Shown piece after piece: positions 1 to 47,496 of a stretch of 47,496 nucleotides of DNA. Source of the DNA: Oscillospiraceae bacterium. GTDB lineage: Bacteria; Bacillota; Clostridia; Oscillospirales; Acutalibacteraceae. The stretch is taken from NCBI GenBank assembly GCA_015066385.1, contig SVOJ01000021.1:1-47496 (forward strand), given 5' to 3'. The first letter of the stretch is position 1. The number at the start of each line of letters is the position of its first letter. A program made the translations under genes and the position numbers. The notes under the pieces were generated by a model, which made no database searches, was not told the origin of the DNA, and saw only the letters and a program-made list of their open reading frames with translations.

Positions 1-534
1 CCTTACGGCTTCGGTGTCAACAAAGACGGAAGACTGACTCCCGATTTTACCGAACCTGTCCGTCTTGTTAAAGAACTCGTTGATCTCGGTATGCCGCTTA
101 TCAACATTACCATGGGCAACCCCTATTTTAATCCCCATGTCAACCGTCCCTTTGCGGCAGGGCTTTACGATCCGCCCGAAGAACCCTTATTCGGCGTACA
201 GAGAATGCTTGACGGCACGGCACAAATTAAAAAAGCGGCAGGGGAGGTCCCCGTTATCTGCTCGGGACTTTCATTCCTCGGTATCACGGCGGCAAACTGC
301 ACCGCGGCTTATATCCAAAAAGGCGACTTTGATTTTGCCGGCTTTGGCCGTCAGACCCTCGCTTATCCCGATATTGCAAAAGACATTGTGAACAATGCTG
401 TTCAACAGAACAAACTGTGCATCTGCTGCGGTAAATGCAGTGAACTGATGCGTGCAGGCGGCACACCCGGTTGCATTGTGCGTGATGCAACCTTGTATGC
501 CCCGATGTATAAAGAAAAGGTGAAAAACGCATGA
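1..534 (+). CDS. Old yellow enzyme-family NADH:flavin oxidoreductase, C-terminal part (5' end outside window)
   Basis: The reading frame is open from base 1, so the N-terminal part lies outside the window; 177 residues are visible. The sequence matches the second half of the FMN-binding TIM barrel of OYE/NADH:flavin oxidoreductases (NPYFNPHVNRP, then DFAGFGRQTLAYPD, the phosphate-binding end of the barrel). A cysteine cluster follows (CICCGKC, then a fourth Cys in TPGC), as in 2,4-dienoyl-CoA reductase and BaiCD-type enzymes that bind a 4Fe-4S cluster. Those enzymes carry a further FAD/NAD domain of about 250 residues; here the protein stops about 25 residues after the cysteines. The stop overlaps the next start (ATGA). 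The family reduces activated C=C bonds. The substrate is unknown; the neighbouring SDR and flavoprotein suggest a small redox pathway on a cyclic or enoyl substrate. Confidence 0.85.
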   Translation, partial: PYGFGVNKDGRLTPDFTEPVRLVKELVDLGMPLINITMGNPYFNPHVNRPFAAGLYDPPEEPLFGVQRMLDGTAQIKKAAGEVPVICSGLSFLGITAANCTAAYIQKGDFDFAGFGRQTLAYPDIAKDIVNNAVQQNKLCICCGKCSELMRAGGTPGCIVRDATLYAPMYKEKVKNA

Positions 535-1286
535 AATGTGCCATTGTAACGGGATGTATGGGCGGTATCGGCTTTGCCGTCACCAAGCAACTGCTCAATG
601 ACGGCTATTTTGTGGTCGGTATGGGCACATCCCCCAAAGAAAAAAAACAAAACCAAATTGAATCGCTCGGCAAAAATTTTTTGTATGTCAGCGGCAATAT
701 TGCAGATGCAAATGACCGTAAAAATCTGCTCGATACCGCGTTGCAGACGGAAAAACAGATTTTTGTGCTTGTCAACACGGCGGGGGTTGCACCGACCGTG
801 CGTCGTGACATTCTCGAAATGACCGAAGAAAGTTACGACCGCGTCATGAATATCAACCTCAAAGGTGCGGTTTTTCTGACACAGGCTGTGGCAAATGAGA
901 TGCTCAAGAACGAAGCCGAGAACGGTGTCAGAGGCAGAATTGTCAGCATTTCTTCCTGCTCGGCTTATACAAGTTCTGTGAGCCGCGGCGAATATTGTCT
1001 TTCCAAATCTGCCATGACCATGATGACTCTGCTTTTTGCCGACCGTCTTGCCAATGAGGGGATCACGGTCAACGAGGTCTGCCCTGGAATCATTGCCACG
1101 GATATGACCGCACCCGTGCAGGAAAAATACAATAAACTCATTGCCGACGGTCTTGTGCCTATGCACCGTTGGGGCACGCCTGAAGATATTGCAAAGGCTG
1201 TTAAAACGCTGTATGACGGCTCGCTCGGATTTACAACCGGGCAGTCCATCATTGCCGACGGCGGTCTGCACATCAGAAAATTATAA
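531..1286 (+). CDS. Short-chain dehydrogenase/reductase (FabG-like classical SDR)
   Basis: A 251-residue classical SDR, the usual length. The Rossmann nucleotide site is TGCMGGIG at residues 7-14, NTAG lies at 82-85, the catalytic Ser is near 141-142 (SISSCS), and the Tyr/Lys pair is YCLSK with Y155 and K159. The C-terminal FTTGQSIIADGG is the usual end of the substrate lid. It should oxidise a secondary alcohol or reduce a ketone with NAD(P)H in the cytoplasm. The ATG overlaps the stop of the OYE gene by four bases, and a flavoprotein gene starts 4 bp after its stop, so the three are translationally coupled. The substrate cannot be read from sequence. A FabG role in fatty-acid synthesis is less likely because no fab genes are near. 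Confidence 0.9.
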   Translation: MKCAIVTGCMGGIGFAVTKQLLNDGYFVVGMGTSPKEKKQNQIESLGKNFLYVSGNIADANDRKNLLDTALQTEKQIFVLVNTAGVAPTVRRDILEMTEESYDRVMNINLKGAVFLTQAVANEMLKNEAENGVRGRIVSISSCSAYTSSVSRGEYCLSKSAMTMMTLLFADRLANEGITVNEVCPGIIATDMTAPVQEKYNKLIADGLVPMHRWGTPEDIAKAVKTLYDGSLGFTTGQSIIADGGLHIRKL

Positions 1287-1289
1287 ACT

Positions 1290-3170
1290 ATGAAACAGAC
1301 AAATCTTTCTATTCATAATCGGAAAATAAAAACATATTTCGTCAATACCCTTGTGGTGGGTAGCGGTGCGGCAGGCTATGCGGCGGCTGTTCGGCTGTGG
1401 GAAGGCGGCAATGATAATATTGCCTTGCTGACCGAAAACAGGCTCTGCGGTACGTCCCGAAATGCAGGGTCAGACAAGCAGACCTACTACAAACAGGGCA
1501 TCGGAGCTATGGGGACGGACAGTCCCATGCAGATGGCAAAAGATCTGTTTGCAGGCGGTGCCATGGACGGCGACACAGCTTACTGTGAGGCGGTCAATTC
1601 CTTGCCGTGCTTTTTCAGATTGTCACAGATGGGTGTTTCGTTTCCGACCAACCGATACGGCGAATTTGTCGGATATCGCACCGACCACGACACAGCGGGC
1701 AGAGCCACCAGTGCAGGGCCTCTGACTTCCAAAATGATGACTGAAGCGTGGGAAAAACAGTTTGAAAAATATGAAATCCCCTTGCTTGACAATCTGCTTG
1801 CATCTGAAATTCTGAAAGACGAAAACGGTGCGGTCTGCGGTGTGTTTGCCATCCGCACGGATGCTGAAAAAAACGAAGAAAGCATGGTGCTTATCGGTTG
1901 TTCAAACTGCATTCTTGCAACGGGCGGCCATGCGGCGGTGTATGCCGATACGGTCTATCCAGACGGACACACGGGTTCCTTGGGGCTTGCCGTTCAAGCG
2001 GGTGCCAAGATGCAGAATCTGACCGAATGGCAGTACGGTCTTGCAAGTGTGAACCCGAAATGGAATGTATCGGGTACCTATATGCAAAGCCTGCCTGCAC
2101 TCATCAGCACCGATGAAAACGGGAACAGGACAGACATTCTGCAAAAATACATCCCCGACATCGGAACAGGGCTTTCGCTTTTGTTCCGAAAAGGCTATGA
2201 GTGGCCGTTTGACAGTGCCAAAGCCGAAAACGGTTCGTCACAGATTGATCTGCTTGTACACAAAGAAAAGGCACTCGGGAAACGGGTGTATCTTGATTAC
2301 ACCGTCAATCCCTACGGCGAGAATTTTGATCTTTCGATGCTCGATACGGAAGCAAAATCTTATCTCGAAAACGCAAATGCCCTGCTTGCAACGCCTTTGA
2401 AGCGATTGCTGAAAATGAACACACCTGCGTATGAACTGTATTTCGGCAAAGGTGTTGACCTTGCAATGCAACCGCTTGAAATTGCCCTTTGTGCCCAGCA
2501 TTGCAACGGCGGTGTGGCGGTGGATGTGTGGTGGCAGTCGTCCGTGGAGGGCTTGTTTGTCTGCGGCGAAGCGGCAGGCACGCACGGTGTACGCAGACCC
2601 GGCGGCAGTGCGTTGAATGCGGGGCAGGTCGGTGCGTTGCGTGCGGCGCAGTTCATCAACGCCAAACGTAAAGACAAGGTGACAAATGAACAGACTCTTC
2701 TTGCAAGTGCGGCACATCTTTTTGCTGAATCGCAACAAAAAACAGACAAAAAAAATTCTTTACAGACCCTGGCAAGTCGTGTGTTTATGAGTGAACACGC
2801 AGGTGCAATCCGCAATGCCGATCAGTGCCGACAAATGCAAGAAAGCCTTGCAGAACAACTTCTGCAATATGAAAAAACCGCACCCGTGCAGGATGCGGAA
2901 TTTTACAGATGCCGTCATGCGTTGTTCACACAATGCGCACAGTTCAACGCCCTTTGTACACTTGCAGACCATGGTATTGTGCGTGGCGGTGCTGTGTGGA
3001 CAGATGTTGATCCGACCGAAGACAACACCCTTTTGCAATCGGTGGTCGAAACGCAGTACAAGGATGGGGACTTTGTTTCCTCCCTTCGCGCACCCCGCCC
3101 CTTGCCCGACGGCGGCGGTTTCTTTGAAGAAGTCTGGCGATCTTTCCGTGAAAACGGGAATGTTGAATAA
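1290..3170 (+). CDS. FAD-dependent oxidoreductase of the succinate dehydrogenase/fumarate reductase flavoprotein family
   Basis: 626 residues. The N-terminal FAD dinucleotide fold has GSGAAG at residues 24-29. The second FAD contact is RRPGGSALNAGQVG in the C-terminal half, preceded by FVCGEAAGTHG, as in the SdhA/FrdA/NadB/AprA superfamily. A capping domain lies between, and an FrdA-like helical tail follows. There is no signal peptide and no covalent FMN domain, so the enzyme should be cytosolic, unlike the exported fumarate- and urocanate-reductase types. It is third in a coupled operon with an OYE-type ene-reductase and an SDR. The three together could add or remove hydrogens around one double bond or ring, but the substrate is not identifiable. 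An intrinsic terminator follows directly. Confidence 0.8.
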   Translation: MKQTNLSIHNRKIKTYFVNTLVVGSGAAGYAAAVRLWEGGNDNIALLTENRLCGTSRNAGSDKQTYYKQGIGAMGTDSPMQMAKDLFAGGAMDGDTAYCEAVNSLPCFFRLSQMGVSFPTNRYGEFVGYRTDHDTAGRATSAGPLTSKMMTEAWEKQFEKYEIPLLDNLLASEILKDENGAVCGVFAIRTDAEKNEESMVLIGCSNCILATGGHAAVYADTVYPDGHTGSLGLAVQAGAKMQNLTEWQYGLASVNPKWNVSGTYMQSLPALISTDENGNRTDILQKYIPDIGTGLSLLFRKGYEWPFDSAKAENGSSQIDLLVHKEKALGKRVYLDYTVNPYGENFDLSMLDTEAKSYLENANALLATPLKRLLKMNTPAYELYFGKGVDLAMQPLEIALCAQHCNGGVAVDVWWQSSVEGLFVCGEAAGTHGVRRPGGSALNAGQVGALRAAQFINAKRKDKVTNEQTLLASAAHLFAESQQKTDKKNSLQTLASRVFMSEHAGAIRNADQCRQMQESLAEQLLQYEKTAPVQDAEFYRCRHALFTQCAQFNALCTLADHGIVRGGAVWTDVDPTEDNTLLQSVVETQYKDGDFVSSLRAPRPLPDGGGFFEEVWRSFRENGNVE

Positions 3171-3197
3171 AAAAAGAATATAAAGGATATGAATTAT

Positions 3198-3235
3198 AAA
3201 CGGAATCTGCATTGTTTTGCGGATTCCGTTTTTGT
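3198..3235 (+). terminator. Intrinsic terminator after the redox operon
   Basis: A 13-bp stem (AAACGGAATCTGC paired with the arm ending GGATTCCGTTT, one G-T wobble) with an 8-base loop and a short T tract, 28 bp after the flavoprotein stop. Confidence 0.8.
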
Positions 3236-3242
3236 GTGGCAC

Positions 3243-3275
3243 ATAAAAACACACCGTCCGAAGACGGACGGTGTG
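3243..3275 (-). terminator. Intrinsic terminator of the P-type ATPase gene
   Basis: On the minus strand an 11-bp perfect stem CACACCGTCCG/CGGACGGTGTG with a 4-base loop is followed by TTTTTATG, 17 bp past the ATPase stop. It sits back to back with the plus-strand terminator at 3198-3235. Confidence 0.9.
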
Positions 3276-3291
3276 AAGGAAAGAACGATTC

Positions 3292-6072
3292 TTACAGAAC
3301 TCTGCCCTTTCTCTTGTCGTTCATACGAAGGAAGATCTTGATGATTTCAAGACCGGGAACAACAGAGAAGCCGAGTCCGAAGGCGATGAACAGGTCTGTC
3401 AGGGACAGTGCACCTTCTACATGTTCAAAGGTAAGCGCAAGAGGAGCAAGGCTGAAGATGTTAGCAAGGGCGGGAACACAGACAACGATGAGGGTGAGAA
3501 TGGTGGTCAGCACAAAAGCACCGATCAGCCACCAGTTCTGGCTCTTCATGGTGAAGATGGAACCGTGCTGCGAACGCATGCAGATGGCTTTGAAGATTTC
3601 CATAAAGTTCATGGTCAGGAAAGCCATTGTTGTAGCTTCAAGTGCAATATTACCCTGAATGTCTGCAAGAGTCCAACCGGAGCCGCCGAATGCAATCTGA
3701 ACACCGATGAAGTAGGAAGCAATAACAACAGCGGCAAGGAAGATGCCCTGGGTTACCATGTCAAAGCCTGCACCGTTTGCGAAAACGGATTCGTTTGCAG
3801 GTCTGGGTTTTCTCTTCATGAGGTTGCTTTCTGCTTTTTCCATGCCGAGTGCAAGACCCGGAACGGAGTCTGTGACCATGTTGATCCACAGCAGGTGAGG
3901 TGCGGTGAAGAACTGCAGTTTCAGAACGGCGGAAATGAACATAACGAGAATTTCTGCCATGTTGGTGGAAAGCTGGAAGCCGAGAACCTTACGGACATTG
4001 TCGTAGATCTTTCTGCCTTCTTCAACAGCGTTGACTATGGTTGCAAAGTTGTCGTCTGCAAGAACCATGTCGGAAACGCCCTTGGTAACGTCGGTACCTG
4101 TGATACCCATGCCGATACCGATGTCTGCAGCCTTGATGGAGGGAGCGTCGTTAACGCCGTCACCGGTCATAGCCGTGACCTGACCGCGGGCTTTCCATGC
4201 TTTGACGATACGGGTCTTATGTTCGGGCTGCACACGTGCATAAACGGAATACTTGGTAACAAGGTCAACGAGTTCTTCGTCGGTGTAGTCTTCAAGATCC
4301 GCACCGAGAATGGCTTCGGATGCATCGGTGATGATGCCGAGGTCTTTTGCAATTGCAACAGCGGTATCCTTGTGGTCGCCCGTGATCATGATCGGACGGA
4401 TACCTGCACTGCGGCATTCTTCGATAGCGGGTTTGACTTCGGGACGGCAGGGGTCGATCATGCCGACGAAGCCGATGAAAGTCATGTTGTCTTCAAGCGC
4501 TTGGGCATCAAAAGAAGCGGGAGCTGCATCATATTCTCTGTAAGCGGCACCGAGAACGCGCAGGGCGCGGTCTGCAAAGCCTTTGATGCCTGCGGAAAGT
4601 TTTGAACGGAAAGCATCGTCAACGGGCTTCTTGGTGCCGTCGGTGTCGATGTAATGTGTGCAGTGCTTGACGAGGATTTCGCAAGCACCCTTGGTGTACT
4701 GAATGATCTGACCGTTGTGGTTGTGAACGGTGGACATCATCTTTCTGCCGGAATCAAACGGAGCTTCGCCGATTCTGGGATATTCAGCTTCCAGTTCATA
4801 CTTGGGCATGTTCAGTGCAAGACCGTAGTTGACAAGTGCGCATTCGGTCGGTTCGCCTGCAGCCTGGGTTTCGCCGGGCTTAACGGTAGCGTCGTTGCAG
4901 AGGGTCATGCAACGGGCAAGAAGGGTTTCGTCGAAAGCCGTTTTGTCAACGACTGTCATCTTGTTCTGGGTCAGTGTACCGGTCTTATCCGAGCAGATGA
5001 TCTGTGTGCAGCCGAGGGTTTCAACGGCGGTCAGTTTGCGGATGAGTGCCTGACGCTTGGACATGGCGGTAACGCCGAGGGAAAGAATAATGGTAACAAC
5101 GGCGGGCAGACCTTCGGGAATTGCCGCAACTGCAAGCGCAACAGCAAGAATGAAGGTGTCAAGTGCGGCCATGCCGAGAACGTCCCAACCTTCAAATGCG
5201 AAATGGAAACCGCCTTCAAAGGAAACAAGTTCGGTTACGATACCGTAAGCAAACATAAAGATACAGATGCCGATAACGATCTTGGTGAGGGTTTTGGAGA
5301 TTTCTCCCATCTTGATCTGCAGGGGAGTCTGTTCGGCTTCAGCCTGAGAGAGTGCTTCTGCAATCTTACCCATTTCGGTGTCCATGCCGATTGCTGTGAC
5401 AACAGCCTTGCCGCGGCCGTAAACTACGGTGGAGCCGGAGTACATCATATTTTTGCGGTCGCCGAGAGCAACGTCTTTTTCGCCTTCTTTGAGAGTCAGA
5501 AGGTCAACGAGTTTTGTTACGGGAACGCTTTCGCCGGTCAGAGCTGCTTCTTCGACTTTCATCGAATAGCTTTCAAGAATACGGCAGTCAGCGGGAACAG
5601 CATCGCCTGCTTCAAAAACAACAACGTCACCGATGGTGATGTCTTCGCTCTTGATAATCTGGATTTCGCCGTCACGGATGACTTTGCTGGTGGCCGCCGT
5701 CATTTCTTTGAGGGCATCAATGGCGGATTCAGCCTTGCTTTCCTGAATGAGGGACAGAACGGTGTTGATGATAACAACAACAAGAATGATGAAGAAGTCT
5801 GCAATGTCGGAACCGGAAATGGGTTTGCCGGAAGCTTTACTTTCAATGAAAGTGGTTACAAGGGTGATTCCTGCTGCGGCAAGAAGCATAATGATCATCG
5901 GGTCTGCAAGAGATTTGATGAACTTTTTGAAAAGGCTTTCCTTTTCGGCCTCTTTGAGTTTGTTTTTGCCGTACTTTTCAATTCGCTTGGTGGCTTCGGC
6001 AGTGGTAAGACCGCCTTCGGAGGCATCGATCTTTTTAAGAGCGTCCTCCTTGCTGACGAGATAGTAGCTCAT
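3292..6072 (-). CDS. P-type (P2A) divalent cation-transporting ATPase, calcium and/or manganese exporter
   Basis: 926 residues from the chosen ATG at 6072, which has TCCTTCCTT (AAGGAAGGA) 8 bp upstream; an upstream in-frame ATG at 6093 would place this ribosome site inside the coding region. Domains in order: N-terminal cation ATPase domain, actuator with LTGESVPV, TM4 with AIPEGLPAVV, phosphorylation site CSDKTGTLT, nucleotide domain, hinge MTGDGVNDAPSIKAADIG, then six C-terminal helices. The SERCA-type ion ligands are present: Glu in TM4 PEGLP, Glu in MAEILVMF (TM5), and Asn/Thr/Asp in INMVTDSVP (TM6). It pumps divalent cations out of the cytoplasm. The leader carries a yybP-ykoY riboswitch, which senses Mn2+, so manganese export or detoxification is a likely physiological role even though the ligands look Ca2+-type. 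Confidence 0.92.
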   Translation of the reverse strand: MSYYLVSKEDALKKIDASEGGLTTAEATKRIEKYGKNKLKEAEKESLFKKFIKSLADPMIIMLLAAAGITLVTTFIESKASGKPISGSDIADFFIILVVVIINTVLSLIQESKAESAIDALKEMTAATSKVIRDGEIQIIKSEDITIGDVVVFEAGDAVPADCRILESYSMKVEEAALTGESVPVTKLVDLLTLKEGEKDVALGDRKNMMYSGSTVVYGRGKAVVTAIGMDTEMGKIAEALSQAEAEQTPLQIKMGEISKTLTKIVIGICIFMFAYGIVTELVSFEGGFHFAFEGWDVLGMAALDTFILAVALAVAAIPEGLPAVVTIILSLGVTAMSKRQALIRKLTAVETLGCTQIICSDKTGTLTQNKMTVVDKTAFDETLLARCMTLCNDATVKPGETQAAGEPTECALVNYGLALNMPKYELEAEYPRIGEAPFDSGRKMMSTVHNHNGQIIQYTKGACEILVKHCTHYIDTDGTKKPVDDAFRSKLSAGIKGFADRALRVLGAAYREYDAAPASFDAQALEDNMTFIGFVGMIDPCRPEVKPAIEECRSAGIRPIMITGDHKDTAVAIAKDLGIITDASEAILGADLEDYTDEELVDLVTKYSVYARVQPEHKTRIVKAWKARGQVTAMTGDGVNDAPSIKAADIGIGMGITGTDVTKGVSDMVLADDNFATIVNAVEEGRKIYDNVRKVLGFQLSTNMAEILVMFISAVLKLQFFTAPHLLWINMVTDSVPGLALGMEKAESNLMKRKPRPANESVFANGAGFDMVTQGIFLAAVVIASYFIGVQIAFGGSGWTLADIQGNIALEATTMAFLTMNFMEIFKAICMRSQHGSIFTMKSQNWWLIGAFVLTTILTLIVVCVPALANIFSLAPLALTFEHVEGALSLTDLFIAFGLGFSVVPGLEIIKIFLRMNDKRKGRVL

Positions 6073-6131
6073 CTGCAACTTCCTTCCTTTCAATTTTTGT
6101 TTTCTTTCCGGAAAACAAGTGTTGACGTGTT

Positions 6132-6176
6132 AAAAAAACTCATGCGAAACGAAGCGGGTACTGCGTTTCGCATGAG
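6132..6176 (-). terminator. Expression-platform terminator of the manganese riboswitch
   Basis: A 14-bp perfect inverted repeat (ACTCATGCGAAACG/CGTTTCGCATGAGT) is followed on the minus strand by seven Ts, 60 bp before the ATPase start. Its 5' arm overlaps the 3' edge of the yybP-ykoY aptamer (…ACGAGACTCATGCG), as expected for a switch that antiterminates when ligand stabilises the aptamer. Confidence 0.85.
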
Positions 6177-6262
6177 TCTCGTTCTTTCATCCAAGCCAGA
6201 CGGACTTCCGTCATGATGTTGACTTGAAACGTGTTTTTTACACGCAAACTACTCCCTCACGG
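6152..6262 (-). promoter_or_regulatory. yybP-ykoY (Mn2+) riboswitch in the leader of the P-type ATPase
   Basis: Reading the minus strand, the conserved family elements appear in order: GAGGGAGTAGTTTGCG (start near 6260), AAGTCAACATCATGACGG (near 6225), TCTGGCTTGGATG (near 6200) and AACGAGACTCATGCG (near 6182). These match the two conserved internal-loop strands and flanking stems of yybP-ykoY RNAs. The family binds Mn2+ and turns on exporters, including P-type ATPases. The overlapping terminator at 6132-6176 points to transcriptional control, with high Mn2+ giving read-through. Boundaries are estimated by eye. Confidence 0.88.
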
Positions 6263-6285
6263 AAAGATTAAAACATAACACCTTT

Positions 6286-6315
6286 ATTTTATCATAACAA
6301 ATGCTTTTCTGTCAA
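6286..6315 (-). promoter_or_regulatory. Sigma-A type promoter for the riboswitch-ATPase transcript
   Basis: TTGACA (6315-6310), an 18-bp spacer and TAAAAT (6291-6286) on the minus strand, about 25 bp before the first conserved riboswitch element. Confidence 0.65.
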
Positions 6316-6358
6316 TAAGAAAAAAAATATTGGTAATGTTGGACAAATAATCAAATTT

Positions 6359-6386
6359 ATCAGCAGTAAAGTTTTGCTGATTTTTT
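6359..6386 (+). terminator. Hairpin with plus-strand T tract at the end of the zinc-ribbon gene
   Basis: ATCAGCA/TGCTGAT stem with TTTTTT on the plus strand, touching the stop codon of the minus-strand gene at 6386. The U tract is good only on the plus strand, where no gene is seen upstream. It may simply act in both directions as the end of the minus-strand GH51 operon. Confidence 0.4.
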
Positions 6387-7108
6387 CAGGATTGTGCTGC
6401 TTTTTCCTTTTTTAAATCCCTGCCGACAATCACATTGAATGCGATATTGAGTCCGAACAGGAAAATACCGACAAACAGGCACGGACCGAATGTGCTGCCC
6501 GTCAGAACGGGCGCAAGCTCGCTTGCGGCAAATTGTTGGGTGAATACCGTCCAACAGATGCCTGATGCAACAACAAAAAGCGTACTCAGCACACAGCAGA
6601 CGATGTTACCGATGTAACCCAATCTGTGTGCACGGATGAGGGTCAACAGGAAATTGACCACCCCTGCAACAATGGATAGAACCATCATAAGAATGCACAT
6701 CACCAACGGCAAGAATGCGTTGCCGATATGATCGCTTGTTACAAATGCGAGAATGGCACCGATGTCAAAATTCTGCACAAGCATCAGCACAACAGTTAAA
6801 AGGCTGACCGTGTGGCTGCCGCTTTCAAACGGAAGTGCTGTCTGCACCCATGCATAGGGGAGCACGATGAGCACCAACGGCACAAAAACAAAAATCAGGC
6901 GGGCTTTGCGCAGACGGTTACCGATGAGTGTGTTTTTGAAATTGGCGATCAGTACACGCAGTTTTGCAAAAGCGATTTCGGATTGTTTTGCATCCTCTTC
7001 AAGCCGTTCTTCCCAGTTGTAATTCGGAATATTGACACCGCATGCGGGGCATTCGGCTTTTATGTTCCACGGTTTTAAATGATAATTGCATTTCGGGCAG
7101 TTTGCCAT
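6386..7108 (-). CDS. Zinc-ribbon polytopic membrane protein of unknown function
   Basis: 240 residues from ATG 7108, preceded by CAAAGGAG at 8 bp; the longer frame starting at 7159 would run back into the upstream GH51 gene and lacks a ribosome site. The N-terminus has two CxxC knuckles (CPKC at residues 4-7 and CPAC near 21-24), a one-zinc ribbon. A charged, partly helical stretch (about 30-55) follows, then about five hydrophobic helices ending in a short KKEKAAQS tail. The start lies 20 bp after the arabinofuranosidase stop, so the two are probably co-transcribed. No family beyond zinc-ribbon membrane protein can be named; the position suggests only a housekeeping link to the glycosidase gene. 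Confidence 0.75.
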   Translation of the reverse strand: MANCPKCNYHLKPWNIKAECPACGVNIPNYNWEERLEEDAKQSEIAFAKLRVLIANFKNTLIGNRLRKARLIFVFVPLVLIVLPYAWVQTALPFESGSHTVSLLTVVLMLVQNFDIGAILAFVTSDHIGNAFLPLVMCILMMVLSIVAGVVNFLLTLIRAHRLGYIGNIVCCVLSTLFVVASGICWTVFTQQFAASELAPVLTGSTFGPCLFVGIFLFGLNIAFNVIVGRDLKKEKAAQS

Positions 7109-7128
7109 TCTGCATTCTCCTTTGCAAA

Positions 7129-8634
<1,506 letters not shown>

Positions 8635-8776
8635 TCAAAAAGCATAATAATAAATTCATTGTACATGAAACGGAAGAAAAGTACAATATTTTTTTGTAAA
8701 AATCCCGATAAATTCTTTTTGTTCCTGCAAAAATCCTGCAAAAAGATAAAAATAAGAATAAAAACATAAAAATTAC

Positions 8777-8805
8777 TTGCATGTATGGGGACAAATGTGT
8801 ATAAT
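8777..8805 (+). promoter_or_regulatory. Sigma-A promoter for the NUDIX/exporter operon
   Basis: TTGCAT (8777-8782), a 17-bp spacer and a perfect TATAAT (8800-8805), 32 bp before the NUDIX ATG. The interval 8623-8776 between the divergent genes shows nothing else clear. Confidence 0.8.
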
Positions 8806-8836
8806 AATTTATATTTTGTTTTATCCGGAGAAAAAA

Positions 8837-9580
8837 ATGTTAGGAAAAATTGTCAGGGTGAAGGTGACAAAACCTTGCAATTCCCATGATCCCCGATCGG
8901 GTATTCGGTATCTGCTGAATTTCGGATTGGCGGAAATGCAGAAGGATAAAAAGTCATTTGTCATGGGAGCCTATATTTTAGGCGTGAATCATCCCGTCCG
9001 TGTTTTTGAAGGACGTGTGATTGCAGTTTTGCACCGCAAGGAAAACGGCCGCAGTTTCCTTGTTGTAGCACCGAAAAACATGCGGCGCATCAATTATGAA
9101 ATCAGCAATGTGCTTTCCTTTGCGGAAAAGCCCGACACGTATACATTGGATTGTTTATATGAGCATTCCTGCGGTGCGGTGGTTGTGCGTACCATCAACG
9201 GGGAACAACGATTTTTGCTGATTAAAAACAAGCGTTCCAACAACTGGGGCTTCCCCAAAGGGCACATGGAAAACGGTGAAACACCCATACAAACCGCGTG
9301 CCGTGAGGTATTGGAAGAAACAGGCCTGCATATAGATATTGTAGACGGTTTCCGTTGTGAATCGCAGTATAAAATCGGCGGTACGGTGGAAAAACGTGTG
9401 GAAGTGTTCCTTGCCACCACAAAGGATACGCAGACCATCATCCAGAAAGAAGAAATCGAAGATTACATCTGGCTGCGTTTTTCCGATGCATTGGATACAT
9501 TGAAGTTTGACAATGACAAGGCGATTCTGGAACAGGTGAATGAATTTATGATAAAGGAGAATCTGTATGGAACTGTTTGA
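8837..9580 (+). CDS. NUDIX hydrolase with an N-terminal pyrophosphatase-like beta-barrel domain
   Basis: 247 residues from ATG 8837, with CCGGAG 7 bp upstream; the frame extends further back to a TTG, but that lies inside the promoter. Residues 1-95 (GKIVRVKVTKP…GRVIAVLHRKENGRSFLVVAP) resemble the inorganic pyrophosphatase-like domain found fused to clostridial NUDIX proteins. The NUDIX domain follows, with box G(x5)E(x7)REVLEETG starting at the GHMENGE segment after WGFPK. The set-up is that of diadenosine polyphosphate hydrolases (Ap4A type); the true substrate is not certain. The stop overlaps the next gene by 14 bp. Confidence 0.85.
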   Translation: MLGKIVRVKVTKPCNSHDPRSGIRYLLNFGLAEMQKDKKSFVMGAYILGVNHPVRVFEGRVIAVLHRKENGRSFLVVAPKNMRRINYEISNVLSFAEKPDTYTLDCLYEHSCGAVVVRTINGEQRFLLIKNKRSNNWGFPKGHMENGETPIQTACREVLEETGLHIDIVDGFRCESQYKIGGTVEKRVEVFLATTKDTQTIIQKEEIEDYIWLRFSDALDTLKFDNDKAILEQVNEFMIKENLYGTV

Positions 9581-10106
9581 GTTAATTGAACAGAACGGTT
9601 TGTCGGAAGGCCTTGTTTTTTGGATTACATCTTTGTTTGAAGGCAGTGCCGTGGCAAAGGAATTTATTATTTTTCTGACTTCCATGTTGCCCATTCTTGA
9701 ATGCCGAGGCGGTATGATAGCGGCAAAATTGTTTGAACTGCCGCTGCTCAAATCCTTCTTTATCTGCTATCTGGGCAATATGATTCCCGTGCCGTTCATT
9801 CTGCTTCTCATCCGTCAGATTTTTGCTTTTATGAAAAAGCACAACATTCTGACGAAGTTTATTGAAAAACTCGAAGGCAAAACAGATAAAAACAAAGATA
9901 AAATTCTGCGTTACAAGCAGTGGGGACTGCTTGCTTTTGTTGCCGTTCCGCTGCCGGGTACGGGTGCTTGGACGGGTTCTCTGTTTGCGGCATTGTTGCA
10001 CATTGATTTCAAAAAAGCACTGCCCATCGTTGCGCTCGGTGTGTTCATTGCCGACTTTATTATGGCACTTGTGACCTACGGCCTCGGGGCGCTGTTTAAT
10101 TTTTAA
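9567..10106 (+). CDS. Small multidrug export-type membrane protein (PF06695/COG2426 family)
   Basis: 179 residues with four or five hydrophobic segments. The family motif LPILECRGGMIAA lies near residue 40, and VAVPLPGTGAWTGSLFAALL near 130 corresponds to the conserved P-G-T-G-A re-entrant region. A short charged, Lys-rich cytoplasmic loop (GKTDKNKDK) separates the halves. The family name comes from one drug-efflux report, and its real substrate is generally unknown. The ATG overlaps the NUDIX gene by 14 bp and is preceded by AAGGAG, so the two are translationally coupled. Confidence 0.85.
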   Translation: MELFELIEQNGLSEGLVFWITSLFEGSAVAKEFIIFLTSMLPILECRGGMIAAKLFELPLLKSFFICYLGNMIPVPFILLLIRQIFAFMKKHNILTKFIEKLEGKTDKNKDKILRYKQWGLLAFVAVPLPGTGAWTGSLFAALLHIDFKKALPIVALGVFIADFIMALVTYGLGALFNF

Positions 10107-10122
10107 AGGGCTGTTTTTTTTG

Positions 10123-10150
10123 CGGGAAACGAAATGTTTCCCGTTTTTTT
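10123..10150 (+). terminator. Intrinsic terminator after the exporter gene
   Basis: CGGGAAAC/GTTTCCCG stem with a 5-base loop followed by seven Ts, 17 bp past the stop. Confidence 0.9.
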
Positions 10151-10232
10151 AATTTTTTTTGCGACCAAAACTGAAAAAATCGTACTGATAGGATGAAAGG
10201 CCTTTTAAATTTAAGAAAGAGTGGTGCAGTGT

Positions 10233-10787
10233 ATGGAAGACTCCGGGATCATAGAACTGTATTTTGCACGCAATGAACAGGCAATCAGGGAGACGGACAG
10301 CAAATACGGAAAACTTTGTTTGCATGTGTCGAATAATATTTTATGTAATACAGAAGATGCCGAGGAGTGTGTAAATGATACATACCTTGCTGTGTGGAAC
10401 AAAATTCCGCCGACACGGCCCTGCAATTTTTCAGCATTTCTTTGTAAGATTGTGCGCAATTTGTCTTTAAAGAAAACGGAATATGCATTTGCTGAAAAAC
10501 GCAATCGGAATGCAACGGTTTCTTTTTCAGAGCTGGAAGCGGTTCTGCCCGACCGCAGTATTGCATGCAATACGGAAAGGGAAGAACTTGCAAACGCAAT
10601 CAGCAGGTTTCTTGCCGATGAAAAAGAAATTGCCCGTCATGTTTTTATCCGCCGATATTTTTTCTTTGATTCCGTCAACGAGATTGCAAATCGCTGTTCT
10701 TTCACGGAAAGCAAAGTCAAAAATATGCTGTATCACACCCGTAACAAACTCAAAGATTATTTGCGGAAAGAAGGTCTTTATGTATGA
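10233..10787 (+). CDS. ECF-like sigma-70 family RNA polymerase sigma factor
   Basis: 184 residues from ATG 10233; in-frame GTG codons at 10221 and 10224 are alternatives, and the purine-rich AAGAAAGAG lies just upstream. Region 2 is seen as NTEDAEECVNDTYLAVWNK followed by FSAFLCKIVRNLSLKK, the core- and -10-binding helices. Region 4 is the C-terminal helix-turn-helix (VNEIANRCSFTESKVKNMLYHTRNKLKDYL). The gene ends in ATGA overlapping the following membrane protein, the usual sigma/anti-sigma arrangement. In related Clostridia such pairs answer to envelope or extracellular signals; the stimulus here is unknown. A weak TGAAAAAATCG…GATAGGATG stretch upstream (10170-10197) may be an autoregulated promoter. 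Confidence 0.88.
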   Translation: MEDSGIIELYFARNEQAIRETDSKYGKLCLHVSNNILCNTEDAEECVNDTYLAVWNKIPPTRPCNFSAFLCKIVRNLSLKKTEYAFAEKRNRNATVSFSELEAVLPDRSIACNTEREELANAISRFLADEKEIARHVFIRRYFFFDSVNEIANRCSFTESKVKNMLYHTRNKLKDYLRKEGLYV

Positions 10788-11470
10788 ATATTCCGAAAAT
10801 TATAACGGCAGTCGGGCAGATTGATGATGAACTCATTGCTGCCGCCGTTGATTATAAACCGAAAAAGAAACAAAAAAAAATCATTATTTTACGTTTTGCA
10901 GTCCCTGCGGCTTGCTTGCTTCTTGTTCTGTCTGCATTTGTTCTTCATCCTGAAATCAATGATGAATTTTTCGGTTCAAAATTGCCGTGGAATCAGGATG
11001 ATGCAGTATATAAAACAGCCGTATTTGATGTGACCGAGCCGATTGAACCGGTTCAACTGTTTGCGTATGCTGCCGAGCTGCCTGCCCAAATCAGAGAAAC
11101 CGTTACAACACGGTATGGAGTTGATACGAATCAATATTTCTGTGTGTTCGATTGCACCGATGAAAATGCAATCAATTATTGGTTCCCGGTTATCACAGAC
11201 GGAAAAATCTTCAATTTTGTTTATGCAACTCTCGCAGACGACGGACAGGTGACGACCGCATCTTCAATATCTGATGCCGATGAACTCAATGCAATTGCAT
11301 CGCTTACTGATGAGGAGAATCCTGTTTTGGTTGTTACGGACGGATTTATAATATATTACATCATCGCAGACACTGCTTATGTTTCTCAACGTCAGGCACA
11401 ATACTGCCCCGAATCCATCGGAGAAATAAAGATACCTTTTGATGAACTGCGGGTTGCGGAAATTTCGTAA
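10784..11470 (+). CDS. Putative membrane anti-sigma factor
   Basis: 228 residues. A short cytoplasmic N-terminus (IDDELIAAA at residues 13-21, a motif often seen in proteins encoded after clostridial sigma factors), a Lys-rich stop and one transmembrane helix (about 34-55) precede a 170-residue extracellular domain rich in Asp and Tyr. The external domain does not match a sugar-binding module I recognise. The ATG overlaps the sigma factor stop. The topology fits sequestration of the sigma factor by the N-terminal tail and sensing outside. The anti-sigma call rests on position and topology, not on a recognised ZAS or RsgI domain. Confidence 0.65.
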   Translation: MNIPKIITAVGQIDDELIAAAVDYKPKKKQKKIIILRFAVPAACLLLVLSAFVLHPEINDEFFGSKLPWNQDDAVYKTAVFDVTEPIEPVQLFAYAAELPAQIRETVTTRYGVDTNQYFCVFDCTDENAINYWFPVITDGKIFNFVYATLADDGQVTTASSISDADELNAIASLTDEENPVLVVTDGFIIYYIIADTAYVSQRQAQYCPESIGEIKIPFDELRVAEIS

Positions 11471-11504
11471 CGATCTGACGGATGATTTTTTTTGTTTTCA
11501 TTGG

Positions 11505-11533
11505 TTGTATTCTATGTTTTTATGTGGTAATAT
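11505..11533 (+). promoter_or_regulatory. Promoter of the dockerin gene (twin of the promoter at 12598)
   Basis: TTGTAT (11505-11510), 17 bp, TAATAT (11528-11533) with extended TGG. The 19 bases from 11523 (TGTGGTAATATGTAAAAAA) recur exactly at 12616-12634. Confidence 0.7.
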
Positions 11534-11568
11534 GTAAAAAAAAGAAAATGAAAAATGAGGAAATAAAA

Positions 11569-12585
11569 ATGAAAAAAATTTGCACATTTTTACTTTGCAT
11601 TACCTTGTTTTTTAGCTTGTTTACTTTTGTACAAGCGGAAAATGTTCGTGTCGGGGATGCAGACGGTAACGGTGAAATCACGGCAGGGGATGCAAGACTT
11701 GCCTTGCGCTTGTCCGTTGCACTTGACAAGGCATCTTATGCCGCAAGAATATATGCCGATACGGATGCAGACGGCGAAATTACAGCAGGGGATGCAAGAA
11801 CCTTACTTCGCATTTCGGTTGGACTCGAACCGGAATCGGTGCTTGCGACGGTCAATTTCAAAACACCCTCATTTTCAAGATATCCCGACTCTTACCATCT
11901 GACGGAAATCACGGCATATCCGGGGGACGTGTTGTCGGTTCCCGATGTTGTCTGCCGTGCCGGTGAAGATGCCGTATGGGAGTCTTCCGATCCGACTGCC
12001 GTCAGCATTTCGGAAAACGGCAGTATCACCGCCCTTAAAAAAGGTTTTTCATGCATCATCTGCACAGTCGGCAGTGAAAAATTCTATTTTGCCGTAACGG
12101 TGGCAAGCGAAGTGCAGGAAAAAATAAATGCCCTTCGCGATAAATATCCGGACGGTTACTACTGGAATGCTTACGAGCCGAGTGCAAAATACCCTGCCGT
12201 GACGGAAACACCCTGTTCCGACCATGCTTCGGGCGGTTATTCCATGTGCATCGGGCAGTGCTGGGGCTTTGCCAATCTCATCAGCGATGAGGTGTTCGGC
12301 AAATATACAAAGAAATCCTACGGTGTCACTGCTGAAACCATGAAGATCGGCGACCATATCCGCACAAGCCACCATTCGGTCATTATTATAGATCTCATTC
12401 GCAAAGGCGATGTGACGGGGTATGATTATTACAACGGCAGAAACATCACCGCTACAAAAGACAAAGTCATCGTTGTGCATTGCAACTGGTACGGCACTTG
12501 CAGTATCATGTGGGATTATGACTACACGAGTTATATTTATGAAAGAGATTCCGTTACCGCAAAGGACAGTTATACGCGTTATTGA
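11569..12585 (+). CDS. Secreted dockerin protein with an Ig-like segment and a thiol peptidase-like domain
   Basis: 338 residues from ATG 11569, with TGAGG 9 bp upstream; the frame is open back to 11482, but that part lies in the promoter. Residues 1-23 are a signal peptide ending VQA. Residues 28-86 are a type I dockerin with two calcium-loop repeats (GDADGNGEITAGDARLALR and DTDADGEITAGDARTLLR). Residues 95-180 look like a bacterial Ig-like domain (VWESSDPTAVSISENGSI). The C-terminal domain has C231 in QCWGFAN, H268/H269 in SHHSVIII and a later NWYGT, an order that fits a papain/CHAP-type Cys-His hydrolase. The dockerin would attach it to a cohesin on another protein; no cohesin gene is in the window. 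The catalytic assignment is inference. Confidence 0.78.
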   Translation: MKKICTFLLCITLFFSLFTFVQAENVRVGDADGNGEITAGDARLALRLSVALDKASYAARIYADTDADGEITAGDARTLLRISVGLEPESVLATVNFKTPSFSRYPDSYHLTEITAYPGDVLSVPDVVCRAGEDAVWESSDPTAVSISENGSITALKKGFSCIICTVGSEKFYFAVTVASEVQEKINALRDKYPDGYYWNAYEPSAKYPAVTETPCSDHASGGYSMCIGQCWGFANLISDEVFGKYTKKSYGVTAETMKIGDHIRTSHHSVIIIDLIRKGDVTGYDYYNGRNITATKDKVIVVHCNWYGTCSIMWDYDYTSYIYERDSVTAKDSYTRY

Positions 12586-12597
12586 TGGTTTTGGGTG

Positions 12598-12626
12598 TTG
12601 CTTTTGCTGTTATACTGTGGTAATAT
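12598..12626 (+). promoter_or_regulatory. Promoter of the GPH symporter gene (twin of the promoter at 11505)
   Basis: TTGCTT (12598-12603), 17 bp, extended TGG-TAATAT (12621-12626); the 19-base core from 12616 is identical to that at 11523. Confidence 0.75.
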
Positions 12627-12656
12627 GTAAAAAATAACAAATAAAGGAGGAGTATT

Positions 12657-14237
12657 ATGAGCCTCGGCAAAAAAATAAAAGATATCTGCGGCATCGAAGG
12701 CAATGCCAAGGATGTGCTCATTCCTGCCGCGAGGTTTACTTCCGCCAATATTACATTGGGTGGTGCGGGCTATCCCATCGGTCAGTTCCATCAGCAGTTT
12801 TTAGCCTATGTTGAAGGACTTGACACCGAGCAGGCGGGGCGTATTTCACTTATCAACGGTCTTTGGGATGCGTTCAATGACCCGATTATGGGGGTTATTA
12901 CCGACCGTACCCGCTCCAAATACGGCAGACACAATATCTATAAAGTGATTGCCGCATTACCCTTTGCGCTTTCTTATGTTTTTAAATGGACATCCTTCGG
13001 CATTTCCGCAAGCGGAAATCTGTCGGCAGTGTGGTGGTGGTACCTGTTTGCGGCAGTGATGTACAGCACCTCTTACACTGTGGCGAGTGTTCCGCATCAG
13101 GCAATGCTGCCGCTGGTTGCCCCGTCTTATTTTTTGCGTACACAGTACCGTATAGTGGAATACATGATGAACTCCGTCGGTCAGGTCAGTTCCTGGGTCT
13201 TTGCGGCATTGGCTCTGAGTAATTTCAATGTCAAAACGGCTTTGACCGCCTTGCCGACCCCGTCTCCCGATGACCGCGGAAAATACATGATGGTCGGTAT
13301 CATTCTTGCTGCTTGGTTCTTCTGGCCGCTGATTTACAGTTTTTGCAAAACAAAAGAACCGCCCTCAATCGGACAGCCACGTGAACCCATCAATCTGCGT
13401 TATATGCTCAATGAATACAAACTGGTGTTCTCCAACCGTTCATTCAAGCAGTATTTCATTATGCAGTTGTTCTTCTCGCTTGCACGCTCGTTCTACAGCA
13501 TCACAGACCAATATTTCATGGTCAGTGTGGCAGACCAATACAAGTATTTTATCTCCCTGAATGTCATTGCCGGTACGGCAGAATTCATGGGTTCACCGCT
13601 GAATTATCTGCTTGTCCGCTATAAGGGTAAGACCTTCTGCGGTAAACTTTTGGGCCCGATGATGATTGCAGGTCTTGCGCTCAACGGCCTGATCACGCCG
13701 AGTATGAATCCAAAGACGATCACAAGAATTCTGTTCTTGTCGGCAGTGCTTTACAACTTCGGATTCTCCGGTCCCGGCTTTGTTGCCGACAACATTCAGC
13801 CCGACATCACCGATGCCGACGAAATGATCACAGGCCGTCGCCGCGAAGGTGTTATTTCCACTTTCTACTCACTGTTCCGCAAAACCATCGGCAGTTTCAT
13901 CAGCTATGCTGTCGGACTTGGACTGAAACTCTTCGGCTATGACCCCGAAAGAAAGACCCCCGCAGAACAGACTGCGATGTCTATGCTCGGGCTTCGTCTG
14001 AACTTTGTTATCATCCCGACCGTGCTTGCATTCTTCTGTGTTCTTTCCATTTTCCGTTACACCATGACCAAAGACGATCATGCACGCATAAAAGAATTGC
14101 TTGCAGAACGTCACGAAAGAGGTCATGTGGAAGTGACCGAAGAAGAAAAGAAACGCATGGAAAAAATCTGCGGACAGAGATGGGAAGATATGTGGATCGG
14201 CAGAACCGACCCGGCAGTTGCCACTGTTGCCGAATAA
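12657..14237 (+). CDS. GPH-family (glycoside-pentoside-hexuronide) cation symporter
   Basis: 526 residues with about twelve hydrophobic helices. The family signature in loop 2-3 is DAFNDPIMGVITDRTRSKYG, and GADNIQP-like VADNIQPDITDADEMITGRR is the equivalent loop in the second half. The C-terminal tail is cytoplasmic and charged. These carriers import oligosaccharides, glycosides or hexuronides with Na+ or H+. An AAGGAGG site precedes the ATG. Its promoter is a near copy of the one driving the dockerin gene, so both probably respond together. The substrate is unknown; an arabinoside is possible because a GH51 enzyme lies nearby. Confidence 0.88.
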   Translation: MSLGKKIKDICGIEGNAKDVLIPAARFTSANITLGGAGYPIGQFHQQFLAYVEGLDTEQAGRISLINGLWDAFNDPIMGVITDRTRSKYGRHNIYKVIAALPFALSYVFKWTSFGISASGNLSAVWWWYLFAAVMYSTSYTVASVPHQAMLPLVAPSYFLRTQYRIVEYMMNSVGQVSSWVFAALALSNFNVKTALTALPTPSPDDRGKYMMVGIILAAWFFWPLIYSFCKTKEPPSIGQPREPINLRYMLNEYKLVFSNRSFKQYFIMQLFFSLARSFYSITDQYFMVSVADQYKYFISLNVIAGTAEFMGSPLNYLLVRYKGKTFCGKLLGPMMIAGLALNGLITPSMNPKTITRILFLSAVLYNFGFSGPGFVADNIQPDITDADEMITGRRREGVISTFYSLFRKTIGSFISYAVGLGLKLFGYDPERKTPAEQTAMSMLGLRLNFVIIPTVLAFFCVLSIFRYTMTKDDHARIKELLAERHERGHVEVTEEEKKRMEKICGQRWEDMWIGRTDPAVATVAE

Positions 14238-14247
14238 GCAAAAAGGT

Positions 14248-14280
14248 AAGAGAGTTGCATCGCTGCAACTCTCTTTTTTT
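14248..14280 (+). terminator. Intrinsic terminator of the GPH symporter gene
   Basis: A 12-bp perfect stem AAGAGAGTTGCA/TGCAACTCTCTT with loop TCGC and a T tract. Confidence 0.93.
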
Positions 14281-14285
14281 ACCCT

Positions 14286-14801
14286 ATAAATTACGGTTTG
14301 TCGGGTTAATTTATGTCTTTCGTCAGTCATTAAAAAGTTTTGATCAAACTTTTTCAAAAGTTTGCGGTGTCGAGAGGCGGAGCCTTTCGTCGCCCGCTAG
14401 CCAACGGGCGAAATCCCTTTGCCGCAAAAAAGCGCAGGAAAGGAGCAAAACAATTGAGTATTGTTTTGCGTGGAAAACCCTCGCCGGGGGTTTTCCATTG
14501 CGCGATAGCGCAAACATCAATAAATATTTTATATTATCGGTTGCCGGTATATAAATTTACCTTCAAACAACACTTTGTTTGCCATGGTGCTTCGCACTTA
14601 AGAAAACCCCCGGCGAGGGTTTTCTTAACAACTTTCCTGCGCTTTCTGAAGCATAAAGAGTTTCGCCCGTTGGCTAGCGGGCGACAATGGGCGCAGCCCC
14701 TTGACCCCGCAAGTTTTTGAAAAAACTTGACCAAAACTTTTAATAATTGACAATCAACCAAAATTCCTGCAAATCAAACGCCCCGCTAAACCGTAATTTA
14801 T
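14286..14801. repeat. Pair of inverted ~215-bp intergenic repeat elements
   Basis: The 650-bp gap between convergent genes holds two copies of one element in opposite orientation, about 14286-14515 and 14590-14801, with an AT-rich spacer. The outer ends match 18 of 20 (ATAAATTACGGTTT then GTCGGG or AGCGGG). Next come TTAAAAAGTTTTGATCAAAC-like ends, an exact 25-base block containing GTCGCCCGCTAGCCAACGGG (left copy near 14389), GCGCAGGAAAG, and an exact block AAAACCCTCGCCGGGGG. Each inner end closes with a small hairpin (GCGCGATAGCGC; AGTGCGAAGCACC). No gene or transposase is visible inside. It could be a MITE-like or REP-like family member pair, or the remains of a structured RNA element. The whole interval can fold into one very long hairpin. 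Confidence 0.85.
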
Positions 14802-14840
14802 CTTATTGCAAAATTCTCTGTTTTTATCAATTTGTCGAGC

Positions 14841-14871
14841 AAAAACACCGCCTCTCACATGAGAAGCGGTG
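14841..14871 (-). terminator. Intrinsic terminator of the hprK-whiA operon
   Basis: On the minus strand GCACCGCTTCTC pairs with GAGAGGCGGTG and is followed by TTTTTG, 18 bp after the last stop. Confidence 0.85.
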
Positions 14872-14888
14872 CATTGTTTTGTGTGTTA

Positions 14889-17450
14889 TTACTGCACAAT
14901 GCGGAATGTGTATTCAGCAGTCGGGGATTCAGCATTGTAAATGAATGAGAATCCGTAGGTGCCGTCTTCGTTATAGAATACCGTGTAGCCGTCATATCCG
15001 TAAACGGATGCGGTCGAGCCTTCCACCCATTCACCGTTCTGCAGAACATAAGTCTTCGGACGGGACAGGGAAGTGAAGCCGTTCACGCGGATGGTCTGCC
15101 AGTTCTTACCGCCTGTCAGGGTCACAATTGCTTCGTTGTTTTCGCAACGAACAGTGGGAACAATGCTGTCATCCTGCACAGTGCCGTTATCTGCTGTCAC
15201 TGTCAGGGGATGCAGACAACTGTCTTCACGAACAACAAGCACATTGCTGTCGTTTTCTTCCGTACCGATGCCCCACGGAAGCAGAATGAGGTCGAGTGTG
15301 ATTCTGTCACCGGGACGGAACATGACTGTGCCGTAATCAAGGGTCAGTGCACCGACGGTCATATCCTTTTCGGAGCTGTCGCGGAACAGAAGATCAACAT
15401 CCTGTTCTTCTCCGTCTTTGACAACGCTTGCATTCTTTACAAGCAATGCAAAGTTCGCACCGAAGCGTTCTTCAAGCCTGTATTCGGTTTCATCCGTAAT
15501 GTCAAAGAAGCCGAAATACGGGCAATTATCGCCAAGGGTATAATACTTTGTTTTGTTTGTTGAAACATCCGTAACGGTCGGTTCATTGTTTTCGTTGAGG
15601 TAGCCAGCTTTGTTGAACGTTACAAATCTGCCGTCAAAATAGAACAGGTCAAAATCCTTCTTGAAATCATCAAAGCAGATATATTTGTCGAATGTGATGT
15701 CAACCGTATAGAATGTGCGGTTTTCGTCCTGCTGCGGGAATTCGGCATGGCGCAGGGTATAGGTATAAGAACCGCAGTCGGATTGGTAGGTGTTTGTGAT
15801 GTCGGAATAGGTCTGCCCGACGGAATCAATTTGTGTGTTTTTGAGCTGTGCAAGCACGTTTTTGCCCAAGAGATCTTTTCTGTAATTGACAAATTTCAGA
15901 ATACCGACAGAGTTGAATTGCGGCTGTTCAGGCCAGATATTGCCGCTGCAACCGCGGAAATCGGGCAGAATCCATCCGTCCGTCGGGGATACAAAATAGG
16001 GAGCAATGCAGTTGGATTCCGTTGTCCCCGTGGAAAGGTGATAATAGGACACATGGAATTCAATGGACGACAACTGCTTAAGCGGGGCATAACCCCAGTT
16101 CTGATAGAGGTTCAGCAGTGTGAAAGACAGTGCTTCATTGGCTTTCAGTGCCAGCGGGATAAAGCTGTCGCCATACTGGCGGTCGATGGCATTGTAGAAT
16201 TCATCACCGAAGTCACCGCTGAAATTCTTGCAGACCTGTACATTGATGGGTACCAATGTCTGTGTGTCGTCCAGCACTGCGGCGGCTTCCAGGCAACCGT
16301 TTCTGCCGTTGGAACGCAGATAAATGTTGCGGTCATTTTCATCGCACTGAATCTGCACATCGGCAAAGAAACGCATATCGGGGTTGTTGTAAGCGGTCGT
16401 GAAATCCGTGCCGTCCATCTGCAGGGTGTAAGTACCGCGAAGATGCTCATAACCGAGGTAAACGGCATTGGCATTGTCCCCTGTGATCGTGACACCCTGC
16501 AGGGGATTGCGTTCAAGATTGGCTTCTTTTTCGACCACTGCAAAATCATGGCTTTCTGCAGTGAAAATGCGATAACCGCAGGTGACTTCATTCAGGGCAT
16601 AACCGCCTGTTTCATCACTCTTGTTGAGACCTGTGCCGGAAATGTAAGATGCATACTGCGTGACGGTGTAATTCTTTTTATCTTTGGTTATCTCCACGCG
16701 GTCGGTTGTTTCGTCTGCAGGAATGATAAATGCAATAATGCCTGCATTTTCAATGTCGAAAGCGACATATGCAACACTGTCAACATCAATGCCGTCAACA
16801 TTGTCATGCACACCGTTTTTGTCTTTGACCTGCACGGCTTTTACGGACGAAACAGGAATATTGACCACCGTACCGAATGCCGTCAGATCCTGCGTGGCTT
16901 CTGCGGCAAGAAGACGAACCTGCTGATAAAGCTTGTCGCCAAACAGGTGATAGGTCTTGTCAACCTTGAAATCAACATCCTTTTTTGTAAGGGTGGTAAA
17001 GTCAAAATCTCGCACATTGCACTCATAATAATAAATGCCGAGGCGGTTTGTGTTGACTCTGCCGTTGACTCTTGATGCAGAGGAATAATACGTTTTGCCG
17101 CTGCCATCCACATAGAATGTGTCGAACGAATCGGCAACAAAAATATTACCGTTTGTGTCAGCAAGGGTCGCAAAATTATTTCCCTTGTCGGTCAGTTCAT
17201 GGGTCAGAACCATATTTTCGTTCTGCATGCGGTAGGCACTGCGGTCTGCGTCGGTATAAAATGCCTGCACCTTGTTTTGCATTTTGTTTGCATACAGAAT
17301 GCTGTTGTCAAGCGTGGTGTCGCCTGCAATGCTGTTCACAATTTCCACCTCATCCTTGTCGGGAATTTCGGGTACAATGGTGCCGAACACATTTGCAAGA
17401 AAGGTAAGCAGGGCGCAAAGAATCGGCAGAATAATATGTTTAATGAGCAT
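14889..17450 (-). CDS. Large secreted protein of unknown function
   Basis: 853 residues. The N-terminus (MLIKHIILPILCALLTFLAN) is a signal peptide or signal anchor. The rest is hydrophilic, rich in Asn, Asp and aromatic residues, with alternating beta-strand character and no long helices, which suggests several beta-sandwich domains. The last ~90 residues (from about 765) form a separate beta module with a WQTIRVNG/YGYDGYTVFYNEDGT pattern. I do not recognise a catalytic motif, dockerin, cohesin or sortase signal. It starts 26 bp after the deacylase gene with AGAAAGAAG upstream and ends the hprK operon, an unusual place for an exoprotein. A polysaccharide-binding or glycosidase-associated role is only a guess. 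Confidence 0.7.
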   Translation of the reverse strand: MLIKHIILPILCALLTFLANVFGTIVPEIPDKDEVEIVNSIAGDTTLDNSILYANKMQNKVQAFYTDADRSAYRMQNENMVLTHELTDKGNNFATLADTNGNIFVADSFDTFYVDGSGKTYYSSASRVNGRVNTNRLGIYYYECNVRDFDFTTLTKKDVDFKVDKTYHLFGDKLYQQVRLLAAEATQDLTAFGTVVNIPVSSVKAVQVKDKNGVHDNVDGIDVDSVAYVAFDIENAGIIAFIIPADETTDRVEITKDKKNYTVTQYASYISGTGLNKSDETGGYALNEVTCGYRIFTAESHDFAVVEKEANLERNPLQGVTITGDNANAVYLGYEHLRGTYTLQMDGTDFTTAYNNPDMRFFADVQIQCDENDRNIYLRSNGRNGCLEAAAVLDDTQTLVPINVQVCKNFSGDFGDEFYNAIDRQYGDSFIPLALKANEALSFTLLNLYQNWGYAPLKQLSSIEFHVSYYHLSTGTTESNCIAPYFVSPTDGWILPDFRGCSGNIWPEQPQFNSVGILKFVNYRKDLLGKNVLAQLKNTQIDSVGQTYSDITNTYQSDCGSYTYTLRHAEFPQQDENRTFYTVDITFDKYICFDDFKKDFDLFYFDGRFVTFNKAGYLNENNEPTVTDVSTNKTKYYTLGDNCPYFGFFDITDETEYRLEERFGANFALLVKNASVVKDGEEQDVDLLFRDSSEKDMTVGALTLDYGTVMFRPGDRITLDLILLPWGIGTEENDSNVLVVREDSCLHPLTVTADNGTVQDDSIVPTVRCENNEAIVTLTGGKNWQTIRVNGFTSLSRPKTYVLQNGEWVEGSTASVYGYDGYTVFYNEDGTYGFSFIYNAESPTAEYTFRIVQ

Positions 17451-17476
17451 TTTTCAACACTTCTTTCTGTTGTTTT

Positions 17477-18031
17477 TTATTCGTATCTCGGCAGTTCAAC
17501 AAACATCGGAACAATACCGAAATGCGGCAGAAATACTTTTAAAATGTCTTCCGTTTTTATTTTGAGTGTGCTTGTGTTTTTGCAAGGGTGGAAGCCAATG
17601 TATTCGCTGTCAAGCAGGTCTTTGTCGATGCTCAAAGAAACGCGGTGTTCAGTATCATTCATAAGACCGAGCACACTGACCGAACCGGGGGTAAGCCCCA
17701 ACAATTCTTCCATGTGCTGTTCATCGGCAAAGGAAAGACGGGAAGAGCCGATTTGTTTTGAGAAATCCTTGGTTTTGAATTTTTTGTCACCCGGCATCAG
17801 CAAAAGGTGAAAATTGGTGTGCTGTGTGTTGCACAAAAACAAATTTTTGCATATGCCGACCTGCAACACTTTTTCAATTTCAAGGCAAAGTTCAATGGTA
17901 TCGGCACGATCATGGTCAACTCCCGTGTAAGAAATCTGCAGGTTGTCCAACAGATCATACACTGCCGTTTCAACCGCAGTTCGGTTGGTGCAATCGGGTT
18001 TGGTTGTAAAAAGTTCGTTTGCTATATTCAT
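17477..18031 (-). CDS. ProX/YbaK-type aminoacyl-tRNA deacylase (prolyl-tRNA synthetase-associated domain protein)
   Basis: 184 residues, one INS/YbaK domain. The segments GICKNLFLCNTQHTNFHLLLMPGDKK and LGLTPGSVSVLGLMND match free-standing ProXp editing proteins; the Lys in GICKN is the conserved catalytic-pocket lysine and GSVSVLGLMN the conserved GxxxP-like loop. These enzymes hydrolyse mischarged Ala-tRNAPro or similar products in trans. The ATG overlaps the whiA stop by four bases, so the gene is coupled to whiA. Which amino acid is edited cannot be told from this sequence. Confidence 0.85.
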   Translation of the reverse strand: MNIANELFTTKPDCTNRTAVETAVYDLLDNLQISYTGVDHDRADTIELCLEIEKVLQVGICKNLFLCNTQHTNFHLLLMPGDKKFKTKDFSKQIGSSRLSFADEQHMEELLGLTPGSVSVLGLMNDTEHRVSLSIDKDLLDSEYIGFHPCKNTSTLKIKTEDILKVFLPHFGIVPMFVELPRYE

Positions 18032-18942
18032 TCGCTTTCTTTCTCCGTTTTTGTTTTCAGGTCGGCGGCAACTTGTTCAATTCGCTTCATACGGTGATGC
18101 AGTCCCGATTTTGTCAGACTTTCACTCAACAGCGGCAACAGTGCCGTGGTGGAAAGTTCGGGATTATCAAGCCGCACCTGTGCCAATTCCTGCAATTCCT
18201 TGGGCAGATTGTCAAGCCCCACCGTATCGCGGATCTGTAAAATGGCATCCCTCTGTGTTGTTGCACTGATGACCGCGCGCTTTGCATTGGCATTTTCAAA
18301 ATTGCATTTGCGGTTAACGCGGTTTCGGATGTCCTTGATAACCTTTGTGCCGATGAATTCCATATAGGATTCATTGCCGCCCATATGTCCGATGGTATCT
18401 TCGATTTCCTCACTGCTCTTGAAATAGAGTACGGGAATGGAATTTCTTTGTGTGCGGCGCGGGCTGAGGTCAAATTCATCAAAAAGTCTGGTAAATTGCT
18501 CGCAAAGTGTTACGGACGGTACGGAGAATTCAAGATGATAATCTTTGTTCGGATCCGTAATCGTACCGCAGGCGAGAAATACACCGCGCAGAAATGCGCC
18601 GAAACAGCATTCATTTTGTAAATTTGCAAGATTGATTTGTTTGCGCGGATTGCGCGCATCCAGTCCCAATGTGTCCAGAATTTTCATGCGTTGTTCCGCG
18701 TTGCGGACCGTGATCTGATAATATCCGCCGGGGGTTTCCTGCAAGTCTGCAACTTGCCCCGAAAGCAACGCAACGGCGTCGCAATACAAAGATGCAACGC
18801 CGTTATGTTCGGTTAAAAGTGAGATTTCGGAAGCGGAAAATGCGCGACCGAAGAGTAACAGACCGTAGCCGCACGCAATCGCACAGCAATCGGAATTCTG
18901 TATTTGACTCAGTTCAGTTTTTAAATTTTTGGCAAATGACAT
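18028..18942 (-). CDS. whiA: WhiA, DNA-binding regulator of cell division/sporulation
   Basis: 304 residues, normal length. The N-terminal LAGLIDADG-like fold without endonuclease residues (CCFGAFLRGVFLACGTITDPNKDYHLEF) is followed by the C-terminal helix-turn-helix (LDNLPKELQELAQVRLDNPELS…LGxxL-like LLPLLSESLTKSGLHHRMKRI). WhiA binds DNA and affects division and chromosome segregation in Firmicutes and sporulation in actinobacteria. It sits 12 bp after murB. In most Firmicutes whiA follows rapZ and glmR (yvcK); neither is present here. Confidence 0.95.
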   Translation of the reverse strand: MSFAKNLKTELSQIQNSDCCAIACGYGLLLFGRAFSASEISLLTEHNGVASLYCDAVALLSGQVADLQETPGGYYQITVRNAEQRMKILDTLGLDARNPRKQINLANLQNECCFGAFLRGVFLACGTITDPNKDYHLEFSVPSVTLCEQFTRLFDEFDLSPRRTQRNSIPVLYFKSSEEIEDTIGHMGGNESYMEFIGTKVIKDIRNRVNRKCNFENANAKRAVISATTQRDAILQIRDTVGLDNLPKELQELAQVRLDNPELSTTALLPLLSESLTKSGLHHRMKRIEQVAADLKTKTEKESE

Positions 18943-18954
18943 AATTTTTTGTTT

Positions 18955-19845
18955 TTACGGTAAAAATACGACTTCGGGTTCCAACAGAACGCCGTGTTCC
19001 GCCTGCACCGTATCTTGTATTACTTTCATAAGATCTTTGACATCCTGCGCCGTTGCAGAGCCTGTATTAACCACAAATCCTGCATGTTTGGTGCTGACCT
19101 GTGCTCCGCCGACACTGCGACCTTTGAGTCCGCATTCGTCGATGTGTGCCGCGGCATAACCTTCGGGAGGTCTTTTGAATGCACTGCCCGCACTCGGCAA
19201 TTCAAGCGGTTGACTTGTTCTTCTTTTTTGAATCAACTCGTCCATGCGTGCTCGGATCGCTGTTTTGTCGCCGTTTGCAAGACGGAAGAAAGCGCCTAAA
19301 ATCAAATGATTGTTATCTGTGAATGAAGTATGGCGATAGGTGAAAAACAGGTCTTTTGCATCGGTTTCGATTACTTCACCATCGGGCGAGAGGTGACGGA
19401 CACGGGCAATGCAATCTTTGATTTCCCCGCCGTAAGCGCCTGCATTCATGTATACCGCACCGCCGACAGATCCGGGAATACCGTGAGCAAATTCAAGTCC
19501 TGTCAATCCGTTTTCAAGCGCAAACATGGCAAGGCGGGAAAGAATCACCCCGGCTTCGCAGTAAATAAGGTTGTCTTCAACAAGCCGCATCTGCATGAGA
19601 CCGTCCGTCAGCTGAATGACAGCTCCGTCAAATCCTTCATCCGCAAACAGAATGTTACTTCCGTTGCCGATGATCAGAAACGGAAAGTTTTCTTCTTTGA
19701 ACAATTGCAGAACGCCAAGCAATGCCTGTTCATCCTGCGGAATCACAACGTATTTTGCTTTGCCGCCGATACGGAAACTTGTATGCTTATGCATCGGTTC
19801 ATCGCAAAGTACGGTGCAATTGAATTGTGCCAATCGGTTGTGCAT
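18955..19845 (-). CDS. murB: UDP-N-acetylenolpyruvoylglucosamine reductase MurB
   Basis: 296 residues. FAD-binding features are FRIGGKAKYVV at residues 25-35, GNGSNILFADEGFDG near 60 and the pyrophosphate loop HGIPGSVGGAVYMNAGAYGGE near 120-140. The catalytic serine is in SAGSAFKRP, and the C-terminal Glu is in LEPEVVFLP. It reduces UDP-GlcNAc-enolpyruvate to UDP-MurNAc with NADPH in peptidoglycan synthesis. It lies 15 bp after the ROK kinase gene in the hprK operon. Confidence 0.96.
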   Translation of the reverse strand: MHNRLAQFNCTVLCDEPMHKHTSFRIGGKAKYVVIPQDEQALLGVLQLFKEENFPFLIIGNGSNILFADEGFDGAVIQLTDGLMQMRLVEDNLIYCEAGVILSRLAMFALENGLTGLEFAHGIPGSVGGAVYMNAGAYGGEIKDCIARVRHLSPDGEVIETDAKDLFFTYRHTSFTDNNHLILGAFFRLANGDKTAIRARMDELIQKRRTSQPLELPSAGSAFKRPPEGYAAAHIDECGLKGRSVGGAQVSTKHAGFVVNTGSATAQDVKDLMKVIQDTVQAEHGVLLEPEVVFLP

Positions 19846-19860
19846 AAAAATTATAACCTC

Positions 19861-20811
19861 TTATTCATCAAGCAGGGCAGCGCCGATGATGCCGGCATCA
19901 TTGCCCAGTTCAGCAGGCAGAATCTGTGTCTGCTTCTTTGCATGGATGCTGTAGATTTCGCTGGATACGACCTTGCGAAGGGGAGTCAGCAGATTTTCGC
20001 CTTCGTTGCCGACACCGCCGCCCACGCAGATGACATCGGGCTGGAAGGTGTTGATGATATTGCCGACACCGCAAGCGAGCATGGCAACATATTTGTCAAC
20101 AACTGCAATAGCGGTCGGATCGCCCATTCTCATGCCGTCAAAAGCAGTTCTTCCGTTGACTTTGGAGATATCATTGTCAACAATCTGCCACATTTTGCTG
20201 TCGTAGTGCTTACGCATGGCATCTTTTGTCTGTGCAATCAGAGCCGTTGCAGAGGAATATCTTTCCCAGCAGCCTTTTCTGCCGCAGTTGCACTGCTCAC
20301 CGTCATAAACGATGACCATGTGTCCCATTTCACCGGCGGCATAGTTACAACCCGTAACAAGCTTGCCGTTTACGATGATACCGCTGCCGACACCCGTGCC
20401 GAGTGTGATGGCAACAAAGTTTTTAACGCCTTTACCGCAACCTGCAACAGCTTCGCCGAGTGCGGCACAGTTTGCGTCGTTATCAAAATAGATTCTGCCG
20501 ATACCTGTGCGTTCGGTCAGCAGACGAAGTGCGGGGGTGTTGTCAAAACCGAGGTTGTTTGCAAATTCAATCAAGCCTTCTGCTTTGTTGACCGAGCCGG
20601 GCGTGCCGACACCGATGGAAAGAACATCGTTCTTGGTGATACCTGCGGCTTTCATTGCATCTTCAATGGCTGCTGCAATGTCATCAAAAATCTTTTCTGC
20701 AGGACGGGGAACATTGGTTTTTCTCTGTCCTTTTGCCACGATTTTGTTGTTTTCGTTGACGACACCCGCAACGATGTTTGTGCCGCCGAGATCAACGCCG
20801 ATTCTGTACAT
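19861..20811 (-). CDS. glcK: ROK-family glucokinase
   Basis: 316 residues, the usual ROK length. The N-terminal phosphate loop is VDLGGTNIVAG at residues 6-16, a sugar-contact segment is GTPGSVNKAEG near 70, and the ROK zinc motif is CNCGRKGCWE near 177-186. It should phosphorylate glucose, or possibly N-acetylmannosamine or another hexose, with ATP. AGGAGG lies 7 bp before the ATG. Its place behind hprK fits supply and sensing of glucose-6-phosphate for carbon control. Confidence 0.9.
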   Translation of the reverse strand: MYRIGVDLGGTNIVAGVVNENNKIVAKGQRKTNVPRPAEKIFDDIAAAIEDAMKAAGITKNDVLSIGVGTPGSVNKAEGLIEFANNLGFDNTPALRLLTERTGIGRIYFDNDANCAALGEAVAGCGKGVKNFVAITLGTGVGSGIIVNGKLVTGCNYAAGEMGHMVIVYDGEQCNCGRKGCWERYSSATALIAQTKDAMRKHYDSKMWQIVDNDISKVNGRTAFDGMRMGDPTAIAVVDKYVAMLACGVGNIINTFQPDVICVGGGVGNEGENLLTPLRKVVSSEIYSIHAKKQTQILPAELGNDAGIIGAALLDE

Positions 20812-20854
20812 GTTTATTTCCTCCTGTATCTCTTTATACCTTTATTTTTTTGAT

Positions 20855-21811
20855 TTAATGCCAGTACTGAATGGAAGCCGCACCTTCCTCGTCTTCAAGG
20901 CCGAGTTTCTTGAGCAGTTCTTTTGCTGCGGAATACCCCATACGCTTCTGACGGTTGTTCATAGCTGCAACTTCAATGATGGTCGAAAGATTGCGGCCGG
21001 GTTTGACGGGAATGGTCACGCTCGGAATGCGGATGCCGAGAATTTCGGTGAATTCTTCTTCCAGACCGATTTTGTTGTAACTTTTTTCTTCGTCCCAGTT
21101 TTCGAGTGTGAGAACAAGGTCAATTTTTTCCGTCATCTTAACTGCACCGGCACCGAAAATGTTCATGGCATTGATAATGCCGATGCCACGCAGTTCAATA
21201 AAGTGACGGATGTTGTCGGGGGATGTGCCTACGAGGGAAATTGCCGAAACTTTACGGATTTCAACCGCATCATCTGCAATCAGACGGTGTCCTCGTTTGA
21301 TCAGTTCCACAGCCGTTTCACTCTTACCGACACCGCTGTCACCTGTGATCAGAACACCTTCGCCGTATACTTCGACGAGAACGCCGTGACGGGTGATTCG
21401 TTCTGCCAGCTCAACGCCGAGGTATGCAATGAGTGCTGACATACAACCGGAGGTGCTGTCAGGGGATCGAAGCACGGGAATCTGATATTTGATTGCCAGC
21501 GGAACGAGTTCTTCGGGAGGCTCAAGACCGCGTGTGATAATGATACAACTCGGTTGCTGCTGCATGAAATGCTCCAGACAGTTGTGTCGTTTTTCTGCAG
21601 GCAAACTGTTGAGGTAACCGTATTCGGAAAGACCGATAAACTGCAGCCTTGCCGGATCAAAATAATCGTCATAGCCTGCGAGCATCAGCCCGGGGCGGTT
21701 TACATCCCGCGTTTCAATGCGGATCTGTGAGAGTTCTTTCGGTGTTGAAATAACTTCAAGCGAATTGTCTGTCAGCAATTTTTGCAGGGACACGGAGTAA
21801 TTCTTTGCCAT
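20855..21811 (-). CDS. hprK: HPr kinase/phosphorylase
   Basis: 318 residues from ATG 21811, with AAAGGAGGAG 6 bp upstream (a TTG one codon earlier is less likely). The Walker A loop is TGDSGVGKS at about 156-164 and the HprK-specific region ELRGIGIINAMNIFGAGAV follows near 210-225. It phosphorylates HPr at Ser46 in response to fructose-1,6-bisphosphate and reverses this with phosphate, controlling carbon catabolite repression. It is the first gene of the six-gene minus-strand operon and has a strong promoter directly upstream. Confidence 0.96.
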   Translation of the reverse strand: MAKNYSVSLQKLLTDNSLEVISTPKELSQIRIETRDVNRPGLMLAGYDDYFDPARLQFIGLSEYGYLNSLPAEKRHNCLEHFMQQQPSCIIITRGLEPPEELVPLAIKYQIPVLRSPDSTSGCMSALIAYLGVELAERITRHGVLVEVYGEGVLITGDSGVGKSETAVELIKRGHRLIADDAVEIRKVSAISLVGTSPDNIRHFIELRGIGIINAMNIFGAGAVKMTEKIDLVLTLENWDEEKSYNKIGLEEEFTEILGIRIPSVTIPVKPGRNLSTIIEVAAMNNRQKRMGYSAAKELLKKLGLEDEEGAASIQYWH

Positions 21812-21840
21812 CAAACTCCTCCTTTGGCATATATATTAAA

Positions 21841-21869
21841 ATTATATAATAATTTATTTTCAAAATCAA
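21841..21869 (-). promoter_or_regulatory. Promoter of the hprK operon
   Basis: TTGATT (21869-21864), 17 bp, perfect TATAAT (21846-21841) on the minus strand, 30 bp before the hprK start. Confidence 0.85.
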
Positions 21870-21877
21870 CGTATTTC

Positions 21878-21915
21878 AAAAAAAAAGAGCAGAAAAAATC
21901 AAGTTTTTTCTACTC
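21878..21915 (-). terminator. Intrinsic terminator of azlCD
   Basis: On the minus strand GAGTAGAAAAAA and TTTTTTCTGCTC form a 12-bp stem with one mismatch, followed by nine Ts. It ends just before the hprK promoter. Confidence 0.85.
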
Positions 21916-21926
21916 CTCCTGCAGTT

Positions 21927-22238
21927 TTATCCGACTAAAAATAATTCCAGAATGAAAACCGTTGCACAACAGCAGATTGCCGTTTTGAAGAGGTCAAATC
22001 CGAACCATGCAACCAGTATTCCGATGCCCAGTGCAACAAGTCCGGCAACGGGACTTTGTGTTGCATGTACAATGGCGGGAACAGTCATGACTGCCAATGT
22101 AACATACGGAACATAATAAAGGAATGATTTCAGAAACTTGTTTTTGATCTGTTTGCGGATCAGCGTCAGTGGAAGAACACGGATCAGCAGAGACACAACC
22201 GCCATAACGGCAATATAAATATAGGTATTTCCTCTCAT
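21927..22238 (-). CDS. azlD: AzlD-family branched-chain amino acid exporter small subunit
   Basis: 103 residues with three or four hydrophobic helices. IRVLPLTLIRKQIKN and LKSFLYYVPYVTLAVMTVPAIV are the characteristic AzlD segments. It partners AzlC to export branched-chain or related amino acids and analogues. The ATG overlaps the azlC stop by four bases. Confidence 0.93.
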   Translation of the reverse strand: MRGNTYIYIAVMAVVSLLIRVLPLTLIRKQIKNKFLKSFLYYVPYVTLAVMTVPAIVHATQSPVAGLVALGIGILVAWFGFDLFKTAICCCATVFILELFLVG

Positions 22239-22981
22239 TCTGCCGTTCCCTCGCTTTCCTCGTCCTTAACAGGAAACAACAGTGCTGCAATGGTACTGAT
22301 TGCCACGGTCAGGATAATCGTGCGTGTTCCTTCCGATAATTCGCAAACATAAGGAATGTAATTCGCCGCAATGCTCAAAGCAAAACAGACGGCAATGATG
22401 CCTGCAATGATTTTGCTTTTTCTTGCGGGTGGAATGATAATGGCAAGGAACATGCCGTACAGGGCTACGCTGAATGCGCTGACCACGCGCACGGGCAATA
22501 AATTGCCTGCCAATACACCCAAGGCTGTGCCGATTGCCCAGCAGGGAGCCGCCGCTGTTGCTGCACCGTAGGTGTAAAACGGATTCAAAGTACCGGGTCG
22601 TGCAATGGCAGCCCCAAACAGTTCATCCGTAATGTAAAAACCCATGATGAAGCGGTGAAAAAACGGCATTTTATTGTCAAGACGCTGGCTCATGGCGCAA
22701 CTCATCAGCAGGTATCGTGCATTCGCAACCAATGTGGCAAGTGCCATTTCGATATAAGTGGCACCTGCGGCGATGATTGTAAATCCTGCATATTCACCTG
22801 CGGATGCATTGCACAAAAAGGAAGTCAGAAAACCTTCAAACGGCGACAGACCTGCATTTTTTGCGGCAATGCCGAGTGAAAATGCAACGGCAAAATAACC
22901 AAGGCCGATCGGAATGCCGTCTTTGAATCCGCTTTTGAATGCAGTTTTGTTTTGTATTGATTTTAAGGAATATGTACTCAT
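22235..22981 (-). CDS. azlC: AzlC-family branched-chain amino acid exporter large subunit
   Basis: 248 residues from ATG 22981. GFKDGIPIGLGYFAVAFSLGIAAKNAGLSP and FLCNASAGEYAGF are family signatures, with about seven or eight helices. It works with AzlD. No Shine-Dalgarno sequence is visible before the ATG (GTTTTCCGCGAAAAAAA), and a strong hairpin lies only 13 bp upstream. An upstream in-frame TTG at 23005 falls inside this hairpin and is not convincing. The start site therefore deserves checking. Confidence 0.9.
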   Translation of the reverse strand: MSTYSLKSIQNKTAFKSGFKDGIPIGLGYFAVAFSLGIAAKNAGLSPFEGFLTSFLCNASAGEYAGFTIIAAGATYIEMALATLVANARYLLMSCAMSQRLDNKMPFFHRFIMGFYITDELFGAAIARPGTLNPFYTYGAATAAAPCWAIGTALGVLAGNLLPVRVVSAFSVALYGMFLAIIIPPARKSKIIAGIIAVCFALSIAANYIPYVCELSEGTRTIILTVAISTIAALLFPVKDEESEGTAE

Positions 22982-22994
22982 TTTTTTTCGCGGA

Positions 22995-23024
22995 AAACGG
23001 TGCAACCCTTAGGTCGCACCGTTT
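22995..23024 (-). terminator. Hairpin between the lipoprotein gene and azlC
   Basis: AAACGGTGC/GCACCGTTT with inner ACC/GGGT pairs and loop TAA on the minus strand, followed by TTTTCC. It is a plausible terminator of the lipoprotein gene and lies 13 bp before the azlC ATG. Confidence 0.6.
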
Positions 23025-23039
23025 GTATTGTTGATTTTT

Positions 23040-24245
23040 TTATTCTGCAAGCACTTCGGTGGCTTCAATTGTGATTTCCGGAACGGTTTCTGTTTCGGAA
23101 TTGAATTCAACAACATCACCGTCGGTCAGAACATCGCCGTCTGTGATTGCGTCGCCGTTTGTGATGACATCGCCGTTGGTAAGTACATCACCATCAGTCA
23201 GCACGGCATCGTTTTCAACGGTGGTTTCGTTGTCAACAACGTCTTCTGCTGCGGCGTAGTCAAATGTGCAGGTTACGGTGTCGGTGAATGTGAAGCAGAT
23301 CTTGAATTCACCGAGGTCTGCAAAACTGCCTTCACCTTTTGCTTCAAAAGTAACGAATGCATTCTTTGTGTAAGTAGCATTGAGAACCTGTTCGGTTTCC
23401 ATGTCAATTTCAAAAGTAACTGTGCAATCACGGTATTCAACACTGTAGTCGTTGATGGCTACTGCGGTGTTTACTTTTGCAAGTTCACTGAGAACATATT
23501 CTTTGTCAACCGTGTTGGTGAAATATTTGTTGATAACAGCGGAATCAGCAAACTGAATGGCAGTGGTTTCTTCAGCGGGCTGTGCAAGGAAGGAGAGTGT
23601 TGCTCTCATCTTGTTGTCGCAGACAAAAGTTTTGGACATCACGTCGCCGTTTCCGTAATACTGCTGTTCGCCGTTTTCGTCCGTAACAGGCTGATCAAGC
23701 AGTTCATTGCCGTCCATGTCGAATTCATACTTCGGTACATCTTCTTCATAAGCAATGGTTTCGCCTTCTTCATCGGTGACATTTTCAGTTGTCCAGTTTC
23801 TGGCGGTTTTGTCATTATAATTGACAACAGCGGCTACATCGGCATTGTCGATGGTTGCAAGAGCCGTGATTTCGGGAGCGGGTGCACTGAAGCCCTTCAT
23901 CAGATAGGTCTTGATGAAGCCAAGGGTATCATCAAGCGTATCAAGTGCTTCATTGCCGGCAAGTTCTTTGCCGTTGAGGTAAGCGGCATAATCTTCATCC
24001 GTCAGGGCTTTGGGATCATTGACGCTGAAACTTTCGCTGACATTGATCTTTGCGCCGGAAGCGTTGGATTTTTCAATGACGGAATTGATGTAAGAAACAA
24101 CATTTTCTTCGGGAACGGTATCCATTCTTACGAATACGGTAGTGGGTTCTTCCTGATCAGGAGTGTCATCCATGCAACCCGCAAAACTGATGACAAGCGA
24201 GAGAACAAGCAGAACGGACAAGGACATTGCAATAATTTTCTTCAT
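23040..24245 (-). CDS. Lipoprotein of unknown function with C-terminal TDGD/TNGD repeats
   Basis: 401 residues from ATG 24245, with GAAAGGGG upstream; the longer frame overlaps the promoter. The signal peptide ends in the lipobox SFAGC with C24. The body is acidic, alpha/beta, and has no recognised domain. Residues 349-377 are five 6-residue units (LTDGDV, LTNGDV, ITNGDA, ITDGDV, LTDGD), and a 24-residue Glu/Thr-rich end follows. The same Ser/Thr-Asp-Gly motif is found near the N-terminus of two other lipoproteins at 27305 and 28984. It should sit on the outer face of the membrane. Function unknown. Confidence 0.75.
   Translation of the reverse strand: MKKIIAMSLSVLLVLSLVISFAGCMDDTPDQEEPTTVFVRMDTVPEENVVSYINSVIEKSNASGAKINVSESFSVNDPKALTDEDYAAYLNGKELAGNEALDTLDDTLGFIKTYLMKGFSAPAPEITALATIDNADVAAVVNYNDKTARNWTTENVTDEEGETIAYEEDVPKYEFDMDGNELLDQPVTDENGEQQYYGNGDVMSKTFVCDNKMRATLSFLAQPAEETTAIQFADSAVINKYFTNTVDKEYVLSELAKVNTAVAINDYSVEYRDCTVTFEIDMETEQVLNATYTKNAFVTFEAKGEGSFADLGEFKICFTFTDTVTCTFDYAAAEDVVDNETTVENDAVLTDGDVLTNGDVITNGDAITDGDVLTDGDVVEFNSETETVPEITIEATEVLAE
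23115..23201 (-). repeat. 18-bp tandem coding repeat (TDGD units)
   Basis: About five imperfect copies of an 18-bp unit coding for [LI]-T-[DN]-G-D-[VA]. The copies differ mostly at third positions, so the protein repeat is kept while the DNA has drifted. Confidence 0.85.
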
Positions 24246-24288
24246 GCGAAAATACCCCTTTCGGATGTCAATATTTGATACAAAAATC

Positions 24289-24317
24289 ATTATACCAAAG
24301 ATTTACATGATTTGCAA
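24289..24317 (-). promoter_or_regulatory. Promoter of the TDGD-repeat lipoprotein
   Basis: TTGCAA (24317-24312), 17 bp, TGG-TATAAT (24294-24289) on the minus strand. Confidence 0.85.
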
Positions 24318-24331
24318 GAAAATTTTTTAAA

Positions 24332-25585
24332 TCAATCGTAACTTTCGCAAAGGCCCTTTTCATCAAACAGATAGGCTGCTTCCAATGCGATCTGGATTCC
24401 TTTTTCAACACAACGGGGATTCATGTTGTCCCATGTGTCGGTACGGGTGTGATAATATCTGGGCGGGCCGGGGTTCATAGCGGCAAGGGATGCAGACGGA
24501 ATACCTGCCTGTGTGATGGCGGCGGCATCGGATGCACCGCAGAAAATGCTGGAGTATTTCAGTTCTCTGTCTGCATATTCAGCGGCTTTTCTGACAAGGC
24601 TGCAACAACGCTTGTCGTGTTTGGTGATACCGGACATATCGCGGTTGTAAACAAACATATCGTCGTCATCGCGGAATGTATCCATTGCCATGAACATGGT
24701 TTCGACTTCTTTGAATTCATCCATGTGTTTTTTTGCAAATGCCTTTGCACCGCGCAGACCTGCTTCTTCACCGCCTGAGAACAGAACCCAGAGCTCGGTG
24801 TTTTCAAAACGGAGATTGCAGTCACCCATGTATTTCATAACAGCGGCGGCACACATGCAACCGGTGAGGTTGTCATTTGCACCTTGTACGCAGACTTTAG
24901 TGTTCAGGAAGATGAACAGGCAAATGAAACCGGGGATAAATGCAAAACCGATATAAGCAAGCGCCGGGGGGAATTCACCCTTGGTTGCAATTGCAACGAT
25001 GCCGACGACGACCATATAAGCAAGACCGATTGCTGCATAAATCAAAGAAATATACAGAGCCGGAGCACCCCCGAGATGTGTGAAACGCCATTCAAAAGAG
25101 GAATCGGCATGGCCGCCGATAATAATTCTGCGTTTGACTTCACCGGAGGGTTTACGGACACAGTAGACGTTGTGAGAAGTTACTTTTTTAAACATGAAAT
25201 CAATGAATTCTTTATAGAAAAGGAATTCGCCGAACATGAATGCCGCGGCAACAACGGCAAGGCCGAGGCTTACATAACGCAGAAAATCAAGCCCGTCAAC
25301 CAGTGTGCCTACAGCAAAAGCGGCAACCGACAAAATCAGAAGCACAGCATCAATTTTCATCCAACCGAAAAAAGCACCGGGATGAACGGTAAATTCATCT
25401 GTATGTATTTCATCAGCGGCATTGCCGACTTGTGCTGCCATAAACTGCTGTGCTTTGAGTTCTTCTTCGGATCCGCAAGGACGGGGGCCGATTTCTGTGC
25501 ACACTTTTTTGATGGTGCGGGTTGCAAAATTGGTGTACTCCCTGAGTTTGGGAGTAAAATTGGGGATTGATTCTGATGCTCTCAT
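24332..25585 (-). CDS. Membrane-embedded M28-family zinc aminopeptidase
   Basis: 417 residues. The M28 metal ligands are all visible: H159 and D161 (GGHADS), bridging D238 (GANDNLTG), catalytic E273 and ligand E274 (GGEEAG), D302 (MAMDTF) and H379 (YYHTRTDT). Hydrophobic helices break into the fold at two places: two before the first ligand (about 74-122) and two or three between HAD and the bridging Asp (about 176-232). This makes it an integral membrane enzyme rather than a secreted one. There is no cleavable signal peptide. It should remove N-terminal residues from peptides at the membrane, though on which side is uncertain. The promoter is divergent from that of the VanY gene. Confidence 0.87.
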   Translation of the reverse strand: MRASESIPNFTPKLREYTNFATRTIKKVCTEIGPRPCGSEEELKAQQFMAAQVGNAADEIHTDEFTVHPGAFFGWMKIDAVLLILSVAAFAVGTLVDGLDFLRYVSLGLAVVAAAFMFGEFLFYKEFIDFMFKKVTSHNVYCVRKPSGEVKRRIIIGGHADSSFEWRFTHLGGAPALYISLIYAAIGLAYMVVVGIVAIATKGEFPPALAYIGFAFIPGFICLFIFLNTKVCVQGANDNLTGCMCAAAVMKYMGDCNLRFENTELWVLFSGGEEAGLRGAKAFAKKHMDEFKEVETMFMAMDTFRDDDDMFVYNRDMSGITKHDKRCCSLVRKAAEYADRELKYSSIFCGASDAAAITQAGIPSASLAAMNPGPPRYYHTRTDTWDNMNPRCVEKGIQIALEAAYLFDEKGLCESYD

Positions 25586-25637
25586 AAAATTTCAATTTTC
25601 CTTTCTCCGTAGCTTAAAAACATGCTACAATGACAAT

Positions 25638-25666
25638 ATCATAGCATAAAAAGTAAAACAAGTCGA
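25638..25666 (-). promoter_or_regulatory. Promoter of the M28 peptidase gene
   Basis: TCGACT (25666-25661), 17 bp, extended TGC-TATGAT (25643-25638) on the minus strand. Confidence 0.6.
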
Positions 25667-25782
25667 GTGTTAATAATGATGAAAAGTGTTTAATTTTATT
25701 ATACAAAATTACCAAATTGTGTTGCAATTGAATACAAGTGTGTGATTTTGTTGTTTAAACGCCGGCGTTGTAAATAAATAAT

Positions 25783-25811
25783 TTGACTTTTTTCATTTTA
25801 TGTTGTATTAT
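25783..25811 (+). promoter_or_regulatory. Promoter of the VanY-type carboxypeptidase gene
   Basis: TTGACT (25783-25788), 17 bp, TATTAT (25806-25811). The AT-rich stretch 25670-25780 between the divergent promoters shows nothing else. Confidence 0.75.
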
Positions 25812-25853
25812 AAAATCGAATATATGTGATTTCTTTTTATGAAAGGAAAAAAA

Positions 25854-26924
25854 ATGATGAATAAAAACATACTCATTAAAATTCTGATTGCGGCGGTTGT
25901 TGTTGTACTTGTCGGCGTGATTGCATTTTTTGTGGTTAACAAAGTCGTCGGCGGTGAAGAACCGACAACCTTGTCTTCGGAACTGGTTGCTCCTTCCGTA
26001 ACTGTTCCGGGCGGCGATAATGCTGCCAATGAGGCAGATTCTACGCAGGCATGGAATGAAACCGAAACGCTTGTGCAGGGAATTGAAATGCAGTCAACGA
26101 CTCCCGAAAGACCCGATGAGCAACCGGGGGAAGTAGAAACACTTGCCGATCCCGAGATGATTGATACGGCTGATCTTGCTGTTAAGGACAGAGTTCTGCT
26201 TGTTATCAATTTGCAGAATAAACTGTCTGCCGAATATGTTCCGCACCTCGAAGAAACGGTCAACGACAGCGGTGTTTTCCTTGAGGCACAAGCTGCCGAG
26301 GCCTTCATGGAAATGTATAAAGCCGCTCTCGGCCAGGGCCTTACGCTGACTCCCTATAGCGGATATGTCAGTTTTGATCGTCAGCAGAGCCGTTATAACA
26401 CGCTTGTTGAAGAGTATACAGATATGGGCTATTCCGAAAAGGAAGCACAGGCATTGGCCGCAAGAAAGATCCTGCCTGCAGGCTGCAGTGAACACAACGC
26501 AGGTCTTGCTGTGGATCTCGGAAGTAACCGTGCTGATTTTACAGATTCCGCCGAATACAAATGGCTTGTCAAGAATGCGGCAAAATACGGTTTCATTGAA
26601 CGCTATACCGCCGGAAACGAAGACGAAACCGGTGTTGAAGCCGCACCGTGGCATTGGCGTTATGTCGGTTCGGCAGCAATGGCGGAAGCTATCAATGACA
26701 GCGGATTGAGTTTTGAAGAATGGATGGAAGACGAATATCCGTATTGGGAAGAGCCGGAAGCCACAGAAGAAAGCACATCGCTTGCGGATGATGAGACTGT
26801 GACAGATGAAGACGAAGAAAATATTGAATCAGATGATGAAACCACTTCAGCCGAAGATGCAACGGAAGAACTCGAAACGGAAGAAGAGATTGAAGGGGTT
26901 ATAATTGATCTTGATGAACAATAA
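25854..26924 (+). CDS. Membrane-anchored D-alanyl-D-alanine carboxypeptidase, VanY family
   Basis: 356 residues from ATG 25854 (ATG 25857 is equally possible); AAAGGA is at 25842-25847, so the ATG at 25839 is not used. One N-terminal membrane anchor (LIKILIAAVVVVLVGVIAFF) precedes an acidic linker of about 90 residues and the peptidase M15B/VanY domain. Its zinc and catalytic motifs are SEHNAGLAVDL (SxHxxGxAxD) and APWHWRYVG (ExxHWxxxG type). A very acidic tail of about 70 residues (TDEDEENIESDDETTS) ends the protein. It should trim the terminal D-Ala of peptidoglycan stem peptides outside the cell. It has its own promoter and terminator. Confidence 0.92.
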   Translation: MMNKNILIKILIAAVVVVLVGVIAFFVVNKVVGGEEPTTLSSELVAPSVTVPGGDNAANEADSTQAWNETETLVQGIEMQSTTPERPDEQPGEVETLADPEMIDTADLAVKDRVLLVINLQNKLSAEYVPHLEETVNDSGVFLEAQAAEAFMEMYKAALGQGLTLTPYSGYVSFDRQQSRYNTLVEEYTDMGYSEKEAQALAARKILPAGCSEHNAGLAVDLGSNRADFTDSAEYKWLVKNAAKYGFIERYTAGNEDETGVEAAPWHWRYVGSAAMAEAINDSGLSFEEWMEDEYPYWEEPEATEESTSLADDETVTDEDEENIESDDETTSAEDATEELETEEEIEGVIIDLDEQ

Positions 26925-26934
26925 AATCACAGCA

Positions 26935-26961
26935 AAAACGGGGCAGTTGTGCCCCGTTTTT
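26935..26961 (+). terminator. Intrinsic terminator of the VanY-type gene
   Basis: AAAACGGGGCA/TGCCCCGTTTT stem with a 4-base loop and T tract. Confidence 0.92.
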
Positions 26962-27009
26962 GTTTTAGAAAATTCCTTTCCGGTTTTTCTGCTTTCAGCA
27001 AGAGAAATC

Positions 27010-27047
27010 TTGACATTTGTTTATCATGATGTTACAATAATTGTAAC
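27010..27047 (+). promoter_or_regulatory. Promoter of the B12-controlled operon with an overlapping palindrome
   Basis: TTGACA (27010-27015), 17 bp, TACAAT (27033-27038). A perfect 7-3-7 palindrome GTTACAA-TAA-TTGTAAC (27031-27047) covers the -10 box and the expected start point. It could be a protein operator in addition to the riboswitch. Confidence 0.75.
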
Positions 27048-27216
27048 TGAATCACACGACTGCGTATCACCCTGATGATACGGCCGCACAAAACGCACGT
27101 GTGCGGTGCTGAGGAAATCCGGTGCGAATCCGGAGCAACAGCCATTACCGTAACTCTTTCTGAGAAGTCGGAATGCTCAGTCTTTCGTCTGTGAAACGGT
27201 TCCCGGGCAAAAGGGG
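27045..27216 (+). promoter_or_regulatory. Cobalamin (AdoCbl-type) riboswitch
   Basis: Recognised family elements: the GATACGGCCGCAC stem, a CGCACGTGTGCGGTGCTGAGGAAATCCGG core, the conserved TCCGGTGCGAATCCGGAGCA strand and loop, the B12-box-equivalent ACAGCCATTACCGTAACT, and GAGAAGTCGGAATGC. A closing helix can form between CACACGA (27052) and TCGTCTGTG (near 27187). The -10 box is just upstream, so the RNA starts at the aptamer. High cobalamin should repress the lipoprotein and S-component genes. The exact 3' edge is estimated. Confidence 0.9.
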
Positions 27217-27218
27217 AA

Positions 27219-27288
27219 CACGACACACAAGAAGAACCGATAAGGGGTTCTTTGTGTCGTGCTCTGATTTGCAGAGTACGATTTTTTT
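27219..27288 (+). terminator. Expression platform of the B12 riboswitch: overlapping antiterminator-like and terminator hairpins
   Basis: Hairpin 1 (27219-27261) pairs CACGACACACAA with TTTGTGTCGTG and GAACC with GGTTC. Hairpin 2 (27259-27279) pairs GTGCTCTG with CAGAGTAC and is followed by seven Ts (27282-27288), 16 bp before the ATG. The two share bases 27259-27261, so formation of one weakens the other, fitting transcription attenuation. Confidence 0.75.
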
Positions 27289-27304
27289 ATGAAAGGAACA
27301 CAAA

Positions 27305-27793
27305 ATGAACAGAAAACTTTTAGTCCTTATTTGCAGTCTGTTTGCTGTGCTTTGTCTTGTGTGCGGTTGTACGCAGGAAGCACCGCAGAATGAAACCGCA
27401 ACCGATGCTGTTTCCGATGGCAATCTCATGTCCGATGGTGATCTTGCCTCCGATGTCGATGCCGAAGCCATCTTTGAAGACGGTGCCGTGCTCGGCGAAG
27501 GTTCGATTGCGCTGACGGTAAAAGTTGTCGGTGCGGACGGTACTGAAAACACCTTTACCGTGAATACGGATGCTGATAACCTTGCAGATGCACTGCTGAA
27601 CGCAAACCTTGTTGACGGTGACGATGGTGCGTACGGATTGTATATCAAGTTTGTCAATGGCGTGCGTGCCGATTATGATCTTGACAAGGCCTATTGGTCT
27701 TTGCAGAAAAACGGTGAATTGCTGATGACAGGTTCTCACGAAACTCCCATTGCAGATGGTGAACAGTATGAACTCGTCTACACCGCAGGTTGA
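27305..27793 (+). CDS. Transcobalamin-like (DUF4430) lipoprotein under B12 control
   Basis: 162 residues. The signal peptide ends at the lipobox LVCGC with lipidated C22. Residues 31-56 are a Ser-Asp-Gly repeat linker (TDAVSDGNLMSDGDLASD). Residues 65-161 match DUF4430, the fold of the C-terminal beta domain of transcobalamin and intrinsic factor: a Leu-rich LADALLNANLV helix, YGLYIKFVNGV, YWSLQKNGE and a final DGEQYELVYT. AAAGGA precedes the ATG. The B12 riboswitch directly upstream and the S component directly downstream argue that it binds cobalamin or another corrinoid at the cell surface and hands it to the ECF transporter. Binding is inference. Confidence 0.85.
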   Translation: MNRKLLVLICSLFAVLCLVCGCTQEAPQNETATDAVSDGNLMSDGDLASDVDAEAIFEDGAVLGEGSIALTVKVVGADGTENTFTVNTDADNLADALLNANLVDGDDGAYGLYIKFVNGVRADYDLDKAYWSLQKNGELLMTGSHETPIADGEQYELVYTAG

Positions 27794-28349
27794 GAAGAAA
27801 AAAAACACTGAAAAAAAGAACGGTAAGGCCCGTGCGTTGCCTTTGGCAGACCTTGCTGTGTTTTCCATGTTTGCGGCTCTGATGTTCTGCTCTAAACAGT
27901 TGATGGAGTTTCTGCCGAATATCCATCTGCTCGGCATGTTCACCATGGTGCTGACGGTTGTGTACCGTAAATATGCGCTGATTCCGATTTATCTGTATGT
28001 CATTCTGCAGGGGCTGTATGCAGGTTTTTCCCTTTGGTGGATGCCGTATTTGTATATATGGACGGTTCTTTGGGGCATTACCATGCTATTGCCGAAAAAC
28101 ATGCCCGACAAAGTTGCCGCTGCGGTTTATCCGCTTGTGTGTGCATTGCACGGACTTTTGTACGGCGTTTTGTATTCCCCTGCGCAGGCATTGTTGTTCA
28201 GGCTTGATTTTGAACAGATGCTTGCATGGATCGCGGCAGGATTTCCTTATGATATTCTGCATTGTGTCGGCAATGCCGTTGCAGGACTTCTGATTTTTCC
28301 GCTGTCGCGCTTGCTGCGTAAACTGCGCAGTAAAACCGTATTCAGATAA
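27768..28349 (+). CDS. ECF transporter S component, predicted cobalamin/corrinoid-specific
   Basis: 193 residues from ATG 27768 (ATG 27756 is an alternative); either start lies inside the lipoprotein gene, giving an overlap of 26-38 bp and translational coupling. A basic cytoplasmic N-terminus of about 25 residues precedes five or six helices; the first carries FSMFAALMF, an AxxxA-like coupling motif of S components. Size and helix pattern fit the ECF substrate-binding family. The B12 riboswitch predicts a corrinoid substrate. No EcfA or EcfT gene is in the window, so it would use a shared energising module encoded elsewhere. A shared hairpin terminator follows. Confidence 0.82.
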   Translation: MNSSTPQVEKKKNTEKKNGKARALPLADLAVFSMFAALMFCSKQLMEFLPNIHLLGMFTMVLTVVYRKYALIPIYLYVILQGLYAGFSLWWMPYLYIWTVLWGITMLLPKNMPDKVAAAVYPLVCALHGLLYGVLYSPAQALLFRLDFEQMLAWIAAGFPYDILHCVGNAVAGLLIFPLSRLLRKLRSKTVFR

Positions 28350-28351
28350 AG

Positions 28352-28386
28352 AAATGAAGGGACTGTCCTGTTCAGCCCCTTCATTT
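28352..28386. terminator. Bidirectional terminator between the S component and DtxR-family genes
   Basis: AAATGAAGGG/CCCTTCATTT, a 10-bp perfect stem with a 15-base loop between the converging genes. The T tracts are short. Confidence 0.7.
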
Positions 28387-28387
28387 A

Positions 28388-28759
28388 TTATTGTTTGAAT
28401 TTTTCAAAATGCCGTTTTAAGCACTCGAATGTTTCGTCGCTGAGGTCATGTTCGATTTTGCAGGCATCCTCTTTGGCAGTTTCGGGGGAAACTCCCAATT
28501 GCATGAGCATATTTGTGATCACACAATGTCGCTCATAGGTCGATTGTGCAATTGCAAGCCCTTGTTCGGTTAGAGAAAGTGCACTGTGTTCGCCGATTTC
28601 AACAAGACCTTTTTCACGCAGTTTTTTCAACATTACACTGACGGTTGGTCTTGAAAAACCCAGATGTGTGCAAATATCAACCGCACGGACCTTTTCTTTT
28701 CGTTGACTTTCTATGAAAATGGCTTCTAAGTAATTCTCGGCTGATTCTCTGACTTGCAC
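28388..28759 (-). CDS. DtxR/MntR-family metal-dependent transcriptional regulator, short form
   Basis: 123 residues from GTG 28759, with a perfect AAGGAGG 7 bp upstream; the longer frame would read through promoter and ribosome site. An N-terminal winged helix (RAVDICTHLGFSRPTVSVMLKKLREKGLV) is followed by the metal-binding dimerisation domain with H in ERHCVI and E/E/H in KEDACKIEH. The MntR Asp of the first helix is replaced (ESAENYLEAIF), so metal choice may differ. There is no SH3-like third domain, as in MntR. It should repress or activate metal uptake genes with Mn2+ or Fe2+. No metal transporter is adjacent. Confidence 0.88.
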   Translation of the reverse strand: MQVRESAENYLEAIFIESQRKEKVRAVDICTHLGFSRPTVSVMLKKLREKGLVEIGEHSALSLTEQGLAIAQSTYERHCVITNMLMQLGVSPETAKEDACKIEHDLSDETFECLKRHFEKFKQ

Positions 28760-28785
28760 GGTGCACCTCCTTGTGTTTTTTTTAC

Positions 28786-28814
28786 AGTATATCATATTGG
28801 TTTTGTTTTTGCAA
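28786..28814 (-). promoter_or_regulatory. Promoter of the DtxR-family regulator
   Basis: TTGCAA (28814-28809), 17 bp, TATACT (28791-28786) on the minus strand. Confidence 0.8.
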
Positions 28815-28895
28815 GTGTCGAATCGTATGCTTGCTGTGCTTTGCATTTAAAAGGATATTAAATATTTACAAAAATGTAAGAAATATAAAAAAGCA

Positions 28896-28924
28896 TTGAC
28901 ATTAAAAAATCAATATGTTATAGT
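28896..28924 (+). promoter_or_regulatory. Promoter of the liv operon
   Basis: TTGACA (28896-28901), 17 bp, TATAGT (28919-28924), 60 bp before the binding-protein ATG. Confidence 0.82.
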
Positions 28925-28983
28925 TTTTTTATCCAAAAGTTACTGAAACGGTGACTTTTGAAATTTTAAGGAGGAAACCAAAC

Positions 28984-30237
28984 ATGAAAAAGTTTTCCAA
29001 GATCATTGCACTTCTTCTTTGCCTGAGCATGGTTGCCGGCTTTGCAGCCTGCGGCGGCACGGAAGATCCCACCCAACCTGCTACCGATGCAATTTCCGAC
29101 GGTAACGCAGACGATGCTCTCACCGACGGCAACGCCGCTGATGATGACGACAATGCAGATGCCGCATTCGACTTCTCCGAAGTCGGTCAGTACACTGCAG
29201 ACAACACCGAATACTTCATCGGTGCTACCGGCCCGCTTACCGGCGATACTTCTTCTTACGGTATCTCCGTACAGCAGGGTGCAACTCTTGCAGTTGAAGA
29301 AATCAATGCCAACGGCGGTCTCAACGGTGTTCTGTTCAAGTTCGACATGAAGGACGACAAGAGCACGGCAGCCGATGCTTCTACGGGTTACGATGCTCTT
29401 TACGAAGCAGGCATGCAGATTTCCATCGGTTCCGTTACTTCCGGTTCCTGCGAATCTTTCGCTTCCAGAGCTGACGAAGACGGCGTTTTCTTCATCACAC
29501 CTTCTGCTTCCGCAGCTTCCGTTATTGCAGCTTCCGACTATGCTTTCCGCGTATGCTTCGGTGACCCTGACCAGGGTATCCTTGCAGCTGAAGAACTGAC
29601 TGCAAACTTTGAAAACATCGGTGCGATCTACGATAACTCCGATCCCTACTCCACCGGTATCTATGATGCTTTCAAGGCAAAGATGGCTGAACTGAATGTT
29701 TCTTATATCGAACAGAGTTTCGATGCTGAAAACAACAGAGACTTCTCCACCCAGATCGAAGCACTCAAGGATTGCGATGCAATCTTCCTGCCCATCTACT
29801 ACACCGAAGCCGGCCTGATCGCAAAGACTTGCGTTTCCAAGGGCTGTGACGCTCTTCTCTTCGGTTGCGACGGTCTTGACGGTGTTGCAGGTCAGATCGA
29901 CGAAACCGTTACCAACACCATCAAGTACATCACTCCGTTCGATGTGAACAGTGAAGATGAACTTGTTGTTGATTTCGTAGCAGCTTACACCGACAAGTAC
30001 GGTGTTGCTCCCGACCAGTTTGCTGCAGACGGTTACGATGCAATCTATGCAATCTACAACGCAATGCTCAAAGCAGGTGTTGACAATGTGACGGTTGCTC
30101 CCGAAGTTCTCGGCGATGCTGTTGTTGCTGCCATCACTGCTGAAGATTTCGTTCTCAAGGGACTTACCGGTGAAATGACCTGGGACACCACCGGTGCCTG
30201 CACCAAGGTTCCCGTCATCGTTACGCTCGGTGAATAA
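28984..30237 (+). CDS. livJ: Branched-chain amino acid-type ABC transporter substrate-binding lipoprotein
   Basis: 417 residues from ATG 28984, with AAGGAGG 8 bp upstream. The lipobox is GFAAC with C23. Residues 34-58 form a Ser/Thr-Asp-Gly linker (ATDAISDGNADDALTDGN) followed by an Asp-rich stretch. The Peripla_BP_6 (LivJ) domain starts near 70: IGATGPLTGDTSSYG, then a two-lobe Leu/Ile/Val-binding fold ending VPVIVTLGE. Codon use is more C-ending than in the neighbours, typical of a highly expressed binding protein. It delivers a branched-chain amino acid or a similar small amide to LivHM. The ligand is predicted from family only. Confidence 0.92.
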   Translation: MKKFSKIIALLLCLSMVAGFAACGGTEDPTQPATDAISDGNADDALTDGNAADDDDNADAAFDFSEVGQYTADNTEYFIGATGPLTGDTSSYGISVQQGATLAVEEINANGGLNGVLFKFDMKDDKSTAADASTGYDALYEAGMQISIGSVTSGSCESFASRADEDGVFFITPSASAASVIAASDYAFRVCFGDPDQGILAAEELTANFENIGAIYDNSDPYSTGIYDAFKAKMAELNVSYIEQSFDAENNRDFSTQIEALKDCDAIFLPIYYTEAGLIAKTCVSKGCDALLFGCDGLDGVAGQIDETVTNTIKYITPFDVNSEDELVVDFVAAYTDKYGVAPDQFAADGYDAIYAIYNAMLKAGVDNVTVAPEVLGDAVVAAITAEDFVLKGLTGEMTWDTTGACTKVPVIVTLGE

Positions 30238-30272
30238 GAACCGTCCGGTAATTTCAAAAACAAAATGATTTA

Positions 30273-30391
30273 TGGCCGGGGGATGCAAGTCCCTCGGCCA
30301 AAACCGCTGTTTATCGGCCAAAAAAGATGAATACGGAATGACTGAAAATAGTATAAAAGGTTGAAAAAACGCAAATTCTGTCATTCCGTAT
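30273..30391 (+). promoter_or_regulatory. Intercistronic hairpins between livJ and livH
   Basis: The 197-bp gap holds an 11-bp GC-rich hairpin (TGGCCGGGGGA/TCCCTCGGCCA, 30273-30300) without a T tract, and a perfect 12-bp inverted repeat ATACGGAATGAC/GTCATTCCGTAT (30331-30342, 30380-30391). The first likely protects the 3' end of an abundant livJ message, as in mal-type operons. The second could attenuate livHMGF. Confidence 0.6.
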
Positions 30392-30434
30392 GCACCTTTT
30401 GCGGTGCAGAAAAAACAAAGCGAAGGAGTACACT

Positions 30435-31298
30435 ATGAGTACAATTTTTGACGGATTGAGCTTAGGGGCGATCTATGCCCTGATTGCCCTCGGTTATACC
30501 ATGGTTTACGGTATTGCCAAAATGCTCAACTTTGCACACGGCGATATTATCATGGTTGGTGCATATGCGATTCTGACAACCCTTGCCGCAGGCGGTCACA
30601 TCGGCCTTGCTCTTGTTGTGGCAATTGTTACCTGCGTCATATTCGGCATTGTCATTGAAAAAGTGGCATACAAGCCTCTTCGTGGGGCCTCACCGCTGGC
30701 AGTTCTGATTACGGCGATCGGTGTCAGTTACTTTTTACAGAGTATTGCACAAATTATTTTCGGTGCAAAGGCACAGACCGTTACGGTTGCCACATTCGGC
30801 ACGGTCAGTATCGGGACTGCCGAAATCAGCATTTCGTCCATTATTACGCTGATCGTCGGTGCGGTTATCATGGCAGGGCTTACCCTCTTTGTCAAGAACA
30901 CACGCACGGGTCGTGCCATGCTCGCTGTCAGTGAAGACAGAGGTGCGGCACAGCTGATGGGCATCAACGTCAACCGTATCATCATGATCACCTTTGCCAT
31001 CGGTTCTGCTTTGGCGGCTTGTGCAAGTATTTTCTATCTGATGCAGATTCCGTCCACTGAACCCACACTCGGCTCCATGCCCGGCATCAAGGCATTTACG
31101 GCAGCCGTTATCGGCGGCATCGGTTCCATTCCCGGTGCCATGATCGGCGGTGTGTTGCTTGGTGTGATCGAAAAAATCTGCCTGAGCATTCCCGTTCTTG
31201 CCCCCTACACAACGGCGGTTGAATTTGCAATGTTGATTCTGATTCTGCTTGTAAGACCCATCGGTCTGCTCGGCAAAAAGAGAAGAGAGAAGGTGTAA
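30435..31298 (+). CDS. livH: Branched-chain amino acid-type ABC permease LivH
   Basis: 287 residues from ATG 30435, preceded by GAAGGAG. Eight or so helices with the LivH hallmarks SLGAIYALIALGYTMVYGIAKMLNFAHGDI at the N-terminus and GIKAFTAAVIGGIGSIPGAMIGG near the end (the coupling EAA-like loop). It forms the membrane channel with LivM. livM starts 2 bp after its stop. Confidence 0.95.
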   Translation: MSTIFDGLSLGAIYALIALGYTMVYGIAKMLNFAHGDIIMVGAYAILTTLAAGGHIGLALVVAIVTCVIFGIVIEKVAYKPLRGASPLAVLITAIGVSYFLQSIAQIIFGAKAQTVTVATFGTVSIGTAEISISSIITLIVGAVIMAGLTLFVKNTRTGRAMLAVSEDRGAAQLMGINVNRIIMITFAIGSALAACASIFYLMQIPSTEPTLGSMPGIKAFTAAVIGGIGSIPGAMIGGVLLGVIEKICLSIPVLAPYTTAVEFAMLILILLVRPIGLLGKKRREKV

Positions 31299-31300
31299 GC

Positions 31301-32449
31301 ATGGCTAAATTGAAAAAAATCAAAATTTCAGATTATTTCTGCTACATTATGGTAGCGGCAGTCATGCTCGTATCCTTTGTGGTGGCACAGACCGGCAATC
31401 TTCCTCGTTCTTATTCCAATCTGCTTGTGCAGATCGCATACAGCATCATTCTTGCCGTTTCGCTGAACCTTGTTGTCGGCTTCCTCGGCGAATTGAGCCT
31501 CGGCCATGCAGGCTTTATGTGCGTGGGTGCATACGTCGGCAGTTACATAGCCATGCAGTTGGCTGAAGTGATCGACAATAAGCTGATCGTTCTGCTTCTC
31601 AGTATGATCATCGGCGGCCTGCTTGCAGCTTTTTTCGGCTTCCTTGTCGGTCTTCCCGCTTTGCGACTGAAAGGCGACTATCTTGCCATTGTTACGCTTG
31701 CATTCGGCGAAATTGTTCGTACCATTTTTAAGAATATGTCCGTGTTCGGCAAAGCCATGGGTTTGAGCACACAGGCTATCAAGTACGATACCCGTAAGGA
31801 TACCTCGTTGTATCTTGTATCCTTTATTACGGTTCTTGTTGTGCTGTTCTTTGTACAGAACCTCATCCGCAGCAAGCACGGCAGAGCCATCACCGCAATC
31901 CGCGATAATGAGATTGCCGCCAAAGCCATGGGCATCAATGTCACATTCTACAAACTGTTTGTATTCGTCATTGCTGCTTTCTTTGCAGGCATGGCGGGTG
32001 TTATCTACGGCCATTACACCACCCCCGTTCTTTACTCGTTCTTCTCTTATAACTACTCCATTGAAATTCTTGTTATGGTTGTGCTTGGTGGCATGGCAAG
32101 CATCAACGGTTCCATCATTGCCGCAGCACTCATCACCTTTGTCAACTTCCAGTTGCAAAGCCACCTTTCGGGCGATCAGGCAGCTTTGAAATATCTCATT
32201 TATGCACTTATTCTCATTGTGCTTGTTATTTTCAATAACGCTCCCAAACTTGCTCCCATCAAGGATAAACTTTCACCCAAAACATTGCTTGCCAATGCAA
32301 AGGGGCGTCGCCATCCCGGTGAAATCCGCAGTGATACAGGCGACTGGCGTGTCATTCCCAGCAAGATCAAAATGGACGAAGTGTTGTCCGTAGACTTACA
32401 GCAGAATACCGAATTCACCCCCGACAAACCGCAGAAAGGAGGAAAATAA
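31301..32449 (+). CDS. livM: Branched-chain amino acid-type ABC permease LivM
   Basis: 382 residues. Family segments are NLVVGFLGELSLGHAGFMCVGAYVG, LRLKGDYLAIVTLAFGEIVR and the coupling loop MAGVIYG…EILVMVVLGGMASINGS. About ten helices are followed by a hydrophilic C-terminal tail of about 65 residues after the last helix (from about 318), longer than usual for LivM. It pairs with LivH. livG begins 1 bp after the stop, with AAGGAGG inside the last codons. Confidence 0.95.
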   Translation: MAKLKKIKISDYFCYIMVAAVMLVSFVVAQTGNLPRSYSNLLVQIAYSIILAVSLNLVVGFLGELSLGHAGFMCVGAYVGSYIAMQLAEVIDNKLIVLLLSMIIGGLLAAFFGFLVGLPALRLKGDYLAIVTLAFGEIVRTIFKNMSVFGKAMGLSTQAIKYDTRKDTSLYLVSFITVLVVLFFVQNLIRSKHGRAITAIRDNEIAAKAMGINVTFYKLFVFVIAAFFAGMAGVIYGHYTTPVLYSFFSYNYSIEILVMVVLGGMASINGSIIAAALITFVNFQLQSHLSGDQAALKYLIYALILIVLVIFNNAPKLAPIKDKLSPKTLLANAKGRRHPGEIRSDTGDWRVIPSKIKMDEVLSVDLQQNTEFTPDKPQKGGK

Positions 32450-32450
32450 C

Positions 32451-33221
32451 ATGAGCGATATCGTATTGAAAACTGAAAACTTAGGCATTTCCTTCGGCGG
32501 TCTGAAAGCGGTTGACAATGTAAACATTGAAATCAAAAGAAAACAGCTTTACGGTCTTGTCGGTCCCAACGGTGCAGGTAAAACCACTGTTTTCAACCTC
32601 CTGACGGGTGTTTATCAGCCCACCACCGGTTGTTTTTATCTTGACGGTGAAAAACTGACAGGCAAAACGCAGGAGCAGATCAACCATAAAGGCATTGCCC
32701 GTACTTTCCAGAATATCCGCCTTTTCAATAATATGAGCGTTATCCGCAATGTTATGGTCGGACTTCACAATCAGCCCGAATTCAAGTGCAATCCTTTCGT
32801 GAGCCTGTTCCGTCTTCCTCATCATTTCAAAACCGAAAAAGCCATGCGTGAAAAGGCAAAAGAGATTCTTCGTATTTTTGATCTTGAAGACGAACGCAAC
32901 AACCTTGCCTGCAATCTTCCTTACGGTAAGCAGAGAAAACTTGAAATCGCCCGTGCGCTTGCCACCAATCCGAAACTTTTGCTGCTGGATGAACCTGCCG
33001 CAGGTATGAACCCGTACGAAACGGAAGACCTCATGAAGATCATCCGCCGCATCCGTGACGAGTTTGATCTGACCATTTTGCTGATTGAACACGATATGAA
33101 ATTTGTTTCGGGACTTTGCGACGAAATCACCGTTCTCAACTTCGGTACCGTTCTTGCACAGGGCAAAACGGAAGAAGCACTCAACAACCCCGAAGTTATC
33201 AAAGCCTATATCGGCGAATAA
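32451..33221 (+). CDS. livG: ABC transporter ATPase LivG
   Basis: 256 residues. Walker A GPNGAGKTT near 37-45, the LivG insertion with ARTFQNIRLFNNMSV, a signature variant LPYGKQRKLEIAR and Walker B LLLLDEPAAGMNP. The first of two nucleotide-binding subunits that power the LivHM channel. The signature lacks the classic LSGGQ, which is normal for LivG. Confidence 0.96.
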   Translation: MSDIVLKTENLGISFGGLKAVDNVNIEIKRKQLYGLVGPNGAGKTTVFNLLTGVYQPTTGCFYLDGEKLTGKTQEQINHKGIARTFQNIRLFNNMSVIRNVMVGLHNQPEFKCNPFVSLFRLPHHFKTEKAMREKAKEILRIFDLEDERNNLACNLPYGKQRKLEIARALATNPKLLLLDEPAAGMNPYETEDLMKIIRRIRDEFDLTILLIEHDMKFVSGLCDEITVLNFGTVLAQGKTEEALNNPEVIKAYIGE

Positions 33222-33233
33222 GGAGGAAACGAA

Positions 33234-33944
33234 ATGGCATTGCTCGAAGTCAAAAATCTCGAAGTTTGCTACGGCGTTATCCGTGCACTGAAAGGCATCA
33301 ATTTTGAAGTCAACCAAGGGGAAATCGTGTCTCTCATCGGTGCGAACGGTGCAGGCAAAACCACCACCATGCAGAGCATCATGGGCCTTATTCCCATCAA
33401 AAGCGGCACCGTGTCCTACGACGGACAGGTCATCAACAAAATTCCCGGTCACAAACTCGTATCCCTCGGTATGAGCCAGGTTCCCGAAGGCCGCCGTGTG
33501 TTTCAGGAACTGACCGTTTATGAAAATCTTGTCCTCGGTGCCTATGCACAGAAAGACAAAAAACGAATCAAGGACGACATTGACGAAATCTGCACCCGTT
33601 TCCCCCGTCTGGGAGAACGCAAAAAACAGGTTGCAGGTACATTGTCGGGCGGTGAACAGCAGATGCTGGCAATGGGACGTGCCATGATGAGTCACCCGAA
33701 ACTGCTGATGCTCGATGAGCCGTCCATGGGACTGTCCCCGCTGCTTGTGGATCAGGTTTTTGAAATCATCAAGGACTATCACAAGTCCGGCGTTACCATT
33801 CTGCTTGTTGAACAGAATGCAAAGAAAGCACTTTCCATTTCCGACCGTGCCTATGTTCTTGAAACAGGCTCGATCACCATGGAAGGAAAGGCTTCCGACC
33901 TGCTCAATGATGAAAGTGTCAAAAAAGCCTATCTCGGAGAATAA
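33234..33944 (+). CDS. livF: ABC transporter ATPase LivF
   Basis: 236 residues. Walker A GANGAGKTT near 36-44, Q-loop GLIP…VPEGRRVFQELTVYENL, signature LSGGEQQMLAMGRAM and Walker B LLMLDEPSMGLSP. AAGGAGG lies 7 bp before the ATG. Last gene of the livJHMGF operon; an intrinsic terminator follows. Confidence 0.96.
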   Translation: MALLEVKNLEVCYGVIRALKGINFEVNQGEIVSLIGANGAGKTTTMQSIMGLIPIKSGTVSYDGQVINKIPGHKLVSLGMSQVPEGRRVFQELTVYENLVLGAYAQKDKKRIKDDIDEICTRFPRLGERKKQVAGTLSGGEQQMLAMGRAMMSHPKLLMLDEPSMGLSPLLVDQVFEIIKDYHKSGVTILLVEQNAKKALSISDRAYVLETGSITMEGKASDLLNDESVKKAYLGE

Positions 33945-33951
33945 AAGCAAT

Positions 33952-33983
33952 AAAAAATCCGACTCGCAGTGAGTCGGATTTTT
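33952..33983. terminator. Bidirectional terminator after livF
   Basis: AAAATCCGACTC/GAGTCGGATTTT with a 5-base loop, A and T runs on both sides, serving livF and the convergent YhhN gene. Confidence 0.92.
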
Positions 33984-33988
33984 GTCTG

Positions 33989-34687
33989 TCAAAGCATCAT
34001 GGATGCCGCAAGCAGAATCTGGGCTCCAAAGTATGTAACAGATGAAAAACGGTCAAAATTGAGTTTGTGTTTGCCGATGTACACATCAGGTGCAGAACCG
34101 AACATCTGCATGCAAACACCGCAATCCGATGCCATAAAGGACACGACCGCAATACACAGAGCGATTGCCTGTAAGGTTTTTATGCCGCCGTGTGCGGCAA
34201 CGGCAATGCCTGCACGCAGCCCCAACAGAACCATCACACAGATGATCATTGCATACACAAGTATCGCCGGACCCGTCCCTGCAAAGTTGATCTTTATCTT
34301 TTTTGTGCCGAGCCACACAAAGAATGTTACGATGATTCCCCACGGAATCAATAGCCACAATGTGTTTTTTGTCAGCGGCACGCGCACCGCGAATGCTGAA
34401 ATATAAAGAATGTGTGCTGTTGCAAAACTGATAATACCGGGCAGGCCTTTCATGCCGAATGCATTGAATTTCAGCGTGTAATCACCGATAAATGAAGCCG
34501 CAAGTCCTGCAAACAGCAGACAGCAATAGGGACTTGTGTATCGTGCACCCGTCAGCAATAAAAACAATCCTGCCGTCAGAAAGGTCGATGCGGTAATCAT
34601 TTTCATTTTAAGCGACCAGTCCTTGTACATATAGCGATATGTACAAAAAACAGCGACGGCGAGGAAGATAAAATAAAAATATTCCAT
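33989..34687 (-). CDS. YhhN/TMEM86-family membrane protein (lysoplasmalogenase family)
   Basis: 232 residues with eight predicted helices. The family core is visible as LAASFIGDYTLKFN and GLPGIISFATAHILYISAF, with conserved Asp and His in membrane-embedded positions, and a second Asp in SFMASDCG. In animals the family hydrolyses lysoplasmalogens. Many anaerobic Clostridia make plasmalogens, so a lipid role is plausible but untested here. A terminator 16 bp upstream separates it from the GNAT gene. Confidence 0.8.
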   Translation of the reverse strand: MEYFYFIFLAVAVFCTYRYMYKDWSLKMKMITASTFLTAGLFLLLTGARYTSPYCCLLFAGLAASFIGDYTLKFNAFGMKGLPGIISFATAHILYISAFAVRVPLTKNTLWLLIPWGIIVTFFVWLGTKKIKINFAGTGPAILVYAMIICVMVLLGLRAGIAVAAHGGIKTLQAIALCIAVVSFMASDCGVCMQMFGSAPDVYIGKHKLNFDRFSSVTYFGAQILLAASMML

Positions 34688-34703
34688 TTTTACCCTCTTT
34701 CAT

Positions 34704-34737
34704 AAAAAGCCACGGCATTGCAAAAAGTGCCGTGGCT
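34704..34737 (-). terminator. Intrinsic terminator of the GNAT gene
   Basis: On the minus strand AGCCACGGCA/TGCCGTGGCT (10 bp) with a 10-base loop and TTTT following, 18 bp past the stop. Confidence 0.9.
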
Positions 34738-34755
34738 GTATTTTTTTGATTTTTC

Positions 34756-35925
34756 TTATACGCCGTCGTGGGATGCCCAGTAGAAGGGAAGCGGGAACCA
34801 GCTTCTGACATTGGCGGGCAATGCGAGTCTGTCTTTGCTGTAAAGTGCAGCGATCAGGCGGATGCCTTCACGGTGCGTGATTTCCATGTCGGGTGTTTCG
34901 GTGGTCGGTGTTACGCTGACTTTGTTATCTTTGACTTCAATGCAAAGTTGTTCGTCGCAACGATAGCCGTGGAACAGGATGACGATCTTGCCGTCGCAAA
35001 GGCTGTCATAAGCGGCTTTGACACCGAGGAAACCTCGGATGAAGTTTTCGTAATTGAGCACGTTGATCATTTCAACATGATCCATGCTGTAACCGCTCAT
35101 GTGGGCGGCACTGAATTCGCAAAGTTCGGTGTTGTAACACGGTGCGCTGAAGCCGATGCCATCGATGTTGAGTGTATCCATGGCGGCGATGCAGACATTG
35201 AACATATCCTTGACTTCAAATGCCATGATTTCATGTACACCCTTGCCGTTGCGGCTGACCGAGAAGTAACCCTTGATTTCTTCGCCGTCAAGCACCACAT
35301 AGGGAGTGGCTTTCCAGGACTTGAGCAACTGCAGGAAGTCGGTGTTCTCTTTGTAGATCGTCTTCTGCGGGAACTGATTCTTGTATGCAAGGAACTTTTC
35401 AAAGAACAGAGTATCGTCTTCGGTCATCAGTCTTGCCGTGAACGGATGGGGATAGTCTTTGCCGAGTTCACGGTAAAGGTTGCCGGTGTTTACATCAAAA
35501 CCGTAGCACACGCCTGCGGGTTCATAACCGAAAAAGCCGTAACGCTGTCTTTGACCGCCCAGAAGCGAGAAATCCGTACCGTCCTTGATCATTTCGTCAA
35601 GACAGAGATTCATGCAGGTAACCATGTGGCCTGCGCCTCTGCAATCGCGTGCAACCGCAACATTACCGATACCGCCGATCTTGAGTTTCTGACCTGCCGC
35701 ATCGACTTCAAGCGGAAACAGGCCGATTGCACCCTTGATAACGCCGTCTTCCATTACGCAGACGTTGTTGTAGCAGGCTTCTTCTTTATTGGTATACAGT
35801 TTGGGAAGCAGACTCAAAAAGTCACGCTTCGGCACTTCATCGTCTTCCAAAAAGAAAACGTTGTTGAGCATTTCCATCAATTGATCGTATTCTTCAATCG
35901 GCGTTCTGCCTTTATAAATTTCCAT
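34756..35925 (-). CDS. Eis-like GNAT N-acetyltransferase
   Basis: 389 residues. The first GNAT domain carries the acetyl-CoA loop GIGNVAVARDCRGAGHM near residues 85-101 and GGQRQRYGFFGYEPAG near 123-138. A second, degenerate GNAT domain follows, then a C-terminal SCP2-like segment (PDMEITHREGIRLIAALYS). This three-part build is that of Eis and related proteins that acetylate amines, in some cases aminoglycosides or other cationic compounds. The substrate here is unknown. AAGGAGAACGG precedes the ATG, and a good promoter lies 32 bp upstream. Confidence 0.85.
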   Translation of the reverse strand: MEIYKGRTPIEEYDQLMEMLNNVFFLEDDEVPKRDFLSLLPKLYTNKEEACYNNVCVMEDGVIKGAIGLFPLEVDAAGQKLKIGGIGNVAVARDCRGAGHMVTCMNLCLDEMIKDGTDFSLLGGQRQRYGFFGYEPAGVCYGFDVNTGNLYRELGKDYPHPFTARLMTEDDTLFFEKFLAYKNQFPQKTIYKENTDFLQLLKSWKATPYVVLDGEEIKGYFSVSRNGKGVHEIMAFEVKDMFNVCIAAMDTLNIDGIGFSAPCYNTELCEFSAAHMSGYSMDHVEMINVLNYENFIRGFLGVKAAYDSLCDGKIVILFHGYRCDEQLCIEVKDNKVSVTPTTETPDMEITHREGIRLIAALYSKDRLALPANVRSWFPLPFYWASHDGV

Positions 35926-35956
35926 TTCCGTTCTCCTTATTTTTTATATCTTCATT

Positions 35957-35986
35957 ATAATACACTTTCTGTGTTGAGTGTGTCAA
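35957..35986 (-). promoter_or_regulatory. Promoter of the GNAT gene
   Basis: TTGACA (35986-35981), 18 bp, TATTAT (35962-35957) on the minus strand. Confidence 0.75.
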
Positions 35987-35994
35987 GTGTTTAT

Positions 35995-36750
35995 TCATTT
36001 CAGTTTAAAAATCAGCCACAGCACACTATAAATGATCGGTTGGTGTGCCATGTAGATCCACAGTGAATACCGTCCGATAACGGCAAACGGCTTGATTCCG
36101 CAGGGCAAAACACGCATGGCCCTTTCACTTTTGTATATGATTTTGTGCAGATAAAATCCGCTGACAAACACAAAAAACCAAGGCAACAGCGGCACATAAT
36201 CCGAAGAACGGAAGGTGGCATTTTTCAATCCCAACGGGAATAAAAAGGAAGTTGTGTACCAGGCATCAGGCAATTCGAGCAGGGGATACGTGTATAATCC
36301 GATATATCCCGATCGCACACCGTAGGTCAACACGCCGAGTATTGCGAACAGCAGAAAGCCGATCACAGCAGGCAGTTTCGACAGCGGTTTCTCGAGTGCT
36401 GTCATCAACAGCATGCAAATACCCAGACATGTCAGCACGCCGAACAGAATTTTCTGTGACGGCATGACAAGGAATGTCACAAGCGTGATGACAAGACCAC
36501 ACACAAAGACCTGCACGGCACGGAATATCTTTCGTTTGCCCATCGGGAAGCAAAATCCTGATAACACGACAAAGCCCGTCAGAATGGAAAGTTGGAACAA
36601 TCGCATTCCCGTTCCCGTAAACCACGGTATATCGGCATTGAACATATAATACAGGTCAAACAGCAGGTGGTAGACAATCATTTCGATGACGAGAAATCCT
36701 CTGATTGTATCGAGCAGGAGAAATCGTTTTCGTTTTTGTTGTTCTTTCAT
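35995..36750 (-). CDS. DUF1624/heparan-alpha-glucosaminide N-acetyltransferase-like membrane acyltransferase
   Basis: 251 residues, seven or eight helices. The N-terminal LLDTIRGFLVIEMIVYHLLFDL is the family signature (R-G-x7-H-xxxDL pattern), followed by SGFCFPMGKRK and the late LPWFFVFVSGFYL and IYMAHQPIIY segments. The family moves acyl groups across the membrane onto extracellular sugars. The start lies 3 bp after the citrate synthase stop, with GGAGCG inside its last codons, so the two are coupled. A functional link to citrate synthase is not evident. Confidence 0.85.
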   Translation of the reverse strand: MKEQQKRKRFLLLDTIRGFLVIEMIVYHLLFDLYYMFNADIPWFTGTGMRLFQLSILTGFVVLSGFCFPMGKRKIFRAVQVFVCGLVITLVTFLVMPSQKILFGVLTCLGICMLLMTALEKPLSKLPAVIGFLLFAILGVLTYGVRSGYIGLYTYPLLELPDAWYTTSFLFPLGLKNATFRSSDYVPLLPWFFVFVSGFYLHKIIYKSERAMRVLPCGIKPFAVIGRYSLWIYMAHQPIIYSVLWLIFKLK

Positions 36751-36753
36751 TTT

Positions 36754-38121
36754 TTATCGCTCCGACATCGGGATATATTCTCGTCTTTCTCCCACAGCAA
36801 GGTACGCAGGGCGAATGATCTTGCCTGCATTTACAAGTTCTTCCATACGGTGTGCACTCCAACCTGCAATACGGGCAATAGCAAACAGAGGTGTGAACAG
36901 TTCTTCGGGGATGCCGAGCATTCTGTAAACAAAACCGCTGTAGAAGTCCACATTGATGCTGACCCCTTTGTACATTTTTCTGCGTTCGGCAATGATTTTC
37001 GGTGCAAGTTCTTCCACCTTTGCATACAATGCAAACTCTTTTTCTCTTCCTTTTTCAATGCACAGTTTTTCAACGAATTCGCGGAATACAACCGCACGCG
37101 GATCCGATATCGAATAAATCGCATGACCGACCCCGTAAATAAGACCGCTTTGGTCGAAGGCCTGCTTGTTCAGGATTTTTTGCAGATAGGATGCTACTTC
37201 TTCATCATCTTCCCAGTCGTGCAGATTTGCCATGATGTTATCAAACATATGGCAAACTTTGATGTTTGCACCGCCGTGTTTCGGACCTTTCAGGGAGCCG
37301 AGTGCGGATGCAACTGCGGAATAGGTGTCCGTTCCGGACGATGTGACAACGTGTGTGGTGAATGTGGAGTTGTTGCCGCCGCCGTGTTCTGCGTGCAGAA
37401 TCAAAGCAAGATCAAGAATTTTTGCTTCCAACTGCGTATAACTGCGGTCATCGCGCAACATCATCAGAATATTTTCGGCAGTGGATAAAGCGGGATCGGG
37501 TTCATGCAAAAAGAAACTGCTGCTGTCTTTGATGTAATAATTCATTGCCTGATAACCGTATACCGCAAGCATCGGGAACATCGAGATCAGTTGCAGACTT
37601 TGGCGCAAAACATTTTCAATACTTGTATCATCTGCATTGTTGTCGTAAGAATACAATGTAAGCACACTGCGCGACAGGGAATTCATAATGTCCGCACTGG
37701 GTGCTTTCATGATGATATCTCTTGAAAATTTGGACGGCAGACTGCGGTAACTTCCGAGCAGTGTTTCAAATTCCTGTAAGGCATTTGCATCGGGCAAGTG
37801 ACCGATAAGAAGCAGATAAATGATTTCTTCAAAACCGAAGCGGTCATCATTTATATATCCGTTTACAAGTTCCTTTACGTTATAGCCACGATAATAAAGA
37901 TTGCCTTCGCAGGGAATCAGTTTGCCGTCGATTTCTTTTTTTGCAACGATTTCGGAAATTTCGGTAAGTCCCGTCAGAACACCGTTGCCCTCTAAATCGC
38001 GAAGACCGCGGTTTACTTTGTGTCTGATATACAGTTCCTTGTCAATTATATCGTTTGCGGCACACAATGCCGTTAAGTTTCTGATTTCCGGTGTGATTGC
38101 AGAAAAATCGCGTTCTGCCAT
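36754..38121 (-). CDS. gltA: Citrate synthase
   Basis: 455 residues, the longer clostridial form. Catalytic segments are HAEHGGGNNSTFTTHV (first His), GPKHGGANIKV, GVGHAIYSISDPRAVV (second His) and VNVDFYSGF-like INVDFYSGFVYRMLG (Asp). An N-terminal extension of about 45 residues precedes GVLTGLTEIS. It condenses acetyl-CoA and oxaloacetate, here probably for glutamate synthesis, since no other TCA genes are adjacent. GAAAGGGG is upstream of the ATG. Confidence 0.95.
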   Translation of the reverse strand: MAERDFSAITPEIRNLTALCAANDIIDKELYIRHKVNRGLRDLEGNGVLTGLTEISEIVAKKEIDGKLIPCEGNLYYRGYNVKELVNGYINDDRFGFEEIIYLLLIGHLPDANALQEFETLLGSYRSLPSKFSRDIIMKAPSADIMNSLSRSVLTLYSYDNNADDTSIENVLRQSLQLISMFPMLAVYGYQAMNYYIKDSSSFFLHEPDPALSTAENILMMLRDDRSYTQLEAKILDLALILHAEHGGGNNSTFTTHVVTSSGTDTYSAVASALGSLKGPKHGGANIKVCHMFDNIMANLHDWEDDEEVASYLQKILNKQAFDQSGLIYGVGHAIYSISDPRAVVFREFVEKLCIEKGREKEFALYAKVEELAPKIIAERRKMYKGVSINVDFYSGFVYRMLGIPEELFTPLFAIARIAGWSAHRMEELVNAGKIIRPAYLAVGERREYIPMSER

Positions 38122-38150
38122 AAAAAGACCCCTTTCATCTTTTGATATTT

Positions 38151-38176
38151 AAAATACGGACCGTCCGTCAGGACGG
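38151..38176 (-). terminator. Weak terminator hairpin after the alkaline phosphatase gene
   Basis: CCGTCC/GGACGG stem with a 4-base loop on the minus strand, followed by TCCGTATTTT; the T tract is short and displaced. Confidence 0.45.
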
Positions 38177-38197
38177 CCCGCTTACACATTGTTGATT

Positions 38198-39307
38198 TCA
38201 GTTCAGTATGCTGACTTCAATGGGGAAGTTGGGTTCACCCATGGCGCAAGCCACACGGCGTGCAATTTCTGTGTTAAGAATGCTCTGACCGTCATTGATG
38301 AAATCATCGCAACCGTAAACAAGAAGCGGTACGTTGAATGCGGAATGTCCGCCGCTGGAGTAAACATAATCGCCGGCAATCTTGAGAATGCCGCCCGTTT
38401 CGTGGTCAGCGGTAACAACAACCATTGTGCCTTCATGTGTTTTTGCATATTCGAGCGCAACCGCAATAGCCGCATCAAAGGATATTACGGCATCTTTCAT
38501 GCCTTCGCCGTTGTTATCGTGACTGTTTTTGTCAATGTGCGCGCCTTCGACCATGAGGAAGAATCCGTCTTCGTCATCGTCAAGCAGATCAATGGCCTTT
38601 TCGGTCATTTCGGCAAGGGTAGGCATGCCTTCGGGGCTTTCAGCATGCCAAAGTGCATTGGTGAACTGCCCGAAACTGCGGCTGCCTTCTTCAAGTGCAT
38701 TCATGCTGTCTTCGTCGTAAATGTGAGTCCAGCCGTATTCTGCAGCAGCGTCTGCGGTGAAAGAGTCTGCCATGCCGCCCCACATGACGGTCAGGTCGCC
38801 GGCAAGCTGCTGTGCGGTGATCTGATCTTCATAATCTCTGTCAGCAACGTGAACGGAGAAGGATGCAGGCGTTGCACCGGCTGTGGAATCAGTGGTAATA
38901 ACACCTGCAAGTTTGCCCATGGAAATGGCAAGTTCGGTCAGGTTCATGGGGTGGCTGACCCGATTTTTTTTGTCGGTCATGTAAACACCGAGAGCACCGT
39001 TGGAGGTACGCACTGCTGTGGCAAGAGCCGTGCCGCCTGCGGCAGAGTCCGTTATCGGACTGTTTGCGGAAGAAGTTCTGCTTCTGCCGTTGAGTTCGAA
39101 TGTATCCATCACAAGGGAAACGCCGTTTTCAGCCTTTGTTTTTTCAAGGCTGTTGAAGCCCATGCCGTCGCCGATCATAAAGATAACATTTTTTACTTCA
39201 TCGAAATCGGTTTTTTGGGAATCAATGTCGGGTAATGCCCAGAAAGCCTGGAACATAAGAATCAGGGAAGTGAAAAATGCAATAAATTTTGCAGCAAAAG
39301 GTACCAT
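38198..39307 (-). CDS. Secreted alkaline phosphatase (PhoA superfamily)
   Basis: 369 residues from ATG 39307, with AAAGGAG 6 bp upstream; the longer frame overlaps the promoter. Signal sequence FAAKFIAFFTSLILMFQAFWA. Metal and catalytic motifs are FMIGDGMGFN, nucleophile Ser in SPITDSAAGGTALATAV, VEGAHIDKNSHDNN, VTADHETGG and the final GGHSAFNVPL. It releases phosphate from phosphomonoesters outside the membrane. It is shorter than E. coli PhoA and similar to other Firmicute forms. No Pho box was identified near the promoter. Confidence 0.93.
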   Translation of the reverse strand: MVPFAAKFIAFFTSLILMFQAFWALPDIDSQKTDFDEVKNVIFMIGDGMGFNSLEKTKAENGVSLVMDTFELNGRSRTSSANSPITDSAAGGTALATAVRTSNGALGVYMTDKKNRVSHPMNLTELAISMGKLAGVITTDSTAGATPASFSVHVADRDYEDQITAQQLAGDLTVMWGGMADSFTADAAAEYGWTHIYDEDSMNALEEGSRSFGQFTNALWHAESPEGMPTLAEMTEKAIDLLDDDEDGFFLMVEGAHIDKNSHDNNGEGMKDAVISFDAAIAVALEYAKTHEGTMVVVTADHETGGILKIAGDYVYSSGGHSAFNVPLLVYGCDDFINDGQSILNTEIARRVACAMGEPNFPIEVSILN

Positions 39308-39337
39308 AATGTTTCTCCTTTTCTTTTTAATATTTCT

Positions 39338-39366
39338 ATTATATATTTTATGAACAGATATTGCAA
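39338..39366 (-). promoter_or_regulatory. Promoter of the alkaline phosphatase gene
   Basis: TTGCAA (39366-39361), 17 bp, perfect TATAAT (39343-39338) on the minus strand. Confidence 0.85.
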
Positions 39367-39377
39367 GAGAGAAAATG

Positions 39378-39881
39378 TTAATTTTTAAGCATTTTACAAA
39401 CCTGTTGCAGTGCAAAAAGTGTTGCCGCTTCGCGAATGCCCTGTCTGCCCGTGTCGGGGAAGTGCATCAGTCTTGTGGTCACGATTCCGTTTATGCAAAA
39501 CCCGAAAGCAACCGTTCCGACGGGTTTTTCGGCACTGCCGCCCGACGGACCTGCGATTCCGCTGATTCCGACCCCGACCTCGGCGCCGTTTGCTTTTGCA
39601 CAACCGATTGCCATTTCGCCTGCAACGGCTTCACTGACAACACCGTATTGCTCAATGTTTTTTTCACTGACTCCGAGATATTTTATCTTTGCATCATTGG
39701 CATACGTTACAAAAGAAGCATCGAACACTTTTGATGCATCTGCGACCGATACAATGCTTGAAGCAAGCAGACCGCCCGTGCAGGATTCAGCCATGGAAAT
39801 GCGGCACTGTTTTTGCATGAGCAGTTGCACACATTCGCAGGCTGCGGCATATAAATAGTTTTCATTCTGTTTATTCAGCAT
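39378..39881 (-). CDS. pncC: Nicotinamide-nucleotide amidase (CinA C-terminal domain, stand-alone)
   Basis: 167 residues, a single CinA_C domain. Family motifs are MAESCTGGLLASSI near 30-43, the catalytic region GVVSEAVAGEMA near 80 and VGVGISGIAGPSGGSAEKPVG near 105-125. It deamidates NMN to nicotinate mononucleotide in pyridine-nucleotide recycling. The N-terminal MoCF-like domain of full CinA is absent, as in E. coli PncC. GAAAGGAC precedes the ATG. Confidence 0.93.
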   Translation of the reverse strand: MLNKQNENYLYAAACECVQLLMQKQCRISMAESCTGGLLASSIVSVADASKVFDASFVTYANDAKIKYLGVSEKNIEQYGVVSEAVAGEMAIGCAKANGAEVGVGISGIAGPSGGSAEKPVGTVAFGFCINGIVTTRLMHFPDTGRQGIREAATLFALQQVCKMLKN

Positions 39882-39913
39882 AATTTAAGTCCTTTCAATA
39901 TAATGATATTTGT

Positions 39914-39928
39914 AAGGCAACTTACCTT
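39914..39928. promoter_or_regulatory. Palindromic operator-like site upstream of pncC
   Basis: AAGGCAACTTACCTT is a 15-bp near-perfect palindrome (AAGGyAAsTTrCCTT), 33 bp before the pncC start, in the position of its promoter. It resembles DtxR/MntR-type boxes in composition. The binding protein is unknown. Confidence 0.4.
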
Positions 39929-39991
39929 GCATGTGAAAAAGAAAAAATTAAAAAACTTAAAAACTTTAAGTAATATTTCAGTTTTTCAATA

Positions 39992-40083
39992 TATAATGCA
40001 AGCATAGACAAGACAGTTTCTATTTTTCATAAACAATCTCCTTCAAACAGGGAAGACCTCCGTTCCGCAAGCGGAGGTCTTTT
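39992..40083 (+). ncRNA. Candidate small RNA with intrinsic terminator and an anti-Shine-Dalgarno segment
   Basis: No plus-strand gene lies in 39882-40155, yet there is a perfect -10 box TATAAT (39992-39997) and, 55 bp on, an intrinsic terminator: AAGACCTCCG/CGGAGGTCTT (40053-40081) plus TTTTCTG. The predicted transcript would run from about 40004 to 40083. Its unpaired middle carries TCTCCTT (40037-40043), complementary to ribosome binding sites. The -35 is not convincing (AGTAAT-like), so confidence is limited. Confidence 0.4.
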
Positions 40084-40108
40084 CTGTTGTTGCGGGAATA
40101 CTCATATT

Positions 40109-40142
40109 AAAAACGGGTCTGCTTATTTTCAGGGCAGACCCG
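40109..40142 (-). terminator. Intrinsic terminator of the MMPL/lipoprotein operon
   Basis: CGGGTCTGC/GCAGACCCG with TTTTT on the minus strand, 13 bp past the lipoprotein stop. Confidence 0.92.
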
Positions 40143-40155
40143 CTTTGTGTGTTTA

Positions 40156-41739
40156 TCAACCGATGGCGGCGGTTTTGCAGATGAAAGTAAGGCTTGTTTC
40201 AAAGTTTTCGGGGGCATCGGTGAAAATCTTGTAGCTTTCGCCGTATTGAATCCAGTATTTTGCCTTTTCGGTCATACCGTCCGCATTGCCCATGAGCTGT
40301 TCATAGCGATTGACAAGTGCAGACAGGTCAGTATCTTTCAGCGAATCCATCAAGTTTGTCAGTGCATCCATACCGCCCGAAGAAATAATGGTCGAGAACG
40401 AATTGATGAGTTCTTCATTTTCTGCAATGGATTCGGAAACACCCTGCATGGTTTCCACTGTCTGCGGCAGGTTGTCAAGTGCCTGCTTTACTTCGGGATT
40501 CTGCATTGCTGTCAGCATTTCCTTGAGCAGCGGTGCAGCATCGGCAAGGGCATTGATTGCGGTCAGTGTTTTTGCGTCCAGCAAAATGGATACCAACGGA
40601 TTCGATGCCAGCTGTGTCAGTGAGTCAATGGTTTCGGGAGTGACCGAGTTTGCAAGGTTTGTCAGTGTTGCCACGTTTTCTGTGGTCAGATAGTTGTTGA
40701 AGAAGTCAAGCAATGCCTTGTTCTGTTCATACGCTGTGATGGCTTCGGTCATAACATCCGTCAGGTCAAGCAACTGGTCAAAGTTGTCGGCAAGTTCATT
40801 GATAACGGAAGTCATGGCATCAAAGTCAAGGCTCGTGATTACTTCAATGAGAGCACTCATGGAGTTGAGGTCGCTTGTCAGTGTGGAAAGCGATTCAGGA
40901 ATCACAAGGCCGATATCCATACTGCAAAGCGGCAACATAACGAAATACATGTTTGTCAGTTTGAAGTTGTCGGTGGTCAGTGTGATGGAACTTTCACCTG
41001 TCATCTTCAGGCCTTCCAGTTCTTCAAAGTCCATCGTGTCAAGACCTAAACTTTCGGAAAATCCGGGAAGGCCGAGCGTAATTGCAATCTGTTTTGAACC
41101 GTCACCGATGCAGGTAACACCTTCGGTCGTGATTGCGGTGAAGTCGTCTTCGGGCAGAATGGCAAGACCTGCAACCAGAATGGGAAGGCTGACTTCAAAC
41201 ATGGATTCACCTGTGCGGGAATCTTTGATGGTTGCCGTTTTATTGTTTTTCATGCTGATTTTAATGGTGATTGTGCCGGATTTACCTGCAATGTCAGCAG
41301 CGGAATATTCCACACCATTGAGGAAATAACGCACCGAAATGGAAACGGGCGGCTGTTCTGTTGTTGTTCCGGAATAGTAAAGATCGGTATCATCCATATT
41401 CCAGATTACTTTTCCTTCTTCAAAAACGGGCAGAATTTCACTTTTGACGTTTTCAATATCAGTCAGCGGTGAAATATCTTCCACGCGGACATTGGGACGA
41501 TCGGTGTGCAACCAATCGCTGACCGTTGCACTCTGAAATGCACCGTTTCCGTCAAGCGTAACATATACCATTTCCGTCTTTTTGACCGAAGCCGGAGTTT
41601 CGGTGAAAACGGGTTGAATGAAAGTGTCTTCCTGCACTTGCACGGTGGGTGTTTGTGCATTATCCGAGCAGGCTGTCAGACAGAATGTTGCCAGCAGAAC
41701 GGCAAGCAGGACGGCGGTAGCCGAACGGATCTTATTCAT
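40156..41739 (-). CDS. Lipoprotein partner of the MMPL exporter
   Basis: 527 residues. The lipobox is CLTAC with C24. The first ~260 residues form a beta-rich domain (VKKTEMVYVTLDGNGAFQSATVSDW…), followed by about 230 residues of regular amphipathic helices (LNSMSALIEVITSL, NNYLTTENVATLTNLANS and similar), which should fold as a long helical hairpin or bundle. This architecture is that of YhgE/Pip-like accessory proteins encoded with clostridial MMPL transporters. The start codon follows the transporter stop directly, and its AAGGAGG is embedded in the transporter's last codons. It probably extends or gates the exporter outside the membrane. Confidence 0.8.
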   Translation of the reverse strand: MNKIRSATAVLLAVLLATFCLTACSDNAQTPTVQVQEDTFIQPVFTETPASVKKTEMVYVTLDGNGAFQSATVSDWLHTDRPNVRVEDISPLTDIENVKSEILPVFEEGKVIWNMDDTDLYYSGTTTEQPPVSISVRYFLNGVEYSAADIAGKSGTITIKISMKNNKTATIKDSRTGESMFEVSLPILVAGLAILPEDDFTAITTEGVTCIGDGSKQIAITLGLPGFSESLGLDTMDFEELEGLKMTGESSITLTTDNFKLTNMYFVMLPLCSMDIGLVIPESLSTLTSDLNSMSALIEVITSLDFDAMTSVINELADNFDQLLDLTDVMTEAITAYEQNKALLDFFNNYLTTENVATLTNLANSVTPETIDSLTQLASNPLVSILLDAKTLTAINALADAAPLLKEMLTAMQNPEVKQALDNLPQTVETMQGVSESIAENEELINSFSTIISSGGMDALTNLMDSLKDTDLSALVNRYEQLMGNADGMTEKAKYWIQYGESYKIFTDAPENFETSLTFICKTAAIG

Positions 41740-44475
41740 TTATTTGTCCTCCTTTTTGCCGTAGTACGGCTTGTTAGCATAAGGATTTACCTCAAACGGG
41801 TCAGGGGAGAAGGGGGCTCTGCCCGTATTTTGCGGCATTGGTTGTCCTTGCGGATTCGGACGAGCCTGCTGCGGCGGCATATTCGGATTGGGTTGTTGCG
41901 GCATCGGCTGTTGCGGCATACCACCGGGGAACGGCGGATAATACGGATAGCCTTGCGGCGGTGGCGGCATAACAGGTCGGCCTTGCGGCGGAACCTGCGC
42001 TGTTCTTACGGGAACACCCGGACGCGGTATACCCTGCGGGGGGATGGGTTGCATCGGTCTCGGTGGCATCCCCTGTGGTGGTATGGGTTGAACGGGTCTT
42101 TGCGGCATACCCTGCGGGGGGATGGGTTGCATCGGTCTCTGCGGAACGCCTTGCGGCGGCATGGGTTGAGCAGGTCTTTGCGGCATACCCTGCGGAGATA
42201 CGGGGCGTACCTGTTGTACCTGTGCGCGTTGCGGCCTCGATGGAATCGTGCCGAGCGGCTGAACATATCTGCGTTCGGGAATTGCTTTTTTCGGTTGATC
42301 TTCTGTTGCCGTGGCGGTTGCGCTTGCCGCAAGGGGAACTTTTTCGGCTTTGTGTTTCAGTTTCGGTTCTGTTTTCCAAGTGGGTTTCACACGAAGCGGA
42401 TTCGGATACGGCCAATCGAGTGATGTCTTTTTGATGAAACTTTCGCAGATGCTCAATGTCGGTGCCAGAAGGAACAGAATAATGACGGCACTGATCAGTG
42501 CACCGCGTGAAAGCATAACGCACATTTCGCTGATGAGGGTAATATCGCTGATAAGGGCGATGCTTCCGGTAACGGTGAAGAAGACCAGCGCACTCTGGAA
42601 AACGGAGCGCATGGCGGTTGCCGAAGCTTTTTCGGCGGCCTCATCGTTGCTTAAGCCTGAAGCGAGATATTCTTTATATCGACTTGTTACAAGGATTGCA
42701 TAGTCAACCGTCGCACCGAGTTGTACGCAGGAAATGACGATGGGGGCAATGAAGCTGACCTCTGTGCCCATGATCCATGTGATGGATTGGTTGATGAAAA
42801 TTGCCAATTCAATCGCCATAACAAGTATGAACGGAATGCTTATCGATTTGAATGCGAACATGATCAGAACAAGTATTGCAATGATGGATAATGCAGAAGT
42901 CAGAATCAGGTCGCTGTCGGCGGTTTTGGCAAGGTCTGCCATCAGAACGGCTTCACCTGTGGACATGCCCCCGTCGGAATATTTTGCAATGATCTGCCGC
43001 ATGGCATCGACCTGCACATTGGCTTCAAACGAGCCGGCATCATAAGCGGAGTTGATCATGGCTAAACTGTAGCCGTCTTTATAGCACAGATCGTTGACGA
43101 TTTCGGGCAGAACCGAAGTGTCGATTGCTGAACCCAGCAGCGTATTGAGTGCCAGAACATCTTCAATACCGTCCAGTTCTTCAATCTCTCTCATCATTTT
43201 TTCTGCCTTTTTTGCAGGTGTATCTGCGGGCAGAACAAGGAAGTGCGTTGATGCCATATCAAAATCTTCCTTCATTTTGTCCAAAGCAATCAGAGAAGGT
43301 GTGTCTTCGGGCAAGCCTTTGATCACGTTATAATATATGCCCATCTGGTCTTTTGCGATAAAAGAAGGGATGATCAGCACAATAAATGCAATGGCAAACA
43401 CTTTTTTGTGGCGCAGTGTGAAGGCACTGATGCGGTCAAATTTCGGCAACAGACGTTTGTGTCTGAATTTGCTGAGAATAGAATCAAATTGTAATAAAAC
43501 GGCCGGTAGAATGGTTAAAACGGCAAAAACGCCGAAAAGAACACCTTTTGCCATAACGAGGCCAAGGTCCAGACCGATGGTCAATGACATAAAGCACAAT
43601 GCCACGAAACCGAACACCGTTGTCATGGAAGAACTGAAAAGGGAAACAAATGAGGTTTTTATGGCTCTTTGCATGGCATTTGCTTTGTCTTCGGGGGTCT
43701 TTATCTTTTCTTCTTCAAAACGGTCAATGAGGAAGATGGAATAGTCCATTGTCACACCCAACTGCAGAACAGCGGCGATGCATTGGGTAACAAAAGAGAT
43801 TTCTCTCATAAAAAAGTTGGTGCCCATGTTGTAAACAACCGCACAGGCAAGTGCAAAGAACAGTGCAAGGGGCATGAAAAGCGTTTCCATTGAAAACGCA
43901 AGCGTTATCAGTGCAACGGTAACGGCGATGGCAATGTAAATAAGTGCTTCCGTTTCGACCAGATTTTTGACATCAGCCACGGCGGCGGAAATGCCGCTGA
44001 TGAAACACTGTTCATTAAGGATCGAGCGAATGGAATTGACTGCTTGCAGGGTAATATCGTCACTGGTGCCGGTGGAATACTGTACAATAAACAGCGTTGC
44101 ATTGCCGTTTTTGGAATAAAAGAGATTTTTTGCTATATCCGGCAATATGTCAACCGGAACGGAAATGTCGAGAATGGAATCCGTCCAAAGTACCTGTGCG
44201 ACACAATCAATCTCTTCGATCTTTTGCTTGATTTTTGCAACATCTTTTGCTTTCATGTCTTCCAATATAACAATGGAACTGGCTGCAAACTGAAAATTAT
44301 CATCCAGAATTTCAAGCGAAGTAACGGAATCAATATCGTCGGGCAAATAGGATAAAATATCATAATTGACTCCCGTTGCAAAAAAACCGATTGCGCAGGG
44401 AATCATCAGCAATATACTCAACAATATGATCAGTTTCGGATGTGCGGTTACAAATACCGCCAATTTTTGTGTCAT
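41740..44475 (-). CDS. RND/MMPL-family exporter with a proline-rich repeat tail
   Basis: 911 residues. Two repeated halves, each with a large extracytoplasmic loop after the first helix and five further helices; the MMPL/SSD signatures are GVTMDYSIFLIDRF in the first half and GATVDYAILVTSRY in the second, each with a membrane Asp for proton coupling. From about residue 690 the chain becomes a cytoplasmic tail of about 220 residues, Pro-, Gln- and Met-rich. It contains 4.5 copies of a 13-residue repeat, then a second Pro/Gln stretch. Such exporters move lipids or hydrophobic molecules. GGGGGAAA precedes the ATG. The tail is unusual for the family. Confidence 0.9.
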   Translation of the reverse strand: MTQKLAVFVTAHPKLIILLSILLMIPCAIGFFATGVNYDILSYLPDDIDSVTSLEILDDNFQFAASSIVILEDMKAKDVAKIKQKIEEIDCVAQVLWTDSILDISVPVDILPDIAKNLFYSKNGNATLFIVQYSTGTSDDITLQAVNSIRSILNEQCFISGISAAVADVKNLVETEALIYIAIAVTVALITLAFSMETLFMPLALFFALACAVVYNMGTNFFMREISFVTQCIAAVLQLGVTMDYSIFLIDRFEEEKIKTPEDKANAMQRAIKTSFVSLFSSSMTTVFGFVALCFMSLTIGLDLGLVMAKGVLFGVFAVLTILPAVLLQFDSILSKFRHKRLLPKFDRISAFTLRHKKVFAIAFIVLIIPSFIAKDQMGIYYNVIKGLPEDTPSLIALDKMKEDFDMASTHFLVLPADTPAKKAEKMMREIEELDGIEDVLALNTLLGSAIDTSVLPEIVNDLCYKDGYSLAMINSAYDAGSFEANVQVDAMRQIIAKYSDGGMSTGEAVLMADLAKTADSDLILTSALSIIAILVLIMFAFKSISIPFILVMAIELAIFINQSITWIMGTEVSFIAPIVISCVQLGATVDYAILVTSRYKEYLASGLSNDEAAEKASATAMRSVFQSALVFFTVTGSIALISDITLISEMCVMLSRGALISAVIILFLLAPTLSICESFIKKTSLDWPYPNPLRVKPTWKTEPKLKHKAEKVPLAASATATATEDQPKKAIPERRYVQPLGTIPSRPQRAQVQQVRPVSPQGMPQRPAQPMPPQGVPQRPMQPIPPQGMPQRPVQPIPPQGMPPRPMQPIPPQGIPRPGVPVRTAQVPPQGRPVMPPPPQGYPYYPPFPGGMPQQPMPQQPNPNMPPQQARPNPQGQPMPQNTGRAPFSPDPFEVNPYANKPYYGKKEDK
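42026..42207 (-). repeat. 39-bp tandem coding repeat in the MMPL tail
   Basis: About 4.5 imperfect copies of a 39-bp unit coding for PQG[MVI]P[QP]RP[AMV]QP[MI]P. The copies are close at DNA level, so unit gain and loss by slippage is likely. Confidence 0.9.
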
Positions 44476-44504
44476 GTTATTTCCCCCATGATATAATCTT
44501 AAGT

Positions 44505-44533
44505 ATTATAGCACAACATAATATAAATCGCAA
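44505..44533 (-). promoter_or_regulatory. Promoter of the MMPL operon
   Basis: TTGCGA (44533-44528), 17 bp, extended TGC-TATAAT (44510-44505) on the minus strand. Confidence 0.8.
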
Positions 44534-44577
44534 TCTTTTTAATATAAATAAACGTGTTAATATTAAACAAAAATAAC

Positions 44578-44615
44578 AAAAAAAACAGCTGACTGTTTGA
44601 CAACAATCAGCTGTT
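44578..44615 (-). terminator. Intrinsic terminator of the SDR-zinc-ribbon gene
   Basis: AAACAGCTGA/TCAGCTGTTT with a 14-base loop and a T run on the minus strand, 17 bp past the stop. Confidence 0.9.
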
Positions 44616-44632
44616 TCATATTCATTTTAAAC

Positions 44633-46186
44633 TTATTTCTTTGCTTCCCAGCCGTCGAAAATTCTGTCGAATTCATAGACGTTGTTTTCTTCCTTGGTGT
44701 GGTTGGTATACCATACCTGTGCAAAGAAGGGATTGTTCTTGGCAATTTCGTCATAGTGCCATTCCTTGCCGATGCCGGGCAGGTAGCAATGCGGGCACCA
44801 GTGACCACCCTTGAGGATGAGCGTGGGACTGGCTTCAAATTCTTCGCCGCAAAGGCCGCATTTCCATGTCAGTTTGGTGACAGTGTCACCTTTCTTCATC
44901 TTCTTGCTGACAACAGAACCGCCTCTGAATTCGGCAGCTTTCTGCATATCTTCAATCGTCCATTCACTTGCGGGTTTGGTTTCATCGTAGCCGTGATCGA
45001 GTTTGTAAAGATCGGCAACCGAGGAATCCTTTTCGGGGGAGATCAGAAGATAATTCTTCCAGTTGTCCGGGATTGCTTCCCATTCTTCGTAAGAACCGTA
45101 GTAAGCGGTCAGACGGTCTGCATCCTTGTTCTTGATCCAGTCAAGAGAACCCCACTTGGGAGTCTGAGCGATCTTCTTCATAAAGGGCTTTGCAGCAGCA
45201 CCAAGGAGTTTCTTGGTGGGAATGTACTTCGGAATGCGGAAGTAGAAGTCAACCTGCTGTGCCATGCGGTCGAAATAATCTTTTGCAGTGATATCTTCAC
45301 GGAAGTCAAGGTAATCGTTCAACAGATCACCGTCTGCATAATACTGACCGTGGAAATTCTTGGTGGTGAACCAGTTGGGGTCAAACAGGGTCTTGGGAGA
45401 ACCAAGGCCGATACAGCCGAGAAGCAGTTCTTCGAATTCATAATTGGTCAGGCGGAATTCCTTACCGGAACCGATGTTGTAGAAATTTCTCCAGAATTCT
45501 TCAGGAAGAGATCCGTCGGAATCTTTGAGAACAAGGTTGCACATCAGGCGGCCGGAGTCTTCAACCGTACACCATTCAAGCATGCCGTTAAGCGGAACAT
45601 GGAACATGATGGGTTCCATATTGTGAAGCAGATCGGGATACAGAATGCCCGACTGACGCATAACAACCCAGTTCTTCAGACCGCTTTCAACGAAGATGCG
45701 TTCTGCAAGAACCTTGGAAATTGCATAATGGTCATAAACGGAAACCTTGATCGGGTCACCGCAACGGCCCCAATGGATCGGAATGTTGCGGTCGCCGGTT
45801 TCTGCAACAGTACCGATGTAGCAGACCTTGATGTCGTCTGCATTGGGCTGTTCAAGAACCGCTTTTACGATGTTGGCAGCTGCGCCGGGGTTGATTTTCT
45901 GGGTAGAGTAGGGTTTGTAGTCTGCAGCGGGGGATACCATGCCGCCGACATGAAGAACATAGTCTGCACCTGTTACACCCTTGAGGATGGCATCATATTC
46001 CATGAAGTCACCCCAGACGACTTCAACGTTGGAGTAGAATTCATAAGGAGCAAGCAGTTTCTTGTTCTTTTCGCTCTTGCGGGCAAGGAGCTTGATGTTG
46101 ATTTTGTCGGGATGCTTAAGCATTTCCTGGAAGGCAGCCCAACCCATGTTACCGGTACCGCCGGTCAGGAATACGGTTTTCTTCAT
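44633..46186 (-). CDS. Extended SDR (NAD-dependent epimerase/dehydratase) fused to a C-terminal zinc ribbon
   Basis: 517 residues from ATG 46186, with GGGAGAG 7 bp upstream. Residues 3-15 hold the NAD site TVFLTGGTGNMGW, and YDHYAISK near 160-167 is the Tyr-Lys pair of extended SDRs. A long insert and helical part (about 260-420) is unlike standard epimerases. From about residue 440 comes a zinc ribbon (WKCGLCGEEFEAS, then GGHWCPHC), the type found in DUF4379-like modules. The protein is thus about 190 residues longer than a usual extended SDR. Reaction and substrate are unknown. The promoter contains a TetR-like operator and a TetR gene follows upstream in the same orientation. Confidence 0.8.
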   Translation of the reverse strand: MKKTVFLTGGTGNMGWAAFQEMLKHPDKINIKLLARKSEKNKKLLAPYEFYSNVEVVWGDFMEYDAILKGVTGADYVLHVGGMVSPAADYKPYSTQKINPGAAANIVKAVLEQPNADDIKVCYIGTVAETGDRNIPIHWGRCGDPIKVSVYDHYAISKVLAERIFVESGLKNWVVMRQSGILYPDLLHNMEPIMFHVPLNGMLEWCTVEDSGRLMCNLVLKDSDGSLPEEFWRNFYNIGSGKEFRLTNYEFEELLLGCIGLGSPKTLFDPNWFTTKNFHGQYYADGDLLNDYLDFREDITAKDYFDRMAQQVDFYFRIPKYIPTKKLLGAAAKPFMKKIAQTPKWGSLDWIKNKDADRLTAYYGSYEEWEAIPDNWKNYLLISPEKDSSVADLYKLDHGYDETKPASEWTIEDMQKAAEFRGGSVVSKKMKKGDTVTKLTWKCGLCGEEFEASPTLILKGGHWCPHCYLPGIGKEWHYDEIAKNNPFFAQVWYTNHTKEENNVYEFDRIFDGWEAKK

Positions 46187-46223
46187 TGGATTCTCTCCCA
46201 TCATAATATTTTTTATCTTTTAT

Positions 46224-46252
46224 ATCATACTTGTTATGACATATTTTTGCAA
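46224..46252 (-). promoter_or_regulatory. Promoter of the SDR-zinc-ribbon gene with an operator-like palindrome
   Basis: TTGCAA (46252-46247), 17 bp, TATGAT (46229-46224). The spacer and -10 carry TGTCATA-ACAAG-TATGATA (about 46223-46241), an imperfect palindrome in the classic repressor position. The TetR-family gene next door is the natural candidate. Confidence 0.65.
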
Positions 46253-46284
46253 TAGACAATAATTAAAAAAGTGTTCAAAAACGA

Positions 46285-46905
46285 TCATTCTTCTTCTGTT
46301 TTGAGTTTTATTACAGGTAAGGTCTGATTTTGTTCGTTGAAAAAATATTCCGCACCTTTGATGCCGAGTGCCAGAATGGTTTTTGCAAGGTAGTCCCTGG
46401 AAACATCCAGATCCCCCGCGATCCATCTGCACAGAACCCCGACAGCACCGTTTGAAAAGAAAGAGTACAGCAATTCCATCTGTGATTCGTTCAGATTGTT
46501 GACATTGTGTTCTTCCCAGTATGCAAAGGCATACTCTTTCATAAGATCCAACAGGCGGTTAAGGAATGTCTTATCGGCGTTGATGTTGAACAGCACATTG
46601 CAAAGGTCACGGTTCTGCTCAATGGTGGACAGCAGTTCCGCAAGAATAGTTCCCGATATGCCGTCTGTTTTGAAACGTTCAAGCTGTTTCAGAAGGTTAT
46701 TATAAAAGCTGTCTTCAATTTGTGCAAGCAGGTCATACGCATCACAATAATAATTATAAAAGGTGCCGCGGTTCAGATCTGCATGCGTGCAGATGTCTGT
46801 TACCGTAATGCGGCTGATCGGCTTTGTTTTCAGCAGTTCAATCAGGCTTTCTCGTAAAACCCTTTTTGTGTACCGCACACGGCGGTTGTCTTTTTTTTCT
46901 TCCAT
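46285..46905 (-). CDS. TetR-family transcriptional regulator
   Basis: 206 residues from ATG 46905, with AGGGAG upstream. N-terminal helix-turn-helix ISRITVTDICTHADLNRGTFYNYYCDAYDLL (about 33-63). The all-helical C-terminal ligand domain ends in an acidic tail and is of the TetR_C_33-like type common in Clostridia. Unmistakably DNA-binding; inducer unknown. It most likely controls itself and the SDR-zinc-ribbon gene that follows 98 bp downstream. Confidence 0.9.
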   Translation of the reverse strand: MEEKKDNRRVRYTKRVLRESLIELLKTKPISRITVTDICTHADLNRGTFYNYYCDAYDLLAQIEDSFYNNLLKQLERFKTDGISGTILAELLSTIEQNRDLCNVLFNINADKTFLNRLLDLMKEYAFAYWEEHNVNNLNESQMELLYSFFSNGAVGVLCRWIAGDLDVSRDYLAKTILALGIKGAEYFFNEQNQTLPVIKLKTEEE

Positions 46906-46942
46906 TATTTTTTTTCTCCCTGTTAAAGAATCAACAGGCAGT

Positions 46943-46972
46943 ATTGTAACATACAAAATGAATCAAAGTCAA
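46943..46972 (-). promoter_or_regulatory. Promoter of the TetR gene
   Basis: TTGACT (46972-46967), 18 bp, TACAAT (46948-46943) on the minus strand; GTAT-GTTACA-ATAC at the -10 is a small inverted repeat that may be an autoregulatory site. Confidence 0.7.
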
Positions 46973-47099
46973 CACCGTGTTTAAAAAAATATGCATTATG
47001 CTTTGAAATTCATAAACAGTTTACATTTCATATTCCGCAATACCATAATTATCCGTTATCATATAATTGTAAAATCATTAAACCAAGGAGGTTTTTATA

Positions 47100-47240
47100 A
47101 TGGTCACAATGGTAAAAATTCTGGTTGCAATCATCAAAGTCCAAATTTTTATTTTCAAAATCTTTGCCAACTATGAGCAAATTGCAGAACTTGAGGCAAA
47201 ACTTGAAGAATTGCTCAAGGAACAGGAAGAAAGCAAATAA
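47100..47240 (+). CDS. 46-residue membrane/coiled-coil small protein
   Basis: A short frame with a perfect AAGGAGG 8 bp before the ATG. Residues 4-23 (VKILVAIIKVQIFIFKIFAN) form one hydrophobic helix with scattered lysines, and residues 25-45 (YEQIAELEAKLEELLKEQEE) a charged heptad coiled coil. TATAAT lies at 47062-47067. Good ribosome site, clean helix-plus-coil design and a following hairpin argue that it is real. Function unknown; it could oligomerise and sit on or in the membrane, like small regulatory or toxin-type peptides. Confidence 0.7.
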   Translation: MVTMVKILVAIIKVQIFIFKIFANYEQIAELEAKLEELLKEQEESK

Positions 47241-47247
47241 AAAACAG

Positions 47248-47271
47248 GGGGCGGATTAAAAAATCCGCCCC
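47248..47271 (+). terminator. Terminator stem of the small-protein gene lacking its T tract
   Basis: GGGGCGGATT/AATCCGCCCC, a perfect 10-bp stem with an AAAA loop, 7 bp past the stop. The expected T run is missing: the next bases are TCAGACTG, the presumed start of the IS element. Confidence 0.7.
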
Positions 47272-47272
47272 T

Positions 47273-47496
47273 CAGACTGTCGAAAAAGTCCAGTTTTTAC
47301 TGGGCTTTTTGTCATATTTATGGTATAATGAATATGGTGATGAAAATGTTAGAAGAAAAGCGAACAGGACAAAACAGAAACGAGGGCGAGATAGTAAGTT
47401 TGGATGCACTCGTACCGAAATTTCATCTGTTAAGAAAGATAGATAGATCAATAGATTGGAGAAAAATATATCCGATAGTAGAACATAAGTACAGTA
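47273..47496 (+). mobile_element. IS1182-family insertion sequence, left end (truncated by window)
   Basis: Starts at about CAGACTGTCGAAAAAGTC, a typical IS1182-type terminal sequence, followed by a 12-bp hairpin (47283-47310) inside the end, an extended -10 promoter (TGGTATAAT, 47321-47329) and the transposase start. The right end is outside the window, so the family call rests on the transposase N-terminus and the left end. Confidence 0.75.
47334..47496 (+). CDS. IS1182-family transposase, N-terminal fragment (3' end outside window)
   Basis: 54 residues are visible before the window ends. The segment SLDALVPKFHLLRKIDRSID, then WRKIYPIVEHKYS, is the conserved N-terminal domain of IS1182-family transposases (L-x-x-LVP-x-x-HLLRKID). 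Start candidates are ATG 47334, 47340 and 47346; no strong ribosome site is visible. The DDE catalytic part would lie beyond the window. Confidence 0.85.
   Translation, partial: MVMKMLEEKRTGQNRNEGEIVSLDALVPKFHLLRKIDRSIDWRKIYPIVEHKYS

Follow-up and report, generated by a model that had tools for sequence, protein, structure and literature searches.

A riboswitch-led operon pairing a transcobalamin-like lipoprotein with a CbrT-type ECF S component as a candidate corrinoid importer in an Oscillospiraceae bacterium

Introduction

Can two overlapping genes behind an unusual leader RNA make up a corrinoid importer, and what would a surface lipoprotein contribute to such a system? This question is raised by a locus within a 47,496-nt stretch of an Oscillospiraceae genome (contig SVOJ01000021.1 of assembly GCA_015066385.1), hereafter the window. 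A preliminary description, made from the letters alone, had read the locus as a B12-controlled operon in which a lipoprotein captures corrinoids at the cell surface and passes them to an ECF S component. ECF importers as a class are not known to use a dedicated extracellular binding protein. How to identify the transporters that human gut genomes encode for B12 and its precursors has been described as an open problem (PMC6593275). In 2007, Burroughs et al. delineated a transcobalamin-like clade of the SLBB (soluble-ligand-binding beta-grasp) superfamily, consisting mostly of secreted or surface proteins of low-GC Gram-positive bacteria with toroid fusions and operons containing CbiO/CbiQ; the clade was predicted to scavenge B12 or precursors, and its transfer to animals was proposed (PMC1796856). 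The S component CbrT was characterised by Santos et al. in 2018 (PMC5997447).

Results

Positions 27010-28349 of the window read as a single operon, in which promoter, leader RNA, lipoprotein gene and S-component gene follow one another before a stem-loop (Table 1). The promoter, riboswitch, terminator, DUF4430 lipoprotein and S component named in the preliminary description were all recovered in order; its four parts are real, but two of them are missed at standard thresholds. A TG precedes the second promoter hexamer. The promoter scan returned 2 candidates compared with 2.2 in shuffles, and the call made here rests on place and match quality. Because an MNS start is common to the two closest relatives aligned by eye, the S-component gene most likely begins at the second of two candidate codons, and the genes therefore overlap. 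That this overlap forces near-equal synthesis, as had been claimed, is too strong; it suggests translational coupling. The two genes overlap in 73 of 94 pairs by a rough start-codon rule. Next to the operon, a gene for an MntR/DtxR-like metal-dependent regulator (window 28388-28846, minus strand) runs convergently, followed by a likely branched-chain amino acid ABC operon (28951-33944, plus strand) with a binding protein and then, by eye, two permeases and two ATPases.

Table 1. Coordinates of the operon features in the window
Feature	Position	Strand	Remarks
Sigma-A-type promoter, TTGACA-17-TACAAT	27010..27038	+	11/12 matches, consensus match only
Cobalamin-type riboswitch aptamer core (P3, P4, variable hairpin)	27108..27186	+	R2 model and covariation; outer leader from about 27045
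Long hairpin overlapping the 5' half of the terminator; candidate antiterminator	27216..27264	+	-22.5 kcal/mol
Intrinsic terminator hairpin (27256-27282) and T tract	27256..27290	+	-16.2 kcal/mol
Lipoprotein, 162 aa: lipobox Cys22 (by eye), acidic linker, C-terminal DUF4430/transcobalamin-like beta-grasp	27305..27793	+	Pfam, structure comparison
Beta-grasp domain, residues 61-162	27485..27790	+	Model range 66-162
Predicted ECF S component, CbrT lineage	27768..28349	+	ORF opens TTG 27750; likely start ATG 27768; 26-nt overlap with lipoprotein gene
Stem-loop 3' of S-component gene	28352..28386	.	Listed on minus strand; stem palindromic

The Rfam scan of the window gave no family at gathering level. 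AdoCbl-II (RF01689) reached 22.3 bits at 27094-27187 and 24.3-31.4 bits in seven relatives, compared with a gathering threshold of 36.5, and Cobalamin (RF00174, gathering threshold 31.5 bits) had no match in the window or, under strict filters, in the organism's own genome. Upstream regions of relatives were gathered, those with a common core were chosen by pattern, and 28 of 30 were aligned (A4). In the first riboswitch alignment, the consensus from RNAalifold paired mostly invariant columns. The model made from that consensus (R1) was dropped, and a hand-given structure of P3, P4 and variable hairpin took its place. The covariance model R2, drawn from these 28 sequences including the window's own, matches the window at 81.8 bits. 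In the alignment, 97.7% of 383 cells of the three helices form standard pairs, while slid structures pair at most 47.5% of cells. In none of 500 shuffles did the pairing, the count of cells with double changes or the score for covariation come up to the observed value; eight pairs show changes on both sides, a number also attained by 11 of 500 shuffles. The fixed core letters stem from the choosing pattern, and the starts of P3 were placed by best pairing, which tilts P3 in favour of the structure; no such placement was applied to the variable hairpin.

The own genome holds a single R2 site (E up to 0.001). Twelve R2-bearing loci were scanned and none showed a cobalamin family at gathering level, which indicates that R2 describes a coherent variant missed by Rfam thresholds; all twelve were part of the R2 model and 11 are among the 13 top-scoring. 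The core sequence order and helices are like those of RF01689 and RF00174, whereas the window and these twelve relatives score below gathering. Riboswitch function is supported by place, since R2 sites lie 5' of the corrin gene CbiC in one genome (G054) and 5' of FecCD and CbiC in another (G020). With a covarying P3/P4 core upstream of corrinoid genes, assignment of the leader to the cobalamin-type riboswitches is well supported by sequence comparison, and corrinoid binding and switching are predicted. The earlier proposals of a cobalamin riboswitch and of B12 control of the operon hold up on this evidence. The long hairpin downstream of the aptamer folds better than all 200 of its shuffles, and its overlap with the terminator hairpin would correspond to the usual layout of a transcription-terminating switch. 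A terminator-like hairpin lies 3' of the aptamer in 55 of 68 relatives by a rough rule under which some printed examples are doubtful.

The lipoprotein carries the lipobox LVCGC, read by eye, and a DUF4430 domain (PF14478) at 28.8 bits compared with the Pfam cut-off of 23.8, both as initially described. The claim that it shares the fold of the transcobalamin/intrinsic-factor beta domain is supported by the structure model, which shows the beta-grasp fold of the B12-carrier beta domain; its sequence alone matches transcobalamin-1 at E 0.33. The closest structure, at 41% identity, is PDB 3u7z (RUMGNA_00854 of R. gnavus), labelled a putative metal binding protein. Acidic linkers with repeated [ST]DG[DN] units are, by eye, common to the exported proteins encoded at 23040-24290, 27305-27793 and 28951-30237, and thus appear as a surface-linker style shared by several exported proteins of this genome.

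For the S component, neither Pfam nor NCBIfam returned a family at E up to 0.1. A profile of the family matched CbrT (6fnp_A) at E 7.5e-22, a kinship visible only with the profile: the single sequence reached a non-significant E of 0.077 against 6fnp (phmmer to PDB). The model of the protein has the S-component fold; Foldseek gave no significant E-value for it, and 6fnp was absent from its VIA-align rows. The folds of both proteins are well supported by modelling, and the earlier S-component call is refined by profile comparison, which supports membership in the lineage of the proven B12 S component CbrT. Its substrate is very probably a corrinoid. The own genome encodes one EcfT, on another contig, adjoined by two ECF ATPases. 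The S-component gene thus lies apart from the EcfA/A'/T module as in group II ECF systems, and the layout is that of a shared group II module, which the S component would presumably use in common with others. The N-terminus of the S component is cytoplasmic. A read-through chain (L008), with both genes in one frame, was dropped as a docking construct because its short linker and this topology would make it misleading; no lipoprotein-S fusion was flagged among the ORFs of the loci examined.

The pairing of the two genes is conserved. Among 59 relatives, the S-component search matched 22 genomes; 21 of its 23 match rows were clear, with E-values of 1e-13 or better. Each of these 21 had a DUF4430-type ORF directly upstream; the two weak rows had none. 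A B12 riboswitch was found at 16 of the 21 clear loci (8 by RF00174, 7 by R2, five of which were in the R2 model, and the window) and none at L010, L011, L012 (where the upstream stretch is only 56 nt long), L014 and L024. Named genomes were scanned with a profile, which confirmed 584 relatives; the best 80 of these were kept, a sample biased to close relatives and ruminant-gut MAGs. DUF4430 lies directly upstream in 77 of these best 80 of 584, the exceptions being L042, L094 and L102. R2 matches 69 of the best 80 of 584 loci at E 2e-8 or better; 25 of the 80 are sequences used for R2 or identical to them, and 44 of the other 55 match. RF00174 adds L061, L069, L089, L093 and L103, giving 74 of the best 80 of 584 with a riboswitch. 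Those without are L036, L087 (weak R2, E 0.024), L094, L102, L056 and L065, the contigs of the last two ending 74 and 67 nt upstream. The survey accordingly bears out the expectation that the pair mostly occurs with a B12 riboswitch in these 80 closest named loci and in the relatives; the tie is common, but some more distant pairs lack it.

DUF4430 is present in 50 of the 59 relatives, with 76 matches over the cut-off (5 listed rows below it were left out). For 43 of the 76, a site of RF00174 or R2 (E up to 0.001; six R2 sites were in the model) lies within 5 kb upstream on the same strand; none lies on the wrong side, and about 0.1 would be expected by chance. The remaining 33 lack a site over 5 kb, and 27 of these lack one even over 10 kb. 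Some loci depart from the common arrangement. At L042 the riboswitch directly precedes the S-component gene without DUF4430, and the same MAG (RGIG8470) carries a full pair at L030, so that the two form a natural with/without comparison for DUF4430. L069 has a ZTP riboswitch (5350-5433) just 3' of the S-component gene and a T-box at 1160-1409. In G006 and G014, of the same genus, R2 accompanies a member of the lipoprotein family (L187, L190), and no A1-type S component was flagged in the stretch examined.

Across 398 genomes of the phylum, the A1 S-component profile matches 96, DUF4430 occurs in 121 and RF00174 in 374; presence of the riboswitch somewhere in a genome therefore says little. In at least 72 of the 96, a DUF4430 match lies no more than 10 kb upstream on the same strand (99 of 102 A1 rows used, three second fragments left out; the control gave one pair on the wrong side). 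Among the matches listed, only 9 of the 96 are adjacent within 200 bases, which makes the two-gene form a minority in the phylum and larger clusters commoner. Six adjacent-pair genomes (G120, G158, G192, G222, G297, G301) had no RF00174 under strict filters among the matches listed, and R2 was not found near the pair in the four of them examined (L177-L180). In Enterococcus raffinosus (L213), genes annotated as DUF4430 domain-containing protein and ECF transporter S component overlap by 38 nt, with no riboswitch detected. Riboswitch control is thus common and stands outside the definition of the pair.

Larger operons show further combinations. At L193, RF00174 (G276:C7:38576-38782) lies directly 5' of an SLH surface protein that carries two stretches of DUF4430 together with a toroid of prenyltransferase type, the latter scoring over the Pfam cut-off. 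Next come a smaller DUF4430 protein and an S component of A1 type. Judged by its domains, toroid plus DUF4430, the SLH chain has the make-up of transcobalamin. The L185 operon encodes an SLH-DUF4430 protein, a DUF4430 protein, EcfT, a double ABC ATPase, an SLH-toroid protein and an S component, and a scan with R2 alone found no riboswitch there. The toroid matches within the DUF4430 chains of L185 and L183 fall short of the Pfam cut-off.

Nine matches to B12-binding domains, 8 above cut-off, were found in the own genome. They include a MetH-like protein next to methylenetetrahydrofolate reductase, a corrinoid protein and a B12 radical SAM enzyme, and a corrinoid-activation-like protein lies near another match; these names are mostly below NCBIfam curated cut-offs. 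CbiC and a second A1-type S component were not found in this genome, and FecCD (BtuC family) had two matches there, both below cut-off, one being a window ORF (30390-31298) that is a branched-chain amino acid permease by place. Because B12-binding proteins are present and neither CbiC nor a FecCD match over cut-off was found, the organism looks like a user of corrinoids that does not synthesise the ring, and the operon is its best candidate corrinoid importer. The assembly is 97% complete, and these absences are therefore no proof.

Discussion

We consider it likely that this is a corrinoid-repressed uptake operon encoding a capture lipoprotein and a CbrT-type S component. Operon order, riboswitch class, both folds, the relation of the S component to CbrT, for which B12 transport is proven, and the conserved pairing form the computed basis of this reading. 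At low intracellular corrinoid, the leader RNA would read through the terminator and both genes would be made, as expected of OFF-type switching. The lipoprotein, on the outer face of the cell membrane, would bind corrinoids through its transcobalamin-type beta domain, which we judge probable, and may then pass the ligand to the S component, a step towards which we lean with less assurance. The S component would dock on the ECF module, whose genes lie on another contig, and bring the ligand inside. Several findings count against this explanation: the riboswitch at L042 that serves an S-component gene without DUF4430, the pairs without a detected B12 riboswitch (L213 and six phylum genomes), the weak single-sequence E-values of both proteins and the non-significant Foldseek result for the S model.

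Instead of complete cobamides, the operon could import a precursor such as cobinamide, or a part of the lower ligand, as CblT does with alpha-ribazole. CbrT also takes cobinamide (PMC5997447), salvage of lower ligands has been ascribed to the transporter CblT (PMC6461909), and cblT is known to have a cobalamin-class riboswitch (PMC9600662). The apparent placement of the S component in the CbrT lineage and the modelled lipoprotein domain, which would be that of whole-cobalamin carriers, speak against precursor import, and we regard it as unlikely. It also seems improbable that the lipoprotein binds no corrinoid and aids the S component in folding, membrane orientation or ECF docking, its beta-grasp kept by descent. 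Such a helper role would fit the conserved pairing and the overlap, as would any partner role, as well as the label of the solved relative 3u7z. Further, E. coli supplied with an ECF module and CbrT grows at 1 nM cobalamin with no capture protein (PMC5997447), which argues against a need for capture. Ligand binding is favoured by the L193 chain, which combines both halves of transcobalamin behind a B12 riboswitch; the toroid matches of L185 and L183 are below cut-off. Finally, BtuG can take B12 from intrinsic factor (PMC6143338), and the lipoprotein might similarly pirate B12 from other carriers or bacteria for import by another system. With the S component in the same operon, and with neither a FecCD permease over cut-off nor a second A1-type S component in the own genome, piracy appears highly improbable.

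A bolder and decidedly tentative arrangement can be formulated, about which we are more doubtful than hopeful. The pair would act as a split transcobalamin, the lipoprotein beta domain capping the outward-open S component with one corrinoid between them and the S component taking the toroid's place, so that closing of the composite site loads the importer; in larger operons, toroid-DUF4430 surface proteins would stand upstream in a relay. If so, this would be an ECF importer with a dedicated extracellular binding protein. The locus further offers a compact importer candidate of two genes, the only one found here in its genome, and a candidate function for a widespread DUF. It also provides a B12-riboswitch variant missed by Rfam thresholds and a bacterial protein that is related to the B12-carrier domain of animals and small enough to purify.

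Among known systems, ECF-CbrT of Lactobacillus delbrueckii resembles the proposed pair in S-component lineage, shared group II ECF module and import of B12 and cobinamide, and differs in working in E. coli without a capture protein (PMC5997447). Its cluster nrdJ-cbrS-cbrT-pduO includes cbrS, named once and without description in the accessible text; cbrS could be the counterpart of the lipoprotein gene. The gene row at L181 (RF00174, DUF4430, S component, cobalamin adenosyltransferase) is close to this cluster (PMC5997447). Human transcobalamin, haptocorrin and intrinsic factor share fold and conserved positions with the lipoprotein through their beta domain, whereas the window protein has no alpha (toroid) domain and is membrane-anchored. 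BtuG and BtuH of Bacteroides are accessory proteins of riboswitch-controlled or transport loci that capture B12 (PMC6143338, PMC8941943). The preliminary comparison with BtuG applies to the proposed function and not to fold, since BtuG is a beta-propeller working with outer-membrane BtuB (PMC6977713) and the lipoprotein model is a beta-grasp; transcobalamin and BtuF are therefore nearer comparisons. The lipoprotein domain belongs to the clade of Burroughs et al., and the general idea put forward for this locus was already in print in 2007 (PMC1796856). The window differs from the cases described there in its stand-alone domain, solitary S component and riboswitch; in the text available, the words riboswitch and lipoprotein are absent, and the abstract and sections 5, 7 and 8 name no S component. 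The matches listed in open-licence literature, as far as their available text goes, contain no description of a DUF4430-CbrT pair. The present analysis adds counts that link the two families, a minimal operon of two genes whose S component is solitary, a variant form of the riboswitch, and the genome-level reasoning.
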